The notes beneath the pieces are model-generated. The model searched no databases and had not been told where the DNA came from. It was given only the letters and a program-made list of their open reading frames with translations. From Microcoleus sp. bin48.metabat.b7b8b9.023 (GTDB lineage Bacteria; Cyanobacteriota; Cyanobacteriia; Cyanobacteriales; Microcoleaceae): 64,000 nt of DNA. Of the stretch, positions 1 to 64,000 are shown in pieces; within the stretch, counting starts at the first letter, position 1, and each line of letters begins with the position of its first letter. Made by a program: the position numbers and the translations under genes. The stretch covers positions 98,479 to 162,478 of the forward strand of contig NZ_JAAFKG010000007.1 of the NCBI RefSeq assembly GCF_013299185.1. Direction: 5' to 3'.

Positions 1-60
1 CAAATAAGGCGGTTATTCAAACCTGCATTTTGATCAAAGGAGGCTTGCCCGGCCGCCTTT
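1..60 (+). promoter_or_regulatory. Structured leader upstream of first XRE gene
   Basis: The window opens with CAAATAA, then a pair of complementary arms, AAGGCGG (6-12) and CCGCCTT (53-59), that enclose about 40 nt. A similar leader (CAAATAA, AAGGC, then GCCGCCTTT about 60 nt later) precedes the second XRE gene at 1864-1925, so the arrangement is conserved between the two modules. It could be a terminator for the upstream unit or a 5' leader for the regulator. The TAA in CAAATAA is probably the stop of a small ORF cut by the window edge, by analogy with 1868-1870. Confidence 0.45.
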
Positions 61-75
61 GTTTTGCCTATCTAC

Positions 76-125
76 ATGAAGTGTACTTCATCTTTCGGCA
101 GAAGTCAAGAGGTTCACTTCATGAA
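76..125. promoter_or_regulatory. Candidate operator of first XRE gene
   Basis: A perfect inverted repeat, ATGAAGT-gt-ACTTCAT, lies at 76-91. The same half-site ACTTCAT recurs at 116-122, overlapping the start codon, and GAAGT (101-105) faces ACTTC (116-120). TTCATGAA (118-125) is itself a palindrome across the ATG. Paired sites over the ribosome binding site and start codon are what is expected of a small self-repressing XRE regulator; that role is inferred. Confidence 0.5.
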
Positions 126-420
126 ACAAGCTTCGTGTATTATGGAAGAAAATTCGCAAGAAAAGGAAAAGTCTCCATTAAGGCTTCTCAGAGAACAAGC
201 TGGGCTAACCCGCCCTCAAGTCAAACAACATATCGGCGTTTCTGAGCGGATGCAAGCTGACTGGGAATCAGGAAAGTCTATGCCAACTGTGGAAAACGTG
301 GCTGCACTGGCTAACCTATACCAAGTTTCTCTAAAAACTATGTTTGAGCTTTTAGGATTAGACGTAACTAAAATTCCCGATGACTTACCAAGTCGTGAGC
401 CCTCACGCTCCGACAACTAA
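121..420 (+). CDS. Small XRE-family helix-turn-helix regulator
   Basis: A 99-residue protein that is essentially one Cro/CI-type helix-turn-helix domain. Residues ~19-75 hold the fold (LRLLREQAGLTRPQVKQHIG, then SERMQADWESGKSMPTVENVAALANLY), and a short tail follows with LPDDLPSR. It probably binds DNA as a dimer and represses its own promoter. The ATG at 121 is preferred over an in-frame ATG at 76 or an upstream start at 64 because AGAGG sits at 108-112, eight bases before it, and the upstream codons lie in the operator palindromes. It resembles the regulator at 1996-2265 (same size, same LPD[DN]L tail). Downstream comes an IS-interrupted small ORF. The target genes are not evident. Confidence 0.75.
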   Translation: MKQASCIMEENSQEKEKSPLRLLREQAGLTRPQVKQHIGVSERMQADWESGKSMPTVENVAALANLYQVSLKTMFELLGLDVTKIPDDLPSREPSRSDN

Positions 421-434
421 CCCGCAGGGGTTAG
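417..434. terminator. Hairpin over the XRE stop codon
   Basis: CTAACCC (417-423) and GGGTTAG (428-434) form a perfect seven-base stem with a GCAG loop that includes the TAA stop. There is no T-run, so it may be an attenuator or RNA-stabilising hairpin rather than an intrinsic terminator. Confidence 0.35.
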
Positions 435-494
435 CCAATCTCTAGGGAAAGGAGCTTGACTATGCGCCCAAGCCCCGAAAATACTAAGGGTTAT

Positions 495-1840
495 CAGGAC
501 ACCGGGGGTTTAAAACCCCGTCCTTTTAGGACGGCTTTAATTGTAAATCTTTGTTGCAACACAGTCAGTTTTGTGCTAGGAAGTCTAGCATAACGTAGGA
601 GGTAAATGCCATGCTAGTTTTTGAGTTTAAAGCCTACGGAAATAAGAGTCAGTTTGCCGCAGTAGATGAAGCAATTCGTACAGCTCAATTTGTCCGTAAT
701 AGTTGTTTGCGCTATTGGATGGACAACCGGAAAATAGATAAGTACGATTTAAACAAATACTGTGCGGTACTGGCGCATGAATTTCCGTTTGCTTCGGAAC
801 TTAACTCTCAAGCAAGACAAGCCAGTGCAGAAAGAGCCTGGTCTGCTATCTCCCGATTTTATGATAACTGCAAGAAAGGAGTTCCTGGTCAAAAAGGATA
901 TCCAAAATTCCAGAAAGATTGTCGCTCAGTTGAGTATAAGTCAACTGGATGGAAACTAGCTCTCGATCGAAAGTCAATCAAATTCACCGACAAAAAAGGA
1001 ATTGGCAAGCTTAAACTAAAAGGAACACGAGACTTACATTTCTACTCCTTCAACCAAATAAAACGGGTGAGATTGGTGAAACGGGCTTCGGGCGTATACG
1101 TTCAGTTTTGCGTTGATGTTGACCGAAAAGAAAACATAGAACCCTCGGGAAATACCATTGGGTTAGACGTAGGACTGAAGGAATATTATACCGATTCCAA
1201 CGGAGTGATGGTTGAAAATCCGAGATTCCTCCGCAAAGGCGAAAAAATCCTCAAGCGTTGTCAACGTCGTATTTGTCGAAAAGTTAAAGGTTCAAAGAAT
1301 CGAGGCAAAGCTAGACAGATTTTAGGAAAATGCCACCTCAAAATAAGTAGGCAGCGCAAAGACCATGCAATCAAATTAGCACGGTGCGTAGTTCAGTCAA
1401 ACGACTTGATAGCCTACGAAGATTTGAGGATTAAAAATATGGTAAAAAATCACTGTCTGGCTAAGTCGATTAACGACGCTTCTTGGTATCAGTTCCGGAT
1501 CTGGATTGAATACTTTGCCAAAGTATTTGGGAAAGTAACGGTTGCGGTAAATCCGCAATATACTAGCCAAGAATGCTCTAGTTGCGGTGCAATTGTGAAG
1601 AAAACGCTATCTACCAGAACACACGTTTGTAAATGTAGTTGTGTAATGGATAGAGATTTCAATGCAGCTAGAAATATCCTCAGTCGAGGATTGGGTACGG
1701 TAGGGCATACCGGAACCTTTGCATTAAATGCAAGCAACGCTTTGGGAGATGAGTCCTCTACTTTAACTGGAGAAATCCTGTTTAAGCAAGTCATGTCGTA
1801 GATCAAAGAATCCCCGTGCCTTTAGGCCCGGGAGTGTCAA
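495..1840 (+). mobile_element. IS200/IS605-type element carrying tnpB only
   Basis: About 1,346 bp. The left side carries hairpins GGGGTTT-a-AAACCCC (505-519) and CCGTCC-tttta-GGACGG (518-534). The right end carries the typical subterminal hairpin CCCCGTGCC-TTTA-GGCCCGGG, then AGTGTCAA ending at 1840. There are no inverted terminal repeats and no target duplication, as expected for this single-strand-transposing family. TTAT lies immediately 5' of the left end and would be the target/TAM. The boundaries are supported because joining 494 to 1841 restores a small ORF. No tnpA (Y1 transposase) is present, so movement would need a partner in trans. The 3' part of tnpB plus the right end is where an omega guide RNA would be expected; I did not model one. 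Confidence 0.8.
611..1801 (+). CDS. tnpB: TnpB, IS200/IS605 family RNA-guided nuclease
   Basis: The 396-aa length is normal for TnpB. The RuvC-like catalytic positions are visible: IGLDVG (D186), IAYEDL (E270) and the MDRD motif (D347/D349) before FNAARNIL. The C-terminal zinc finger is present as CSSC (322, 325) and a closely packed CKCSC (340-344); the usual glycine of the second knuckle is a serine. TnpB proteins are omega-RNA-guided DNA endonucleases related to Cas12 that help the element persist at its donor site. The ATG follows GTAGGAGGT at 596-603. The reading frame is intact, so nuclease activity is plausible even without tnpA. Confidence 0.92.
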   Translation: MLVFEFKAYGNKSQFAAVDEAIRTAQFVRNSCLRYWMDNRKIDKYDLNKYCAVLAHEFPFASELNSQARQASAERAWSAISRFYDNCKKGVPGQKGYPKFQKDCRSVEYKSTGWKLALDRKSIKFTDKKGIGKLKLKGTRDLHFYSFNQIKRVRLVKRASGVYVQFCVDVDRKENIEPSGNTIGLDVGLKEYYTDSNGVMVENPRFLRKGEKILKRCQRRICRKVKGSKNRGKARQILGKCHLKISRQRKDHAIKLARCVVQSNDLIAYEDLRIKNMVKNHCLAKSINDASWYQFRIWIEYFAKVFGKVTVAVNPQYTSQECSSCGAIVKKTLSTRTHVCKCSCVMDRDFNAARNILSRGLGTVGHTGTFALNASNALGDESSTLTGEILFKQVMS

Positions 1841-1863
1841 GCAGGCATAATTGGTAGAAACTA

Positions 1864-1925
1864 CAAATAAGGCAGCTCGCTATAAACCAAAGTGTTTTCA
1901 CCGTCCGGCTAAATCAGCCGCCTTT
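1864..1925 (+). promoter_or_regulatory. Structured leader upstream of second XRE gene
   Basis: The counterpart of the leader at 1-60. CAAATAA is followed by AAGGC (1869-1873), which can pair with GCCTT (1920-1924), and inside it CGGCT-aaatc-AGCCG forms a second hairpin. Length and end motifs match the first copy although the interior differs. Confidence 0.4.
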
Positions 1926-1942
1926 CTGTTGTCTCTACTTAA

Positions 1943-1982
1943 ACAACCATAGTTGTAAAAAAAAGTCAACAACTTTGGTTGT
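1943..1982. promoter_or_regulatory. Two tandem operators of second XRE gene
   Basis: Two identical-arm palindromes, ACAAC-N4-GTTGT, lie at 1943-1956 and 1969-1982 with centres 26 bp apart, just upstream of the XRE start codon. The sequence differs from the ATGAAGT/ACTTCAT sites of the first XRE gene, so the two regulators probably recognise different sites. Autoregulation is inferred from position. Confidence 0.55.
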
Positions 1983-1995
1983 CAATTTTTATGAT

Positions 1996-2265
1996 ATGCC
2001 CAGAAATAAACAAACTCAAGAGTCGAAAAATATACCAGCACTGCAAATCTTGCGGGAGGCTGTTGGTTTGTCGCAATCGGCCTTAGCAAAACAAATTCCC
2101 GACAAAACCCGCACAAAAACCTTAAGTCAGCAAGCCATTAGCAAGTGGGAACGAGGATTAGACGAACCCGAATTGACTATTGCTCAAATGAAAGCCCTGT
2201 GCAAAGCTTTGGGAAAAACACTTAACGATTTACCTGACAACTTGGGCGCACCAAATCCCGACTGA
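1996..2265 (+). CDS. Small XRE-family helix-turn-helix regulator
   Basis: An 89-residue, single-domain HTH protein. Residues ~13-75 form the domain (LQILREAVGLSQSALAKQI, then LSQQAISKWERGLDEPELTIAQMKALCKAL), and it ends in NDLPDNLGAPNPD, echoing the LPDDL tail of the neighbour at 121-420. The ATG at 1996 is preferred to a TTG at 1975, which would place the start inside the operator; no strong Shine-Dalgarno is visible. It is probably a DNA-binding repressor acting on the palindromes just upstream. The two XRE genes look like tandem paralogous modules now separated by the tnpB element. Confidence 0.75.
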   Translation: MPRNKQTQESKNIPALQILREAVGLSQSALAKQIPDKTRTKTLSQQAISKWERGLDEPELTIAQMKALCKALGKTLNDLPDNLGAPNPD

Positions 2266-2321
2266 CAACTAAAAAGTCAAAAAGGTCGATCGCACCTGGC
2301 ACAACATAGAGGTTAATTCTT

Positions 2322-2391
2322 AGGTACGTAGTTGCGCTTCAGCGCTCTTTCCGATATCCCAAAAAGAGCGCTGAAGCGCAACTACGTACCT
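2322..2391. repeat. Perfect 29-bp inverted repeat, family A copy 1
   Basis: The arms 2322-2350 and 2363-2391 are exact reverse complements (AGGTACGTAGTTGCGCTTCA outermost, then GCGCTCTTT) around a 12-nt loop. Related copies lie at 20717-20786 and 57742-57810. It sits just downstream of arfB (minus strand) and may act as its terminator. The family behaves like a non-autonomous dispersed palindrome. Confidence 0.85.
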
Positions 2392-2410
2392 GTACGAGCC
2401 CTTTGCTCCC

Positions 2411-2824
2411 TCAATCCGTAATTTTCCCTCTCAGAGCCTTAATCTGACCCCGCTTGGTTTTGCTGTCAAGACGCTTGCGCTGGGAACTGCGAGTCGCTTT
2501 GCTGGGTTTGCGCCTTTTCGGGATGACGATCGCACTTTTGATCAATTCTTGCAACCGTCTCAAAGCTTCCTCGCGGTTTTGTTCCTGGCTGCGGTGTTCC
2601 TGTGCTTTGATGATAATCACACCTTCGGAGGTGATTCGCCCATCGTTGAGTTGCAATAAACGCTGCTTGTAGCGATCGGGCAATGAGGAAGCTGGGATAT
2701 CAAAGCGCAAGTGAATCGCACTCGCCACCTTATTTACATTTTGCCCCCCCGCGCCTTGAGATCGAATCGCACTAATCTCGATTTCGCGATCGGGAATCAA
2801 CACAGTGTTGGAAATTTGTAGCAT
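2411..2824 (-). CDS. arfB: Alternative ribosome-rescue factor ArfB (YaeJ/class I RF-like)
   Basis: A 137-residue protein with the release-factor catalytic motif in SQGAGGQNVNK (GGQ at 26-28) in an RF-1-like domain, followed by a very basic tail (KRRKPSKATRSSQRKRLDSKTKRGQ). In ArfB this tail enters the empty mRNA channel of a stalled ribosome so that the GGQ loop can hydrolyse peptidyl-tRNA. Length and domain order match the family (E. coli YaeJ is 140 aa); the codon-recognition domains of true release factors are absent. It begins three bases after the stop of the Mrr-like gene upstream, so the two are probably cotranscribed. Confidence 0.9.
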   Translation of the reverse strand: MLQISNTVLIPDREIEISAIRSQGAGGQNVNKVASAIHLRFDIPASSLPDRYKQRLLQLNDGRITSEGVIIIKAQEHRSQEQNREEALRRLQELIKSAIVIPKRRKPSKATRSSQRKRLDSKTKRGQIKALRGKITD

Positions 2825-2827
2825 GAT

Positions 2828-3298
2828 TTATTGATAATGCTTAGCTGTGAGTAGAAATTCGATTAGTTCTTTTCGATCCCATAACTCTACCTCGTTAGAT
2901 TTAGCAAGTTTGTAAGCATTTTCTGTAAATCTATTGTTGGTGATTACTCTGCCTTTATTTCCTTTGTAATGTCTGACGGCTCCGGCTACTTCTTGAACTG
3001 CTTTAATCCCAACTGGATTTTTACTTCTTTTTGCTTGAACAACAGTTTTTAAGCCATCTTTGTACAAAATTAGATCGGCTCCATAATCTTGACTGTCTTG
3101 AGTTAAATTAACATTATAGCCACACTGTCTAAAATGGACATATAGAAAATTTTCAAACTCTTTGCCAGTCATTGTATCCACTTCCAGAATACCACTGTCT
3201 GATAAACGTTTTCTTTGCTCTTCTTCTTTCAATGTATCAAATGCCAATGCTGCAATATCACCGATAATGCCAGCGGCTCTTACTATAAAAGATTTCAT
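2828..3298 (-). CDS. Mrr-like restriction endonuclease-fold protein
   Basis: A 156-residue protein with an Mrr-type catalytic domain: EFENF (47-51), QDYGADLILYKDG (D71, D75) and VVQAKRS (Q88, K90), i.e. the D...(E/Q)xK core of the PD-(D/E)XK superfamily, then VQEVAGAVRHYKG. The N-terminal ~40 residues look like an amphipathic or hydrophobic lead (IIGDIAALAF). Mrr proteins cut modified or foreign DNA. This one is a stand-alone catalytic domain without a methyl-recognition module or a methyltransferase partner. It lies directly upstream of arfB and diverges from the small gene at 3331. A repair or housekeeping nuclease role is equally possible. Confidence 0.75.
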   Translation of the reverse strand: MKSFIVRAAGIIGDIAALAFDTLKEEEQRKRLSDSGILEVDTMTGKEFENFLYVHFRQCGYNVNLTQDSQDYGADLILYKDGLKTVVQAKRSKNPVGIKAVQEVAGAVRHYKGNKGRVITNNRFTENAYKLAKSNEVELWDRKELIEFLLTAKHYQ

Positions 3299-3330
3299 GA
3301 AATTACATTTATTTTAAAGGAGGAGTTATA

Positions 3331-3543
3331 ATTGTACCAGATTTGATCGGTACAGGCTCAACTAAACTCGATCGACCCATGCCATCATCAGGAGTTCAAT
3401 ACTTAATTATCAATGCCCTGGAAACTCTCGACTTGTTGAGATGGAGAATATATGATGAAGAAAAGGGATTTTGGTACATCGAAACCCCTAGTCGAGTTTT
3501 ACCAAGGGCTGCTATACTACAAAGTCGCGAGTTGTTCGTATAG
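3331..3543 (+). CDS. Small hypothetical protein, uncertain start
   Basis: About 66-70 residues and not recognised. It contains GVQYLIINALETLDLLRWRIYDEEKGFWYIE, an amphipathic helix followed by a Trp/Tyr-rich strand. A strong GGAGG lies at 3320-3324, and the in-frame codon at the right distance is ATT (3331); the first conventional start is TTG at 3343 and the first ATG is at 3379. The next gene starts 15 bases after the stop, suggesting a two-gene unit diverging from the Mrr-like gene. Confidence 0.45.
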   Translation: MVPDLIGTGSTKLDRPMPSSGVQYLIINALETLDLLRWRIYDEEKGFWYIETPSRVLPRAAILQSRELFV

Positions 3544-3558
3544 ACGAGGTTGAAGACT

Positions 3559-3834
3559 ATGACGAAACCGCATGATATTAGAATAGAACAAGACCGGAGA
3601 TTGGGAGAATTAATGGCGATCCTCTTCGAGGGCTTCGCTAACGCCCGTCAGCGATTCCTGGATGCAGGCGGCGATCCCCGACACCCGCCATCAGGTTTAA
3701 AAGGCGATGATTACATGACAGACGCAGAAAGAGAAGAAGCACTGACGATCGCCCGATCGCTCTTTAACGACGAATATATTAAAAGCTATCTCAAAAACAA
3801 ACGTCAAAACAATTTGCAACCCCAGATTAATTAG
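3559..3834 (+). CDS. Small hypothetical protein carrying a mobile-repeat insert
   Basis: A 91-residue charged, probably soluble protein; not recognised. The ATG at 3559 follows GAGG nine bases upstream and is preferred to a TTG at 3550. Residues around 20-29 (AILFEGFANA) are encoded by a 29-bp element found identically in two other genes in this window, so the protein probably gained this loop by insertion. The rest (DAEREEALTIARSLFNDEYIKSYLKNKRQ) is helical. It is convergent with gnd and probably cotranscribed with the small gene at 3331. Confidence 0.5.
   Translation: MTKPHDIRIEQDRRLGELMAILFEGFANARQRFLDAGGDPRHPPSGLKGDDYMTDAEREEALTIARSLFNDEYIKSYLKNKRQNNLQPQIN
3616..3644 (+). repeat. 29-bp small dispersed repeat, copy 1 (in coding sequence)
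   Basis: GCGATCCTCTTCGAGGGCTT followed by CGCTAACGC. Identical copies occur at 14723-14751 (same orientation on the plus strand) and 21092-21120 (reverse complement). All three lie inside reading frames. It contains a short palindromic core (CTCTTCGAG). Confidence 0.9.
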
Positions 3835-3837
3835 TAA

Positions 3838-3855
3838 GGTGCGCCGAAACGCACC
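3838..3855. terminator. Hairpin between convergent genes
   Basis: GGTGCG-ccgaaa-CGCACC lies in the 34-bp gap between the hypothetical gene (plus) and gnd (minus). It could serve as a bidirectional terminator, though it lacks a clear T-run. Confidence 0.4.
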
Positions 3856-3868
3856 CTACAAAAACTAA

Positions 3869-5323
3869 TTAATCAGCAGTTCCAGTTTGCAGCGACTCTT
3901 TGGCAGCCTGAGTCCACTCAGAGTGGAAGAATTCGCCGCGCGGTTTGTCGGTGCGCTCGTAGGTGTGAGCGCCGAAATAATCGCGCTGAGCTTGTGTCAG
4001 GTTTTGCGGGAGTCGATCGCGCCGGTAGCTGTCGAAATAGTCCAGGGACGCGCTGAAGGCCGGTACAGCGATACCCAGCAGGCTAGCGGTAGACAACACT
4101 TCGCGCCAAGCTGATTGGCGATCGAGAATGCTCTGTTTAAACTCTGGCGCTAACAGCAAATTCGGCAGTGCGGGATCGTCCTTGAAAGCTTTTTTAATCT
4201 TGTCCAAAAAGCCAGCCCGAATGATACAGCCGCCCTTCCAAATGCGGGAAATTTCGCTCAAACTCAAGTCATAATTATACGACTTTGAGGCCGCGCTCAA
4301 CAGCGCCATACCTTGGGCGTAGGAGCAAATTTTCGAGCAGTAAAGCGCATCCCGAACTTTGTTCACAAATTCCTTAGGATCGCCTTCATACTTGGTGGTA
4401 GGCCCCGTCAGTTGTTCGGAAGCTTTAACGCGCTCTCCTTTGTAAGAAGACATGATTCTCGCATTCACAGCAGCGATAATTGTAGGAATGCTCACGCCCA
4501 ATTCCAAAGCACTCATCACCGTCCAGCGACCAGTACCTTTTTGACCGGCGGCATCCATAATTACCTCAACTAAGGGTTGCTTAGTTTCCGGGTCAATGTA
4601 TTTGAAAATATTAGCCGTAATTTCAATCAAAAACGAGTTGAGTTCGTCCGTGGTATTCCATTCGGCAAACACTTCCTGCAACTCTTGACCGCTGAGCCCA
4701 CCGACGTTTTTCAGCAAATCGTAGGCTTCAGCAATGAGCTGCATATCCCCGTACTCAATACCGTTGTGCACCATTTTCACGTAGTGACCGGCACCGCCAG
4801 GGCCGATGAATGTGACGCAGGGGCCGTCATCTACTTGAGCCGCAATTTTAGTCAGAATTGGCTCCAATTCCTTGTAGGCTGCTAGGGTACCACCTGGCAT
4901 GAGACTAGCACCGTTGAGGGCGCCTTCTTCGCCGCCGCTGATGCCCATACCGACAAATCCCAGTCCGGCTGCTTCTAAATCTTTGGTGCGACGTTCGGTG
5001 TCATCGTAGAGGGAGTTGCCGCCGTCAATAATCATGTCATTGGGGTCTAGCATGGGTTTGAGCTGGTCAATTACCGCATCTACGGCTTTGCCAGCTTGTA
5101 CCATGACTAAGATTCTGCGGGGACGTTCTAGAGCTTCGACGAATTCCGCCAGAGTCTTAGTGGCTACAATGTTTTTGCCGGGGGCGCGTTTCGCCATGAA
5201 TTCGTCGGTTTTGGCTGCTGTACGGTTGTACACGGCTACGGAGAAGCCTCTGCTTTCGACGTTGAGGGCTAGGTTTTCGCCCATAACTGCTAGACCGATT
5301 AAACCAAAATTTTGCTTTGTCAT
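3869..5323 (-). CDS. gnd: 6-phosphogluconate dehydrogenase (decarboxylating)
   Basis: A 484-residue protein, full length for the family. The N-terminal NADP Rossmann motif is GLIGLAVMGENLALN (7-21); the catalytic region GPGGAGHYVKMVHNGIEYGDMQ supplies K183, N187 and E190; GISGGEEGA (128-136) is the substrate-binding segment; and the C-terminal all-alpha domain ends in FHSEW. It oxidises and decarboxylates 6-phosphogluconate to ribulose 5-phosphate with NADPH formation, in the oxidative pentose phosphate pathway that supplies reductant in darkness. The gene stands alone, convergent with small unknown genes. Confidence 0.97.
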   Translation of the reverse strand: MTKQNFGLIGLAVMGENLALNVESRGFSVAVYNRTAAKTDEFMAKRAPGKNIVATKTLAEFVEALERPRRILVMVQAGKAVDAVIDQLKPMLDPNDMIIDGGNSLYDDTERRTKDLEAAGLGFVGMGISGGEEGALNGASLMPGGTLAAYKELEPILTKIAAQVDDGPCVTFIGPGGAGHYVKMVHNGIEYGDMQLIAEAYDLLKNVGGLSGQELQEVFAEWNTTDELNSFLIEITANIFKYIDPETKQPLVEVIMDAAGQKGTGRWTVMSALELGVSIPTIIAAVNARIMSSYKGERVKASEQLTGPTTKYEGDPKEFVNKVRDALYCSKICSYAQGMALLSAASKSYNYDLSLSEISRIWKGGCIIRAGFLDKIKKAFKDDPALPNLLLAPEFKQSILDRQSAWREVLSTASLLGIAVPAFSASLDYFDSYRRDRLPQNLTQAQRDYFGAHTYERTDKPRGEFFHSEWTQAAKESLQTGTAD

Positions 5324-5613
5324 GCTAAGTAATCCGCTGGTTCCGTTTGATGATAGGTTTGCGAGAAAGGAAAGCGAGGCGGGGTGTAGCGCTTTCGTGT
5401 GGACTAAAAGTATTGGACAATAGACCTAGGTGGTTTACGTTTATTTTTATATTCTAAGAATTGCTGTTTGGTAAATCAGTAGGGTTTTTTTAAGATTTAA
5501 GAATTATTAATGACGCGGGCAGGTGATGATAAGGCAGGTATTATGTCGATCGCAGTAACGATAGATACAGATAAGCGGACATTTTGAGGAAAATTTAGGA
5601 GACTGTTGTAATT

Positions 5614-6036
5614 ATGGAAGATTTGCAGTATCTCGCGGCTTGGGTGAAGGAGCAACACGCTCGGGAGTATATTTTGACTTGGCTGCTGAGTCAACAGGGG
5701 TTGTGGTGGTCGGATGGGGAGATTTATCAGGCGGTTTTGCAAAAGTCGGGAAAGCTGTTGAGGGCTTACGTTCAAAAACGGCAGGCTGGAGAGTTGTTTG
5801 AGGGGATTTCTGAGAAGTTGGTGGGGGATGAGAATTGGGATGATTTGGTGATCAGTTTGGGGCGAATTGTTGCTGTTTATCAGGAGGAGTTGGTGAAGTT
5901 GCAAGAGCGCGATATGCGGGGGGATGGGCTAAAAAAAAAGTCAATTAGCCAACCTGTAAGTGGAGATTCTTTGTCGGTGTTGGAGGTGCAGCAAGCTTTG
6001 CCCGATCCTTACGCGGATACGCTGACTGGGAGATAG
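5614..6036 (+). CDS. Hypothetical protein, 140 aa
   Basis: A soluble, mostly helical protein with tryptophans near the N-terminus (MEDLQYLAAWVKEQHAREYILTWLL, then QGLWWSDGEIY) and a low-complexity polar C-terminus after residue ~105. No family recognised. The ATG at 5614 follows TTAGGAGA at about 5595-5602. An opposite-strand frame over the same DNA is rich in Leu/Pro/Gln and is judged a shadow. Its own promoter probably lies in the ~290 bp shared with the divergent gnd start. Confidence 0.6.
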   Translation: MEDLQYLAAWVKEQHAREYILTWLLSQQGLWWSDGEIYQAVLQKSGKLLRAYVQKRQAGELFEGISEKLVGDENWDDLVISLGRIVAVYQEELVKLQERDMRGDGLKKKSISQPVSGDSLSVLEVQQALPDPYADTLTGR

Positions 6037-6097
6037 TTATTTGTTATTGGTTATTTGTTATTGGTTATTTGTTATTGGTTATTTGTTATTGGTTATT
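6037..6097 (+). repeat. 14-bp tandem repeat
   Basis: Just over four copies of TTATTTGTTATTGG follow the stop of the hypothetical gene. Degenerate inverse versions (AACAAATAACTAATAAC) appear at about 6231-6262, so the whole spacer is bracketed by inversely oriented simple repeats. Confidence 0.8.
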
Positions 6098-6160
6098 CGT
6101 AGCAGGCAACAAATAACAAGTAATATTGTTTCCGGTTGGATCGGAATAGTCAGTGCGAGC

Positions 6161-6194
6161 GTCCCCGCTCGCGATTTCGGTAGCGAGCGGGGAC
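6161..6194. repeat. GC-rich hairpin
   Basis: GTCCCCGCTCGC (6161-6172) and GCGAGCGGGGAC (6183-6194) are perfect complements around a 10-nt loop. A comparable GTCCCCGAAGAGCGAG hairpin occurs at 50976-51017. It may terminate the convergent transcripts around it. Confidence 0.7.
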
Positions 6195-6270
6195 AGCACT
6201 AGATAATTGCGATGTCACCGGATTTCTAATGACAAATAACTAATAACAAATAACTAATAACAAGTAATGA

Positions 6271-8166
6271 CTAAATATAGCTGCTAGCTTGACGGGTGAA
6301 CATGGAACAGTAAATTCCGTTTGATGCGATCAATTCGTCGTGAGTTCCGATTTCGACTATTTTACCGTTTTCCATCACGGCGATGCGATCGGCAATTTTG
6401 GCCAATCCCAACCTGTGGCTGATGACAATCGTGGTTTTCCCGGCGGCGATTTGGCGGAAGATGCTGTAAATTTCGTGTTCTGTCTTGGGGTCGAGGGCGG
6501 CGGTTGGTTCGTCAAAAATTAGGACTTCGGCTGTAGAAAGCCGCATTAAGGCACGGGCGATCGCAATTCTCTGCCATTGTCCTCCCGATAAGTCGATGCC
6601 GTCTTCTAATTGTTTGCCCAGCGGCGTTTCTAAACCTTGTTCTAAACTGTTGACTTTAGCTGCAATTCCTGCTTCGGAAATAGCTTCGTTAATTGCGGTG
6701 TCATCCGACAGTGAAAGCAAGTCGCCGAAACCAACGTTTTCTCGAACTGTGGAGGGGAAACGGGCGTAATCTTGCATAACTACTGCGATGCGCGATCGCA
6801 CGTATGCTAGAGGGTACGATCGCAAATCTTGACCGTTCCAGGCGATCGTACCACTTGTCGGGTCGTACAGTCTGCCGAGGAGTTTGCCAAGGGTGGTTTT
6901 ACCCGCACCATTTTCCCCGACAAGCACAAGCATCTCACCCGGATTAACCGTTAAGTCGATATTTGCGATCGTGCTTTTAGTGCTACCGGGATAGCAAAAA
7001 GATAAATCCTTAATCTCGATACCAATTTTATCTTTTGTAGGGCCGGAATCTTGCACGCCATCTGGTAAACTAGGCAAGCGAGACGCCACATTCACCAGCG
7101 GAGACTGCAACTCAGGTTTGAGATCCAAAAGTTGAAAAATCGGACTGACGCCGAGGGAAATATCGTACAAATTAGTGTAATTCCCAATCAGTAATTGCAA
7201 ACTCGTCTCTACTTGAACAATCAAACCAGAATACAGCGCCAAATCTCCCAAAGTGTAGCGCCCTCCCAAAGATCCCATGACCACATAAACAAATGGCAAG
7301 GCTACACCTATCCTACTAAATATCGACCACAAAAGTACAGCAATCGCTCCTTTTTTTCGCACTTGCTGCATCTCGCTAAAAAACTGCAAATACTGACCCT
7401 GCCACCGTTTCAGCCAAAGTTCCTGCAAGCCAAACAAACGCAATTCTTTAGCATATTCTTCCCCTGTCAATACCGTAGCGGATAAGTTCATCTCGCGAGT
7501 GATTTTAGCTTGCTTTTTTTGAACTCTCCAGATAAGTTTGAGATATTTTCTTTCAATGTGAATTGAGGGAAGTGATGAAACCACCATCACCACAGGAACC
7601 CACCAAGCTATTGATGCAGCCAGGCCGATCGAGGGAATGAAGATACAAATTCCCGTGATTGTCATGCTGATAGTGAATGCTAGTTGCTGTACTTGTTTAA
7701 CTCCGGTTTTGGCAAGTTCTAATATATTTAATAGTTCGGGGTTTTCAAACAGGGCGATATCGTCGAAATTGGCGACTTTTTCGAGAACTTTTCCTTCAAC
7801 TCCGCCTTGAACGCGATCGCGCAAAGATGTTGCTGCAAATGAACTCATGGTTTCGATAGAATCGCTGACTAACTTGAGAGTTAAGACTCCGACAATACTC
7901 CACAGCAATATGGGCTGGGAAAGCATCAAAGCTAAGGGCTGTGCAGTTCGGGTTTGCGACAGCAACCGAGATACTTCATCAATGATTAATTTATCTAAAA
8001 ATAGGACGCAAGATGGGGCTGCACCGCGAACGATGTTGAGTATGATTAAATTGCGAAGTTCGATCGGTGCGGCTTTGACTATGAGGCCGAGACTGCGCCG
8101 CAGAGCTTGAAATGTGGTAATTTGAATGGGCTGCATAGTTTGTGAATCGGTGTCGGGTTTACTCAT
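6271..8166 (-). CDS. ABC exporter half-transporter (TMD-NBD fusion)
   Basis: A 631-residue protein. Residues ~30-340 are a six-helix exporter membrane domain with hydrophobic stretches near 40-65, 85-105, 165-200 and 275-300. Residues ~380-625 are the nucleotide-binding domain with Walker A GENGAGKTT (417-425), Q-loop VMQD (463-466), signature LSGGQ (526-530), Walker B VLIFDEP (548-554) and the switch histidine in VISHR (584). As a type-I exporter it would work as a homodimer pumping a lipid, peptide or drug; the substrate cannot be told. It lies 45 bp downstream of the WD40/Ig-like gene on the same strand, so cotranscription is possible. Confidence 0.9.
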   Translation of the reverse strand: MSKPDTDSQTMQPIQITTFQALRRSLGLIVKAAPIELRNLIILNIVRGAAPSCVLFLDKLIIDEVSRLLSQTRTAQPLALMLSQPILLWSIVGVLTLKLVSDSIETMSSFAATSLRDRVQGGVEGKVLEKVANFDDIALFENPELLNILELAKTGVKQVQQLAFTISMTITGICIFIPSIGLAASIAWWVPVVMVVSSLPSIHIERKYLKLIWRVQKKQAKITREMNLSATVLTGEEYAKELRLFGLQELWLKRWQGQYLQFFSEMQQVRKKGAIAVLLWSIFSRIGVALPFVYVVMGSLGGRYTLGDLALYSGLIVQVETSLQLLIGNYTNLYDISLGVSPIFQLLDLKPELQSPLVNVASRLPSLPDGVQDSGPTKDKIGIEIKDLSFCYPGSTKSTIANIDLTVNPGEMLVLVGENGAGKTTLGKLLGRLYDPTSGTIAWNGQDLRSYPLAYVRSRIAVVMQDYARFPSTVRENVGFGDLLSLSDDTAINEAISEAGIAAKVNSLEQGLETPLGKQLEDGIDLSGGQWQRIAIARALMRLSTAEVLIFDEPTAALDPKTEHEIYSIFRQIAAGKTTIVISHRLGLAKIADRIAVMENGKIVEIGTHDELIASNGIYCSMFTRQASSYI

Positions 8167-8211
8167 CCCCGGACGGTTTATTATAACAAAGGTGCTTTTA
8201 ACGCTCTATTC

Positions 8212-11200
8212 TTACATACTCAACTCTGGTATTCCCCATATCCGAATAGTTCCATCACCATGACTACTAATAATTTGTTTTCCATCTGGGGTAATTGCAA
8301 GATAACAATTGCAATGATAGCTTGTGAAATACTCTTTGATAGAGTGAAGTTTTTCTCCAGTATTTAAGTCCCATATTTCAATAAAACACTCATAGGAAGA
8401 GTAATATTTTATGACTCTATAACCAGCCGATACAATTCTTTGACCATCTGGTGTAAGTGTAAGAGCTTCGACTGTTTCAGCATAACTCTTTAAAGTCAGC
8501 CGAACCTCTGGATATTTCTTCGCCGTTAAATCCCAAATTTTTATCGTGTTCTTATCATAGCTACTGATAAGTGTTTTACCATCTGGTGTAATAGCCAAAT
8601 CATAAATCTGTCCTAAATTTCTTCCTATAATAGTTCGCAATTTTCCGGTTATTAAATCATAGGATTTTATAATTTTCCTTCCCATAATTATTCTCTGTTG
8701 GTCTGGAGAAATAACAATACACTTACTATACCGCCAATAAAAATAGCTATAGCCTGATGAATAAGTTACCAAATTTTTTAATATTTCTGGGTTGCTTAAA
8801 TCCCATATTTGAACAATTTTGGAGTCTTCAATACTAATTAACTTTTGCCCATCTGGTGTAATGGCCACTAAATAAACTGGCTCTGAACAATGCAGAGAGT
8901 GTAGTAACTCGTTACTATTTAAATCCCAAATTTTAATGGTGCTATCCGCACACCCACTAACAAGCGTTTGCCCATCTGGAGTAATCGCAACACAGTGAAC
9001 ACAGGCTTCTAGCGTACTAAGTAACTCTCCGGTGTTTAAATTCCAGATTTTTATGGTATCGTCAAACCAATCACCACTAACAAGTCTCTGTCCATCTGGT
9101 GTAATAGCCAAAGAAGTATGAGTCAATACCGAATTACGATCTAAATCACTATCAAAATGACCATCAAGGACATTAAGACACTCAAAATATTGATAGGGAT
9201 TGTTTTCAACAGCCAAAACAAAGACATCAGCAGAAGCGCTTAAGTTTGCACTCGCTTCATTAAAACAGAAACGACTTATAGAGAAGAAAACCCTACCTAC
9301 TAACTTTTGCAGCTTTTTCAAAAACCATCCGTCTAAAGCTGCATAAAAATCTAATACATTTGGATCTACTGTATCAATATCTGTTGTTTGATCTACCTCT
9401 ATATCTAGTTGTTCGTCAGCTTCTACTATCGTATCCGTCTCTTGAATTGCCTCGAATTCCTCTGTACTTCTATCTAACTTTTGTGTCTCATCAACTATTG
9501 AATCATCTAAATTTTCCTCGGTATCTGTTGAACCTGAATCTAAAGCAAATATTTCTTGGAGCAGCATTTCATAGGAAATTAAGTAAGATATTATTCTGCT
9601 AGAAATTCCAGTATATAAAAACAGCTTTCTTATATTTTGCGTATACTTGGGAGCTAATTGAGATGTTGCAGTTACTTGAAAATAACCTTGCTCATTCTGG
9701 GTAAAATTTAATGTACCATCTCGATCGATTTCACCTCCGGTTGTTTCCCAATCAACCTCACCAGGCGCGATTGGACAGCCGAATTGATCTAATCCTTTAA
9801 CAACAAAGGTTTGTTGTTCGCTTGATTTAAGATAAACAAAACCCGGTTGAACTTCTAAACGTCTTAAAACAGGCAGGAGAATAACTTTAGCTGTATCGCT
9901 AAATTTTCCCGATTTTGCGGTGACAGTAACTTCGCGCTTTTGATAATCGCCTTTAAAAGCTCCTTTATTGGTAATTAAGCCGCCAGTTGTACTGTTCCAT
10001 CTAACATTCGTTATTTCGTAAGAATCGCCGACTTGATCGAATCCAGTTACAGTAAAAGTAAATGCTTCTTCTGGTTTAATTTCTACCTGTTCAGGAGATA
10101 TTTTTATCCCTCTCAGAACAGGAATAACAGTAACTTCAGCGTTAGCGCTTAAATGTCCTACATTGACGGTTACTTGAGAATCACCTTTTTGCTGTTCTCC
10201 ACTGCAAAAATTACCATTTTGATCGATTGAGCCCTCTGTTGCATTCCATTCTATATTGCTGACAGATATTTCTTCACCTCGTTGATTTAAAGCAACCAGG
10301 TTAAATCTTTGGCTTTGTCCTGGTTCTAAAGTAACAGATGAAGGTAAAATCTCTATATATGTTAACCGAGAAGGTTCGTAAACTTTAACTTCTGTGCAAG
10401 TGTTAATTGTCCCTACACTGGCTTTAATAATAACAGTGTCTTCTCGGTCGCCCGCATAAAATACACCCCGATTATCAATGTTTCCACTAATTGCTGACCA
10501 AGTAACTTTTCTAGCTTTTATATTGTTACCATACTGATCTACTCCCTTAACTTGAAACTGAAAATTCTGACCAAACTCTAGTTGAGGTATTGAGGACGTA
10601 ATAATTAGTTCTGTTAGCTTCGGAGGTTCAATAATCGTAATTGGGATAACTCGACGAATTGAACTAACTGAAGCGATAACTTCAAAGTTTCCTTGCTTGC
10701 TTCCAGCTATAAAATTGCCATTTTGGTTAATTGTTCCACCTCCGCTACTTGCTGACCAAGTAATTCTCCCAGTTTGTATGCTGTCACCATACTGATCTAC
10801 TCCTTTAACTTGAAACTGAAAAATCTGACCAAACTCTAATTGAGGTGTTGAAGATATAATAATTAGTTCTGCTAGTCTCGGAGGTTCAATAATCGTAATT
10901 GGAATAACTCGACGAATTGAACTAACTGAAGCTATGATTTCAAATTTACCTTGCTTGCTTCCAGCTATAAAATTGCCATTTTGCTCCATTTTCCCCCCTC
11001 CGCTTACTTCCCATAATACAGTTTCCTGCATGGGATTTCTGCGTTGATCTAAAACTTGTGCTGTGAATTGTTGCGTTTTACCAAACTCTAAAGTAATACT
11101 AGAGGGAGCAAAAGAAATATCAGTGATTCTCGGAGTCTGAATAATAGTAATTGTGACAGAAGTCTCAAAAATGCCTATCTTTGCTTTAACTTCAAATCTT

Positions 11201-12693
11201 CCTTCTCTTTGACCTGCGGCAAATAAACCCTGTTCGATTTTACCACCCGTAGTTTCCCATGTAATATCTTGATCGTTAAAGTTCATCTCTCTATTATTCT
11301 GATCTAAAACTTTAACAATAAAATGCTGCTCTTGACCACAAAAGAGTGCTTGGAAAGTTTCATAAATAACAATTTTGCTTAGTTTAGGATAAGAACATCC
11401 CTTAATAGCATGAAGTGGTTTTCCGGTTTCTGCCTCCAACAATGTTACCCAATCTTTACCTGCAACAGCAAGAGTTTTTCCATTAGAGCTAATTGCTACA
11501 GAGCTAATAAAACCAGACTCTTCTGGTAAATTATAGATGATTTTATTATAATTATCTCGTAAATTAAATATTTTAATTTTTTGGGAAAATCCTACTACAA
11601 GTATATTTTGATTGACATGATAAGCTAGAGAATTAATTGATTGATTGTGAGAGTAAGTATTGGTGCATTCTAAATTTAGAAGAGGTAGTACAGAAGCATC
11701 TCCATTATCTGCTGCGGCAACAATAATTCTACCTAAAACCCAAGCCCCTACAGCTATAGGCCCTCCTAATGAAAATCCCGCTACAGTAGCTGCTACATCT
11801 ACTAAACCTTTACCCAAAACTGAACCTGATTGATTTGAAGATTCTTCTCCAGATTTTGATTGCCAAAATTTGACAACACCATCACGACTTCCACTAATTA
11901 AGGTTGTGTTGTCTGAAGTAATAATTAAAGATTGAATCCAAGCTGAATGTCCTTCAATACTGCGTATGAGTTTACCGCTATCTAAATTCCATAAGGTGAT
12001 TTTATTATTAGTGCTTCCACAAGCGATAACTTTTCCATCATGGCTAATACATAAGCTCAAAACGGAAGATAGTTCCTTTGAATCTTGTAGAGTTTCCTTT
12101 AAATTCCCCGTATTTAAGTCCCATATTTTGATAGTTTTGGTGGTGCTACCGCTCACAATGGTTTTTCCATCAGGAGTGATAGCAACAGCAGTAACCCAAC
12201 TAGAATACCAACTCAGATCGATTAATGTATGAATAAGCTGCCCTGTTTTTAAATTCCATACCTTAATATTTTTATCTGCACTTCCGGTAACTAATGTATT
12301 GCCATCAGGACTAATAGCAACTGACAAAACCCAGTGCGAATGTCCTTCAATACTACGAATTATTCCCCCCGTTTGCAAATTCCATACCCAAATCTTTTTC
12401 CAACTCCCTCCTACTAAAATAGTATTATCTGGGCTTATTGCCAGAGAAGTAATAACATCTGTTGGGCAAGGTGTTAAGCTTTCTGGTGCATTTGCCCTCA
12501 GACAATAATTATCAGCACGAAAAACTCTGTATGCAAATTGTTTAACTCGATCGGATTTATCTTTGATAGACTGTTCAATCAATAGTTCTAAGCCTTGTTG
12601 ACCATAATTGAGAGTTTCTGATAAAGCAGCAAGTCTTTCTTGCTCACTTGGACTAGATAACTGCTTCTTAACTTCTTCAATTCTTGTAGACAT
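8212..12693 (-). CDS. Giant WD40 and bacterial Ig-like repeat protein
   Basis: A 1,493-residue protein. Order: a short helical N-terminus (TRIEEVKKQLSSPSEQERLAAL), WD40 repeats (~60-290, with KIWVWNLQTG, NIKVWNLKTG, TIKIWDLNTG), a glycine-rich hydrophobic stretch (~300-330), a further WD-like blade, seven tandem Big-type Ig-like repeats (~450-1075), an acidic linker (EENLDDSIVDET..., ~1115-1165), then a second WD40 block to the end (TIKIWNLNTG, TIKIWDLNSN, ...RIWGI). Big repeats 3 and 4 are nearly identical, indicating recent duplication. There is no signal peptide, so it is probably cytosolic, as a scaffold or signalling protein. The ATG at 12693 is chosen because GGAG lies about 9 bases upstream; an earlier frame start at 12741 lacks this. 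Function unknown. Confidence 0.85.
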   Translation of the reverse strand: MSTRIEEVKKQLSSPSEQERLAALSETLNYGQQGLELLIEQSIKDKSDRVKQFAYRVFRADNYCLRANAPESLTPCPTDVITSLAISPDNTILVGGSWKKIWVWNLQTGGIIRSIEGHSHWVLSVAISPDGNTLVTGSADKNIKVWNLKTGQLIHTLIDLSWYSSWVTAVAITPDGKTIVSGSTTKTIKIWDLNTGNLKETLQDSKELSSVLSLCISHDGKVIACGSTNNKITLWNLDSGKLIRSIEGHSAWIQSLIITSDNTTLISGSRDGVVKFWQSKSGEESSNQSGSVLGKGLVDVAATVAGFSLGGPIAVGAWVLGRIIVAAADNGDASVLPLLNLECTNTYSHNQSINSLAYHVNQNILVVGFSQKIKIFNLRDNYNKIIYNLPEESGFISSVAISSNGKTLAVAGKDWVTLLEAETGKPLHAIKGCSYPKLSKIVIYETFQALFCGQEQHFIVKVLDQNNREMNFNDQDITWETTGGKIEQGLFAAGQREGRFEVKAKIGIFETSVTITIIQTPRITDISFAPSSITLEFGKTQQFTAQVLDQRRNPMQETVLWEVSGGGKMEQNGNFIAGSKQGKFEIIASVSSIRRVIPITIIEPPRLAELIIISSTPQLEFGQIFQFQVKGVDQYGDSIQTGRITWSASSGGGTINQNGNFIAGSKQGNFEVIASVSSIRRVIPITIIEPPKLTELIITSSIPQLEFGQNFQFQVKGVDQYGNNIKARKVTWSAISGNIDNRGVFYAGDREDTVIIKASVGTINTCTEVKVYEPSRLTYIEILPSSVTLEPGQSQRFNLVALNQRGEEISVSNIEWNATEGSIDQNGNFCSGEQQKGDSQVTVNVGHLSANAEVTVIPVLRGIKISPEQVEIKPEEAFTFTVTGFDQVGDSYEITNVRWNSTTGGLITNKGAFKGDYQKREVTVTAKSGKFSDTAKVILLPVLRRLEVQPGFVYLKSSEQQTFVVKGLDQFGCPIAPGEVDWETTGGEIDRDGTLNFTQNEQGYFQVTATSQLAPKYTQNIRKLFLYTGISSRIISYLISYEMLLQEIFALDSGSTDTEENLDDSIVDETQKLDRSTEEFEAIQETDTIVEADEQLDIEVDQTTDIDTVDPNVLDFYAALDGWFLKKLQKLVGRVFFSISRFCFNEASANLSASADVFVLAVENNPYQYFECLNVLDGHFDSDLDRNSVLTHTSLAITPDGQRLVSGDWFDDTIKIWNLNTGELLSTLEACVHCVAITPDGQTLVSGCADSTIKIWDLNSNELLHSLHCSEPVYLVAITPDGQKLISIEDSKIVQIWDLSNPEILKNLVTYSSGYSYFYWRYSKCIVISPDQQRIIMGRKIIKSYDLITGKLRTIIGRNLGQIYDLAITPDGKTLISSYDKNTIKIWDLTAKKYPEVRLTLKSYAETVEALTLTPDGQRIVSAGYRVIKYYSSYECFIEIWDLNTGEKLHSIKEYFTSYHCNCYLAITPDGKQIISSHGDGTIRIWGIPELSM

Positions 12694-12822
12694 TCTATTT
12701 TTCTCCAAATTATTAACTTTCGGATTTTTTGCCAGCCACAAGCAACAAATTAGCTAGGTGATAGGGTTCTCCCGTAAATGTGGTGGTAATAAAATTTTAT
12801 GTAGATTATAACAGATTATGAG

Positions 12823-12966
12823 TTAATCATTGTAGATGCGGAATGAATCGAGAAAGTTTGACTTGCCGCAGGCATTCGGGCCTACCAGAAAAACGCGATC
12901 GCGCAAATCAACATTCACTGACTGAAAATTGCGCCAATTTTTCAGAGCTATATGGGAGATAATCAT
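12823..12966 (-). pseudogene. Truncated N-terminus of an AAA/RecF-like ATPase
   Basis: A 47-codon frame starts at ATG 12966 and reads MIISHIALKNWRNFQSVNVD, then FLVGPNACGKSNFLDSF, and stops at TAA 12823-12825. This is the first strand plus Walker A (GPNACGKS) typical of RecF/SMC-like (OLD- or DUF4435-associated) ATPases, which normally continue for 300-600 residues. Nothing after the P-loop survives, so it is a remnant. It sits between the Fic gene and the giant WD40 gene, 55 bp beyond the Fic stop. Confidence 0.75.
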
Positions 12967-13020
12967 TATTTTAACCTAATCAAGAAATACTTAATCATAG
13001 AGTTAATTTTTACTAGCGTT

Positions 13021-14211
13021 TTAGTGAGAATCAGAATTGTCAGGATTGATTACTGAGTAGCTGCTTTCAAAAAGATCCAGATAGGGTTTGTAACGATAAA
13101 GTCTGTTGCGTTGCCAACCTGTGACTTCATCAACTAAAGCAATTTCTACAAATTTATCGACTATTTTTCTAGCTGTTGCGTAACTACATTGCAATTCGTT
13201 TTCTACTAAACGAATATTCACAATCGGACGCTGGAAAAGTATATCTAGCAAGCGCAAACCATAACTGCTACTGGAAATTTGCTGACCGATAATTTCGCGG
13301 TGTTTTTCGCGCATTTCCAGAATAGAACGGGCTGTAGTTGTTGCTGACTGGCTGACTTCAAAAATACCTTGAAGAAAAAACTTTAACCATCCTTCCCAAT
13401 CACCATGAGTGCGAATTGCCATCAGGCGATCGTAATATTCTATTCGGTGAAGTTTTAGATAATGACTGAGGTATAGTAAAGGCTTTTGTAGGATTCCTTG
13501 CTGACAAAGTAGAAAAGTAATTAGCAATCGTCCAATCCGTCCATTTCCATCTAAAAATGGGTGTATTGTTTCAAATTGAGCGTGAGCTAATCCGCAATGA
13601 ATCAGTACAGGTAAAGAATTGGTATCGTGCAAAAATCTCTCTAGGTTGTCGAGAGATTGGTGCATTTCTGCAACTGTTGGAGGTACATAGGCCGCAGTAC
13701 CCAGGTTACAACCTTGAGGGCCAATCCAATTTTGACTTTTCCGAAATTCTCCCGGTGTGCGATCGCTTCCTCGCACGTCTTTGAGTAATTCTGTATGAAT
13801 TTCTCGCAGCAAGCGCAGACAAAGTGGAAATTCTTGAAGCCGCTTTAAACCGTAGTTCATGGCGTTAACGTAGTTAACAACCTCTTGCACATCTTTAAAG
13901 CGTTCTTGACCCTTGACATCAATTTCATATTGAAGTACGTCCTCTAGGGTGCTTTGCGTTCCTTCAATTTGCGAACTAAGAACGGCTTCCTGACGGACGT
14001 ACATCGCTACGAATAGGTCAGGGTTGGGCAAAATAGAGGTAGCACCGTCTAGTCTTCCCAAAGCCCGATCGGCATTGGAGAGCAAACGATGAAGCTCTGC
14101 GTCCATTTTAATGGGCGGTTCGGGAGGGAGGGGCGCTGGAATGAAGGCGCTGTATCCTTCAATTTGTTGGACGTATCGACCAGATCGCATCATTGGGTGA
14201 CGGAGGGACAA
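13021..14211 (-). CDS. Fic family protein (AMP-transferase-like, self-inhibited)
   Basis: A 396-residue protein with the complete Fic motif HPFLDGNGRIGR (217-228); H217 is the catalytic base. The inhibitory helix motif SSQIEGT (79-85, with S80 and E83) lies N-terminal, marking it as a class II Fic protein whose activity is held off in cis. An N-terminal Fic_N-like region (YVQQIEGYSAFIPAPLPP) and a C-terminal winged-helix-like region (~310-380: LLDILFQRP...LQCSYATARKIVDKF) complete the common single-gene Fic architecture. Such proteins usually AMPylate a protein target; the target is unknown. The truncated ATPase lies just downstream. Confidence 0.93.
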   Translation of the reverse strand: MSLRHPMMRSGRYVQQIEGYSAFIPAPLPPEPPIKMDAELHRLLSNADRALGRLDGATSILPNPDLFVAMYVRQEAVLSSQIEGTQSTLEDVLQYEIDVKGQERFKDVQEVVNYVNAMNYGLKRLQEFPLCLRLLREIHTELLKDVRGSDRTPGEFRKSQNWIGPQGCNLGTAAYVPPTVAEMHQSLDNLERFLHDTNSLPVLIHCGLAHAQFETIHPFLDGNGRIGRLLITFLLCQQGILQKPLLYLSHYLKLHRIEYYDRLMAIRTHGDWEGWLKFFLQGIFEVSQSATTTARSILEMREKHREIIGQQISSSSYGLRLLDILFQRPIVNIRLVENELQCSYATARKIVDKFVEIALVDEVTGWQRNRLYRYKPYLDLFESSYSVINPDNSDSH

Positions 14212-14335
14212 AGGTTGAGGTCTTGTTATCTTATGTTATTCCAGTGAAATAAGACGGCGGTCGCGGAATCTTATTATAGCAAAAGTCTTTTTAGTATAAT
14301 AAGATTGCCAGGACAGGCCAACTCGATCGCAATAC

Positions 14336-14420
14336 GAGGATACAGCAGTGCTGTGTCCCTACGGATATGGTTGAGACAGGAGGACACAGCAGTGCTGTGT
14401 CCCTACGGACATGGTTGAGA
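14336..14420 (+). repeat. 44-bp unit repeated twice with palindromic core
   Basis: Two copies start at 14336 and 14380. Each contains the core CAGCAGTGCTGTGTCCCTAC; in the second copy GACACAGC-agt-GCTGTGTC is a perfect hairpin. It lies between the GH31 stop and the region upstream of the Fic gene start. Confidence 0.8.
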
Positions 14421-14427
14421 ATCTTGC

Positions 14428-16785
14428 TTAAAATATCAAACGCCGCACCGTACCATCATCTGTAAATTGCTGTTCGCCAATACCCACAACTTCGACAGTA
14501 ACTTCGCGTTCCGAAATGGCAAACTCTCCCTCCCATGCCGCTATTTCCACTATCACTTTTTCCCCTTCCAAATACACATTGTAATTAGTCGTTGCCCACA
14601 CACCTTTTTCATGTTCAAAACTGTGTCCGTCATCCTCATAAAGCGTCCATTCACCAGTTCCGGGCCAAATTCGCATTTTCAAAGAATCGATCGCCCGTTC
14701 GCTCACAAATTGCCTCACAGGCGCGATCCTCTTCGAGGGCTTCGCTAACGCAATTATCCCCCCACCCCGAACATAAAGCGGCATTCTCTCCAAAGGCGCA
14801 TGGGCTAAAATGTGCGTCGGGCCGTGATAGCATTCGCCCGTCCACCAATCGTACCAAGTACCCTGGGGCAAATACACGGCACGGTGCTCGACTCCCGGGC
14901 GGTAAACCGGTGCAGCCATCAGCGACGGGCCGAGCAATACTTGATCGTAAAGGTGATAAGTTGTGCGATCGCCCGCAAAGTGATAAAGTAACGGTCGTAA
15001 AATCGGCGTTCCCGTCGTTGCAGCTTCCCAAAACAAGGTGTAAATATATGGCAATAACTGATAGCGCAAATTGATGTATTCGCGGCAAATCTGCTCGGTG
15101 CGATCGCCGAAAACCCACGGTTCGTGCTGCGCTGTCGTCATCGCCGAATGACCGCGCATCAACGGATACAGCATCCCCACCTGCATCCATCGCGCGAACA
15201 ATTCAGCGGTTGCATTCCCCGCAAAGCCGCCGATGTCGCAACCGACAAACGCCACGCCGGAAAGTCCCATGTTGCAAAGCATCGGTAGCGACATTTCCAA
15301 ATGATCCCACAGCGATTGATTGTCGCCCATCCACACCGACGAGTAACGCTGTACTCCCGCAAATCCCGATCGCGTCAGCACAAAAGATCGATCGTTCGCA
15401 CGCAACTTCTGCAACCCCTCAGCACAAGCTTTCGCCATCATCAACCCGTACAAATTGTGCGTTTCCGCGTGGGTGGTGCGATCGCCATCCGGGCCCTGCG
15501 GCGCATCCAGCGGAAACCAGATGTGTTCGCCGCCGTCACCAAAAGGACGTTCCGCGATCGCAGGTTCGTTCATGTCGTTCCAAATCCCCGCAACGCCGAT
15601 ATCTGTGAGGCTTTTGTGCAATTCCCCCCACCACTGGCGCACGTCGGGGCGCATGAAATCTGGAAACACGGCTTTGTCCGGCCAAACATAGCCGTGGAAA
15701 AGCTTTCCGTCGGCGGTGCGGACGAAATAGTCGTTTTCCACACCGCGATCGAATATTTCGTAATCTGCTTCCGGTTCGTACTTGACGCCGGGATCGATAA
15801 TCGTGACAACTTTGAAACCGGCTGCTTTCAAATCTGCAATCAGTTTCGCGGGATCGGGGAAACGCTTGGGGCTCCAAGTAAACACCCGGTAGCCGCGCAT
15901 ATAGTCGATGTCGAGGTGGATAACATCGCAGGGAATCGCGCGATCGCGAAATTCCTTAGCCAACTCCCTCACCACGTCCTCGGATTCGTAGCTCCAGCGG
16001 CACTGGTGGTATCCCAGCGCCCATTTTGGCGCGAGCGGCATCCGGCCGGTTAACTGGGTGTAGGTGGCGAGAATTTGGGCGGGTTCGGGGCCGTAAATGA
16101 TGTAGTAGTCGAGTTCCGCGTCTCTGGTTTCCATCCGCAAAACCCCCGGTGTTTCCGCGCCGATGTCGAATTGACTCCAAAATGTGGTGTTGAAAAAGAT
16201 GCCGTAAGCGCGATCGGGATTCAGGGCGATGTAAAATGCGATCGCCTGGTACATTTCATCTGTCTGCGAATTGTAGTCAAGGGCGTCAATCGTCCAGTTT
16301 GTCTTGACTTCGGAGAGTTTGTCGAGGAAGCCGGTGCGTTGGCCGAAACCGTAGAAATGCTCGTCTGTTTCAATGCGTTTCCAGGCGGCGGTTGCGCCCG
16401 CGCGCCATCCCATCGGGCGATCGCAGTCGCTAGCAAAGGGTTTTCCCGATTTGTCAAAGCATTCGATGGAAGTGCGATCGCGCTTGACAGAAACTGTGAT
16501 TTGTGCTGTTTCTATTTCGATTTTTTCGTCTGTTTCTCGGACTTCAAAAGGTACAATTTCCCACTGTTCGTCTGGGAGAGTCACGGAGTGCGATCGATCT
16601 TTGAATTCACCTGTCGGGGACATTCGCACTCGGATTAAATTTGGGGCGAGGATGCTGATTTTGAGAGCGGAATTGGTACAGTTGAAGTGAATTGCGCGAT
16701 CGTCGGTTTTGTCGATCGATTGTACGGAGCCGATAATTGACCAAGGCTGTTCGGTAGTTTGGAGTTTTCCGAAGTATTGCGGCAT
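14428..16785 (-). CDS. Glycoside hydrolase family 31 (alpha-glucosidase-like)
   Basis: A 785-residue GH31 enzyme. An N-terminal beta-sandwich (~30-240) is followed by the (beta/alpha)8 barrel with nucleophile D404 in GIWNDMNEP and general acid D488 in VWMGDNQ; HLDIDYM (290-296) and FVGCDIGGF (513-521) line the active site; C-terminal beta domains follow. It hydrolyses terminal alpha-glucosidic linkages of maltooligosaccharides or related glycans; no signal peptide is seen, so it is probably cytosolic in glycogen turnover. Residues ~679-688 (ALAKPSKRIA), right after RGGGII, come from a 29-bp dispersed repeat inserted in frame in the C-terminal beta domain, far from the active site. Confidence 0.93.
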   Translation of the reverse strand: MPQYFGKLQTTEQPWSIIGSVQSIDKTDDRAIHFNCTNSALKISILAPNLIRVRMSPTGEFKDRSHSVTLPDEQWEIVPFEVRETDEKIEIETAQITVSVKRDRTSIECFDKSGKPFASDCDRPMGWRAGATAAWKRIETDEHFYGFGQRTGFLDKLSEVKTNWTIDALDYNSQTDEMYQAIAFYIALNPDRAYGIFFNTTFWSQFDIGAETPGVLRMETRDAELDYYIIYGPEPAQILATYTQLTGRMPLAPKWALGYHQCRWSYESEDVVRELAKEFRDRAIPCDVIHLDIDYMRGYRVFTWSPKRFPDPAKLIADLKAAGFKVVTIIDPGVKYEPEADYEIFDRGVENDYFVRTADGKLFHGYVWPDKAVFPDFMRPDVRQWWGELHKSLTDIGVAGIWNDMNEPAIAERPFGDGGEHIWFPLDAPQGPDGDRTTHAETHNLYGLMMAKACAEGLQKLRANDRSFVLTRSGFAGVQRYSSVWMGDNQSLWDHLEMSLPMLCNMGLSGVAFVGCDIGGFAGNATAELFARWMQVGMLYPLMRGHSAMTTAQHEPWVFGDRTEQICREYINLRYQLLPYIYTLFWEAATTGTPILRPLLYHFAGDRTTYHLYDQVLLGPSLMAAPVYRPGVEHRAVYLPQGTWYDWWTGECYHGPTHILAHAPLERMPLYVRGGGIIALAKPSKRIAPVRQFVSERAIDSLKMRIWPGTGEWTLYEDDGHSFEHEKGVWATTNYNVYLEGEKVIVEIAAWEGEFAISEREVTVEVVGIGEQQFTDDGTVRRLIF
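14723..14751 (+). repeat. 29-bp small dispersed repeat, copy 2 (inside GH31 gene)
   Basis: Identical to 3616-3644. Read on the coding (minus) strand it encodes ALAKPSKRIA, the same peptide made by copy 3 in the amidohydrolase gene. Confidence 0.9.
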
Positions 16786-17214
16786 ATACTCTGACTCGAA
16801 ATATTATCGATTTTGGTTTGAGCAGTTAAGGGTTGTCATCTGACAAAAGGCTGAACTACAAATATATAAAAGGAATATTTTAACATATCGATCCAATTAC
16901 TTTACATAGCAATCCTAAATCAGTCGCAAAATCGATTGAGACCAGAATCCTTGCAGTGTAAGCATCTTGCTAGGGTATAATGCAAGGAAATCATTTAGGA
17001 TTGTTATAGAACCCATTTGACATCTTTGAGGCTGCAAGCCTTTTAATCATCACCCTCATCAAACATAGATTAACTTTTGAATTTCATCCCTCACCGAAGA
17101 GCCAGGGTTTGAAGCCCCAGCATGAAGGCAGATTGTGATAAGAACGGAGTTTAAATCTCCGTTTTTATCACTTCGCTGTCAACTGTCAACTGTCAACTGT
17201 CAACTGTTTAACTA
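16786..17214. repeat. Gene-free spacer with three hairpin or simple repeats
   Basis: Holds a family D element: ATAGCAATCCTAAAT (16906-16920) facing ATTTAGGATTGTTAT (16993-17007), one mismatch. A second hairpin, GTGATAAGAACGGAG facing CTCCGTTTTTATCAC, lies at about 17133-17171. Four to five TGTCAAC heptamers follow at 17176-17207, just beyond the stop of the next minus-strand gene. No gene is seen. Confidence 0.7.
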
Positions 17215-17784
17215 CTACCTCCCAAATACTTGCAAAATCCTCTGCACTCCTGCCTTTTCTAGCCTCTCAAACTGCTGCCGTTCATCAGCAGTAAAAACAG
17301 TTGTCACTTCTTTATCTGACATCTGTGCTTCCAAAACTCCACGGTTGAAGAAAACAACTTCACCCGTACCAAAAAAGACGATCGCCCTAACCCGATCGCT
17401 TTTTAGCCAAAATCCCACTCCATCTCCCACTTCCACGATGGCTTCCGATGCACTGACAACGGTTTTACCACCATTGGTAGAACACATGATGTAGCTCATA
17501 TTTTTGACAATTTTTGTGGCTTTTTGGCAGGATTGAGCCTGAAGTTGTTTCAACTCTCGATCGTAATTTTCCCGATTCAATGCAGGCTTGATTTGATTCA
17601 GCAAACAGCGATCGGGTATACCATCACCATCATCGTCCATGCGGATGTCGTCTTGTTGTCCGTCGCTATCGCAATCGATCGCCGGCCCGATCTGTCTGCT
17701 GGGTTTCGCCGATTGTGCTATTGCATCGATTGGGATGACATAGCTGAATAATAGCAGGGCGATCGGCAATAATTTGAAAAGCAT
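17215..17784 (-). CDS. Exported hypothetical protein with Asp-rich calcium-type loop
   Basis: 189 residues from the ATG at 17784 (an earlier frame start at 17823 would extend the signal peptide unnaturally). It starts MLFKLLPIALLLFSYVIPIDAIAQSA, a clear Sec signal peptide with likely cleavage after AIAQ or IDA. Residues ~35-60 contain DCDSDGQQDDIRMDDDGDGIPDRC, resembling thrombospondin type-3/calcium-binding Asp repeats bracketed by cysteines. The rest holds a beta-rich stretch (MSYIMCSTNGGKTVVSASEAIVEVGDG) and an amphipathic C-terminus. Probably periplasmic and calcium-binding; function unknown. Confidence 0.65.
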   Translation of the reverse strand: MLFKLLPIALLLFSYVIPIDAIAQSAKPSRQIGPAIDCDSDGQQDDIRMDDDGDGIPDRCLLNQIKPALNRENYDRELKQLQAQSCQKATKIVKNMSYIMCSTNGGKTVVSASEAIVEVGDGVGFWLKSDRVRAIVFFGTGEVVFFNRGVLEAQMSDKEVTTVFTADERQQFERLEKAGVQRILQVFGR

Positions 17785-17823
17785 TATGTTGAAAAAATAT
17801 CCTCGCTCAAATTTTAGCACCAT

Positions 17824-18115
17824 GCTGTTTTAATAGCTCAATAATTTCCAAATTAGAAGATTTATCGGCAATACTTTAGATGCTATAGCAATCCTAAATG
17901 ATTGATTAAGATTTGTAGGGGTAGTGCCCCCGTGCCTACCCCCTATCTATCGGGTCAACCTGGATCTTTAAGATCCCGTACAAAAAGTATGCAAATGATT
18001 GAGGACTTCTATATACCATTTATCAGAAAGATGAGGTATGACTGTAAATGGAGTTTTTGATGCGACTTCGTTTACTATATAATCAATATAAGAGGGCTGA
18101 AGCCCAACAACGTAC
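17824..18115. repeat. Spacer with family D half-element and family C repeat
   Basis: ATAGCAATCCTAAAT at 17885-17899 is a single arm of the family D element; its partner is missing. From about 18017 a family C-like repeat runs (TTTATCAGAAAGATGAGGTA ... GAGGGCTGAAGCCCAACAAC, then GTACCTAATCTTTT), related to copies at 36249-36594 and 56457-56563. No gene is seen. Confidence 0.65.
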
Positions 18116-18463
18116 CTAATCTTTTGCTGTTAACTCTGCCGGCAATTGGAACTTGCCATCTGCACCCGCCGCCAACTCAAAAACTTGCAACACAGCATCC
18201 ACATTTAGCGGCCCGTAAATGTGCGGGTAATCCTCACCGGCGGCAAATTCATACTTAAGTTCAGATTCTACTTTTTCCGAGTCAATCGACAGCAGCAGCA
18301 ATCCTGTTTGTCCTACAAAAAATTTATTGGCAGATTTCAGAACTTGCGGTAGAGTCGAACAGTGGATAAATCCTTCTGTATCTAGCGTATCTCCGCGATA
18401 GAATTGCACTTGTTTTGCTTGTTCCCACTGTTGGCTGCGGGTGATGTGAAAGATAACGCTCAT
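18116..18463 (-). CDS. DUF952 family protein
   Basis: 115 residues matching the small DUF952 fold: IFHITRSQQWEQAK near the start, then YRGDTLDTEGFIHCSTLPQV (the conserved GFIHCS motif at ~32-37), LLLLSIDSEKVESELKYE, and the conserved EDYPHIYGPLN near the end. These are small cytoplasmic proteins found widely in bacteria, structurally related to ADP-ribosyl-binding or transferase folds, with no established reaction. The gene appears complete. It lies 14 bp from the CocE-type remnant on the same strand, but no functional link is evident. Confidence 0.88.
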   Translation of the reverse strand: MSVIFHITRSQQWEQAKQVQFYRGDTLDTEGFIHCSTLPQVLKSANKFFVGQTGLLLLSIDSEKVESELKYEFAAGEDYPHIYGPLNVDAVLQVFELAAGADGKFQLPAELTAKD

Positions 18464-18477
18464 AGTTTAGATAGGTT

Positions 18478-18714
18478 TTAAGTGCGATCGCCAATGGGCA
18501 ATAAAATTGGCAGTAAAATGGGCAGTAAAATCTGAGAAGGACAACTCCCGCCACAACTTACTGTCAGCGTCATAATTTTAGCATCAATTAACCGCGCTGC
18601 ACCCGGAGGCGCACAAGTTCCCGGATTCACGTCATAAGCTGGAAAACAAGCGGCACTCAAACTGAGACGCAAAGCATTACCTCGGGCAATTTGCATACAA
18701 GTTGGTTGCAGCAA
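18478..18714 (-). pseudogene. C-terminal fragment of a CocE/NonD (X-Pro dipeptidyl-peptidase-like) hydrolase
   Basis: The frame reads IARGNALRLSLSAACFPAYD, then VNPGT and later RLIDAKIMTLTVSCG and PSQILLPI. This follows the usual C-terminal jelly-roll signature of CocE/NonD hydrolases (GHRLRL-S-S-FPR-D-NPGTG ... PS-I-LPVI). The catalytic alpha/beta-hydrolase part is missing upstream, where repeats begin. The end is altered by repeats of GGCAGTAAAAT that produce LLPILLPILLPI. It is a decayed remnant, near a cupin and two hydrolases. Confidence 0.55.
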
Positions 18715-18737
18715 AATTCTTACAGGTATCGATCAGG

Positions 18738-18865
18738 TTTGTAGTGAGGACTTTAGTCCTTTTTTTTCAGGTTTGTAGTCAGGACTAAAGTGCTTTCCTT
18801 TATTTTCCTTTATTTTCCTTTATTTTCTTTTGCGGACTGAAGTCCTCACTACGAACCTAGCGCAT
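18738..18865. repeat. Family B repeat (GTAGTGAGGACTTTAGTCC type), inverted pair
   Basis: GTTTGTAGTGAGGACTTTAG at about 18738 and GGACTGAAGTCCTCACTACG at about 18836 are inverted relatives enclosing CCTTTATTTT tandem copies (18797-18830). The same sequence family makes the array at 23806-24263 and the ends of the element at 50904-51094. Confidence 0.75.
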
Positions 18866-18906
18866 TTAGTCGTTTATTTTGCGGACTGAAGTCCGAACGA
18901 TCAAAT

Positions 18907-19359
18907 CTAGCACGGCACGAGTACATCCGATCGCCCGAGAACCCTCATATCTTCCTCATCGAGTTCGACTGGCGTACCGCTGCGAATTAGTTCCACAAAA
19001 TCCTCGTTTGGCACCATAATGCACAAAGTGTAAAGACGTTCGCTGCCCGTATTTTCAATGACGTGAGTGCCAGTTGGAGGCACTAACAAACTATCACCCG
19101 GTTTAATACTAACTGTTTTGCCGTCGCAAGTCGCTTGCCCTCTTCCTTTGAGTACAAAAAACATTTCTACCGCAAATTGATGGCGGTTGGGAGGAGTTTT
19201 TCCGCCCGGATCGAAAATCTCGATGCAAACAGTTAATGAGGCATTCGCGGTTGCCGGATCGAAAACTATGGCTAATCTATTAGTATCGCCCGGGCTGATG
19301 CGAAATGCTTGGTAGTCTTGAGGCGATTTCATTACAGGAATCATGCACTGGTTTGTCAT
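18907..19359 (-). CDS. Cupin-domain protein
   Basis: 150 residues forming one cupin-2 barrel: motif 1 around PNRHQFAVEMFFVLKGRGQA (~57-76) and motif 2 around PGDSLLVPPTGTHVIENTG (~87-105). The metal-binding set is His/Glu-type, with H59 and E64 in motif 1 and H99 in motif 2. Small cupins of this kind bind a metal and a small acid or act as isomerases or dioxygenases. It shares strand with the isochorismatase-fold gene 310 bp upstream and is followed by the CocE-type remnant, suggesting a former catabolic set. Several ATGs occur in the first 10 residues, so the start is uncertain by a few codons. Confidence 0.8.
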   Translation of the reverse strand: MTNQCMIPVMKSPQDYQAFRISPGDTNRLAIVFDPATANASLTVCIEIFDPGGKTPPNRHQFAVEMFFVLKGRGQATCDGKTVSIKPGDSLLVPPTGTHVIENTGSERLYTLCIMVPNEDFVELIRSGTPVELDEEDMRVLGRSDVLVPC

Positions 19360-19669
19360 TTTTTTATTGTTAGTTGTGAGTTGTTATAGCTGAAGGAAGT
19401 TCGGCAACGGATTCTGTAACGGATGTAACGGATGTAATGGATGTCACTCCAAAGGAAGAGAGAAGAAGGAAGAAGGAAGAAGGAAGAGAACCCAGGATTT
19501 TAGCAATTAAGAATTTCCTGACCGTCACGGACGGTTTCTATATGTTTCTGCTATCATTACTGAGTATTCACGGTCATTAGTAAGTGGCTCAACCTCCCAA
19601 GTTTATTACTAATGACCAATGACCAATGACCAATGACCAATGACCAATAACCAATGACTAATTCCCTAG
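19360..19669. repeat. Spacer of simple repeats
   Basis: Contains AACGGATGT copies (19408-19445), GAAGAAG heptamers (19457-19490) and about five copies of CAATGAC (19612-19658). These are short-tandem repeats of the cyanobacterial STRR kind. No gene is seen. Confidence 0.7.
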
Positions 19670-20440
19670 TTATTTAATTGCTTCTAACATAGCCTGAGAA
19701 TCAGACAAAAACCCAAAACATTGTTTAACGTTATAAAGAGTAGCCTGCCAACAAAACTCTGGAGATGTAGTAGCTGTACAATCTTTGACTAAAATGCAGT
19801 CGTAGTTGAGAAAACAAGCATCTTGTAGGGTAGCCATGACACACTGATCTGCGTTGACTCCTCCAAAGAAAAGTGTAGTTCTTCCCAGGTTGCGGAGGAT
19901 ACTATCTAAAGGAGTATCCCAAAAGGCACTCATGCGATATTTATCAATGCAAATATCCTCTGGTTTCTGTTCTAATTCATCAACAACGGCGGCCGCCCAA
20001 CTCCCCGCCATCAAAACAGATGCGCCGTTTTTGGGTAGCGGATCTCCCAAACCTACGCCCTCGCCCGTGGGATTGTAAACGTGGCGCGAAGCTGCGCTAA
20101 TATTGAGCAAATCGGGGCGGTTTCCCCAGTTTATCCAAATAATGGGTACTGCGTGCGATCGCAATTTTGGCAGCAAATTTTGCAAAGGATTAATTGGAGT
20201 GCGCGCAGGTGTTACATCGACGCCGATGTGTGATAGCCAACCGTCGGGGTGACAGAAATCGTTTTGCATATCTATCACCAGCATCGCTGCTTTTGCTAAG
20301 TCCAATCGCAGGGTTTTCGTTTCTGTTTCTAGGGTAACAGGTTGAGGCGCGATCGGCGATCGGGTGATGTCCGCAATTTTAGCATCAACTTTCCAAGCAT
20401 TTGGCGCAACGCCCAAGGTGCGGAGGGATTCCAGATTCAT
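19670..20440 (-). CDS. Isochorismatase-fold cysteine hydrolase (RutB/biuret-hydrolase-like)
   Basis: 256 residues. The catalytic triad of the family is visible: D57 in MLVIDMQNDFC, K167 in ICIDKYRMSAF and C200 in FFGGVNADQCVMATL, followed by the usual DACFLNYDCILVKDCTAT. The DMQNDFCHPDGWLSHIG segment resembles ureidoacrylate/peroxyureidoacrylate amidohydrolases (RutB) and biuret hydrolases, so the substrate is probably a small amide such as a carbamoyl or ureido compound. Neighbours are a cupin (same strand) and an amidohydrolase (divergent), suggesting breakdown of a nitrogen heterocycle to release ammonia. Exact substrate unknown. Confidence 0.87.
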   Translation of the reverse strand: MNLESLRTLGVAPNAWKVDAKIADITRSPIAPQPVTLETETKTLRLDLAKAAMLVIDMQNDFCHPDGWLSHIGVDVTPARTPINPLQNLLPKLRSHAVPIIWINWGNRPDLLNISAASRHVYNPTGEGVGLGDPLPKNGASVLMAGSWAAAVVDELEQKPEDICIDKYRMSAFWDTPLDSILRNLGRTTLFFGGVNADQCVMATLQDACFLNYDCILVKDCTATTSPEFCWQATLYNVKQCFGFLSDSQAMLEAIK

Positions 20441-21004
20441 ATTAATTGTGATTTGAAAACAACTTCAATCTTATAACTTTTTGATTGTTGCTAACTTGTC
20501 ATATCTTAAATCTTTGCTAAGATTCAGTAAAAATATCAAACGTAACTGTTTCGAGTTACTTGATGCTTGATTAAAATTAACTAAGCTTAGGCAAAAAGTT
20601 TCTAGTTTTCATGCTATTTTAGCGTTCCCAGCCATAGCCTGGAAATTCTTTGCAGGATGCTCTACCTCCAGTAAACAACAGGCGAGTAGGGTGGTTTTAT
20701 ACTCGTCAGACAAATTAGGTATGTAGTTGCGCTTCAGCGCTCTTTATAATATTAGGAAACAGCGCTGAGATCGCAACTACGTAACTTGGCTAGCGATACT
20801 TTTGGTAATTTTATATATCGTATCCTGACAATAAAACTGCCCTGCCAGTAAACCACAGGCGAGGCTCTTCATCGCTTATATGCGTTACCAGCCATAGCCT
20901 GAGAACGAGATTCAACCATATTTAAAAGGCTGAGAACGAGATGAAAGAAGATGATTTAGTCCTAAAATAGAAATAGATGTGAATTCACCAGAAAAGCTAA
21001 ATCT
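20441..21004. repeat. Gene-free divergent region with family A copy 2 and decayed palindromes
   Basis: 20717-20786 is an imperfect copy of the hairpin at 2322-2391 (left arm AGGTATGTAGTTGCGCTTCA, right arm changed to GAGATCGCAACTACGT). AGCGTTCCCAGCCATAGCCT near 20622 and GCGTTACCAGCCATAGCCTG near 20881, with TCCAGTAAACAACAGGCGAG (20667) and GCCAGTAAACCACAGGCGAG (20844), are two divergent copies of another repeat. Promoters of the two divergent genes must lie here but none is clear. Confidence 0.65.
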
Positions 21005-22435
21005 ATGAGTTTTACAATCCAAAATGCTTTGATTCCGGTTGAGAGTGGTTATGAAACGGCAGACGTGCAAGTGGCGGATAATTGCATAAGTGCGTTAGCG
21101 AAGCCCTCGAAGAGGATCGCGCCCAATTTAGCTCCTACAGGAACAGCAATCGACGGCAAAAATAAGCTGCTTCTGCCCGGTTTTGTCAACGCGCACACGC
21201 ACTCTTCTGAAATGTGGCAGCGCGGGATTATTCCGCCTTTACCGCTGGAGTTGTGGATTGGCGAACTGTACGATTTCACGCCTCTCGAACCCGAACAAGT
21301 TTACTTGAGTGCCTTGGGAACTGCGGTAGAAACATTGCTCTCGGGCGGTACAAGTGTAGTCGATCATTTAGTTTTGATTCCGGGGCAAGAATTAGAGACA
21401 ATTGCCGCCGCAGTTCGCGCTTATCAAGAAATCGGTATCCGGGCTTTTATCGGGCCGTTAATTCAAGATGAATCCCTGACAGCGGGAATGCCTGCGGGCG
21501 ATGGCGGCATCGAACACGCGGCTTACATTCGCTCTACAAAGGCAACTTTGGAACTCATGGAAGCAGCAATAAAACAGTTTCACAGACCCGAAAAAGGTGT
21601 TAATATATTGCTGGCACCGACGGGAATTCAACTGTGTTCTGATGCTTTGTTTGAAGGCTGCATCGATTTGGGCGATCGCTACAATCTTTGCCTGCACGCC
21701 CACCTCTTGGAAACGCCCGCTCAAAAACAGTTGGCTCACGAAAAATACGGCTGTAGCGCTGTCAAACATTTGCAACAAATCGGTTATTTAAGTCCGCGCA
21801 CTTCCTTAGCGCACTGCGTGTGGCTGGACGATTCCGATATTGCAATTATGGCAGAAACTCAATCGACAGTCGTACACAATCCCCTCAGCAACCTGCGGCT
21901 GGGAAGCGGGATTGCACCAATTTTAAAATACCGCCAAGCCGGAGTAAACGTATCTTTCGGCTGCGACGGCGCCGCTAGCAACGACTCTCAGGATTTGCTG
22001 GAAGCAATTAAAATTGGTTCGATTCTGCACAATATTACGGATTTGGATTACCGCCACTGGATTACACCGCGTCAGTCTGTAGAAATGGCATCGCTGGGCG
22101 GAGCAAAAGGCTTGAATCTCGGCGATGAAATGGGTTCGCTGACTGTCGGCAAAAAAGCGGATTTTGTGCTGTACGATTTAACCAGTTTATCATTGTTGCC
22201 GCGCACCGATCCGATTGGCTTGCTAATTTTGGGACGCCCGACAAATGCGGTAGACAGTGTTTGGGTAAACGGCAAACAAATTGTCGCTGAAGGGAAGGTG
22301 AAAACGATCGATGTTGATGGTTTGAGGCGGCAATTATTCGATCGCAGTGAGTGGAGTAGCAAGCGCCAATCACCAATGGTGGGCGAGATTGAATCGCACT
22401 ACCGCCAAGTGATGAAATTGCCACTCGGCGGTTGA
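21005..22435 (+). CDS. Amidohydrolase-superfamily deaminase/chlorohydrolase (TrzA/SAH-deaminase type)
   Basis: 476 residues. Metal ligands of the subtype are visible: HTH (H64, H66), HAH (H231, H233), H270 in SLAHCVW and D321 in FGCDGAASND; NPLSNLRLGSGIAP (292-305) is the typical substrate-loop segment. Such enzymes deaminate or dechlorinate purine, triazine or adenosine-type rings. Residues 30-39 (ALAKPSKRIA) are encoded by the 29-bp dispersed repeat, inserted in the N-terminal beta domain before the barrel; the enzyme is probably still functional. The last codons and stop (LGG-stop) lie inside a 60-bp repeat. It diverges from the isochorismatase-fold gene, so they may share a pathway. Confidence 0.88.
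   Translation: MSFTIQNALIPVESGYETADVQVADNCISALAKPSKRIAPNLAPTGTAIDGKNKLLLPGFVNAHTHSSEMWQRGIIPPLPLELWIGELYDFTPLEPEQVYLSALGTAVETLLSGGTSVVDHLVLIPGQELETIAAAVRAYQEIGIRAFIGPLIQDESLTAGMPAGDGGIEHAAYIRSTKATLELMEAAIKQFHRPEKGVNILLAPTGIQLCSDALFEGCIDLGDRYNLCLHAHLLETPAQKQLAHEKYGCSAVKHLQQIGYLSPRTSLAHCVWLDDSDIAIMAETQSTVVHNPLSNLRLGSGIAPILKYRQAGVNVSFGCDGAASNDSQDLLEAIKIGSILHNITDLDYRHWITPRQSVEMASLGGAKGLNLGDEMGSLTVGKKADFVLYDLTSLSLLPRTDPIGLLILGRPTNAVDSVWVNGKQIVAEGKVKTIDVDGLRRQLFDRSEWSSKRQSPMVGEIESHYRQVMKLPLGG
21092..21120 (-). repeat. 29-bp small dispersed repeat, copy 3 (inside amidohydrolase gene)
   Basis: Reverse complement of copies 1 and 2, identical over 29 bp. It encodes ALAKPSKRIA here, as in the GH31 gene. 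Confidence 0.9.
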
Positions 22436-22541
22436 AACCAGGCTTATACAAACAAAACCTGAGGAAGCGGGTTGAAGAAAGACTCGGCGGTTGAAACCGC
22501 GACTATACAGACAAAACCCGCCTCCGCGGGTTGAAGAATAA
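22423..22541 (+). repeat. 60-bp tandem repeat overlapping a stop codon
   Basis: Two units begin at 22423 and 22483 with CTCGGCGGTTGAAACC, continue with TATACA-ACAAAACC and end in GCGGGTTGAAGAA. The first unit supplies the last three residues and TGA stop of the amidohydrolase. ACCCGCCTCCGCGGGT in the second unit is a hairpin. Confidence 0.75.
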
Positions 22542-22604
22542 TTGTCAGGTTTGCAATGCGAACGTTACAGTATGATGTTAAATTGTGGTGTTTGCGAAAA
22601 ATCG

Positions 22605-23795
22605 ATGATTAAACTGCACAAATGGCGGCGGATACTGGCTTTAATAGCTATTTTTGCGATCGCACTTAGCTCCGCCGCAATTTTCTCCCCCCGAATGGAA
22701 GCTCAAACTGCGCCCAAAACCCCAACAACCGAATTGCGCGGCATCTGGCTGACGAACATTGACAGCGACGTTATTTTCTCCCGCAGCAACATCATTGACG
22801 CTGTAAACCGACTGGACAAACTCAACTTTAACACCATTTATCCTACGGTTTGGCAAGGAGGCTACACGCTTTATCCCAGCGCTGTAGCCAAACGAGTATT
22901 CGGAAAGTCGATCGACCCATCACCCGGATTGCAAGACCGAGACATTCTCAAAGAAATTATAGCACAATCCCACAAAAAAGGTATAGCAGTAATCCCGTGG
23001 TTTGAGTTTGGTTTCATGGCCCCCGCCGAATCGGAATTAGCCAGACTTCACCCCGACTGGCTGGCGAGGCGGCGCGACGGTTCAACTATTTGGAAAGAAG
23101 GCACGCACGATCGAGTTTGGCTGAATCCTTTTCATCCAGAAGTCCAGAAATTTATCTTAGATTTAATCTTAGAAATCGTCGATAATTACGATTTAGATGG
23201 CATTCAATTTGACGACCATTTCGGTTTGCCCGTAGAGTTTGGCTACGAGCCGCAAACAGTGTTAATGTATGAAAAACAAATCAAAAGTCCTCCCTCCAAT
23301 GACGCCCGCGAAACCTTCTGGATCCGCTGGCGCGCCGACAAAATCAACGACTTCATGGGACAAATTTCCCGCGCCATCAAATCCCGCAAACAAAAATGTA
23401 TTATTAGTGTATCTCCCAATCCCTTGCACTTTGCTTTACCCGCCCACTTGCAGGACTGGTTTACCTGGGAAAGACGCGGTTACATCGAAGAACTTATAGT
23501 ACAGGTGTATCGCAACGACATCAAGCGTTTTAATGCCGAACTAGAACGGGAAGAAGTCAAACTCGCTAAAAAGCACATTCCAACTGCGATCGGTATTTTA
23601 ACAGGCTTGAAAAACAGTTCTATTCCGCTGTCACAAATTCAAGAGCAAGTGCAAGAAGTCCGAAACAGAAATTTTGCAGGAGTTTCCTTCTTTTTCTATG
23701 AAAGCTTGTCAAATTGGGCAAAGGAAACTCGCGAACAGCGAAATTCTGCCCTGCAAGAATTCTTTCCTGCAAAGATGCAACGCCCGCCAATTTAA
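22605..23795 (+). CDS. Exported glycoside-hydrolase-like (GHL10/DUF187) protein
   Basis: 396 residues from the ATG at 22605; an alternative ATG at 22572 would add 11 residues before the signal peptide. MIKLHKWRRILALIAIFAIA is a Sec signal peptide, with cleavage probably near MEAQ-TAP. The mature part begins ELRGIWLTNIDSDVIFSRSN, the hallmark of GHL10 proteins, and has a TIM-barrel pattern with GYTLYPS, WFEFGFMAP, VWLNPFHPEVQKF and LDGIQFDDHFG (D and E/D candidates at strand ends). The family is thought to act on peptidoglycan or polysaccharide in the cell envelope. The gene stands alone between repeat arrays. Confidence 0.85.
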   Translation: MIKLHKWRRILALIAIFAIALSSAAIFSPRMEAQTAPKTPTTELRGIWLTNIDSDVIFSRSNIIDAVNRLDKLNFNTIYPTVWQGGYTLYPSAVAKRVFGKSIDPSPGLQDRDILKEIIAQSHKKGIAVIPWFEFGFMAPAESELARLHPDWLARRRDGSTIWKEGTHDRVWLNPFHPEVQKFILDLILEIVDNYDLDGIQFDDHFGLPVEFGYEPQTVLMYEKQIKSPPSNDARETFWIRWRADKINDFMGQISRAIKSRKQKCIISVSPNPLHFALPAHLQDWFTWERRGYIEELIVQVYRNDIKRFNAELEREEVKLAKKHIPTAIGILTGLKNSSIPLSQIQEQVQEVRNRNFAGVSFFFYESLSNWAKETREQRNSALQEFFPAKMQRPPI

Positions 23796-23805
23796 AACCT
23801 TTCGT

Positions 23806-24263
23806 AACGAGGACTTCAGTCCTTATTCGTTCGTAGTGAGGACTTTAGTCCTTCTTTTTCAGTCATTCTTCGTTCGTAGTGAGGACTTTAGTCCTTCTTT
23901 TTCAGATTATCAAGGACTTCAGTCATTCTTCGTTCGTAGTGAGGACTTTAGTCCTTCTTTTTCAGTCATTCTTCGTTCGTAGTGAGGACTTTAGTCCTTC
24001 TTTTTCAGATTATCAAGGACTTCAGTCATTCTTCGTTCGTAGTGAGGACTTTAGTCCTTCTTTTTCAGTCATTCTTCGTTCGTAGTGAGGACTTTAGTCC
24101 TTCTTTTTCAGATTATCAAGGACTTCAGTCATTCTTCGTTCGTAGTGAGGACTTTAGTCCTTCTTTTTCAGATTATTAATGACTAAAGTCATTCTTCGTT
24201 CGTAGTGAGGACTTTAGTCCTTCTTTCTCAAATTATTAAGGACTAAAGTCCTCACTACGAACC
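23806..24263 (+). repeat. Tandem array of family B repeat
   Basis: Eight copies of GTTCGTAGTGAGGACTTTAG followed by TCCTTCTTTTTCAG, with alternating spacers that create a ~103-bp higher-order unit, plus a degenerate first half-copy (~23806) and a final inverted copy (GACTAAAGTCCTCACTACGA, 24241-24260). The array fills the spacer between the GHL10 gene and the DUF2459 gene. Reading frames of 60-100 codons through it are by-products of the repeat. Confidence 0.9.
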
Positions 24264-24278
24264 TTACAAAGAGATATA

Positions 24279-24962
24279 ATGTTTAACACTAAATTAATTT
24301 GCCGCATTTGTATTTTTAATTTATGTCTGATTGCTGTCCTTGCTGCAATCGGCTACCTGACTCCCCGAAAGTGGGGAGACACCTCGCAAAAAAATCGCAC
24401 AGTTAGCGTACAAGTTTCTAACCAAGGCATCCACACCGAAATCATCGTTCCAGTTAAAAATCAATATTTTAACTGGAATCAATATTTACCAATTACAGAA
24501 ATAGGACGGGAAGCAAATTATGATTATAAATATTTGTCTTTTGGGTGGGGAGATCGAGCTTTCATGTTGGAAACTCCCACCTCAGCAACCATCAACCCAG
24601 TTATAGCTTTCAACGCGCTATTTCTCCCTACTCCGTCTACCCTCCACGTTCAAGGTTATCGAGTTTTTCCCCAATATATAGAAACTAAATGTGTTAAAAT
24701 TAGTGGGGAAAATTATCGGAGGCTGGTAAATTTTATTAAAAATACATTCCAATTAGACGCAGCAGGTAATAAAATAAAAATCAGCTACGGCTACTACAAC
24801 AGTGACAGTTTTTATGAAGCAAAAGGCAGTTACTCGATTTTGAGAACTTGCAATGACTGGACGGCAGAAGCTTTGCGAGAAGCTGAGATTGATACTCCTT
24901 TGTGGTCAACTCTATCGTCATCGATTATGTTTCATTTAAATAGCGGTTGCGAATGTATTTAA
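24279..24962 (+). CDS. DUF2459 (TIGR02117) family membrane-anchored protein
   Basis: 227 residues. One N-terminal membrane segment ([21 protein letters not shown], ~9-29) is followed by an extracytoplasmic domain with [39 protein letters not shown], and the closing [15 protein letters not shown]. These match the family's HTxxxxP, FGWGDR and CNxW signatures; the conserved His and Cys suggest a hydrolase-like centre, but no activity is established. The gene is preceded directly by the family B array and followed by heptamer repeats. It probably faces the periplasm. Confidence 0.85.
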
Positions 24963-24963
24963 A

Positions 24964-25170
24964 CAGTTGACAGCGTTAATCAGTTGACAGTTGACAGTTG
25001 ACAGTTGACAGTTGACAGTTGACAGTTGACAGTTGACAGTTGACAGTTGACAGTTGTTAGTAGGAATCACCAATTCCCAATTCCCAATTCCTGATGCCCG
25101 ATGCCCAATTCCTGATGCCCAATTCCCAATTCCCGATGCCCAATTCCCAATGCCCAATTCCCAATTCCCA
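24964..25170 (+). repeat. TTGACAG heptamer tract and CCCAATT/CCTGATGC repeats
   Basis: About ten TTGACAG copies (24981-25055) are followed by degenerate CCCAATTCC, GATGCCC and CCAATGCC units up to 25170. This immediately precedes the hisA start codon, so hisA's leader, if any, is made of short tandem repeats. Similar tracts lie at 17176-17207 and 38231-38284. Confidence 0.85.
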
Positions 25171-25176
25171 AATATT

Positions 25177-25950
25177 ATGAATGTAATTCCAGCGATCGAC
25201 CTTTTGGACGGAAAATGCGTCAGACTGTATCAGGGAGACTACGCCAAGTCCCAAACTTTTAACGAAAATCCCGTCGAAGTCGCCAGACAGTGGGTAAATG
25301 AAGGCGCCACAATGCTGCATTTGGTAGACCTCGATGGGGCCAAAGCCGGTCATCCTGTAAACTTAGCAGCCATTGAGGCGATCGTCCGTGCAGTAGACGT
25401 TCCCTGTCAATTAGGAGGCGGAATGCGCGATCGCCCTTCTGTCGCGGCAATTCTCAAATTAGGCGTTCAGCGCGCCATTCTCGGCACTGTCGCCGTCGAA
25501 CAACCGCAATTAGTCGGTGAATTGTGTGCCGAATTTCCAGGTCAAATTCTCGTCGGAATCGATGCCAGAAACGGTAAAGTTGCGACTAGAGGCTGGCTGG
25601 AAACTTCCGAAGTGTTAGCGACAGAATTGGCGCAAAAAATGACAGAATTAGGGGCGGCTGAAATTATTTACACCGACATTCACCGCGACGGTACCATGGA
25701 AGGGCCGAATTTGGAATCTTTGCGGGAAATTGCTAGCGCCATCTCGATTCCGGTGATTGCTTCCGGCGGCGTCAGTTCGATCGCAGATTTGTTGAGTTTG
25801 TTGGCTTTGGAACCAATTGGTGTCAAAAGTGCGATCGTTGGTAGAGCAATTTATACCGGCGATATCATACTAAAAGAAGCTATTCAAGCCGTTGGACAAG
25901 GGCGGTGGCAGGATGTACCGCCAGATTTGGGTTCTTCCACCTTTGCATAA
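25177..25950 (+). CDS. hisA: ProFAR isomerase HisA
   Basis: 257 residues from the ATG at 25177 ([20 protein letters not shown]); a frame extending to 25054 is repeat-derived. It is a (beta/alpha)8 barrel with D8 in PAIDL, the phosphate-binding loops GGGMRD (~80) and ASGGVSS (~195), and the second catalytic region [15 protein letters not shown] with its aspartate. It isomerises N'-(5-phosphoribosyl)formimino-AICAR ribonucleotide in histidine biosynthesis. The gene is isolated from other his genes, as is common in cyanobacteria. Confidence 0.96.
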
Positions 25951-26052
25951 TCGTCTGAATCCGCATAACCCGCCTTAACAAAACCACAACCCTTGAGTTG
26001 GTCTGCTTCCGAAACTCTCTGATTTGAATGTCTTTCTTATCATCATCGTACC

Positions 26053-27462
26053 ATGTTTTTGAACCCTACAATTACAGCTTTTAGTTCAGGAATAGCATCG
26101 CTAATTGCTCCCATACCTTTGCTAGCAGCAGTCGATCCCGAAAATTCTCCGATCGTCCTCAGCGGAGTTTTGCTCAGTTTAGTAGTGATTTATATCGCCA
26201 GTAAATTAGGCGCAGAAGTAGCTAGAAACTTCGATTTGCCCCCGGTTTTGGGTGAATTGGTAGCAGGGGTAATTGTCGGGGTGTCTGCTTTACACCTGAT
26301 CGTTTTTTCCGAAAGCGGGCTGTCAGCTTCAGACTCCGGGATTATGAGTGTTCTGCAATCGCTCAACCATCTATCCCCTGCCGCCCTTACCAGTGTCTTT
26401 GAGTCGCAGAGTGAAGTCATTTCTGTGCTCGGTGAATTAGGCGTAATTATTCTGCTGTTTGAAATTGGCTTAGAGTCCGATCTCAATCAATTAAAACAAG
26501 TCGGAGTTCAAGCCGTCGTTGTCGCCTGTGTAGGCGTGGCTGTTCCCTTTGCAGCGGGTACCGTTGGGTTGATGGTGCTGTTTCACACTCCGGCAATTCC
26601 AGCGATTTTTGCAGGTGCGGCTTTGACAGCAACCAGCATCGGAATTACCTCAAAAGTGTTGTCTGATTTAGGACAACTGACATCTAAAGAAGGTCAAATT
26701 ATTGTCGGTGCGGCGGTGATTGATGATGTGCTGGGAATTATTGTCCTAGCTGTTGTCGCTAGCTTAGCTAAAACTGGTGAAATTGATGTTGTTAATGTCA
26801 TCTATTTGATTGTCAGCGCCACTGTATTTCTGTTAGGTTCGATTCTGTTGGGTGGTGTCTTCGACAAAACCTTCTCGGCGGTGGTTTGCCAACTCAAAAC
26901 TCGCGGCAATATTATCATCCCAGCTTTTATTTTCGCCTTATTCATGGCATTTCTGGGCAACGCAATTCATCTGGAAGCGATTTTGGGTGCGTTTGCGGCT
27001 GGTTTGGTGTTGGATAAAAGCGATGCGCGCAATGAGTTGGATGAATTGGTGAAACCCATCTCCGATGTAGTTGTGCCCATCTTTTTTGTGACGGTGGGAG
27101 CACGGGCGGATTTGGGAGTTTTGAACCCAGCGATAGCCGACAATCGCGCCGGCCTTTTAATCGCTGCTTTCTTGATTGTGGTGGCGATTATTGGCAAAAT
27201 TGTGACAGGTTGGGTGGTGTTCGGTGTGCCCGGAATCAATCGATGGGCGATCGGAGTTGGGATGATTCCTCGGGGCGAAGTCGGTTTGGTTTTTGCCGGA
27301 ATTGGTTCGGCGAGTGGGGTGTTGGATAAGCCGTTGGAAGTCTCGATTATTATCATGGTGATTCTGACGACTTTCTTGGCGCCGCCGTTTTTGCGGATTG
27401 CTTTTGGCGATTCAGTAGTACCTCCTGGTACGGGGGAACCCACGAGCAAACAAATCGTTTGA
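26053..27462 (+). CDS. nhaS3: CPA2-type Na+/H+ antiporter (NhaS3-like)
   Basis: 469 residues, about 12-13 membrane helices. Signature segments of the family are visible: FDLPPVLGELVAGVIVG (~57-73), GELGVIILLFEIGLESDL (helix with acidic residues), and GAAVIDDVLGIIVLAVVAS with the paired aspartates (DD) that bind the exchanged ions; GMIPRGEVGLVFAGIG closes the core domain. It resembles Synechocystis NhaS3, an essential antiporter of the thylakoid membrane; the name is assigned by this resemblance. It exchanges Na+ (or K+) for protons in ion homeostasis. Single-gene unit downstream of hisA. Confidence 0.88.
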   Translation: MFLNPTITAFSSGIASLIAPIPLLAAVDPENSPIVLSGVLLSLVVIYIASKLGAEVARNFDLPPVLGELVAGVIVGVSALHLIVFSESGLSASDSGIMSVLQSLNHLSPAALTSVFESQSEVISVLGELGVIILLFEIGLESDLNQLKQVGVQAVVVACVGVAVPFAAGTVGLMVLFHTPAIPAIFAGAALTATSIGITSKVLSDLGQLTSKEGQIIVGAAVIDDVLGIIVLAVVASLAKTGEIDVVNVIYLIVSATVFLLGSILLGGVFDKTFSAVVCQLKTRGNIIIPAFIFALFMAFLGNAIHLEAILGAFAAGLVLDKSDARNELDELVKPISDVVVPIFFVTVGARADLGVLNPAIADNRAGLLIAAFLIVVAIIGKIVTGWVVFGVPGINRWAIGVGMIPRGEVGLVFAGIGSASGVLDKPLEVSIIIMVILTTFLAPPFLRIAFGDSVVPPGTGEPTSKQIV

Positions 27463-27600
27463 TTTAGGGGAATTTGAGTTCAGGGCGATCGGCTGATTTG
27501 GAGACACAAATACAGCAGCAAGATACCGGAATTATTCAAAAATTCGGGTATCTTGCATCAACTTGTTTTACATTAAAATATTATCTAGAGCATCGGAATT

Positions 27601-30492
27601 ATGTCCCGCCTATCTTCCACTCTTTTGTTTGCTTTTTTATTACTATTTCCCACGGTCACTCTCGCTCAAATCGTCCCCGATAATACCCTTGGTTCTGAAA
27701 GTTCCCGTACAGTTTCCGACACCATCAATAACCTACCATCCGATCGCATTGAAGGCGGTGCAACTCGCGGCCCTAACTTATTTCACAGTTTCCGCGAATT
27801 TAACGTGGGTGAAGGCAGAGGCGCTTATTTTACCAATCCTAACGGCATTGCTAATATTTTTACCCGCGTTACAGGTGGCAATTCTTCCAATATTTTAGGA
27901 ACATTAGGAGTACAAGGAAAAGCCAACTTATTCTTACTCAACCCGAAAGGAATTATCTTCGGTTCCAATGCGCGGTTAGATTTGCGCGGCTCGTTTATCG
28001 GTTCGAGTGCGGATAGTATTGTTTTTAACAACGGCTTTGAATTTAACAGCAACAACCCCCAAACAGTAACGTTATTAGCAATTAATATTCCTGTAGGTTT
28101 GAGATTTCGAGAAAATCCCGGTACAATTGTCAATACTTCGCAAGCAATCGGCCCCACACCAACCTTACCGCCACTGCCCGTACAAATTCCCGTTTCTAAC
28201 AAACTTGGTTTAGCAGTAGACCCCGGGCAAACTTTAGCCTTAGTTGGTGGAGATATTCAACTACAAGGAGGGAATTTAACAGCTTATACTGGACAAATAT
28301 TACTAGGAAGTGTGAAAAGTCCCGGTTTAGTGCAATTTGAACCAACAGCTTTAGGTCTGAATTTAAACTATGGCAATATTCAGAACTTCGGCAACATTCA
28401 AATGAACGGTGCATTTATAAATACCAGCGGATTAGGAGGTGGAAAAATTGATATTAGAGGTGGAAATGTCACTGTCAGTAGTTCGGGAATTTATAGCCTG
28501 ACGCTGGGAAATATTGATGGCAGAAGTATTGATATTAATGCTCAAAACTTGCGAGTAGATAAAGGGTCGCAAATTGCCACCGCCACACTGGGAGATGGGA
28601 AGGGGAACAATTTAAACATCCGCGCTACTGACTCAGTAGAAATGAGCGGGCTGGGAATTGAAGGCTATCAGCGGTTGTACGGCCAATATCTAGCCTCTGG
28701 ATCCTTCAACCCTTTTGACCCGCAAATTATGCTGAGTGCTGGTACTGCTGGTAGTGGAGCCGCTGGAAATATTAACATTGACACTCCTCGGCTGCTGCTG
28801 CGCGATGGGGCACTGGGCGGCACCAGTACCTTTAGTGCTGCAAATGCCGGAAATCTGAATATCCGTGCTAACACCGTCGAATTGATCAGTTCAGTGCTCA
28901 ACAGCGGCACAACTCGCGGAAGTACCGGCCAAGGCGGAAATATAACTGTTGACGCACAACGGTTAATCATGCGCGATGGAGCCAGTCTTGTCGGCATCAG
29001 CCGTAGTGATGGAGCATCGGGGAATATCGCGATTAAAACGAATGAATCTGTAGAATTGTCGGGGAGTCTGGGTGGAGTTACGGCGCAAACTACTCTGGCT
29101 ACTAGCTCTTTCGATGGGAATGGGAAAGCTGGGGATATTACGATCGACACTAAGCGGCTGAGTGTTTCGGATGGATCTGTAATTACTTTATCGACGGGTG
29201 CGATTTTTGGTGAAAGCGTGTTTTCTGCCCGTGGGGGGCCCGGAGGAAATTTAACTGTGAGAGCGTCAGAGTCGATCGAAGTGAGTGGCGAATCAGGAGT
29301 TTTGGGGACTGCGGGCTACAGACTTAGTGTTATTGGCTCTGAAACTTCAAGCTCTAGTCGGGGTGGAGATATCCGCCTCTCTACACCCAGGCTCACTGTG
29401 CGAGGTGGGGGCATTATTACTGCGGGTTCTTTGAGTGCAGCAGATGCGGGAGATATTACGATTAATGCCGATCGTCTAGAAGTGCAAGGCATGGCGAGTA
29501 ACGGTGGCTTCAGAAGTAGAATTGAGGCTTCGACTGGCAAAGCGTACACTGTTGTCAATCCCAACGCTACGGGGAATGCAGGTTCGCTAAATCTGAATGT
29601 TAATCGATTGATTGTCCGGGATGGAGCCACAGTGACTGTTCAGGCTTTGGGAACGGGAAGGGCTGGTAATATTAATGTGGTTGCAAAGTCGATCGCCCTG
29701 GATAACAAAGCCAGCATTGACGGTACAACTGTCTCCGGTACTGGGGCAAATATTAATCTGCGATCGCGAGATATCCAGTTGCGGCGTGGCAGCAGAATTA
29801 CAACGGATGCAGGTAGTTCTGACGGTGGAAACATCAGAATTAATAGCGATATTTTGGTAGCTTTACCGCGAGAAAATAGCGACATTACAGCTAATGCTCG
29901 CACAGCTACTGGAGGACAAGTTGCGGTGAATGTACCGAATATCTTTGGTTTTACGAGCGTTAATCGCGAAGAAGCTAGAAGCAGTTTAGGACTGACTGAT
30001 GCTGAATTTGCCAACTTACAAGTGAATCCAACTTCTTTAATTCCCACTAGCGACATCGCAGCTATTTCTCAACAGGCTGGCCCGGCTTTGCAAGGGGCAG
30101 TAACGTTTAGCACTTCTGGTGTCAATCCGGCTCAAGGATTGGTAGAATTGCCACAAAATGTTATCTCTCCAGAGGCATTAATCGTAGCTAATCCTTGCAC
30201 TCAAGGGGCGGTAAGTGAGTTTACTATTACTGGTAAAGGAGGAATACCTGCGAACCCAAATGATTTGCTCAGCAGCGATTCTACCCAGTTTAGTTGGGTG
30301 GAACCGGCCGTAGGTGGAAGTCAGAATCTACAGGCTACAAAGGCAGAAATAGAAATTCCGCCCCAGCCAGTGATTCCCGCTCAAGGCTGGGTGATGAATG
30401 CTGATGGACAAATAACGCTTGTAGCATACAATCAAACGGCTCAGGTTCGGCAGCGATTGAAACCTGCTTTGCCTGTTTGCCCGGAGCGCTGA
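27601..30492 (+). CDS. Filamentous haemagglutinin-type adhesin (TpsA-like, two-partner secretion)
   Basis: 963 residues. Signal peptide (MSRLSSTLLFAFLLLFPTVT, cleavage after LAQ); TPS secretion domain ~20-300 with LFHSFREFNVGEGRGAYFTN and the classic NPKGIIFGSNA. The middle is a beta-helix of loosely repeating segments (GGNITVDAQRLIMRDGA, AGDITIDTKRLSVSDGS, GGDIRLSTPRLTVRGGG). The C-terminus (VMNADGQITLVAYNQ, ending PVCPER) is typical of cyanobacterial members. It should be exported across the outer membrane by a TpsB porin, which is not encoded in this window. Probable role in surface adhesion or filament interaction. Confidence 0.92.
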   Translation: MSRLSSTLLFAFLLLFPTVTLAQIVPDNTLGSESSRTVSDTINNLPSDRIEGGATRGPNLFHSFREFNVGEGRGAYFTNPNGIANIFTRVTGGNSSNILGTLGVQGKANLFLLNPKGIIFGSNARLDLRGSFIGSSADSIVFNNGFEFNSNNPQTVTLLAINIPVGLRFRENPGTIVNTSQAIGPTPTLPPLPVQIPVSNKLGLAVDPGQTLALVGGDIQLQGGNLTAYTGQILLGSVKSPGLVQFEPTALGLNLNYGNIQNFGNIQMNGAFINTSGLGGGKIDIRGGNVTVSSSGIYSLTLGNIDGRSIDINAQNLRVDKGSQIATATLGDGKGNNLNIRATDSVEMSGLGIEGYQRLYGQYLASGSFNPFDPQIMLSAGTAGSGAAGNINIDTPRLLLRDGALGGTSTFSAANAGNLNIRANTVELISSVLNSGTTRGSTGQGGNITVDAQRLIMRDGASLVGISRSDGASGNIAIKTNESVELSGSLGGVTAQTTLATSSFDGNGKAGDITIDTKRLSVSDGSVITLSTGAIFGESVFSARGGPGGNLTVRASESIEVSGESGVLGTAGYRLSVIGSETSSSSRGGDIRLSTPRLTVRGGGIITAGSLSAADAGDITINADRLEVQGMASNGGFRSRIEASTGKAYTVVNPNATGNAGSLNLNVNRLIVRDGATVTVQALGTGRAGNINVVAKSIALDNKASIDGTTVSGTGANINLRSRDIQLRRGSRITTDAGSSDGGNIRINSDILVALPRENSDITANARTATGGQVAVNVPNIFGFTSVNREEARSSLGLTDAEFANLQVNPTSLIPTSDIAAISQQAGPALQGAVTFSTSGVNPAQGLVELPQNVISPEALIVANPCTQGAVSEFTITGKGGIPANPNDLLSSDSTQFSWVEPAVGGSQNLQATKAEIEIPPQPVIPAQGWVMNADGQITLVAYNQTAQVRQRLKPALPVCPER

Positions 30493-30557
30493 AATGCTTT
30501 ATTCTCCCTCTGCGTTCTCTGCGGTTAAATCATCGCCATGCAGGAAACGACATAAAA

Positions 30558-30791
30558 GGACACTCCAAGAGCCTTTCTTCGTGTCAACTTAAGCCTGAAA
30601 CCTTTGATAAATATCGTTTTTACCATGGTTCAGATCCCCCTAAATCCCCCGCATCGTTGCGGGGACTTTGAGAAGAATCTTGTCCCCCCCGACTATCCGG
30701 GGGGTTAGGGGGGATCTAGATTTAATAGTCAAATAACAGTCTCTGACTAGGTTTGACCTTAAGTTGACACCAATAGGCTCTTGGAGTGTCC
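30558..30791. mobile_element. Putative MITE with ~40-bp imperfect terminal inverted repeats
   Basis: The left end GGACACTCCAAGAGCC and right end GGCTCTTGGAGTGTCC are perfect 16-bp inverted repeats. After a short divergent stretch they continue with TGTCAACTTAAG facing CTTAAGTTGACA, then G(C)CTGAAACC/GGTTTGACC. The 234-bp element has no coding capacity; its centre carries CCCCCCGACTATCCGGGGGG and related C/G runs. It fills the 334-bp gap between the convergent adhesin and glnN genes. Confidence 0.7.
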
Positions 30792-30826
30792 CGACAAATC
30801 TCGCCCGAAATTAACCAGGTTTGCGA

Positions 30827-33001
30827 TTACTTAACAAACAGCATTTCTTGATAAGTAGGCAGCGGCCACAAATCATCAGCCACTTCAGCTTCCAAAGCAT
30901 CAACATACTGACGAACCTCATCCATCAAAGGACGAATGGTTTGCGAAGCAAACTGCATATGCTCTTCAGTTGTAGCAAAATCGTGCTTGCCCAAAGCATC
31001 ACTCAACTTGCTCGCAGTATCCATCATCGACTTAACCAGCGTCGCGACTTTTTCAGCAGTTGCCTTTTCTAATTCAATGCCAATCTCTTTCAAGCCAGCA
31101 ATTGTGTTAGAAAGATCCGACAAATATCTCACCGCTGCCGGATAAATCATTGTTTTGGAAATGCTGCCGACCAGTTTTGCTTCGACTTCAATAGCCAGTA
31201 TATACTGCTCTGCATACACATCAAAACGGCTTTCCAATTCAACCGGAGTCAGAACGCCTGTCTTTTCAAACAAGTCCTCAATGTATTCTGCCTTCAATAC
31301 GGGCAAAGCATCGGCGGTAGTCCGCAAGTTAGCTAAACCGCGTTCTTCAACGGCCATTTTGTGCCATTCTTCAGAATAGCCGTTGCCGCCAAATACTACG
31401 GCGCCGTGTTCGTCCATCACTTCTTTCAAGAGTGTTTGGATGGCAGCATTCAGTTCAGTTCCCTTAGCCAAATCGCTTTCTAATTTGTTAGCAACCCAGT
31501 CTAAAGAATCGGCAAGAATTGTATTCATCGCGACCAGCGGGCCGGAAACAGATTGACCCGAACCTACTGCGCGGAATTCAAAGCGGTTTCCAGTAAAGGC
31601 AAAGGGCGAAGTCCGGTTTCTGTCACCGGCATCTTTTATGAAAGTAGGCAGTGTTTCTACGCCTAAATTCATGATTCCGCGACCTTGAGAACCCTTAACT
31701 CCGCCCTGGCGAATTTGCTCGAAGATATCTTCTAATTGCGAACCCAAATAGACAGAGATAATCGCTGGCGGAGCTTCATTTGCACCCAAGCGGTGGTCGT
31801 TGCTAGCAGTTGCAACTACTGCGCGCAACAAGGGGCCGTATTTGTGAACGCCGCGAATTACAGCGCCACAGAAAACTAGGAATTGGACGTTCGAGTGGGG
31901 TGTATCGCCGGGGTCTAATAAGTTGCCTTGGGTGGCGTTACCGACTGACCAGTTGACGTGTTTGCCGGAACCGTTGATTCCTGCGAAAGGCTTCTCGTGC
32001 AGCAAGCACATAAAACCATGTTTCTTCGCTGTGTTGCGTAGAATTGTCATGGTCAATTGTTGGTGGTCGCTGGCGACGTTTGCTGCTTCAAAAACTGGTG
32101 CAATTTCAAACTGACCGGGTGCTACTTCGTTGTGGCGGGTTTTGGCAGGAATGCCCAGGCGGTACATTCTTTCTTCAACTTCTTGCATGAAGACTTGAAC
32201 GCGCTCTGGGATTGCTCCAAAATAGTGGTCGTCAAATTGCTGACCTTTGGCTGGAGGTTTGCCGAACAGGGTGCGACCTGCTAATAGTAAATCGGGGCGG
32301 CTGTTGGCGAAGTTGGAATCTATTAGGAAGTATTCTTGCTCGGAACCGCAACTGGAATTCACGGGAGCTACTTCGGTATTTCCTAACAGTTTTAAGACTC
32401 TGGTTGCTGCTTTGTTCATGGCAGCAATGGAGCGCAAAAGCGGGGTTTTCTTGTCTAGGGCTTCACCTGTCCAGGAGATGAAAACAGTGGGAATGCACAA
32501 TGTCATGCCGTTGTCTGTTTCCATGACATAGGCGGGGCTGGTGACATCCCATGCTGTGTATCCGCGAGCTGCTGCGGTGGAGCGAATTCCGCCGTTGGGG
32601 AAGGAGGAACCGTCGGGTTCGCCTTGTACTAGCAGTTTACCTGCAAATTCTGAGATGACGGAGCCGTCGCTTTGGACGGAGATGAAACCGTCGTGTTTTT
32701 CGGCGGTGCTGTTGGTTAGCGGGTAAAATACGTGGGCGTAGTAGAGGGCTCCTTTGGAAATCGCCCAATCTTTCATTGCTACTGCCACGACATCGGCTAC
32801 GGAAGGATCGAGTGTTGTACCTGTTTGAATGGTATTTTTTACTGATTTGAAAATGCTTTTGGGCAGGCTTTCTTGCATTTTGCTCAGACTAAACACGTCT
32901 GTTGCCCACATTTCTTCTAACCGCTTGGGAGGCTTTGCAGGAGTTATTTGGCGGTTGACGATTTGAGAAATTGCTTGAATGCGCGATTCGTTTCCACTCA
33001 T
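30827..33001 (-). CDS. glnN: Glutamine synthetase type III
   Basis: 724 residues, the long form typical of GSIII rather than the ~470-residue GlnA. Family segments visible: N-terminal [33 protein letters not shown] (metal-binding E-x-E), [24 protein letters not shown] (NEVAPGQFE), [16 protein letters not shown] (substrate/metal region), and [21 protein letters not shown]. It makes glutamine from glutamate, ammonia and ATP. In several cyanobacteria glnN is induced by nitrogen starvation through NtcA; a canonical GTA-N8-TAC site is not seen here, but palindromes lie upstream. Confidence 0.96.
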
Positions 33002-33047
33002 GGTTATTTTTATGCGAATTAGGGACAGGTAGCTGTGAAAAAATATA

Positions 33048-33094
33048 GGTTAGCGCAAGTCTAACCGTTGACGAATATGTTGGATTTACCAACA
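33048..33094 (-). promoter_or_regulatory. Palindromes in the glnN upstream region
   Basis: Two perfect inverted repeats lie 45-95 bp upstream of the glnN start: GGTTAG-N7-CTAACC (33048-33066) and TGTTGG-N5-CCAACA (33078-33094). The second has the TGT...ACA ends of an NtcA-like site but with 11 instead of 9-10 bases between, so it is not a standard match. On the glnN strand a possible -10 (TATATT) lies between it and the gene. A regulator site is likely; its identity is not settled. Confidence 0.4.
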
Positions 33095-33938
33095 TTTTTA
33101 GTCTGACCTAACTTTTTGGAGAATGCCTTGTTTGGCAGGCTCTCAAAGATTGGAGGAGCAAGGCGGAATCTCTTCGCCGTCCGTGTTGGTGAGAATCCGG
33201 TGTTCGATAGATGCGGTTGGATTTCGATTATTAGCAAGCAAATAGATGACTGGAGACTGTACTAATTTGAGTCAACATCGTAGATGTCGGCGCTGCACAG
33301 ATTTACTGGCTAATTTTCACCCTGGTAAGCTCAAAAATTTTGTGCGAGTTAATTCCTATGAATTCTGGTCAAAACTACTTATGGTTTTTAATGGTTCGAC
33401 GATCGCTAAATCGCAGTCCAGCAAACAACGCACTCGTTTAGCGTTTTGGGGAATTATGGAGAGTACACAATCTACACTTGGAAATTGTAAACAATCATTA
33501 AGGAAATAAATGTATCGTAGACTACAGAATTTTAGTTTTTTTTGCCAACGGACGATCGCCCGATCGCGCATAACGGCAGAATTTGAGTTGTAGGGTGTGT
33601 CAGCAGCGCGTTATTTTATCCAGAATTGAGGGTTCAAAGCTGACGCACCTACTTCATGTCATGTCTGTTAAATTGCGCGCGATCGAATTTTGTCGTGTGG
33701 TGGGGGCGGGTTTATGGATATTGTTGGTTTGAGTCAGAGATTGTTTGTGAACGCCCCTACAAGCATTTTGATTCATTCACTGGCTCTGATATCAGATTAT
33801 AAAATAAACTTCTATTGAATTGCGCGCGATCGAATTTTGTCGTGTGGTGGGGGCGGGTTTATGAGATTGTTGGTTTGAGTCAGAGATTGTTGGTTAACCG
33901 GCCCCTACAAGCATTTTGATTATTTTACTAGATAAACC
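33095..33938. other. Gene-free region between glnN and 2OG oxygenase
   Basis: 33110-33230 is more GC-rich than its surroundings and can form GGCG...CGCC and other small hairpins, but I recognise neither a riboswitch nor a gene. Frames of 70-90 codons between 33246 and 33571 have no family features and are not called. The remainder is the duplicated segment listed separately. Confidence 0.5.
33669..33922 (+). repeat. ~103-bp direct repeat, two copies
   Basis: 33669-33772 and 33819-33922 both run from AATTGCGCGCGATCGAATTT through GTCGTGTGGTGGGGGCGGGT and GTTTGAGTCAGAGATTGTT to CCCCTACAAGCATTTTGATT. They differ by a few bases (GGATATTGTT versus GAGATTGTT; AACG versus ACCGG). The spacing is 150 bp. 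Confidence 0.8.
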
Positions 33939-34550
33939 TCATTTGATTTTTGCTTTCGCCGCCCTCGACTCGATTGTAAATCCGGGAATATCTTGTAATT
34001 CTGTGGCGCTCAAACTGTACTGTTCGCAAACCAAACTTAAGCGAGTCCCGCTACTTTTTACGGCGTTGACTGAGTGTGTCAAATCTCCTTGAAAATAGAT
34101 CAGTGAATTGACTTGTGGCTTAATCTGTCCGACTTGCTGTTTGTTGCGCCGGAGTATCAATTCTCCGCCTTGCAAATTTGGGGGAACTTGTACGTACAAA
34201 ACGCTGACGGCGGCGGGAGGTTCAACCGTTTTGCAGTACGATCGCAAAGATCGATCGATATGCGGATCGACGCGGGAACCTTCGCCCAGAAGCAGGGGAT
34301 TGAGGTAAAAAGCGTTGCATTCCGGCTGTAATGCTTGGTCTAGATAGGGTTTGAACAACGGGAATCGGCGCTCGACTTCGGCGATTTGAGCGCGCCCAAA
34401 TACCACGGAAAAGCCTTTTGTGCCGATGAAATCGCGGTTGAGGTTGTTGGTTGCAAAGTAAGGTGAGGCGAGAATTGCTCCTCGTAAGTCGTTGAGATAG
34501 TCGATCGAGAAAGCGTTAGGATGTTGGCTGTAGTATTTCAAGGCGCTCAA
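33939..34550 (-). CDS. 2-oxoglutarate/Fe(II)-dependent dioxygenase (prolyl-hydroxylase-like)
   Basis: 203 residues forming a compact jelly-roll. The iron ligands are H97 and D99 in VDPHIDRS and H159 in GDLTHSV; R170 in GTRLSLVCEQY is placed to bind 2-oxoglutarate. QGGELILRR and NSLIYFQGDLTHSV match P4H-type oxygenases. It would hydroxylate a protein or small-molecule substrate using O2 and 2OG; the substrate is unknown. Stand-alone gene with no obvious partner. Confidence 0.82.
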   Translation of the reverse strand: MSALKYYSQHPNAFSIDYLNDLRGAILASPYFATNNLNRDFIGTKGFSVVFGRAQIAEVERRFPLFKPYLDQALQPECNAFYLNPLLLGEGSRVDPHIDRSLRSYCKTVEPPAAVSVLYVQVPPNLQGGELILRRNKQQVGQIKPQVNSLIYFQGDLTHSVNAVKSSGTRLSLVCEQYSLSATELQDIPGFTIESRAAKAKIK

Positions 34551-35107
34551 AAATCATCAAAGTTTAAAAGTTTAACGGAAACAGCGGATAGGAATGCAGC
34601 AATTGCTCAGACTTGGGAAAAGCTTAGTTCCTCGCGCAGGATATGCGGAAGTTTTGCGAATTAATAGTAACACGAAGGGAACAATCAGCACAAGCTCCAA
34701 CGGGAATGGCCGGACTTTGCTGGATCGAGGTTTTTGCATTAGTTGTTGTATGTAATATCGTTTCCGCTTGGATCGGAATGATTTAACCGCAGAGAATACA
34801 GAGAAAGGGAAGAGAGAGATAAATACAGGACGATGTTAACGGATTTGATATAAATCGTCGATCGAGAACGACTATTACAACTCTAGCTTGCAGTAAATTT
34901 TGCCGATCGTCCAAAACGCGATTGTTGTTTGCTAATTCCCAAAGTGCGATCGATTGACATAGGTTAAAAGTTATATAGAAATCCTAAATCATTTGTGAAT
35001 TTCTTACTCCCTCCCCTTAATAAGGGGAGGGTTGGGGTGGGGTAAAAAAACTTTACGAGTCATTTAGGACTGCTATAGTCGATCGCATAAGCTACCTTAA
35101 GAAAATT
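34551..35107. repeat. Gene-free spacer with family D element
   Basis: 34975-35076 is a family D element: ATAGAAATCCTAAAT (34975-34989) faces ATTTAGGACTGCTAT (35062-35076). Its interior contains CCCTCCCCTTAATAAGGGGA, a hairpin. CGTTTCCGCTTGGATCGGAA at about 34752 also occurs, with one change, near 6128. No gene or RNA is seen. Confidence 0.65.
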
Positions 35108-36232
35108 ATGCGTTTCTTTCGTTTTGGCTGTCTTGGTATTTTAGGCTTGTTAATTATCCTCTCGGTTGCCCCCGGACAAATTATGAAATTGGGTATTCGC
35201 ACGGCCGAATTTAGTCCTGATGGCAAATATTCGATCGCGATTCTCAGATATCCAATGCTGTTTTCTATGCCCGGTGGAGGAAGCGATGCCCCCTGCGATG
35301 TATTTCTGTTCGATGCGGCTGGAAGAGAGTTGAATAGTAGAAGTGTGGAGATGGTGCAACTTGTGTCTGTGCACTGGCAGGGCGATCGGGTGAGAATTGG
35401 GGATATGTTAGATGAATGGAAATTGCCCAAAATAGATAATATCAACATTTTGCTGTTTAGTGCTGCTTACACGGGCGATCGCGCAGCAGTCGAAAAGCTC
35501 TTGGCAAAAAATGCAGATATCCATTTCAAGACTTATTTAAACCAAACACTGTTACACGCGGCTGCTTTTGGCCCGAATCAGGCAATTGTACAGTTGTTTC
35601 TCCAAAAAGGATTGGATGTAAGGGCTCTCGACAAATCAGGACAAACGCCCCTGCACGCGGCGGCTGCTGGACGGGGTAGCGGGGCGATCGACCTTTTAAT
35701 CGCCAGCGGTGCAGACATGGAGGCGATCGATCTCCCCCGTCACGATACTGGACAAACAGCACTCAACATCGCAGCAGATAGGGGCAATTCTCAAGCAATG
35801 AAAGCCTTGATCGAGCGAGGCGCCAAGGTGAATGACAGCACCTTTTTTTCTGTAATCAAGAGGTTTAAGTCTGAAAAAACGAAGCAAGAGATAATTGAAT
35901 TACTGCTCGATCATCAAGCTGAAGTACCATCAGGTTTACTTTACAGCGCTGTCTCCCATCGAAATATCGAGATTGTAAAATTATTGATCGATCGCGGTGC
36001 TGATGTGAACGAACCAGATCCTTACGATAATACTACTCTGTTGATGAGAATTGTGCAACCCCATACTGGTATCTCTCCGCAATTAAAACCTGCCTTAGTG
36101 AAGTTATTTCTTGCAAAGGGTGCAGATGTGAACGCTCGAAATAAAAATGGTGCAACTGCCTTAAGTATTGCTTACAAATCATCCACTCCGGAGATTGTTA
36201 AGTTACTCCAACAGCACGGAGCTCAAAGATAA
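35108..36232 (+). CDS. Membrane-anchored ankyrin-repeat protein
   Basis: 374 residues. The N-terminus (FFRFGCLGILGLLIILSVAP) is a signal peptide or anchor, followed by ~95 residues of unassigned beta-rich sequence (TAEFSPDGKYSIAILRYP ... DAPCDVFLFDAAGREL). From ~118 onward there are seven or eight ankyrin units, e.g. NQTLLHAAAFGPNQAIVQLFL, GQTPLHAAAAGRGSGAIDLL, GQTALNIAADRGNSQAMKAL and GATALSIAYKSSTPEIVKLL. The repeats probably bind a protein partner outside the cytoplasm. No catalytic motif is seen. Confidence 0.85.
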   Translation: MRFFRFGCLGILGLLIILSVAPGQIMKLGIRTAEFSPDGKYSIAILRYPMLFSMPGGGSDAPCDVFLFDAAGRELNSRSVEMVQLVSVHWQGDRVRIGDMLDEWKLPKIDNINILLFSAAYTGDRAAVEKLLAKNADIHFKTYLNQTLLHAAAFGPNQAIVQLFLQKGLDVRALDKSGQTPLHAAAAGRGSGAIDLLIASGADMEAIDLPRHDTGQTALNIAADRGNSQAMKALIERGAKVNDSTFFSVIKRFKSEKTKQEIIELLLDHQAEVPSGLLYSAVSHRNIEIVKLLIDRGADVNEPDPYDNTTLLMRIVQPHTGISPQLKPALVKLFLAKGADVNARNKNGATALSIAYKSSTPEIVKLLQQHGAQR

Positions 36233-36248
36233 ATCTGCGGTTTAAACC

Positions 36249-36594
36249 TATAGCGGTTATCAGAAAGATGAGGTATGTTGTTGGGCTTAAGCCCTCTTAG
36301 TCTAAGCGGTTATACCAGCTCTCTGACGTACCTCATCTTTTTGAGAAAGGCTATATTCTCAATAAATTTTCATCTGCCCAGGCGGATTTAGGAATAAACG
36401 AGATATGAAAGTCGTATTTTGTATGCGGTAGTCAGAGGGCTAAAGCCCAACAACGTACCTCATACCTCATCTTTAATCTGCCGAGGCGAATTTAGGAGTC
36501 AACGAGGTTTCAAAGTCGTATTTTGTATGCGGCAGTCAGAGGGCTCGCATCCCAACAACGTACCTAATCTTTCTGATAACCGCTATACATTTTA
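36249..36594. repeat. Family C repeat cluster
   Basis: 36249-36355 begins TATAGCGGTTATCAGAAAGA and ends CTTTTTGAGAAAGGCTATA. Two directly repeated ~105-bp blocks follow (about 36374-36474 and 36478-36594), each containing AAAGTCGTATTTTGTATGCG, GTCAGAGGGCT and CCCAACAACGTACCT; the last ends TTTCTGATAACCGCTATA, the inverse of the first end. The cluster lies between the convergent ankyrin and tRNA nucleotidyltransferase genes. Other copies: 18017-18118 and 56457-56563. Confidence 0.8.
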
Positions 36595-36605
36595 GGGATT
36601 TGTAT

Positions 36606-37871
36606 TTATATCAAATCTGGCTGTACCGCAACAAAGTCTGACGCCAATTTCAGGGCATCTTCGCGAGTCGCAATTCTCCCTTCCACCCGCGCTAATTGAA
36701 TCTCCATTAACAATTGACCGATGCGCGGACTTCTGGGAATATTCAAAGATTCCATTAACTCATTGCCGCTCACTAATTGTGTGGGATGGGCGACTATATC
36801 ACCGGCATCGAGATAGCGATTAATTAACAGTGCAATCTCCTCAACCGCAATTCCCGCTGCCATGGCTAAAACTGCTAAAATTGGAAATACTATTCCCACG
36901 TCGCGAAACAAGAAATACTGTTCTCGTAAGGACATTTCTGCAATCGGTTGTGCTTGAAGTTGTGGCAAATATTTCAAAAGCTCGATCGCACTTTTAATCT
37001 CTGCATTGCTGTACTTCAACCGCAGCAACTCGGTTTCAGCAATTGTCGGGTCGGAATTTGCCAAAACAGCCAACTTCCCGATCGCCAACAACGGCGTTTT
37101 AATTGTATCCCGAATCGATCGCCCAAACTCTTTCCCCAACTCCGGGTAAATTGCCGCCAATTCAGCAGCACACGCGTCGATTTTTGTCAAAATATCGAAA
37201 CGGTCGATCGCACTTGCAAACCAAATCGAAAATAACCCATCTTCGCAACCCTTACAAATCCAAGGAACACCGTTATTATTGCTCAACAAATAACCCAATT
37301 CTGTCCGCACCCGTTCCACCGCCACCCGACTCAACAGCGGCGCCAATTCCCGAATCGCCTGCAAAGTTTCCGGTTCGATCGCAAAACCCAACTGTGCTGC
37401 TTGGCGGTAAGCTCTTAATAACCTCAGCGGATCGTCCTCTAAATTCGATCGCGAAATCATCCGCAGCAAACCCAACCGCAAATCAGTTTGACCGTCCAAA
37501 GGATCGATGATTTCTCCGGTAAAAGGATTGCAGGCGATAGCATTACTCCGAAAATCCCGGCGCAGCAAATCCTCCTCCAGACTCCCGCCAAAAGCCTGGG
37601 CAAAATCCACCGTACCGCCCGCAAACACCACCCGCGCAATCTGTCGTTCCGCATCCAACAACACAAATCCGCCTTTCGTGCGATCGGCAATTTTTCTAGC
37701 AGTTTTCACCGCCCGTGCTAACATAACGAAATCCAAATCAAAATAGTGCGATCGGCGGCCCAGCAGCGCATCCCGCACCGCGCCGCCCACCAAATAAACA
37801 GGCGGTGTCAGCAGTTCCAAATCGAACGGCCAAGTCTCAGGAGATAACGCAGGTGGCAAATTCATCGGCAT
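36606..37871 (-). CDS. tRNA nucleotidyltransferase / poly(A) polymerase family (CCA-adding)
   Basis: 421 residues. Class II nucleotidyltransferase head: PVYLVGGAVRDALLGR (GGAVRD), FDLDFV (the DxD metal pair), LRRDFRSNA and DPLDGQTDL, then the neck motif EDDPLRLLRAYRQAAQLGF. A helical body follows, with no HD domain. It adds or repairs the 3' CCA (or only part of it; cyanobacteria can split the C- and A-adding functions). Two near-adjacent starts (M1, M3) are possible. Located next to ycf34, divergent. Confidence 0.9.
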   Translation of the reverse strand: MPMNLPPALSPETWPFDLELLTPPVYLVGGAVRDALLGRRSHYFDLDFVMLARAVKTARKIADRTKGGFVLLDAERQIARVVFAGGTVDFAQAFGGSLEEDLLRRDFRSNAIACNPFTGEIIDPLDGQTDLRLGLLRMISRSNLEDDPLRLLRAYRQAAQLGFAIEPETLQAIRELAPLLSRVAVERVRTELGYLLSNNNGVPWICKGCEDGLFSIWFASAIDRFDILTKIDACAAELAAIYPELGKEFGRSIRDTIKTPLLAIGKLAVLANSDPTIAETELLRLKYSNAEIKSAIELLKYLPQLQAQPIAEMSLREQYFLFRDVGIVFPILAVLAMAAGIAVEEIALLINRYLDAGDIVAHPTQLVSGNELMESLNIPRSPRIGQLLMEIQLARVEGRIATREDALKLASDFVAVQPDLI

Positions 37872-37979
37872 CGCAACAAAAATCTACTTTCCTTACAAAC
37901 AATAAAACTCTTGCTACGCTAGATTAACAGAAAGCTCAAAATTCACCAATCTTTTTGAAATGCACAGAGGATATCAAGA

Positions 37980-38228
37980 ATGTGTATTTGTATTAACTGC
38001 CACTATGTAGACCGCTGCTTCACCTACCACGCCGTAGAAGGACAGCACGAACAAATCCACCTCACCGAAACACCCGATTTCGACCCCGTAGAACCCACCA
38101 TCAACGTCAACATCCGCCCCCGTCAAGACGAAGTAGAAATGGAATGGGATGTAGTCGGGTGTCAAAGTTTTAAGCAAGAGACCGGCAAATGGGCCAAATT
38201 GCGGCCCGGCGAACTTGTACCAACTTGA
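37980..38228 (+). CDS. ycf34: Ycf34 family protein
   Basis: 82 residues, matching the conserved cyanobacterial/plastid Ycf34: MCICINCHYVDRCFTYHAVE at the start with C2, C4, C7 and C13, then NVNIRP and VEMEWDVVGCQSF with a fifth cysteine. In Synechocystis, Ycf34 is an iron-sulfur protein that affects photosynthetic electron transport under light. AGAGG lies 10 bases upstream of the ATG. It diverges from the tRNA nucleotidyltransferase gene with only ~108 bp between starts. Confidence 0.92.
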   Translation: MCICINCHYVDRCFTYHAVEGQHEQIHLTETPDFDPVEPTINVNIRPRQDEVEMEWDVVGCQSFKQETGKWAKLRPGELVPT

Positions 38229-38497
38229 GTCAGTTGACTGTTGACTGTTGACTGTTGACTGTTGACAGTTGACTGTTGACAGTTGTTAGTTATTAGTTAT
38301 TAGTTGTTAGTAGACCGTAGACATTTGACCTGTGGTAGGGGCGGTGCCCCCGTGCCCGCCCTCTTCGTTAACAGTTGGTATTTTTTAGTTCCAATTCCCG
38401 ATGTCCGATGTCCGATGCCCGATGCCCAATTCCCAATTCCCAATTCCCAATTCCCCATTCCTAAATCTAAAATCTAAAATCTAAAATCTAAAATCCA
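38229..38497. repeat. Heptamer and simple-repeat spacer before kinase gene
   Basis: TTGACTG/TTGACAG copies (38231-38284), TTATTAG and TGTTAGT variants, CGATGTC/CGATGCC and CAATTCC units (38390-38455), and AAATCTA copies (38462-38490), ending a few bases before the kinase start. No gene is seen. Confidence 0.75.
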
Positions 38498-40207
38498 ATG
38501 TCCTATTGCTTAAACCCAACTTGTCACAATCCGCAGAACCAAAGTGATGCAGAATTGTGCCAAAGTTGCGGCTCAAAATTGTTGTTAGCTAACGAACAAT
38601 CGCCATCAGCATCTCGCTACCGTAGCATAAGGGCGATCGCACAAGGAGGCTTCGGCAGAACTTTCCTAGCAGTTGATGAAACCAAACCCCAGAATTTTGC
38701 ACAGTGCGTCATCAAGCAATCTTTACCGCCCAACACCGCAGCCGAAAAAGCCTCTCAACTATTTCACCAAGAAGCAGCCCAGCTAGAAACCTTGGGGAAA
38801 CATCCCCAAATTCCCGAATTAATCGCGCATTTTGAACAAGAGGGAAGACAATATTTAGTACAAGAATTTATAGACGGCAAAAATTTAGCTCAAGAATTAG
38901 AACAAAAAGGAGCATTCACCGAAACCCAAATTCGGCAAATCCTCAACGATTTATTGCCAGTGATCCACTTTGTCCACAAATCCAAAGTCATTCACCGCGA
39001 TATCAAGCCCGAAAATATCATTCGCCGCCGCCTATCTCCCGCCCCTTTACCCGCCTTAGAAAATTCCTATCAACCCTCTCCTTTCCAAAAAGATATCGTT
39101 TTAGTAGACTTTGGTGCAGCAAAGAAAGTAACAGCAACCGGATTGCCACAAACTGGTACAATCATCGGCAGCGCTGCTTATACAGCCCCAGAACAATTGA
39201 TGGGAAAAGCAGTTTTTGCTAGCGATATCTACAGTTTGGGTGTTACTTGCATTCACTTGCTGACTCACATTCCTCCCTTCGACTTGTTCGACAGCGCCGA
39301 GGATTCTTGGGCTTGGCGAAATTATTTGAAGAGTGCTGTTAGCGACGATTTCGGCCGCATCCTCGATACGATGCTCCAAAGTGCCACAAACCGGCGCTAC
39401 AGTTCAGCATCCGCAGTCATCCGGCAGTTGAACCCCAAGCCGGTCTATTTAGACGTGCAGCCCGTGTTGGATGCGCCGGAAACAGGCGCAGAATCCAAGC
39501 CTGCACTGGCGCCCGCACCTGCGCTTTTCAGTCGGGAACAGCAAGCCGAAATTCAGGAAGCTTTACAAGAGGCGATCGCCCCGTACAATGTTACAATCCA
39601 AATCAGTCAAGCCAAGCAAAAGCTCAATATCGTCATCAACAGAACCGAAGACAATCCCGTTTACTATCCGCACTTATCCCAAATAATTGCCACCAAACTC
39701 ACCGCTTTGCAGTTAAACAAAGTCGCAGCCATTAAGCTGTTGGGAAGAGTCAACAATTCTCGCGTCCCCGAGTGGAAGGAAGTATTGCAAATCGATCCCA
39801 AAATTCAATTGAAAAACAAACTCCTGCGGCTGCAACACAATCAATTAGCCAAGAAAATCGCCCCAGTTGTTACCCAAGAATTTTGGCTTCCGAAGTTGAA
39901 AACTCAGGATTTCTGGCTCGATTCGCTCATGTTTGCTTTAGTTTGGTTTATATTTGGCTCTCAAATAGTCATTTTTAATTCTTGGTTCGCGCTCATAGTT
40001 GCATCCGGTTTTATGGTTGTCAAACATCAAGTTTCTCAAGACAAAGAATTTGCGAACAAGAATTTATTTGCAAGTTTAGTAGTGCTGTTTTTACTAACTG
40101 GTGGCATGGGCAATTCCAGGATTTTAAACACGGGAATATTTGGCATTTTATTGGGTTGCTTGGTTGTGGCATTGCCACTGTTTTTTGTGAAGGAAAATTA
40201 TCAGTAA
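38498..40207 (+). CDS. Membrane-anchored Ser/Thr protein kinase with zinc ribbon
   Basis: 569 residues. N-terminal zinc ribbon (C4...C9 and CQSCGSK, ~4-27); kinase domain ~42-310 with a glycine loop AQGGFGRTFLA, K73 in CVIKQS, catalytic HRDIKPEN (D168) and DFGAAK (D204), and APEQLMG; a cytoplasmic linker domain (~345-440, NVTIQISQAKQKLNIVINR); then C-terminal membrane helices (~475-565). This zinc-ribbon/Hanks-type kinase layout is common in filamentous cyanobacteria. It phosphorylates unknown proteins. Its stop lies two bases before the GTG start of tsaB, so the two are probably cotranscribed. Confidence 0.9.
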   Translation: MSYCLNPTCHNPQNQSDAELCQSCGSKLLLANEQSPSASRYRSIRAIAQGGFGRTFLAVDETKPQNFAQCVIKQSLPPNTAAEKASQLFHQEAAQLETLGKHPQIPELIAHFEQEGRQYLVQEFIDGKNLAQELEQKGAFTETQIRQILNDLLPVIHFVHKSKVIHRDIKPENIIRRRLSPAPLPALENSYQPSPFQKDIVLVDFGAAKKVTATGLPQTGTIIGSAAYTAPEQLMGKAVFASDIYSLGVTCIHLLTHIPPFDLFDSAEDSWAWRNYLKSAVSDDFGRILDTMLQSATNRRYSSASAVIRQLNPKPVYLDVQPVLDAPETGAESKPALAPAPALFSREQQAEIQEALQEAIAPYNVTIQISQAKQKLNIVINRTEDNPVYYPHLSQIIATKLTALQLNKVAAIKLLGRVNNSRVPEWKEVLQIDPKIQLKNKLLRLQHNQLAKKIAPVVTQEFWLPKLKTQDFWLDSLMFALVWFIFGSQIVIFNSWFALIVASGFMVVKHQVSQDKEFANKNLFASLVVLFLLTGGMGNSRILNTGIFGILLGCLVVALPLFFVKENYQ

Positions 40208-40209
40208 TC

Positions 40210-41001
40210 GTGAATAGCAATCCCCAAGACGGAACATTAGTAAAAAAATACGGCTTAGCGTTGCACACCTCAACACCCGAATTAGGTTTAGCAATCAGCA
40301 ATTTTTCCGGCGATTATCGCTGCCAAACTTGGAATTTGGGCCGCAGTTTAGCAACGGATTTACACCAGCATTTAGTAGAGTTTATCACGCCACAAACTTG
40401 GGCAGATTTGGCTTTTATTGCAGTGGCAAAGGGGCCCGGAGGTTTTACGGGGACTCGCATGGGTATGGTGACAGCGCGAACTTTGGCTCAACAGTTGAAT
40501 ATTCCGGTTTTTACCATTTCAACTTTGGCGGCTGTTGCTTGGTTGCACCCCCAATCCAGGGCGGGTACGGGGGAGCTTTTGGAATTAGAACCCCCCCAAC
40601 CCCCCCTACAATCGGGGGGGCTTTTGGAATTAGAACCCCCCCTACAATCGGGGGGGCTTTTGGAATTAGAACCCCCCCTACAATCGGGGGGGCTTTTGAG
40701 AGAAGATATTGCGCTGCAAATGCCTGCACAGCGGGGGCAATTATTTGGCGCTGTTTATGCAGTTAACAGTAATTGGGGTGTAACAGAGTTGTTTTCTGAT
40801 GCAGTAATGACGGCGGAATCTTGGCAGGAAAAGTTGGCAAGTTGGGGAAGTTCCTATCAGTTGATTGAAGTTGGCAGCGAGTTGGGTTCGTCGGTTGCTG
40901 GCGTGTTGGATTTGGCTTATTTGGAGTGGCAACAAGGAAGTCGCCCGGATTGGTGGGATGCTTTGCCTTATTACGGGCAACATCCCGTACAGGGGCAATG
41001 A
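40210..41001 (+). CDS. tsaB: tRNA threonylcarbamoyladenosine protein TsaB, with repeat insertion
   Basis: 263 residues from a GTG start at 40210. The N-terminal ASKHA fold reads GLALHTSTPELGLAI, then FIAVAKGPGGFTGTRMGMVTARTLAQQL (the conserved GPGSFTG/TGxR region), and the C-terminal part has MPAQRGQLFGAVY. TsaB pairs with TsaD to make t6A37 in tRNAs reading ANN codons and is normally essential. Residues ~122-162 are an insertion of three repeats of LLELEPPLQSGG from a 36-bp DNA unit. Such an insert is absent from ordinary TsaB (~220 aa) and sits in a loop between the two half-domains, so the protein may tolerate it. Confidence 0.88.
   Translation: MNSNPQDGTLVKKYGLALHTSTPELGLAISNFSGDYRCQTWNLGRSLATDLHQHLVEFITPQTWADLAFIAVAKGPGGFTGTRMGMVTARTLAQQLNIPVFTISTLAAVAWLHPQSRAGTGELLELEPPQPPLQSGGLLELEPPLQSGGLLELEPPLQSGGLLREDIALQMPAQRGQLFGAVYAVNSNWGVTELFSDAVMTAESWQEKLASWGSSYQLIEVGSELGSSVAGVLDLAYLEWQQGSRPDWWDALPYYGQHPVQGQ
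40570..40697 (+). repeat. 36-bp GC-rich repeat, three units inside tsaB
   Basis: The unit is CTTTTGGAATTAGAACCCCC followed by CCTACAATCGGGGGGG. The first unit has an extra CCAACCCCC. CCCCCC...GGGGGG within each unit forms a hairpin like those common in the intergenic C/G-run repeats of this window (e.g. 30660-30715, 62360-62390). Unit length is a multiple of three, so the frame stays open. Confidence 0.9.
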
Positions 41002-41160
41002 ATATTGGGAATAGGGCATTGGGAATAGGGCATTGGGCATTATTTCGTTTCAGTTAAATCAACTTGTAGAGTGCGTTTTTTTTCGGACTATGCCCGATGC
41101 CCTCTTTGCCCGATGCCCGTAAATGATTTATAAGCAATTAAGCAGACTTGATATCATTGT

Positions 41161-41424
41161 TTATTTAAGGGCGATACAAAGTTCGAGGCAAAATGTTAAT
41201 GTCAGCGGATCTGGGTTTTCGGTTCGCAATTGGTCGATTTCATCAGGATTGCAGCCGCGAGATTCCATAAAAGCGAGCATCCAGCTAGTTAGTGTATCAA
41301 TATCAATATATTTTGCTCCGAGACATTCGGGACAAGTTTCTCCGTTGACAGTACCTGTGCCTTCGCACTCAGGGCAATCCCAGTGGGTGTTTATCGGATT
41401 GGATTCGATTAGGCTGTTGCTCAT
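41161..41424 (-). CDS. Small DnaJ-type zinc-finger protein
   Basis: 87 residues from the ATG at 41424 (a TTG 9 bp earlier is in frame). It contains a DnaJ-like zinc-finger pair: CPECEGTGTVNG and CPECLGAKYI, i.e. two CxxCxG-type knuckles, then a helical C-terminus (LTSWMLAFMESRGCNPDEIDQL). It resembles small cysteine-rich proteins related to the DnaJ zinc centre, possibly with a disulfide or chaperone role; not assigned to a known family. It ends close to tsaB's downstream region, convergent to it. Confidence 0.6.
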   Translation of the reverse strand: MSNSLIESNPINTHWDCPECEGTGTVNGETCPECLGAKYIDIDTLTSWMLAFMESRGCNPDEIDQLRTENPDPLTLTFCLELCIALK

Positions 41425-41558
41425 TTTAGGCAAAAGTTCGATCGCACTACTCGTTCAGTTTAGCAATTCCGGCAAAATGTCGATCGCCCTCACTTCTTCC
41501 TACCTTTACACCAAGCGGGCTAAAGACTAAGATCGAAGCAAATACAAAAGGGGTATTT

Positions 41559-41642
41559 ATGTTCGATCGCGCTCAATGGTTTTTGGCTGGAATGTCGCCC
41601 AATAATATGGCGGCTTTTCTGCTGCAAGGAGAGTGGAAATGA
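41559..41642 (+). pseudogene. Minigene remnant of the TPR-CHAT gene (start fused to end)
   Basis: A 27-codon frame starts MFDRAQWFLAGMS and ends MAAFLLQGEWK-stop. The first part matches the N-terminus of the TPR-CHAT protein at 42385 ([13 protein letters not shown]) and the last part matches its C-terminus ([15 protein letters not shown]). The ~60 bp upstream also match (ACAAAAGGGG(T)...TTATGTTCGATCGCGCTCAA). It is best explained as a second gene copy that lost its ~1,000-codon middle. Confidence 0.8.
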
Positions 41643-41675
41643 TATAATAGTTAAAGGTTCTCAGAGGTAAAATCC

Positions 41676-41957
41676 ATGAAAATTACTCTCAAGCCCGATC
41701 AGGAAAAGTTCATAGAAGCACAAGTTACAAGTGGCAGATATCCTTCACCGGAGGAGGTAATCGCAGCGGCATTAGAACTATTAGCCGAAAACAGCGAGAC
41801 AAAAAAAAGCAATAGCTATCAAAAATGGGTTGAAGAAACTCGCCCCAAAGTAGCAACAGGGATAGCTCAACTCGATCGCGGTGAAGGGATTGATGGAGAA
41901 ATAGTCATCGCAAAATTGCAGGAAAAATTTCGCAAAATGCGGGAGAATCAAATATGA
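41676..41957 (+). CDS. Type II antitoxin, ParD/CopG-like
   Basis: 93 residues. N-terminal ribbon-helix-helix (MKITLKPDQEKFIEAQVTSG, then YPSPEEVIAAALELLAE) for operator binding, and a polar C-terminal arm (QKWVEETRPKVATGIAQLDRGEGIDGEIVIAKLQ) that would wrap the toxin. The stop overlaps the start of the ParE-like toxin by four bases, the standard translational coupling. TTCTCAGAGG precedes the start. The pair sits between a CHAT minigene remnant and the intact TPR-CHAT gene. Confidence 0.87.
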   Translation: MKITLKPDQEKFIEAQVTSGRYPSPEEVIAAALELLAENSETKKSNSYQKWVEETRPKVATGIAQLDRGEGIDGEIVIAKLQEKFRKMRENQI

Positions 41958-42256
41958 GTCGCTACATTGTTTCTCCAGAAGCTAGTCGCGATTTAGATGA
42001 AATTTCTGATTACTTTGCAGCTACCAATATTGAAGCCGGAGAAAAGTTTGTTGGGGAGTTCAATCGAAAGTGTCGCAATTTAATTAACTTTCCTAATATG
42101 GGTCGTAGTTACGAGGAACTAGCTGCTTCTGTGCGGGGGCTTCCTCTCATGGGTTACATTATTCTTTATCGGGCGATAGACAGTGGAATTGAAATTATCA
42201 GGGTGGTGAGGGGAGAACGGGATTTACCGCCGCTATTTTATGATGAGGATGAGTGA
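41954..42256 (+). CDS. Type II toxin, RelE/ParE family
   Basis: 100 residues of RelE/ParE fold: MSRYIVSPEASRDLDEISDYF (the typical AxxDLxEIxxY), FNRKCRNLINFPNMGRSYEE, VRGLPLMGYIILYRAIDSGIEIIRVVRGERDL (R and L/Y strands with the closing RVVRGERD). ParE-type members poison gyrase and RelE-type members cut ribosomal mRNA; which applies is not clear from the sequence. It would be held inactive by the upstream antitoxin. Confidence 0.88.
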   Translation: MSRYIVSPEASRDLDEISDYFAATNIEAGEKFVGEFNRKCRNLINFPNMGRSYEELAASVRGLPLMGYIILYRAIDSGIEIIRVVRGERDLPPLFYDEDE

Positions 42257-42384
42257 CACAATGATTCGATCGCACTATTGGTTTAGTTTGGCAATTTAAG
42301 AAAAATATTGCTCCCTGACTTCTTCCTGCATTTACACCGAGCCCGCTAGTTATTAAGATTGAAAAAAATACAAAAGGGGTGGTT

Positions 42385-45300
42385 ATGTTCGATCGCGCTC
42401 AATTGATTTTAGCTGGAATGTCGATCGCGCTTTCGCTTCATTTAAGTCAGCCAGCAGCAGCGATGCCCGTTGGCAAAGTCGAACAAACAGCACAAACTAA
42501 CAGTATTGATGCTGCCTACTCAGCATTAAAAGAGGGACGGCTGCTCTACCAGCAAGGAACGGTAGAATCGAAAAAAAGTGCTTTAGCCCAGTTTGAAATA
42601 GCATTAAAATTGTTTCGGGAAGCGGGCGATCGTTCTGGAGAAGCTGTTACCCTCAGCAACATCGGTTTAGTTTACTCAGATTTAGGGGAACCGCAAAAAG
42701 CTTTAGAATATTACGATCGCTCCCTGCCCTTAAGTCGTGCCGTTGGCGATCGAGCGCAGGAAGCTGTTACCCTCAACAACATCGGTTTAGCTTACTCAAA
42801 TTTGGGAGAACCACAAAAAGCTTTAGCAGCTTATAACCAATCCCTGCCTCTGAGTCGTGGCGTTGGCGATCGCTTTCAGGAAGCTATTACCCTCAACAAC
42901 ATCGGTGTAGTTTACTCAAACTTGGGAGAACAACAAAAAGCTTTAGAATATTACGATCGATCGCTTCCCCTGAGTCAAGCCACCGGCAATCGATTGCAAG
43001 AATCTAATACCCTCAACAACATTGGTTTAGTTTACTCAAAGTTGGGAGAACAACAAAAAGCTTTAGCAGCTTATAACCTATCTCTGCCCTTAAGTCGGGA
43101 AATCGGCAATCGCTTTCAGGAAGCTATTATCCTCAGCAACATCGGTTTAGCTTACTCAAATTTGGGAGAACCACAAAAAGCTTTAGCAGCTTATAATCAA
43201 TCCCTATTTTTGAGTCAGGCCGTCGGCAATCGAGGGCAGGAAGCTATTACCCTAAATAACATCGGTTTAGTTTACTCAAATTTGGGAGAACCACAAAAAG
43301 CTTTAGCAGCTTATAACCAATCCCTACCTCTGAGTCGAGCCGTTGGCGATCGAGCGCAGGAAGCTATTACCCTCAACAATATCGGTTTAGTTTACTCAAA
43401 TTTGGGAGAACCACAAAAAGCTTTAGCAGCTTATAACCAATCCCTACCTCTGAGTCGGGCTGTTGGCGATCGCTCGCAGGAAGCTATTACCCTCAACAAC
43501 ATCGGTTTACTTTCCTCAAATTTGGGAGAACCACAAAAAGCTTTAGCAGCTTATAACCAATCCCTACCTCTGAGTCGGGCCGTCGGCAATCGCTTTCAGG
43601 AAGCTATTACCCTCAACAATATTGGTGTAGTTTACTTACAATTAGAAGAACAACAGAAAGCACTAAAATATTACAGTCAGTCGCTTCTCCTGCGTCGGGC
43701 AGTAGGCGATCGCTCTGGAGAAGCTCTCACCCTTTACAGTATAGCTTTTCTCAAACGGACTCTCGGAAATCTTCCCGAAGCCATCAATAACATGGAATCT
43801 TCTATCCAAATAATCGAAAATCTCCGCACCAAAATTACCAGCCCAGAACTTCGCACCTCATACTTTGCCACAGTACAAAACTACTACGAATTCTACATCG
43901 ATTTGTTAATGCAACTGCATAAAACTAATCCTAAATTCGGTTACGATACCAAAGCCCTAGAAGCCAGTGAACGTTCGAGGGCCCGCAGCCTCCTAGAACT
44001 CCTCCAAGAAAGTAATGCCAACATTCGCGAAGGCATTTCTCCCGATTTATTGCAACAAGAAAAGAGTTTGCAACAGCAATTAGACGCCACAGAAAAACGG
44101 CGCATCGAATTAATCAGCAGCCCCAATCCCAATGCAGATTTAGTTGAAGCGACCGACAAAAAACGCCTGGAATTACTGCAACAATACCAGCAAAATCAAA
44201 CCCAAATTCGCAGCACCAGTCCCCGCTATGCTTCCCTCACTCAACCCCAACCTTTAACGCTGCCAGAAATCCAAAAACAGATTCTTGATGACAATACTAT
44301 TTTATTGCAATATTCCCTCGGCGAAGACCGCAGTTATTTGTGGGTTGTGACAGCTACTGGAATCACCAGCTACGAACTTCCCAAACGCGCCGATATTGAA
44401 ACAGCAGCCCGGAATTTCCGAAACACTGTAACTGACGGCCGTTACAGAGAGATACCGAAAAGAGTTGCCGAGGCAAGTACAGCTTTGAGTGAGTTAATTT
44501 TACAGCCAGCCTCCGCGCAGTTAGGACAAAAACGCCTATTAATTGTTCCCGACGGCGTGCTGCACTATACTCCTTTTGCAGCTTTATCACTGACACAGGC
44601 AGCAGAACAAAATGCTAGTAATTTCTTAATTGCCCGACATGAAATTATTACCTTGCCTTCCGCATCAACTCTCGGTATTCTCCGGCAAAATTACGCGGAC
44701 AGAAAACAGCCAAGTCGAACTTTAGCAATTTTAGCCGATCCGGTTTTCAGTCTAGATGATGAAAGAGTCAAAGGTAAAGTTACTCAAGCAACGACCGAAA
44801 AGTTAGAATCAAATAACCTCGGTTTAAATCGATCCAGCCGCGCTTCCAATCTAGCATGGCCGCCCACACGCCTGCCTTTTACGCGCAAAGAAGCCGACAT
44901 AATATTAAGTTTAGTACCTTCAGTTGCTAGAACTCAACAATTTGATTTTGCAGCCAGTCGCACTACCGCTACCGATCGCAGTTTAGCCAATTATCAAATC
45001 GTTCACTTCGCCACCCACGGCATCGCCAATAGCAAAAATCCCGAACTGTCAGGAATTATGATGTCGATGGTGGATGACAAGGGCAATCTTGTAAATGGCT
45101 TCTTGCGACTGAATGATATTTTCAACTTGAAACTGGCAGCAAATTTAGTCGTTTTAAGTGCTTGTCAGACAGGATTGGGGCAGAACATTCAAGGTGAGGG
45201 AATGGTGGGATTGACAAGGGGTTTCATGTATGCGGGGGCGCAGCGGGTAGCGGTGAGTTTGTGGAATGTGGACGATGAAGGAACTTCTTTATTGATGCAA

Positions 45301-45441
45301 AAATTTTATCAGAAAATGCTGCTACAAAAGTTACCACCTGCCGCAGCTTTGAGGGCGGCGCAGATGGAAATGATGCAGCAGGAACCATGGAAGTCTCCCT
45401 ATTATTGGGCTGCTTTTACCCTTCAGGGCGAGTGGAAATGA
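42385..45441 (+). CDS. Exported TPR-CHAT caspase-like protein
   Basis: 1,018 residues from ATG 42385, which follows AAAGGGG; a GTG six bases earlier is in frame. The N-terminus ([20 protein letters not shown]) reads as a signal peptide. Ten 40-residue TPR units (~85-470; consensus [19 protein letters not shown]) are followed by a coiled stretch (~540-625) and a C-terminal CHAT domain with the caspase-like dyad H878 (HFATHG) and C927 (LSACQTG), then [14 protein letters not shown] proteases cleave partner proteins in signalling or defence; here the partner is unknown. Units 6-8 are almost identical at DNA level. Flanked by remnants of its own ends and by a toxin-antitoxin pair. Confidence 0.92.
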
Positions 45442-45473
45442 AGTAATAGGAGATTTGAGATTGTAGGTGTGTT

Positions 45474-45521
45474 ATGAACTTGTTAAGTTTAGCTGGAATG
45501 TCGATCGCGCCTACAATATGA
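45474..45521 (+). pseudogene. Second remnant of the TPR-CHAT N-terminus
   Basis: A 15-codon frame reads MNLLSLAGMSIAPTI-stop. LAGMSIA, and its DNA GCTGGAATGTCGATCGCGC, match the N-terminal region of the TPR-CHAT gene at 42414-42432. It lies 33 bp after that gene's stop and suggests an earlier tandem copy. Confidence 0.5.
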
Positions 45522-45646
45522 CTTTTATGAGTTCAAAGTTGTGAAATTTATGAATAGACTTTAAGTTCAGCCTGCCCTACAATGACGATCGAGTGGTGCG
45601 ATCAGGTAAATCAACCGCATCAAAAACTATTATTGGGTTGCGACTT

Positions 45647-46270
45647 ATGGAAAATCGATTGACTGAGACTCAACTAACGCAAATAGTAGGTGAAGTAGAA
45701 CGCCTTTCTAACCTCCAAAAAACTCAGCTTGACTCTGCAGAAGTCAAAGAAATTTTGCAGGAATTGAATTTGCCTCCAGAGTTGCTAGATGAAGCTTTAA
45801 TCCAGTTGCAGCGTCGCGAAGCGTTGGCTCGACAGCAGAAGCGAAATCGTTGGATTGCAGGAGGATTGGCTGCGGCTGTGGCAGGGGCGATCGCAATTAC
45901 CGGATTTTACATCCAACAAAGTCAACAAGCCCTCGATCGCATTTCGGTGCAACAAAACCGCATAACTTCCGTGCAGGATGATGGCGGCAATTTGACTGTT
46001 ATTTCCCGCCAAAACAATCCCGAAATCTTTTACCGTACTACATTAAAAGATGCACCATTAGGCAAAAAACTATCGATATCCTGCGATTGGATCGATCCTA
46101 GTGGTCAAGTTGTCAAACAAAACCGCTATCAAACTCGCGAAATCGACAAACCCATCTGGAATACTCAATGCCGCCACCAAATTGGTACTGCTGCTGCTAC
46201 CGGAAATTGGCAAGTTAAAATGTTTCTTGAAAATCGCGCGATCGGCAGTAAATCCTTTCAAGTCAAATAA
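45647..46270 (+). CDS. Membrane-anchored hypothetical protein
   Basis: 207 residues from ATG 45647 (an in-frame GTG at 45593 adds 18 unlikely residues). Residues ~1-65 are a helical cytoplasmic part (ENRLTETQLTQIVGEVERLSNLQKTQLDSAEVKEILQELNLPPELLDEAL), followed by a transmembrane helix (WIAGGLAAAVAGAIAITGFYI, ~70-90) and an extracytoplasmic beta domain (GKKLSISCDWIDPSGQVVKQNRY ... GNWQVKMFLENRAIGSKSFQV). The last part resembles small immunoglobulin-like folds. No family assigned; downstream of the TPR-CHAT gene on the same strand. Confidence 0.6.
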   Translation: MENRLTETQLTQIVGEVERLSNLQKTQLDSAEVKEILQELNLPPELLDEALIQLQRREALARQQKRNRWIAGGLAAAVAGAIAITGFYIQQSQQALDRISVQQNRITSVQDDGGNLTVISRQNNPEIFYRTTLKDAPLGKKLSISCDWIDPSGQVVKQNRYQTREIDKPIWNTQCRHQIGTAAATGNWQVKMFLENRAIGSKSFQVK

Positions 46271-46365
46271 TCATACATAACACAAACTCTCTTCTTTCTC
46301 CCACTCTGCGTTCTCTGCGCTCTCTGCGGTTAATAAAAAAAATTAATTCCCATAGTATCTTTCCT

Positions 46366-48198
46366 ATGACAATCACCAAACCGCGTCAATTTGTCGGATA
46401 CTGGGGCTGCGACTCTCGCCAGAAATTAGAATCGCTGCTGGCGAAAATTATCAACCAATCTGGGAGACAAATTCCTGTTCCAAAAGTTGAGAATTCCTCC
46501 AATTTTACCACAGTAGACAGCCCAAATCCCCCTATTTGGAATGTTGCCAGTAGCGAATGCGATCGCCCGCAGCACTTGCCAACCCAAAAAAGCGCTAAAA
46601 CTTGGCAGATCTCTGCCCTCTCAGCATCTGGACTATCTACCTATCCATCAACCAACGGCTTGCTATTACCCGATGCCTGGGCAAACGTCCGCGAAAATTG
46701 CCTAATTTTGGGACGAGAACCCTTTGGGCGAGTAACACTTTACTGGACGCAAATCGAGCAGAGTATTTGGTTCTCATCGAATATACAACTATTATTAAAT
46801 ATTTGCAAAAAACCAGATATTAGCATTCCTGGCTTGTACGGGTATAGCTGTTTTTCCTACGTTCCAACTCCCTTAACTCCCGTAGAAAATGTGTTCGCAG
46901 TTCCCGCCGGAACCGAATTGACATGGGAGTGCGATCGAGATACGGGTGTCATTCTTGAACCCAAATCAAAACGCTTGTTAGAATGGCGAGAAAGTTCAGA
47001 AGAAATACAAGACGAAGTAGAAGCAATAACACAATTGCAAAGCTTACTTAAAGATGCCGTTGAACGTCAAATTTCGGACATCAATAGCAATGAAACAGTC
47101 GGAGTATTTCTGTCAGGCGGTTTAGATTCCTCAGTAGTCGCAGCATTATTAATCAAAGCCGGAGTCAAAGTCCGCGCTTATACTCTCGACTTCGGCGATG
47201 CTGGAATTCCCGAATATCCTTGGGCTCAACAAGTTGCTTACTTTCTGAACATTCCCTTAGTCAAGGTAGATGCGAGTCCGCGCCGGATTAAACAAGCCTT
47301 GCATTCTGCGGTGAAAGCTTTAGATTTGCCCTTTGGTGACGGAGTGACAGTCCCGCTGTACCTGTTAAATGAGGCTGCAAGTCAAGAATGTGCGATCGTT
47401 TTTAACGGCGAAGGTGGCGATCAGTTATTTGCGGGCTGGACGAATAAACCTCTGATTGCAGCGGCTGTTTATCAAGCAGCAAATCCCGCCAAAGACCAAA
47501 CTTTTGCCTTGCAATACTTGCGAACTTTTCACCGTCTGTCGGGATACGAATCTAAAGTTTATCAGCCGGAATTTTACACGGAAATTCAGAATGTGCAGCC
47601 TCAAGATTGGCTGTTAGAGGCTCTTAATCCTTCTGTGGGCGCGTCTTTGCTGCACCGCCTCCGCCGCGCGGGTTTGATGCTGAAAGGCGCGCAGAACATC
47701 CATCCGCGGGCTGCTAATTTGGCTTTGGCTTTTGGTCTAAAAGTACGATCGCCCTTTTGCGATTTTGCCCTCACAGACTGGACATTTCAACTGTCGGGAG
47801 AACTGTGTTTGCGAGGTGCTTGCGAGAAATACATCCTCAAACGGGCGGTAGAACATTGGCTACCTGCGGACATAGTGTGGCGGGAAAAGCGCGGTATGGG
47901 CGTGCCCTTAACTTCGTGGTGTTTTAACGAATTTTGGCATGACATGGGCGATTGGTTGAATCCTGCCGTGTTACTGTCAGAGAAACACTGGAAACCAGAT
48001 TTAGCGGCTCAAATTATGTCCGGCAAATTCGCAGCCGGAATTCAAGGCAGACGCATTGGCGAAATGATTTGGCTGTTGGTGATGTGGCAAAATTGGCGAT
48101 CGCAAATTTTAGGTGAGGATGTGAAAAATAAATCTTGGAATCATCCGTTTTGGTTGCCTCGACAGGTTTGGAATTACCGCCAGCGGTGGCAAGAATAA
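46366..48198 (+). CDS. Asparagine synthetase-like protein without glutaminase cysteine
   Basis: 610 residues. The C-terminal half is an asparagine synthetase (AsnB) synthetase domain with PP-loop SGGLDSS (~250-256), then FNGEGGDQLFAGW and a C-terminal LAFGLKVRSPFCD and WREKRGMGVPLTSW. The N-terminal ~200 residues resemble the GATase domain only loosely and lack the Cys2 nucleophile, so it cannot hydrolyse glutamine there. Such homologues adenylate a carboxylate and transfer it to an amine (as in beta-lactam synthetase or lasso cyclase) rather than making asparagine. First gene of a three-gene unit with the LysA-fold and Toprim-like genes. Confidence 0.85.
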   Translation: MTITKPRQFVGYWGCDSRQKLESLLAKIINQSGRQIPVPKVENSSNFTTVDSPNPPIWNVASSECDRPQHLPTQKSAKTWQISALSASGLSTYPSTNGLLLPDAWANVRENCLILGREPFGRVTLYWTQIEQSIWFSSNIQLLLNICKKPDISIPGLYGYSCFSYVPTPLTPVENVFAVPAGTELTWECDRDTGVILEPKSKRLLEWRESSEEIQDEVEAITQLQSLLKDAVERQISDINSNETVGVFLSGGLDSSVVAALLIKAGVKVRAYTLDFGDAGIPEYPWAQQVAYFLNIPLVKVDASPRRIKQALHSAVKALDLPFGDGVTVPLYLLNEAASQECAIVFNGEGGDQLFAGWTNKPLIAAAVYQAANPAKDQTFALQYLRTFHRLSGYESKVYQPEFYTEIQNVQPQDWLLEALNPSVGASLLHRLRRAGLMLKGAQNIHPRAANLALAFGLKVRSPFCDFALTDWTFQLSGELCLRGACEKYILKRAVEHWLPADIVWREKRGMGVPLTSWCFNEFWHDMGDWLNPAVLLSEKHWKPDLAAQIMSGKFAAGIQGRRIGEMIWLLVMWQNWRSQILGEDVKNKSWNHPFWLPRQVWNYRQRWQE

Positions 48199-48302
48199 AA
48201 GCAACATTTTTTGTGAATCCTTCCTCTTCTCTTACTTCGCGTTCTTTGCGTCTTCGCGGTTCGTTAAAAAAATCTTATTTGCAACTCAAATCAAACAAAT
48301 AT

Positions 48303-49532
48303 ATGCCAACAATTACCGATCGCAAATCAATCACCACAGCACCTCCTTTGACTCTTTCCCTAGCCCAAGAGCTATTAGCTACCTACGGTTCGCCACTTTA
48401 CGTTTATCAAAGCGACATTTTGCGCCGGACTATCACCCGCATTACTAACGCAATTTCCTATCCGCGAACTCAATTTTGCTTCGCCAGTGTTACCAACGGT
48501 AGCATCGCATTGCTGCAAATCTTTCGGGATAGCGGGTGGGGATTGCACGCCAATACACCGGGAGATATTTATTTAGGAATTAAGGCAGGTTTTGCACCCC
48601 AAAATATTGTTTACAGCGGCAGTAATCTGCACCGAGATGAGATGGAACAAGTTCTCAAATGGGGTGTCAAAACTCTGAATTTCGACAGTCTCGCTCAATT
48701 GCAGTTGTGCTGTGAAGTGTACCAATCTCTCAGGGAAAGCCAGCAGGCTTTAGAACCGCCCAGTCTGGGTTTGAGGCTGAATTTGCCCGAATTAACGGGG
48801 GAAAGTCGCATTGGAGTGCGATCGCCCGAATTTCCCGCAGCAATTGCGATCGCCAAAACAGCCGGATTAAAGCTAAGTGGCTTGCATTTTTATCGCGGTA
48901 CCGGCACTAATTCTACCGCAGCCTTTACTCAAGTAATTGATACCATAATTGCCGCAGCCCAGCAATTGCCAGATTGGGAATATCTCGACTTTGGTGGCGG
49001 CTTTGGCTATCCTTACCACAGCGGGGGTACAGCCTTTGACTGGGAACTATTTGGGGCAGAATTGACCAGCAGAATTTGTCAATTAGACCGCGCAATTGAC
49101 TTAATAATTGAACCAGGGCGATCGGTTGTAGCAGGATGTGCTACTTTGCTCGCTCAAGTTGTTTCCACAAAATGGCAGGAAGCTAAACAAATTGTCGGTG
49201 TAGATACGACTGTTGCTAATCTTTCAGTACCATCGGTTCATGGTGGTTATCGAGAAATTTGTACCTGGAATTGTCGGGATGCTCTACATTTTACTGATGT
49301 TTGTGGCAATACGACTTATTCGCGGGATTATTTGGGGAAAAACTGTCAACTTCCGGCTTTGACTATTGGCGAAATCCTTGGTATTTTAGATGTGGGAGCT
49401 TATGGTTATGCCATGTCATCGCACTTTTTGCACCGCCCCAAACCTGCGGAAGTGCTGTTAGAAAATAGCCAACATCGCCTGATTCGCCAAAGGGAAGATT
49501 ACAGCATTTTGCTAGCAAATCAAGTTTTTTGA
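48303..49532 (+). CDS. LysA-fold (PLP decarboxylase-like) protein lacking the PLP lysine
   Basis: 409 residues from ATG 48303 (an earlier frame start is within the previous gene). It has the fold-type III decarboxylase layout: GSPLYVYQSDIL, a barrel segment FCFASVTNGSIALLQIF, NIVYSGSNL, LHFYRGTGTN, DFGGGFGYPY, EPGRSVVAGC, and the C-terminal DVCGNTTYSRDYLG and DVGAYGYAMSSHFL. The lysine that normally bonds PLP (as in YAVKAN) is V63 here, although the phosphate-binding and other elements remain. It may bind PLP or an amino acid without standard decarboxylation, or act as a carrier or regulator. Starts 104 bp after the AsnB-like gene and ends 20 bp before the next. Confidence 0.82.
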   Translation: MPTITDRKSITTAPPLTLSLAQELLATYGSPLYVYQSDILRRTITRITNAISYPRTQFCFASVTNGSIALLQIFRDSGWGLHANTPGDIYLGIKAGFAPQNIVYSGSNLHRDEMEQVLKWGVKTLNFDSLAQLQLCCEVYQSLRESQQALEPPSLGLRLNLPELTGESRIGVRSPEFPAAIAIAKTAGLKLSGLHFYRGTGTNSTAAFTQVIDTIIAAAQQLPDWEYLDFGGGFGYPYHSGGTAFDWELFGAELTSRICQLDRAIDLIIEPGRSVVAGCATLLAQVVSTKWQEAKQIVGVDTTVANLSVPSVHGGYREICTWNCRDALHFTDVCGNTTYSRDYLGKNCQLPALTIGEILGILDVGAYGYAMSSHFLHRPKPAEVLLENSQHRLIRQREDYSILLANQVF

Positions 49533-49552
49533 ATCATCACTAGGAGCTTTTT

Positions 49553-50857
49553 ATGAAGTGCATTAACTGCCAAACTGACAATAAGTTAAAAGATCGCACG
49601 GCTAATAGAGGTCGCTGTCTACGATGCAGCCATCAGTTTGCTTTTGAACCGACGGCTATGACTGGTGTCAAAATAACTGACCCGATGTTTGCCAGGGCGA
49701 TCGCAGATATTTCGGTTAACGACACGCTGTTCTTTACCCCTAAGCAGTTATTTTACCTTTTAGATAGGCGATCGAAACCAAAAATTTCTAATTTTTTATT
49801 AACAGTCCCAGGATACCTATTGCTTAATTTCTGTTTGGGTATCTTTGGTTTTATCTTCACAGCAAGTTTTCTTTCTGAAGGAAGTATAGTTTGGATTGCG
49901 GTCGTGTTTGTAATCAATAGTTTATTGATTAAAGCAACTTTTACTGCTAGCCGTTCTAGCAAGTATCCGTACCAACAACGACAGAAATTTGCAAAGACTT
50001 TGCAAGTTTGGGGAGGAATAGTTCTGGTGTTCGGAATCGGTTTTAATCTGTTATCAAGTTCCTTTCCGTTATTTTTAGCTAGCTCTATTCTCGGACTAGC
50101 TTCTATCTATTTGAGTCGTCTAGAAATTGACAATAAACCTGCAAATAGTCAAAAGTTTACGATTGACTCAAATCAGTTTCAAGGCTGGATGAATACTTGG
50201 ACAAAAATTAACTCTCTGGCTAAAGTGCTGCCATCTCCCCGCGAGACAAATGAAAATGTCGCCGTTAGTCCCGATGTCAGCGCTTACAGTTTTGACAGAT
50301 TAGTTGTGTGCGATCGCCCGGAAATTGCCCAATTTTTAATCGCCAACAATTTTCACTTTGAAAACAACTGTGCAGTCCTCAGCATAACTGGATATCCTCA
50401 AAGTATCTTCGACATAACTATGCAAATGCTGCGCCGAAATCTAGACTTAAAAGTGTATGCTTTGCACGATTGCACTCCCAAAGGAATTGGTTTGGTTGAC
50501 CACTTGCGTACCAGTCCTAATTGGTTCCCAGATAACAGTGCGATAATTATTGATATCGGACTGCTACCCCGGCAAATTATGGCGGGTGGTGATAATATGT
50601 TTGTCTTAAGTTCTGAGCAAAATGCACAAGATGCTAGACAATTATTAGCCCAAATCCGCCAAGGTTTATCTGCTGAAGAATTGGAGTGGTTGGAATTAGG
50701 TAATTATGTAGAATTGGAATCCTTTAGTCCTCAAAAACTCATTCAAATTTTGAATCGAGGAATTGCTGGAAGTCGAGATTTAGGTAGCGATGACAGCAGT
50801 TTGATTCTGCTAGGCGGTACGGAGAGTTCTATCTATGTTGTTGATAGTTTTGGTTGA
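49553..50857 (+). CDS. Membrane protein with zinc ribbon and Toprim/Spo11-like tail
   Basis: 434 residues. N-terminal zinc ribbon (C3, C6, C22, C25); membrane segments at ~80-103, 110-128, 150-166 and 170-188; then a cytoplasmic C-terminal part. Residues ~250-325 read VVCDRPEIAQFLIANNFHFE, NNCAVLSITGYPQSIFD and LKVYALHDCTPKGIGLVDHL. This order matches the Toprim domain of topoisomerase VI-A/Spo11 (first acidic E257; then D306 with the second Asp changed to T308; GYP and PKGI motifs). It is a distant, inferred match. A membrane-held Toprim-like protein next to AsnB-like and LysA-like genes is unusual. Function unknown. Confidence 0.65.
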   Translation: MKCINCQTDNKLKDRTANRGRCLRCSHQFAFEPTAMTGVKITDPMFARAIADISVNDTLFFTPKQLFYLLDRRSKPKISNFLLTVPGYLLLNFCLGIFGFIFTASFLSEGSIVWIAVVFVINSLLIKATFTASRSSKYPYQQRQKFAKTLQVWGGIVLVFGIGFNLLSSSFPLFLASSILGLASIYLSRLEIDNKPANSQKFTIDSNQFQGWMNTWTKINSLAKVLPSPRETNENVAVSPDVSAYSFDRLVVCDRPEIAQFLIANNFHFENNCAVLSITGYPQSIFDITMQMLRRNLDLKVYALHDCTPKGIGLVDHLRTSPNWFPDNSAIIIDIGLLPRQIMAGGDNMFVLSSEQNAQDARQLLAQIRQGLSAEELEWLELGNYVELESFSPQKLIQILNRGIAGSRDLGSDDSSLILLGGTESSIYVVDSFG

Positions 50858-50903
50858 GGTTTTTATACCATATCCCCGCTCATTCAATATCGCAACTAAA
50901 TAG

Positions 50904-51094
50904 GTTCGTAGTGAGGACTTTAGTCCTTCCTCATCAAATTCAGAGGGAGCATCTCAGTTTTGATTTTATAGTGCTGTCCCCGAAGAGCGAGCTATCCAAC
51001 ACTCGCTCTTCGGGGACGATCGCACTGTAAAGAAATTGCTTTTTTCCAAAAGTGAGATGCTCGCAATTCTGAGGACTGAAGTCCTCACTACAAA
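50904..51094. repeat. Nested composite inverted repeat
   Basis: Outer arms are family B (GTTCGTAGTGAGGACTTTAG at the left; CTGAAGTCCTCACTACAAAC at the right). Next come GAGCATCTCAGTTTTG and CAAAAGTGAGATGCTC (one mismatch). The core is GTCCCCGAAGAGCGAG (50976-50991) facing CTCGCTCTTCGGGGAC (51002-51017), perfect. The element fills the gap between the Toprim-like gene and the convergent second AsnB-like gene and could end transcription from both sides. Confidence 0.85.
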
Positions 51095-51106
51095 CGTTAT
51101 TTGATA

Positions 51107-52861
51107 TTACTTATTACCTTGCAGCCAAAGTTCCAAACTCACCAACAACCACAACTTAACACCATAACGCCCCCAGGTATCTCCTTCATAATCTAACCAT
51201 TGACCTATCAAAGATTGATTGAAATAAGGAGCGATCGCAGCTTTTTTTGACAGCAACAAACCCTTAGCTTCTCGTTGCCAAAACTTCTTAAATCCCAACT
51301 GCACCGGAACCAACATTCCGCTTTTTGGTCTATCTAAAATTTGAGCGGGTAAAAGGTCGGCAACAGCTTGTTTGAGCACAGCTTTTTCGACAACTCCCGA
51401 CAGTTTGTATTCCGGCGGAATCGTCATACTCAAGTCAACTATTCGCTGATCAAACAAAGGCGATCGCCCGTGCAAGCCCGCAGCTTGAGTCAAATTGTTC
51501 ACTTTGGTCAAAATCTGGTCTGCTCCCTTAAACTTGATATTTAACGCCATTAATCGATTCAGATAATTGCCGCTAGCATTCAAATCCGCACTAAATACCG
51601 AAGGTTCTGCTTGCATCGCTGCCCAAATTTCCGGTTTTAAAAGTTGAGGTAAATCCGCCGCGCACTTTTGAAATGAAAGCAAATATGCTGGCAGTGCATC
51701 CAAATTTGTGACAGAATTGTACAAGCTGTTCATTAACATTGGTTGATTTTTCGGACCACCAAAACAAGGATCGCCACCTTCGCCGTTCAGAATTACTTCG
51801 ACAGATTCTCGCGCCATTCTTCCTAATAGCAAATTTGGCACTGTCAGCGGGTCGCCGATCGGATCGTCTAAGTAACCCATAGTTTCTGGCAACTTTTCCC
51901 ACATATCCCGAAAGCTAATTTCTAAAATGTGGTGTTCAGTTTGGCAGTGTTCGGCGACTAAACTGGAAAATTCTAATTCGTTGGCGCATTCTTCGCCAAA
52001 ATGAATTGAGTAACTGTGAATTGGCCGATCGCAAAATTGAGCAGCTAAAGCCGCGATGCAGCTAGAGTCTAACCCGCCGGAAAGAAAGACGCCTACAGGT
52101 TGATTTGCTGGCAAATATTCCCGGACAATTTCGTCTAAAATAGTTCGCAATCTCGCGCCGTGCCATTCTAAAGATTGTTCCGCCTCGACAACTTGTTCTC
52201 GCAGTTCCCAGTATGCCGAAATTGTCTCGTCAGGGAAGCTTAAAACGCATCCTGGACGCAGTTCTCGGACTTGCTGCCACAGGGTACGATCGCCCGGAAC
52301 GAACGAACAGCAGAGGTAATCTCGCAGGGCTGTGAGGTCGATCGCCCTTGAGTGGTATTTTGCGATCGCCCGCAGTTGAGGCGCAATCCAGCGAGTCGCG
52401 CCAACATTAGTGTAGTAGAGAGTGCGCGCGCCCGTGCGATCGCGCGCCAGCCGCAAAACCTGCGATTGACGATCCCAGACAGCAAACGCAAACATACCCG
52501 CCAACAGCGGCAAACATTCAACGCCCCAGCGTTCCCACAGTTGAGCGACTAATTGGCGATCGCAGCCCTGCCAACTACTCGCAGAAATGCCCAATTTTTC
52601 CAGCAATTGCGATCGATTGCTGAGCCAAATATCGCCAACAATCACAAATTTTTGAGAGGGACTGAGAATTAGCTGAACGCTTGGGTTAGAGCAAATAATC
52701 GCAATTTGACCATCTCGCCACGCTGCATCATCTGCGATCGCATCTATTTTCCCCCAAGCTATCCGCCAACTTGAGGCAAATTCAACCAGAGGACTTGGAG
52801 GAACTGAAATTTTTTGTTTTTGGCTACTCTTGTAATTCAGTAATGATTTTATATTGTTCAT
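51107..52861 (-). CDS. Second asparagine synthetase-like protein without glutaminase cysteine
   Basis: 584 residues from ATG 52861 (a GTG at 52915 is in frame). N-terminal GATase-like beta domain (~20-200) contains GDIWLSNRSQLLEKLG, LLAGMFAFAVWDRQSQVLRLARDRTGARTLYY, but the catalytic Cys2 is absent. The synthetase domain has SGGLDSS (261-267), YLDDPIGDPLTVPN, LNGEGGDPCFGGPKNQ and RPKSGMLVPVQLGFK near the end. It is closer to true AsnB layout than the gene at 46366, but with the same loss of glutaminase. Converges with the LysA-like/Toprim-like unit; same strand as a short-chain dehydrogenase upstream. Probably an amide-bond ligase of a shared pathway. Confidence 0.87.
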   Translation of the reverse strand: MNNIKSLLNYKSSQKQKISVPPSPLVEFASSWRIAWGKIDAIADDAAWRDGQIAIICSNPSVQLILSPSQKFVIVGDIWLSNRSQLLEKLGISASSWQGCDRQLVAQLWERWGVECLPLLAGMFAFAVWDRQSQVLRLARDRTGARTLYYTNVGATRWIAPQLRAIAKYHSRAIDLTALRDYLCCSFVPGDRTLWQQVRELRPGCVLSFPDETISAYWELREQVVEAEQSLEWHGARLRTILDEIVREYLPANQPVGVFLSGGLDSSCIAALAAQFCDRPIHSYSIHFGEECANELEFSSLVAEHCQTEHHILEISFRDMWEKLPETMGYLDDPIGDPLTVPNLLLGRMARESVEVILNGEGGDPCFGGPKNQPMLMNSLYNSVTNLDALPAYLLSFQKCAADLPQLLKPEIWAAMQAEPSVFSADLNASGNYLNRLMALNIKFKGADQILTKVNNLTQAAGLHGRSPLFDQRIVDLSMTIPPEYKLSGVVEKAVLKQAVADLLPAQILDRPKSGMLVPVQLGFKKFWQREAKGLLLSKKAAIAPYFNQSLIGQWLDYEGDTWGRYGVKLWLLVSLELWLQGNK

Positions 52862-52944
52862 TCTGGCAAGCTTAATATTATTTAGAATAATATCAAGCTT
52901 AACAGAAACGTACACCCTGCGATCGCTTTATTTATTAGGATCGC

Positions 52945-53050
52945 GAATTAAATAATTTACACAAGCTGGTGGGATGGGCATCCCGCCCGTCTATAAATAA
53001 CGGGCGGGACGCCCATCCCACAATAATGAAAATTGTAAGTTATTTAATTC
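52945..53050. repeat. Nested inverted repeat element
   Basis: Outer arms GAATTAAATAATTTAC (52945-52960) and GTAAGTTATTTAATTC (53035-53050), one mismatch. Inner arms TGGGATGGGCATCCCGCCCG plus T (52970-52990) and 53000-53020, one mismatch, around a 9-nt loop. The 106-bp layout looks like a MITE carrying a stem-loop. It lies between the second AsnB-like gene and the short-chain dehydrogenase. The rest of this spacer (53051-53147) has a further GCCGACCAACTCGCCGCCGA hairpin. Confidence 0.8.
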
Positions 53051-53147
53051 TCATTCCTTAGTCGGCGTCTGGCGGACATCGTTTGTATAGGCGCGAATGA
53101 CCTTCGCCGACCAACTCGCCGCCGAGTTAGTCGGCGGCGAAACAGAT

Positions 53148-53972
53148 TTATCGCCCGCCAGCTAAAACCGATCGCAAATTGCGATCGCGCTGGGATTTAT
53201 CCCTAAGTTCAGGAGTTGCCATCCGCAACACAAAATCGAGCAGCCAAGGCGCAATTCTGTGACACCAAACTGCTAAATGACTTTGATATCCTACCAAGAT
53301 TTCCGGCGCATCTTTGTGCAATCCCTCCACCAGTGCGAGGGCAACTTTTTCGGGAGTTGTGGGCACTACCCACCGGAATTGCTCTAAGTCTCGCACCATG
53401 TCGGTATCTGTTAGAGATGGGAGCAAAGCAGTTACCCGAACATTATACCCTGCTAACTCGCTGCGTAAAGCTTGGGTGAATCCCAAAATGGCAAATTTAG
53501 TAGCAGAATAAGTTGCCATTGTCGGAGCCGCAATTTTACCCATCAAGCTCGAAACATTGACGATTGTTCCGTCTTTTTGGGCAGCCATTCGCCTCGCTAT
53601 TAACCGGGTGATTGTGTAGGTTCCGAGCAAATTCAAGGCAATTTCTTCCTGAATTAATGGGAGTGGCGATCGCAAGAATGATGCTTGGTGCGCGACGCCG
53701 GCACAGTTGACTAGCAGGTGAATTGGGCCGTTATCTCGCCAAGCTTGGGCGATCGCAATATTCACCGCCACTGACTGAGTTAAATCTAAAGCTAATGGCA
53801 CTACTTCTACACCAAAAACATCGATTTCCTCTGCCAATTCAATTAATTGCTGGCGGTTGCGCGCCACAATCAACAAACGTTTGATGCCTTGTTTGGCTAA
53901 TTCAAGAGCGATCGATCGCCCAATTCCACGTGAAGCCCCTGTAACAAGAGCTGTTTTTCCTTGAAGCTGCAT
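53148..53972 (-). CDS. Short-chain dehydrogenase/reductase (SDR) family
   Basis: 274 residues, classical SDR: TGASRGIG (11-18) for NAD(P), LVNCAGVAH (NAG motif variant), S141 in VNVSSLMG and the Y155-x3-K159 pair (YSATK), with the C-terminus extended by helices. Arginine next to the glycine motif and R38 favour NADP(H). Substrate unknown; could reduce a keto or acyl compound. It stands upstream of the second AsnB-like gene on the same strand but is separated by a repeat element, so a link is possible but not shown. Confidence 0.9.
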   Translation of the reverse strand: MQLQGKTALVTGASRGIGRSIALELAKQGIKRLLIVARNRQQLIELAEEIDVFGVEVVPLALDLTQSVAVNIAIAQAWRDNGPIHLLVNCAGVAHQASFLRSPLPLIQEEIALNLLGTYTITRLIARRMAAQKDGTIVNVSSLMGKIAAPTMATYSATKFAILGFTQALRSELAGYNVRVTALLPSLTDTDMVRDLEQFRWVVPTTPEKVALALVEGLHKDAPEILVGYQSHLAVWCHRIAPWLLDFVLRMATPELRDKSQRDRNLRSVLAGGR

Positions 53973-54310
53973 AATAGATTAAACCTTCTGATTTTGATGC
54001 TTGCTGTGGCACGGAGTTAGGAGTTGTGAGTTATGAATTATCAGTTATGAGTTGAATGTTTTCGCGGTAACAACTCAGAATAGATAATTGTGGTAAAGGC
54101 TATCTAGTTTAGATATACCTAATTTATTTGTGGAGTTAACTCAAAACTCAAACCTTTTGAATCGTGGACGTGCGCGCAAGCTGAACTAAACTTTAAGTTG
54201 CCAGAAATCTGTCAGAAATCTGGTCGTTCAACCTCATTCAAGCAGACAAGCCTGACATGAGAAAACCTAGTCGAAAATCATTGCCAAGCGGGCTTTATTA
54301 CCGCTTTTTC
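53973..54310. other. Gene-free stretch before the tandem array
   Basis: Between the short-chain dehydrogenase start and the 54312 array. AT-rich, with GAGTTATGAATTATCAGTTA simple repeats at about 54025. No gene, RNA or clear promoter is seen. Confidence 0.5.
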
Positions 54311-54311
54311 T

Positions 54312-54845
54312 TCAGTCTGCGGAGGCAGACTTTGCTTGTGTAGGTGCGAATTTATTCGCCGAGTTATCTTCAGTCTGCGGAGGCAGACTTTGCCTGTGCA
54401 GCCGCGAATTTATTCGCCGGATTGGTTATCATTCTTCAGTCTGCGGAGGCAGACTTTGCCTGTGCAGCCGCGAATTTATTCGCCGGATTGGTTATCCTTC
54501 TTCAGTCTGCGGAGGCAGACTTTGCTTGTGTAGCCGCGAATTCATTCGCCGAGTTATCTTCAGTCTGCGGAGGCAGACTTTGCTTGTGTAGCCGCGAATT
54601 CATTCGCCGAGTTATCTTCAGTCTGCGGAGGCAGACTTTGCTTGTGTAGCCGCGAATTTATTCGCCGGATTGGTTATCCTTCTTCAGTCTGCGGAGGCAG
54701 ATTTTGCTTGTGTAGCCGCGAATTTATTCGCCGGGAATATTCACCGGGGTTTTATTACCCCTTTTTCTTCAGTCTGCGGAGGCAGACTTTGCCTGTGTAG
54801 GCGCGAATTTATTCGCCGAGGATATTCGCCGGGGATTCGTCGAAA
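54312..54845 (+). repeat. Tandem array of ~57-86-bp units
   Basis: Eight units start near 54312, 54370, 54435, 54500, 54559, 54617, 54682 and 54767, each beginning TCTTCAGTCTGCGGAGGCAG followed by ACTTTGC(T/C)TGTG(T/C)AG and GCGAATTTATTCGCCG. The last part forms a hairpin (GGCGAA...TTCGCC). Interrupted frames through the array (LQSAEADFACAAANLFAGLV type) are by-products. The array sits beyond the 3' end of the carotenoid oxygenase gene. Confidence 0.9.
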
Positions 54846-54991
54846 TTTGCACAGGATATATGAGCAATATAGAGCATAAATTCCACACCTCCTAGATATG
54901 AGAATTTCCTATCTACACACACGTTAACAACTCCACCTCAAAGCTGCAACAATTTTTAATAAATCTTCCGCAACACTTCTTTACAATCTTC

Positions 54992-56425
54992 TCAGACGGC
55001 CGATTTCCAAGTACCGTGAAAGCCCAAAGGTATGACACCGGGCAATTCTAGCTGACAAACAGGCGGGCGGGAAAGTCCGTCGCCCTCATATATCCACACT
55101 TCGCTGCTATCAGAATTGCCGTCGTAAATAACTGTCAAAATCCAACCTTTCTCCGAGGAAATATCTGGAACGTAGATGGGTTCTGCGGGATAGCGATTTT
55201 CGCCGCAGTCGGCAATTGTGAGATTGCGGGTTTGCGCGTCGAAACGGGCGATCGCGCCGTAACGTTCAGCTACAATATTCACATCAGGTCGATACATTGC
55301 CAGATAAATATACCGCGACTCTTGCCCGATTTCTGAAGCAGGTACAATCGGAAATTCGCAAGGTTGATTCAACAATTCTTCTGTTGCTATCACTTTCCCC
55401 GTCTGCGGATTGAGATGCACTCGACAGAGAATCCCCTCGGCATTGGTGCGAGTTTCACCTGTCGCTACTTCTTTAAGTCGCTGATTGCTTTTAAAGTCGT
55501 CCAAGCGTACAAAATCAACCGCCACGGAACCATCTTCCTTGACAAAACCGTTAGCAAAATGCCATTGAAACCAAGGATCGGTTTTGCTGCGACTAACTAA
55601 AGATAAAGTTTCTGAATCAACAACTAATATTTCTGTTCCCAACTCCGGTTTCCATTCAAAGGATTCACCATAACTGCTAATTCCAGCTAACGCAGGTAAA
55701 AAATTGAGTCGCACTGGTGGCACAAAAAATATCAAATACTTCCCCGCCAAAACAAAGTCATGAATCAGTGGAATTCCATCCAAAGCAATAGTTGCTTTTT
55801 GGACGACTTTACCTGTAGAATTACTTTTATAAAGATTCAAATTAGTAGTAGCACCAGGGACAACTCCAAAATTATAAATATTACCACTAATCGGGTCACG
55901 TTTGCAGTGAGCCGAATAGCTAAATTCTCCTGATAAAGTTCCTAAGTTGTCTATACCAATAGTTTCTAGGGTTTGTAAATCAAGGCTATGAGGCGGCCCA
56001 CCTTCCCATAGTGCCAAAAGGCGATCGGGCAAAGCTAAAACAGAAGTATTCGCAGCATTTTTAACAGTTTTAGTCCACCGCAACCACACCGGGCCCGGCG
56101 CTGTCATGCCGTAATTACTGTAGAGAAATCGATCGGCTTTTGCTTCAGCTAGATATCCCGCTGTTTGCACGTAGCGATAGACAGCCATAGCACCAACATC
56201 AGTAAAATGTACTGCCAAAATTGCACCGTCGCCGTCAAACCAGTGTCCCGCAGCAACACCGCCACGTTCCAAACGTGCGGGCCCGTTGCGGTAGAGAGTG
56301 CCGCGCAATCCGTCGGGAATTTTACCAGTTTTAACCGATAGCTGAGTCAGCGGAAACTCGGCCGCAGGACGGGCTAAAGATTTGGCCCAGGATTTTTTAG
56401 CTGAGATTTTACTGTCTGTTTTCAT
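54992..56425 (-). CDS. Carotenoid oxygenase (apocarotenoid cleavage, RPE65 family)
   Basis: 477 residues, seven-bladed propeller family. Iron-ligand histidines are visible in SAHCKRD (~172), PLIHDFV (~220), WFQWHFANG (~292) and the C-terminal LGFHGTW (~470). GLRGTLYRNGPARLERGG and HWFDGDGAI near the start are family marks. Resembles Synechocystis apocarotenoid-15,15'-oxygenase (Diox1): cleaves apocarotenals or retinyl-type substrates to retinal. Cytosolic or membrane-associated. Convergent region downstream is the repeat array. Confidence 0.92.
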   Translation of the reverse strand: MKTDSKISAKKSWAKSLARPAAEFPLTQLSVKTGKIPDGLRGTLYRNGPARLERGGVAAGHWFDGDGAILAVHFTDVGAMAVYRYVQTAGYLAEAKADRFLYSNYGMTAPGPVWLRWTKTVKNAANTSVLALPDRLLALWEGGPPHSLDLQTLETIGIDNLGTLSGEFSYSAHCKRDPISGNIYNFGVVPGATTNLNLYKSNSTGKVVQKATIALDGIPLIHDFVLAGKYLIFFVPPVRLNFLPALAGISSYGESFEWKPELGTEILVVDSETLSLVSRSKTDPWFQWHFANGFVKEDGSVAVDFVRLDDFKSNQRLKEVATGETRTNAEGILCRVHLNPQTGKVIATEELLNQPCEFPIVPASEIGQESRYIYLAMYRPDVNIVAERYGAIARFDAQTRNLTIADCGENRYPAEPIYVPDISSEKGWILTVIYDGNSDSSEVWIYEGDGLSRPPVCQLELPGVIPLGFHGTWKSAV

Positions 56426-56456
56426 GAAATAATCGCAAAATAAAACTAAGCTACTA

Positions 56457-56563
56457 TATAGCGGTTATCAGAAAGATGAGGTACGTTGTTGGGCTTTAGC
56501 CCTCTGAGTTTACTGGTTTTGCAAACTGTCTGTTATACCTCATCTTTTTGAGAAAGGCTATAC
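56457..56563. repeat. Family C repeat copy
   Basis: Begins TATAGCGGTTATCAGAAAGA, contains GGGCTTTAGCCC, and ends CTTTTTGAGAAAGGCTATA. Nearly the same length and ends as 36249-36355. Lies in the divergent region of the carotenoid oxygenase and S66 peptidase genes. Confidence 0.8.
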
Positions 56564-56636
56564 ACCTTATTATAGAGTAATATAGCAATAATTAATACGG
56601 TTTGGACGTTTTCAATGGCGACTCAAACCATTAATT

Positions 56637-56679
56637 TTCTTCCTTCTTCCTTCTTCCTTCTTCCTTCTTCCTTCTTCCA
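56637..56679 (+). repeat. CCTTCTT heptamer tract
   Basis: About six CCTTCTT copies just upstream of the S66 peptidase start (56702). The same heptamer, with CCCTCTT variants, forms a longer tract at 62617-62716 before ctaE. Confidence 0.85.
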
Positions 56680-56701
56680 TAGCACAAATTACCTAACAGT
56701 T

Positions 56702-57715
56702 ATGACTTTCGCCCGCCGCTACCTGCTCAGAACTTTTGGGCTGACTGCTATTGGTACTCAGCTTTTACCCGTCGCCCAAACCAACCTATTGTCGAAAAGT
56801 GCGATCGAGCCGCGCCGCCTCAAAGTCGGCGATACAGTAGCCTTAATCAATCCTGCCGCTTTCAACTACGAAAAAGAAGTGCAGCAATTTTTCAAAGTGC
56901 TGGATAACCTAGGTTTAAAAGTTAAACTAGGAGAGCATTTTTACGATCGCTACGGCTACTTAGCAGGCAAAGATGCCGATCGCGCCGCCGATGTCAACGC
57001 AGCCTTTGCCGACGACTCAGTGCAAGCTATTTTTACCGGGATGGGCGGCTGGGGCTGCGGTCGCATCTTGCCCCTCCTGGATTACAATATAATCCGCAAC
57101 AATCCCAAAATTATTATGGGATTCAGCGATATTACTGCGCTATTATTGGCAATTCATGCTAAAACTAATATAGTTACTTTTCACGGCCCTTTAGGCGTTT
57201 CAAGTTGGAGTCCCTTTACAGTAGATTACGTCAAAAAAGTTTTGTTTGACGGAGGTTCTGTGACCCTGCAAAACTCCAAAAGTATGCCTGTAGAAACCAT
57301 CCGGCGCGGCACAGCTAGGGGAAAACTCATCGGGGGCAATTTATCGGTAATCTCAACACTAATCGGTTCAGCTTATTTGCCGGATTGGGAAAACAGTATT
57401 TTGTTTGTCGAGGAAGTTAGCGAAGAGGTTTATCGTATCGATCGAATGTTGACGCACCTCCAATTAGCAGGCATTCTCGATAAAATATCCGGTTTTGTTT
57501 TCGGACAGTGTACCAAGTGCGAGGCCGAAAAGCCGCAAGAGTCCCTCACCTTGTCTCAAGTCTTGACGGATCGCATCCGCCCCTTGAATATTCCCGCGTG
57601 GTACGGTTCGATGGTGGGACACATTCGGGATAAGTTCACTTTGCCGATCGGCAAAGAAGTCGAAATCGACGCAACTGCTGGTACAATCAAATTATTATCA
57701 TCAGCCGTAAATTAA
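56702..57715 (+). CDS. LD-carboxypeptidase, peptidase family S66
   Basis: 337 residues from ATG 56702; codons upstream are heptamer repeats. MTFARRYLLRTFGLTAIGTQ has an RR-containing, Tat-like export signal. The mature domain has DTVALINPAAFN, GMGGWGCGRIL, nucleophile S142 in GFSDITALLLA, HGPLGVSSW, and C-terminal E and H residues in FVEEVSEEVYRIDRMLTHL and GHIRDKFTLPIG. S66 enzymes trim tetra- to tripeptides in peptidoglycan recycling or act on microcin-type peptides. Its export signal suggests periplasmic peptidoglycan trimming. Confidence 0.88.
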   Translation: MTFARRYLLRTFGLTAIGTQLLPVAQTNLLSKSAIEPRRLKVGDTVALINPAAFNYEKEVQQFFKVLDNLGLKVKLGEHFYDRYGYLAGKDADRAADVNAAFADDSVQAIFTGMGGWGCGRILPLLDYNIIRNNPKIIMGFSDITALLLAIHAKTNIVTFHGPLGVSSWSPFTVDYVKKVLFDGGSVTLQNSKSMPVETIRRGTARGKLIGGNLSVISTLIGSAYLPDWENSILFVEEVSEEVYRIDRMLTHLQLAGILDKISGFVFGQCTKCEAEKPQESLTLSQVLTDRIRPLNIPAWYGSMVGHIRDKFTLPIGKEVEIDATAGTIKLLSSAVN

Positions 57716-57741
57716 ATATTGAACCATTCTCAATATTCTTA

Positions 57742-57810
57742 AGGTACGTAGTTGCGCTTCAGCGCTCTTGATAATATAAGCGTATAGCGCTGAAGCGCAA
57801 CTACGTACCT
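57742..57810. repeat. Family A inverted repeat, copy 3
   Basis: Arms 57742-57766 and 57786-57810 are perfect 25-bp complements (outer AGGTACGTAGTTGCGCTTCA) with a 19-nt AT-rich loop. Closely matches 2322-2391. Lies directly after the S66 peptidase stop. Confidence 0.85.
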
Positions 57811-57884
57811 AATTACGTTTAACGTTAAGTCATCGCCAATGGGCAGATCGCGAGCAACCATTCAAATACACAATCATAAATACC

Positions 57885-58646
57885 GTGAATAAAATTCCAC
57901 AATTCATTAAATTATTAACAGCAATCATCCTGACAATAGTTTGCGTGTTTCCGCTCAATATCGGGGCAGCAGCAGCAAATAAAATCGCCAACCAAGATAC
58001 AATTTATCAGCAGCGAACAATCCACAACCCCGACGGCACAGGCAAATTTTACATGGGTCGAGAAATTGCCCAAGTCATGGGATATCAAGGGGCTAGTTGG
58101 CTGGAAAGACCATCTCGCGGCATGGAAGAAAAATCAGCTCGATTAGTCAACAATCTCGATTTAAAACCAACAGACATTGTAGCAGACATTGGAGCCGGAA
58201 CCGGATATTTTAGCTTTCGCATCGCCCCCCTAGTTCCCGAAGGAAAAGTTTTCGCCGTTGACGTACAGCCGGAAATGCTCAACTTTATTGAATTGAACAA
58301 ACAAGAAAAAAATATTGCTAACGTTGAGCCAGTTTTGGGAAGTATCGACAATCCGAATTTGCCGGAAAACAGCGTCGATTTAGTTGTTATGGTGGATGCC
58401 TATCACGAATTCGCATATCCCAGAGAAATGATGCAAGGAATTGTCAAAGCACTCAAACCGGGAGGCCGCACGGTATCGATCGAGTATCGGGGCGAAAATC
58501 CGCTGATTCCCATTAAAGGTTTGCACAAAATGACGCAGCAGCAGGTTAAAAAAGAAATGGCCGCCGTCGGTTTAGTATGGAAAGAGACAAAAGATATGTT
58601 ACCCCAGCAGCATTTAATGGTGTTTGAAAAACAATCTCAGATTTAG
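57885..58646 (+). CDS. Exported class I SAM-dependent methyltransferase-like protein
   Basis: 253 residues from a GTG start. A signal peptide (FIKLLTAIILTIVCVFPLNI, cleavage near AAA) precedes a Rossmann methyltransferase domain with DIVADIGAGTGYFSFRIAPL (motif I), VFAVDVQPEML (motif II) and DLVVMVDAYHEF (motif IV). SAM is not expected outside the cytoplasm, so either the N-terminus is an anchor facing in or the domain has another role. Similar signal-bearing methyltransferases are known in Gram-negative genomes. Substrate unknown. Confidence 0.8.
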   Translation: MNKIPQFIKLLTAIILTIVCVFPLNIGAAAANKIANQDTIYQQRTIHNPDGTGKFYMGREIAQVMGYQGASWLERPSRGMEEKSARLVNNLDLKPTDIVADIGAGTGYFSFRIAPLVPEGKVFAVDVQPEMLNFIELNKQEKNIANVEPVLGSIDNPNLPENSVDLVVMVDAYHEFAYPREMMQGIVKALKPGGRTVSIEYRGENPLIPIKGLHKMTQQQVKKEMAAVGLVWKETKDMLPQQHLMVFEKQSQI

Positions 58647-59254
58647 TAGCAAAGAAAACAAATTTGTTACCATTTTTTCTGATTTTTGTCAAGGGACCTA
58701 AGCCGTATTAATCCGAACAAGCGATCGCCCACAAATACTAAGCCTTAAGTAAGCCTTAAGATAGGCATTGTGTTCAAAATGTCAATCTACAATTAAAAAT
58801 TGACAACCCAGAGGCGCTTCCCTAATTATTCCAGCGAAGAAGTGTCGCTACTAAAAGGTACCAGCGTCAGGAACTCATGGCTAAGTGCCATTGAGCTTGT
58901 AAGAAATTGCAAGCTGTTCTGACCAGACCCCTTGTAAAAGGAGCCGTTATTTAGGTCACGATACCGGAGAATGCGACGCCAGTTTTGGGCTCTGTCATCT
59001 GCAATTAAACAGTTTGAAAGTCACGCTCAACAGTGTTGCAGGTTTAACAAGCCTTTATAACAGGTCTGCACGAACATTACCCCGCAAGGGAGAAAGGAGA
59101 CAACCATATCTCCATTTCTAGAGGCAACCATACCTCTCCAACCTCGAAAGGGAATTCAATGCGGCGGTCACTGAGCGCAGTCGAATGTGTTGAAACCGTC
59201 GCGTCGTTTTCCTCTCAGGTCTAAAGACTCGCTTCCCACTTACCGGATTTCTTT
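58647..59254 (+). promoter_or_regulatory. Long structured leader upstream of ctaC
   Basis: ~600 bp with no gene. The most striking parts are two adjacent hairpins with the same eight-base loop and different stems: GGAGA-caaccata-TCTCC (59096-59113) and AGAGG-caaccata-CCTCT (59120-59137). Further upstream are AGCTTG-N10-CAAGCT (around 58898) and CCCCTTGTAAAAGGAG (58929). The preserved loop with complementary stem changes suggests a structured 5' untranslated region that could bind a protein or sRNA. No known riboswitch is recognised. Confidence 0.5.
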
Positions 59255-60256
59255 GTGAACATTCCAAGTTCCATCCTCACCATGCTCGTCGGCATCGGAG
59301 TGACTCTGATCAGTCTCTGGTACGGCCAGAATCATGGATTAATGCCGATCGCCGCCTCGGCTCAAGCATCGCAGATAGACGGACTATTCAACACAATGAT
59401 GACACTTTCCATAGGATTATTTATCCTAGTCCACGGAGTGATCGTCGTTGCTGTAATTAAATATCGCCGTCGTGAAGGAGACAATACAGACGGGCCAGCT
59501 TGGCATGATAACTTTCCTTTAGAAATTCTTTGGACAGCCCTACCAGCGGTGATTATTTTAGGTATCGGAGTCTACAGTTTTGAGATTTACAACTCAATGG
59601 GTGGCCTCGATCCGATGGGTAATCACGACCACGGTACAATGCAATCGCACTCTAAAATGCGCGGAAGTGCGATCGCAGGCACGCTGTCAGATACACCACA
59701 AAAAGCCCCTCAAATTCAGCCAGAAAAACAAATTGCCCTAGGCGTAGGTGCTGCCCCAGAAAACGAAGAAAAACCAGCAGACTTAGTAGTAAATGTCATG
59801 GGTTTGCAGTACGCCTGGATTTTTAGCTATCCAGAAAGTGGCGTTAGTTCCGGTGAACTGCATATGCCACTCAACGGCGACGTACAGCTAAATCTTGCAG
59901 CTCAAGACGTGCTGCACGCATTTTGGATGCCCGAATTTCGGCTCAAACAAGATGCAATTCCTGGGCGAGGAAGCGAACTAAGATTTATACCAAACAAAGT
60001 CGGCGAATACCGAATTGTTTGTGCTGAATTGTGCGGCGCATATCACGGAGCAATGAAAGCTGTAGCATTCGTTCACACACCCGAAGACTTCGACAGTTGG
60101 CTGAAAGAACAGCAAATTGCTAGCACTCAAAACCTAGAGCAAGCAGTTGCAGTCAATCCCGACAAGTTGTCCGATGGGGAATTTTTAGCTCCCTACGTCA
60201 GGGAAATAAAAATTAATGCTAAAACCTTAGAACAACTTCACCCAACTCATCACTAA
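59255..60256 (+). CDS. ctaC: Cytochrome c oxidase subunit II
   Basis: 333 residues from a GTG start. Two N-terminal helices (~5-25 or signal/anchor; ~48-68) and another at ~95-112; a Q/H-rich linker; then a cupredoxin domain with the CuA site CAELCGAYHGAM (Cys, Glu, Cys, His, Met) and an upstream CuA His in DVLHAFWMPEF. The intact CuA site marks an aa3-type cytochrome c oxidase accepting electrons from cytochrome c6 or plastocyanin, rather than a quinol oxidase. First gene of ctaC-ctaD-ctaE, with a long leader upstream. Confidence 0.95.
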   Translation: MNIPSSILTMLVGIGVTLISLWYGQNHGLMPIAASAQASQIDGLFNTMMTLSIGLFILVHGVIVVAVIKYRRREGDNTDGPAWHDNFPLEILWTALPAVIILGIGVYSFEIYNSMGGLDPMGNHDHGTMQSHSKMRGSAIAGTLSDTPQKAPQIQPEKQIALGVGAAPENEEKPADLVVNVMGLQYAWIFSYPESGVSSGELHMPLNGDVQLNLAAQDVLHAFWMPEFRLKQDAIPGRGSELRFIPNKVGEYRIVCAELCGAYHGAMKAVAFVHTPEDFDSWLKEQQIASTQNLEQAVAVNPDKLSDGEFLAPYVREIKINAKTLEQLHPTHH

Positions 60257-60279
60257 AAATAGTCCATACCTTCATCAAA

Positions 60280-60414
60280 AAGGTTCGTAGTAAGGACTTT
60301 AGTCCGTCTCCCAAGGGTAAAAATGACTAAAAGGATTACTACAAAAAGTTTCGTAGTAAGGACTTTAGTCCGTTTCCCAAGGGTAAAAATGACTGAAGTC
60401 ATTACTACAAACTA
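60280..60414 (+). repeat. Family B tandem copies between ctaC and ctaD
   Basis: Two 67-bp units (about 60280 and 60347) of TTCGTAGTAAGGACTTTAGT, CCG(T)TCCCAAGGGTAAAAATGACT and ATTACTACAAA. Each can fold, since GTAGTAAGGACT faces AGTCATTACTAC. They may affect the relative output of ctaC and ctaD. Confidence 0.8.
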
Positions 60415-60460
60415 AGATTGAAGTTTCCACGGCGAACTAGGAAGCCTTTATTTTGTTGTT

Positions 60461-62272
60461 ATGACACAAGCACAGTTCCAAGAAACTGCCAACCTAGAGG
60501 CTCGCGGAACAGCGCCGGCCGACAGACATTGGCGAGACTACTTCACTTTTAACACCGACCACAAAGTCATAGGTATTCAATACCTAGTCACAACTTTTTG
60601 CTTCTATCTCATCGGCGGAGTGATGGCAACGATAGTGCGAACCGAACTCGCCACACCCGACTCCGATGTTGTCGCCCCCGAACTCTACAACAGTTTATTT
60701 ACTGTTCACGCCACGGTGATGATCTTTCTGTGGATCGTACCCGCAGGAGCCGGATTTGCTAACTTTTTGATCCCTTTAATGATTGGGGCAAAAGACATGG
60801 CATTTCCCCGGTTAAATGCCCTGGCATTTTGGATTATTCCCGTAGCCGGCGTGTTGCTGTTGAGCAGTTTTTTGGTAGGAGCTCCCCAAGCAGGTTGGAC
60901 TTCCTATCCGCCTTTGAGCTTAGTTACTGCTCAAATGGGGGAAGAAATTTGGATTCTCAGCGTTTTGTTGCTGGGAACTTCTTCGATTTTGGGGGCGGTG
61001 AATTTTGCCGTTACCATCTTTACGATGCGGGTTCCGAGCATGAGTCTCAATGAAATGCCTTTGTTTTGCTGGGCAATGATTGCGACTTCAGCGCTGACTT
61101 TAGTTGCTACTCCAGTGCTAGCAGCAGCATTGATTTTGCTATCATTTGACTTGTTAGCAGGAACGGCATTTTTTAACCCGACTGGTAACGGCGATCCCGT
61201 TGTCTACCAGCATTTATTCTGGTTTTATTCGCACCCGGCAGTTTACATTATGATCATGCCCTTTTTTGGGGTGATTTCAGAAGTGTTGCCAGTGCACTCG
61301 CGCAAGCCAATTTTTGGTTATTTGGCGATCGCCTATTCCAGTCTTGCCATCAGCTTTTTGGGCTTAATCGTGTGGGCGCACCATATGTTTACCAGCGGTA
61401 CTCCCGGCTGGCTGCGGATGTTTTTCATGATCACCACCATGATCATCGCCGTACCCACTGGGATTAAAATATTTAGCTGGTTGGCAACTATTTGGGGCGG
61501 CAAACTCCGCCTAGTGAGTGCGATGTTATTTGGGATGGGTTTTATCTCAACATTCCTCCTCGGCGGCATCACCGGGATCATGGTAGCTTCGGTACCTTTC
61601 GACATTCACGTTCACGATACTTATTTTATCGTCGCTCACTTACACTACGTGCTGTTTGGCGGCTCAGTGTTTGGAATTTACGCGGCTTTTTACCACTGGT
61701 TCCCCAAAATGACGGGGCGGATGCTTAACGAATTTTGGGGTAGAGTTCACTTTGTTTTAACCTATGTGGGCTTTACTGTAACTTTCTTGCCGATGCACGC
61801 TTTGGGGATGCAAGGAATGCCCCGGCGAGTGGCAATGTACGACCCAAAATTTACGACAATTAATGTCATTTGTACTGTGGGCGCTTATATGCTGGCAGTC
61901 TCGACAATCCCGTTTATTGTTAACGTGATTTGGAGTTGGAGGTACGGCCCGAAAGCAGGTGACAATCCTTGGCAAGCTTTAAGTTTGGAATGGATGACGA
62001 CTTCGCCACCGCCGATCGAAAATTTTGAAGGAATACCAGTATTGGCAACCGGGCCTTACGATTACGGGATGGAAAAAATTCAGAACACTGGCGAACGTCT
62101 CAGGCTGAAGTTGAGGGAAAATGCGATCGCCAGCGCCAGCGGCCAGAAACGCGGTATTCCGATTGCAGAAGCTCAAGCTTCCACATTCTTTGGCGGTACT
62201 GCAACTTTGGTCGAGCCTGAATCGGAGATAAATGTTGATTCTCCTGCTGATGAAAGTCAAGATGGCAATTAG
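60461..62272 (+). CDS. ctaD: Cytochrome c oxidase subunit I
   Basis: 603 residues, about 12 transmembrane helices of haem-copper oxidase. Haem and CuB ligands are visible: FTVHATVMIF (first haem a His), FWFYSHPAVYIM (CuB His with the cross-linked Tyr), WAHHMFTSG (two CuB His) and HDTYFIVAHLHYVLFGGSVFG (haem a3/haem a His pair). K- and D-channel helices appear complete. It carries the O2-reducing site of respiration. The C-terminal ~60 residues are a cytoplasmic tail specific to cyanobacterial homologues. Confidence 0.97.
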   Translation: MTQAQFQETANLEARGTAPADRHWRDYFTFNTDHKVIGIQYLVTTFCFYLIGGVMATIVRTELATPDSDVVAPELYNSLFTVHATVMIFLWIVPAGAGFANFLIPLMIGAKDMAFPRLNALAFWIIPVAGVLLLSSFLVGAPQAGWTSYPPLSLVTAQMGEEIWILSVLLLGTSSILGAVNFAVTIFTMRVPSMSLNEMPLFCWAMIATSALTLVATPVLAAALILLSFDLLAGTAFFNPTGNGDPVVYQHLFWFYSHPAVYIMIMPFFGVISEVLPVHSRKPIFGYLAIAYSSLAISFLGLIVWAHHMFTSGTPGWLRMFFMITTMIIAVPTGIKIFSWLATIWGGKLRLVSAMLFGMGFISTFLLGGITGIMVASVPFDIHVHDTYFIVAHLHYVLFGGSVFGIYAAFYHWFPKMTGRMLNEFWGRVHFVLTYVGFTVTFLPMHALGMQGMPRRVAMYDPKFTTINVICTVGAYMLAVSTIPFIVNVIWSWRYGPKAGDNPWQALSLEWMTTSPPPIENFEGIPVLATGPYDYGMEKIQNTGERLRLKLRENAIASASGQKRGIPIAEAQASTFFGGTATLVEPESEINVDSPADESQDGN

Positions 62273-62731
62273 TGATTAGTGATTAGTCATTAGTCATTAA
62301 TGTCAACAAACAAGTCAAACATAGTAACGATCTGCTGTCTGACGATTAAGCTCTCGATCCCCCCTAGCCCCCCTTAGGTCGGGGGGGACAAGAAGCACTC
62401 AAAGCTCCCCTTGAGAATGCAGGAATTGGACATACTCAAAACCCCCCTTGAGAATGCAGGAATTGGACATACTCAAAGCCCCCCTTGAGAATGCAGGAAC
62501 CGGACACACTCAAAGTCAACCCCTACTCCCCTTCTTAAGGGGGATTTAGGGGGATCGAGCCTCGGCTATAAACGAGAAATACAAAGTTTTTCAGACAATT
62601 GTTGGCACGAATATTCTCTTCCTTCTTCCTTCTTCCTTCTTCCTTCTTCCTTCTTCCTTCTTCCTTCTTCCTTCTTCCTTCTTCCTTCTTCCCTCTTCCC
62701 TCTTCCCTCTTCCTTCAACTAGCAATTTATT
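62273..62731 (+). repeat. Repeat-filled spacer before ctaE
   Basis: Three 37-bp tandem units at 62398-62508 (CTCAAAG, CCCCCTTGAGAATGCAGGAA, TTGGACATA); the CTCAA...TTGAG pair makes each a small hairpin. C/G-run palindromes flank it at about 62358-62388 and 62520-62555. From 62617 to 62716 there are about fourteen CCTTCTT/CCCTCTT heptamers, ending 15 bp before the ctaE start. Confidence 0.85.
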
Positions 62732-63358
62732 ATGCAACAAATTCCAGCGATCGATCCAGAAAAAACGGCTCTAAATTACCACCACAGCGCCGAAATAGAA
62801 GCCCACGGCGAAGAACATCCCGACCACAGAATGCTAGGCGTACTTGTGTTCTTGGGATCTGAAGGCATGATATTTATGGGTATGTTTGCCGCGTATTTGA
62901 TTTATCGGGCGATGGCCCCGATGTGGCCGCCTGAAGGTACGCCCGCGCGAGAGTTATTGCTGCCGGGAATTAACACGGTAATTCTGATTGCTAGTAGTTT
63001 TGTGATTCACAATGCAGATGCTGCGATCAAAAAGAATGATGCGACGGGTATGCGAAATTGGTTGCTCGTGACTATCGCTATGGGCGTCGTTTTCTTGTGC
63101 GGTCAAGTTTACGAATACACTCATTTAGAGTTTGGGTTGACGACTAATTTGTATGCCAGTTGCTTTTACGTTTTGACTGCTTTTCACGGTTTGCACGTGA
63201 CGTTTGGAGTGGTGCTGATGGCTGGGGTCGTTTGGCGATCGCGCGCGGAAGGTCACTATTCTAGCGAACACCACTTCGGCATCGAAGCGACTGAGATTTA
63301 TTGGCACTTTGTCGATGTAATTTGGATTGTTTTGTTTGTGCTGCTGTACATAATTTGA
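62732..63358 (+). CDS. ctaE: Cytochrome c oxidase subunit III
   Basis: 208 residues, five or more transmembrane helices of the COX3 family: HRMLGVLVFLGSEGMIFMGMF at the start, INTVILIASSFVIHNAD, YVLTAFHGLHVTFGVVLMAG and EIYWHFVDVIWIVLFVLLYI at the end, all typical. Two frames overlap upstream within the heptamer repeats; the ATG at 62732 gives the conserved N-terminus. Completes the ctaCDE set. The wide, repeat-filled spacers may uncouple its expression from ctaD. Confidence 0.96.
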   Translation: MQQIPAIDPEKTALNYHHSAEIEAHGEEHPDHRMLGVLVFLGSEGMIFMGMFAAYLIYRAMAPMWPPEGTPARELLLPGINTVILIASSFVIHNADAAIKKNDATGMRNWLLVTIAMGVVFLCGQVYEYTHLEFGLTTNLYASCFYVLTAFHGLHVTFGVVLMAGVVWRSRAEGHYSSEHHFGIEATEIYWHFVDVIWIVLFVLLYII

Positions 63359-63378
63359 CCGTAGGCTTTTCTACTTAG

Positions 63379-63436
63379 CGGGCAGGCAAGAGGCCTGTCC
63401 CACCTGAAATTAAGACCCCCGGTTGGGGGTTTTTTA
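63379..63436. terminator. Terminator region after ctaE
   Basis: GGGCAGGC-aagag-GCCTGTCCC (about 63380-63401) is a strong hairpin, followed by ACCCCC-ggtt-GGGGGT (63415-63430) and a T-run, an intrinsic terminator for the cta operon. The second is the clearest Rho-independent terminator in the window. Confidence 0.8.
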
Positions 63437-63544
63437 TTGTTTGCGAAGTGCGATCGACCTCTACTCACTTTCTCAAAGCCGATCGCCCTAAATTACGCTA
63501 AATTAAAAGAAGCAATTCTCCCATCCACCAGCATTGAGGAAATT

Positions 63545-63826
63545 ATGCAGTGCGAATTGTGCGATCGACAAATGGAAGCATTAACCGCCCACCACCTGAT
63601 CCCCAAACAAAACACCAAGCGCAAAAACGAAGATCCCAGCGAGACGATCGACATTTGTTCAGCTTGTCACCGCCAGATACACTCGCTATTTGACAACAAA
63701 CACCTCGCCCTAGAGCTCAACACCCTAGAAAAGCTCAAAAATGACCCCGAACTCCAGAGATTTATCTCTTGGATTAAGAAACAAAAAACCGACAAACGCA
63801 TTCAAGTACACGGCAAAAAAGCTTGA
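63545..63826 (+). CDS. Small HNH endonuclease-like protein
   Basis: 93 residues from ATG 63545, which follows GAGGAAATT; a frame running back to 63437 includes the terminator region and is not favoured. MQCELCDRQM supplies the first CxxC, AHHLIPKQNTKRKN the paired histidines, and ICSACHRQIHSLFDN the second CxxC and closing His: a compact HNH fold. Such small HNH proteins are common in cyanobacteria; they may act in DNA repair, restriction or mobile DNA. The basic C-terminus fits DNA binding. Stand-alone gene. Confidence 0.85.
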   Translation: MQCELCDRQMEALTAHHLIPKQNTKRKNEDPSETIDICSACHRQIHSLFDNKHLALELNTLEKLKNDPELQRFISWIKKQKTDKRIQVHGKKA

Positions 63827-63903
63827 GTATGCCAGCAATCACCGATCGCCAATATAATTCAATACGGTTGACTTAGGGACTCGCGGATAAATAAAATACC
63901 AGT

Positions 63904-63934
63904 CACAATGGGATAATTGTGATATCCCATTTTG
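63904..63934. promoter_or_regulatory. Overlapping palindromes near the window end
   Basis: CA(C)AATGGGATA at the left and TATCCCATT(T)TG at the right form a 12-bp inverted repeat with one mismatch around a 7-nt loop; inside it CACAAT-gggata-ATTGTG is a second, competing palindrome. They precede a possible start codon at 63956, so they may be an operator. Confidence 0.4.
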
Positions 63935-63955
63935 GTAAAGTTTCAGAACGTTGCC

Positions 63956-64000
63956 ATGAGGGCAAATACTGTTTTAACTCATGAGGTAAGACTTTCACTC
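63956..64000 (+). CDS. Possible start of a further gene (cut by window end)
   Basis: ATG at 63956 opens a frame that stays open to the last base (MRANTVLTHEVRLSL). Too short to assign to a family, and no clear ribosome binding site is visible. Listed because it lies directly after the palindromes at 63904-63934. Confidence 0.25.
   Translation, partial: MRANTVLTHEVRLSL

Follow-up and report, generated by a model that had tools for sequence, protein, structure and literature searches.

The window analysed here, a stretch of 64,000 nucleotides on contig C93 of a 7.5 Mb cyanobacterial genome (G000), harbors a cassette of five neighbouring genes that is conserved, uncharacterised, and recurrent in cyanobacteria. 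Among named proteins, those of Microcoleus match best. Four of these lie on the plus strand: gene 1 (45647..46270), which encodes a 207-residue protein in a frame open from 45593 to 46270, its start being chosen by the family length of 207; gene 2, or Asn1 (46366..48198), an AsnB-type synthetase with a degraded glutaminase domain and an intact PP loop, SGGLDSS; gene 3 (48303..49532), which has the fold of LysA, the diaminopimelate (DAP) decarboxylase, and a valine at the position of the PLP lysine; and gene 4 (49553..50857), which combines zinc-ribbon-like CxxC pairs, hydrophobic helices, and a Toprim domain of the Topo VI A/Spo11 type with a tail ending in SFG-COOH. Gene 5, or Asn2 (51107..52861, in a frame open to 52915), lies on the minus strand, convergent to genes 1-4, and encodes a second AsnB-type protein with an intact PP loop and a GATase_7-like domain without Cys2. 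A preliminary description of the locus had placed genes 2 to 5 here, with the first three of them close together on one strand, and this layout holds, with open frames at all four positions and gaps of 104 bases between Asn1 and gene 3 and 20 bases between genes 3 and 4. That description captured four genes that do co-occur, and overlooked gene 1 as well as the conserved C-terminal end of gene 4.

Several repeats occur in the surrounding DNA. Upstream of the cassette, positions 42379-45441 encode a 1020-residue protein with, by eye, TPR repeats and a CHAT-like end, within which 120-base (40-residue) repeats run to 8.5 copies at 84% match. A 66-base tandem repeat (6.9 copies, 54308-54733) separates an SDR gene from a carotenoid-oxygenase gene, a 258-base duplication with 87% match (10483-11009) lies within the ORF of a 1509-residue protein with what appear by eye to be WD40 repeats, and many seven-base tandem arrays are scattered from 6036 to 62716 (e.g., 24963-25056, 25070-25171, and 62617-62716). 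A 396-residue ORF at 611-1801 looks by eye like a TnpB of the IS605 type bearing a zinc-finger motif at its C-terminus.

The organisation of the cassette was surveyed in 81 loci, namely the window and the best 80 of 161 relatives. A gene of about 207 residues precedes Asn1 in 67 of the 74 loci with enough upstream flank, and the cassette is therefore counted as five genes. Its product has a single hydrophobic stretch, residues 69-89, predicted from hydropathy to be a membrane helix, and a C-terminal part that is weakly MG2/Ig-like (MG2, 18.5 bits against a cut-off of 32.8); an anti-sigma model scores 28.7 bits against a cut-off of 100, and no Pfam or NCBIfam model matches the protein above its cut-off. 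Median gaps between genes 1-2, 2-3, and 3-4 are 6, -13, and 38 bases (n = 68, 72, and 65), values that depend partly on the start choices of a simple ORF caller. Asn2 is present, usually in convergent orientation, in 42 of the 63 loci whose downstream sequence extends 8 kb or more and is missing from the other 21, so that its adjacency is not required. Beyond the five genes, no neighbour recurs in more than 19 of the 81 loci. One shortened copy (L126 8831-11860, genome G123) lacks the C-terminal part of Asn1 and the N-terminal part of the LysA-like protein, and its remains look fused.

Co-occurrence in other genomes, on which the preliminary description had staked its proposal, is borne out. 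Among 386 genomes sampled across the phylum, which are related and whose counts are thus not independent trials, the Toprim protein occurs in 39 and the valine-type LysA (E up to 1e-75) in 35. All 35 fall within the 39; the four others are G004, G018, G038, and G121, the last retaining only a 49-residue match. In G385, stop codons interrupt both matches. A complete cassette is also present on a plasmid typed as conjugative, Cy782202 from Gloeothece verrucosa PCC 7822, where all five genes (L150 5003-12056) encode proteins 54, 51, 68, 49, and 58% identical to those of the window, with the motif FATVTN and the SFG end both present. Just upstream of this plasmid copy lie a gene for a TIGR04222 membrane protein and a small gene named for PEP-CTERM.

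More distant relatives differ in gene content. G004, G010, G018, G038, and G044 all come from a single class that lies apart from the main cyanobacteria, 5 of its 18 genomes matching; the names of close relatives suggest that this class is Sericytochromatia, and protein P0254, encoded by G044, carries the name Cyanobacteria bacterium RYN_339. The genes of G044 run LysA-like, Asn1, Toprim, Asn2 on a single strand, and those of G010 LysA-like, Toprim, Asn2. G004, G018, and G038 have Toprim and Asn2 only; across their whole genomes, the sole LysA keeps its lysine. Further afield, Streptomyces sp. NBC_01237 (L149 9450-15128) has three tandem zinc-ribbon/Toprim-type ORFs and an Asn2-type ORF, unannotated, the latter scoring 496 bits to the Asn2 profile made here; neither a LysA-like protein nor a separate Asn1 was found within 24.5 kb. 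The valine-type LysA is thus not always needed, and the Toprim/Asn2 pair is the widest core seen.

Asn1 and Asn2 are the only full-length Asn_synthase proteins in the host genome, which has two short matches elsewhere. The Pfam Asn_synthase domain scores 182 bits in Asn1 and 236 bits in Asn2, and GATase_7 is a trace in the former (20 bits, cut-off 25) and clear in the latter (64 bits). Residues were counted in the ORFs passing a length filter (70 of 77 for Asn1 and 46 of 54 for Asn2). A search of the first 40 residues for C[GS][IV] gave one hit in each set, both times away from the N-terminus proper, leaving Cys2 in 0 of 70 and 0 of 46. The glutamate and aspartate of GEGGD and the lysine of R-x-K are invariant in both sets, and the PP loop is nearly so. 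Hence the hallmarks of the AsnB-type PP-loop superfamily (SGGxDS loop, GExxD, and catalytic lysine) are all in place, and the N-terminal nucleophile of a glutamine-dependent asparagine synthetase is absent, as the preliminary description had read from the window's two proteins. Loss of Cys2 also occurs among other AsnB relatives. Enzymes of the PP-loop superfamily make an acyl-AMP and then hand the acyl group to an amine.

The gene 3 protein retains the two-domain fold of LysA and lacks its Schiff-base lysine. In a profile alignment with solved DAP decarboxylases, FASVTN lies over YAVKAN without any shift, placing Val63 (counted from the methionine at 48303) on the lysine; this settles in favour of the earlier assignment the concern that a shifted alignment might restore the lysine. 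Valine occupies the position in 321 of 321 aligned relatives, and another LysA of the same genome retains lysine. The protein scores 235 bits against TIGR01048 (cut-off 298). The arginine of the RPxxY motif of true LysA is valine, alanine, or isoleucine in all 321, and substrate binding by the usual residues is therefore unlikely. The gene is under strong purifying selection, and dN/dS values disfavour a decayed pseudogene.

Gene 4 is predicted, from hydropathy and modelled helices only, to encode a membrane protein. Its Toprim fold proves to be of the Topo VI A/Spo11 type and to lack the DxD motif, both beyond what the preliminary description had noted. In Topo VI A and Spo11 the metal-binding acids include DxD; here the second aspartate is replaced in 18 of 18 alignment rows and the first in 3 of 18, and DAD is kept in two of the three Streptomyces copies. 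Residues 411-434, encoded with the stop codon by 50783..50857 on the plus strand, have pLDDT below 50 and form a disordered tail. Almost every copy examined ends in a nearly strict xFG-COOH, SFG in the window, and the final FG are the only residues of the tail fixed across groups. The Streptomyces tail carries instead a motif, GF[LM][ST]WP, that is not at the C-terminus. Of the five genes, gene 4 shows the largest dN/dS in each of five comparisons (0.24-0.38), some pairs of which may be paralogues, and some loci carry tandem copies of it (e.g., L039, L073, L082, and L113).

By these residue tests, the two PP-loop domains are the only catalytic centres left intact. As Cys2 is absent as well, we prefer to read the conserved cassette as a membrane-tethered, ATP-driven, amide-forming complex built largely of proteins without key catalytic residues, a tentative reading to which we give a probability of about 0.4. 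Asn1 and Asn2 would convert a carboxylate to its acyl-AMP and couple it to an amine from a source other than their own glutaminase; without Cys2, that source must be either free ammonia or some other amine. The role of the LysA-fold protein would be to bind an amino-acid-like substrate and present it, with no PLP chemistry, and the amide may be made on an unusual amino acid. The zinc-ribbon/Toprim protein would act as the scaffold at the membrane, its flexible, conserved tail holding the synthetases, and the small gene 1 protein could link the complex to the opposite side of the membrane. The gene set, the missing and retained residues, and the tail are observed; the membrane location, the formation of a complex, its chemistry, and these subunit roles are inferred.

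Several centres without key residues, together with a gene 1 protein consisting of one hydrophobic stretch and a weakly MG2-like part, would also suit a sensor or regulatory assembly, in which pseudoenzymes detect nucleotides or amino acids and relay a signal through the membrane while the PP-loop domains merely bind ATP. We consider this unlikely, given that both PP-loop domains retain the checked catalytic residues, an unnecessary feature in proteins that only sense. A slightly smaller chance attaches to modification of the gene 4 tail, whose C-terminal glycine (or a nearby acid) would be the ligase substrate, amidated or joined to an amine. The nearly strict end on a disordered tail, its fixity in a gene whose dN/dS exceeds that of the other four, and the tandem duplications of gene 4 all point this way, as does thiostrepton TsrC, an AsnB-type precedent for C-terminal amidation of a peptide, although a literature search for TsrC amidation found nothing. 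The Streptomyces tails without an FG end count against it, as does the lack of any other fixed residue in the tail. More speculative again, and quite improbable, is a tagging system unlike any described, in which the AsnB-type ligases would activate the C-terminal glycine of the pseudo-Toprim membrane protein, and the lysine-less LysA-fold carrier would present the amine to which it is joined, the tail thereby being conjugated or capped at the membrane.

Lower still we rank a branch of peptidoglycan metabolism, with the complex amidating or decorating meso-DAP or the stem peptide and the LysA-fold protein serving as a DAP reader. AsnB-type enzymes amidate meso-DAP in other bacteria, as reported for LtsA (PMC7920481) and Listeria AsnB (PMC8554201), and LysA folds are reported to bind lysine or DAP; yet the residues that would usually bind such a ligand are unlikely to serve once the RPxxY arginine is gone, and LtsA is described as glutamine-dependent, a property at odds with the missing Cys2. 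That these are ordinary asparagine and lysine metabolism genes brought together by chance is what the database names, asparagine synthase and decarboxylase or diaminopimelate decarboxylase, would imply. We find it highly improbable in view of the valine in all aligned relatives, the other, lysine-bearing LysA of the genome, and the co-occurrence of the genes.

The amide-forming reading, if true, would make this a ligase complex of a new type; if it is false, what remains is a misannotation that is widespread and a function that can be tested. In either case, a cassette held together over deep cyanobacterial branches unites a glutaminase, a PLP-enzyme fold, and a Toprim without the residues of their usual chemistry with ATP-using PP-loop domains that keep theirs, and the valine-type LysA forms a family of its own, listed in databases as a decarboxylase to this day, whose members bear the names of several phyla, among them Myxococcota, Acidobacteriota, and Armatimonadota.

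The cassette does not appear as a named system in NCBIfam, Pfam, PADLOC, PHROGs, or the titles and abstract openings of a literature with partial journal coverage. As a defence system it matches no specific PADLOC model, the one weak hit being of QueC type to Asn1 (24 bits). PHROGs yields just a general AsnB-type family and weak matches. A virus-borne cassette finds no support, a scan of viral contigs having given eight pattern matches and no relative. Carbapenam synthetase CarA and beta-lactam synthetase are likewise AsnB relatives without Cys2, but CarA has tyrosine at the GEGGD glutamate position, which is glutamate in 116 of 116 Asn1 and Asn2 proteins. Against the NCBIfam lasso cyclase (cut-off 525), Asn2 scores 184 and Asn1 48 bits, in keeping with the earlier argument against a lasso cluster, and a precursor search of the core gaps found no ORF of at least 20 residues common to more than two loci; lasso and beta-lactam pathways are both disfavoured.

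The XrtA/PEP-CTERM system (TIGR03108, TIGR03099) also pairs an AsnB-type with a LysA-type protein, and no NCBIfam model scores higher against Asn2 than TIGR03108 (256 bits). The cut-offs are nevertheless far off (256 and 145 against 817 for TIGR03108; 98 against 478 for TIGR03099), and no exosortase was noticed in the ORF lists of the window, read by eye. With AsnB (TIGR01536), Asn1 and Asn2 share the PP-loop domain, GExxD, and R-x-K; they differ in lacking Cys2, in having asparagine rather than serine before GEG, and in scoring 168 and 251 against a cut-off of 267. Compared with LysA and BtrK, gene 3 lacks the CE motif and the RPxxY arginine, and has valine in place of the Schiff-base lysine, tyrosine in place of the stacking histidine, and phenylalanine in place of the phosphate tyrosine. 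Finally, gene 4 differs from the Toprim proteins Topo VI A, Spo11, and JetD in being a predicted membrane protein with a zinc-ribbon-like start and a replaced second aspartate of DxD.
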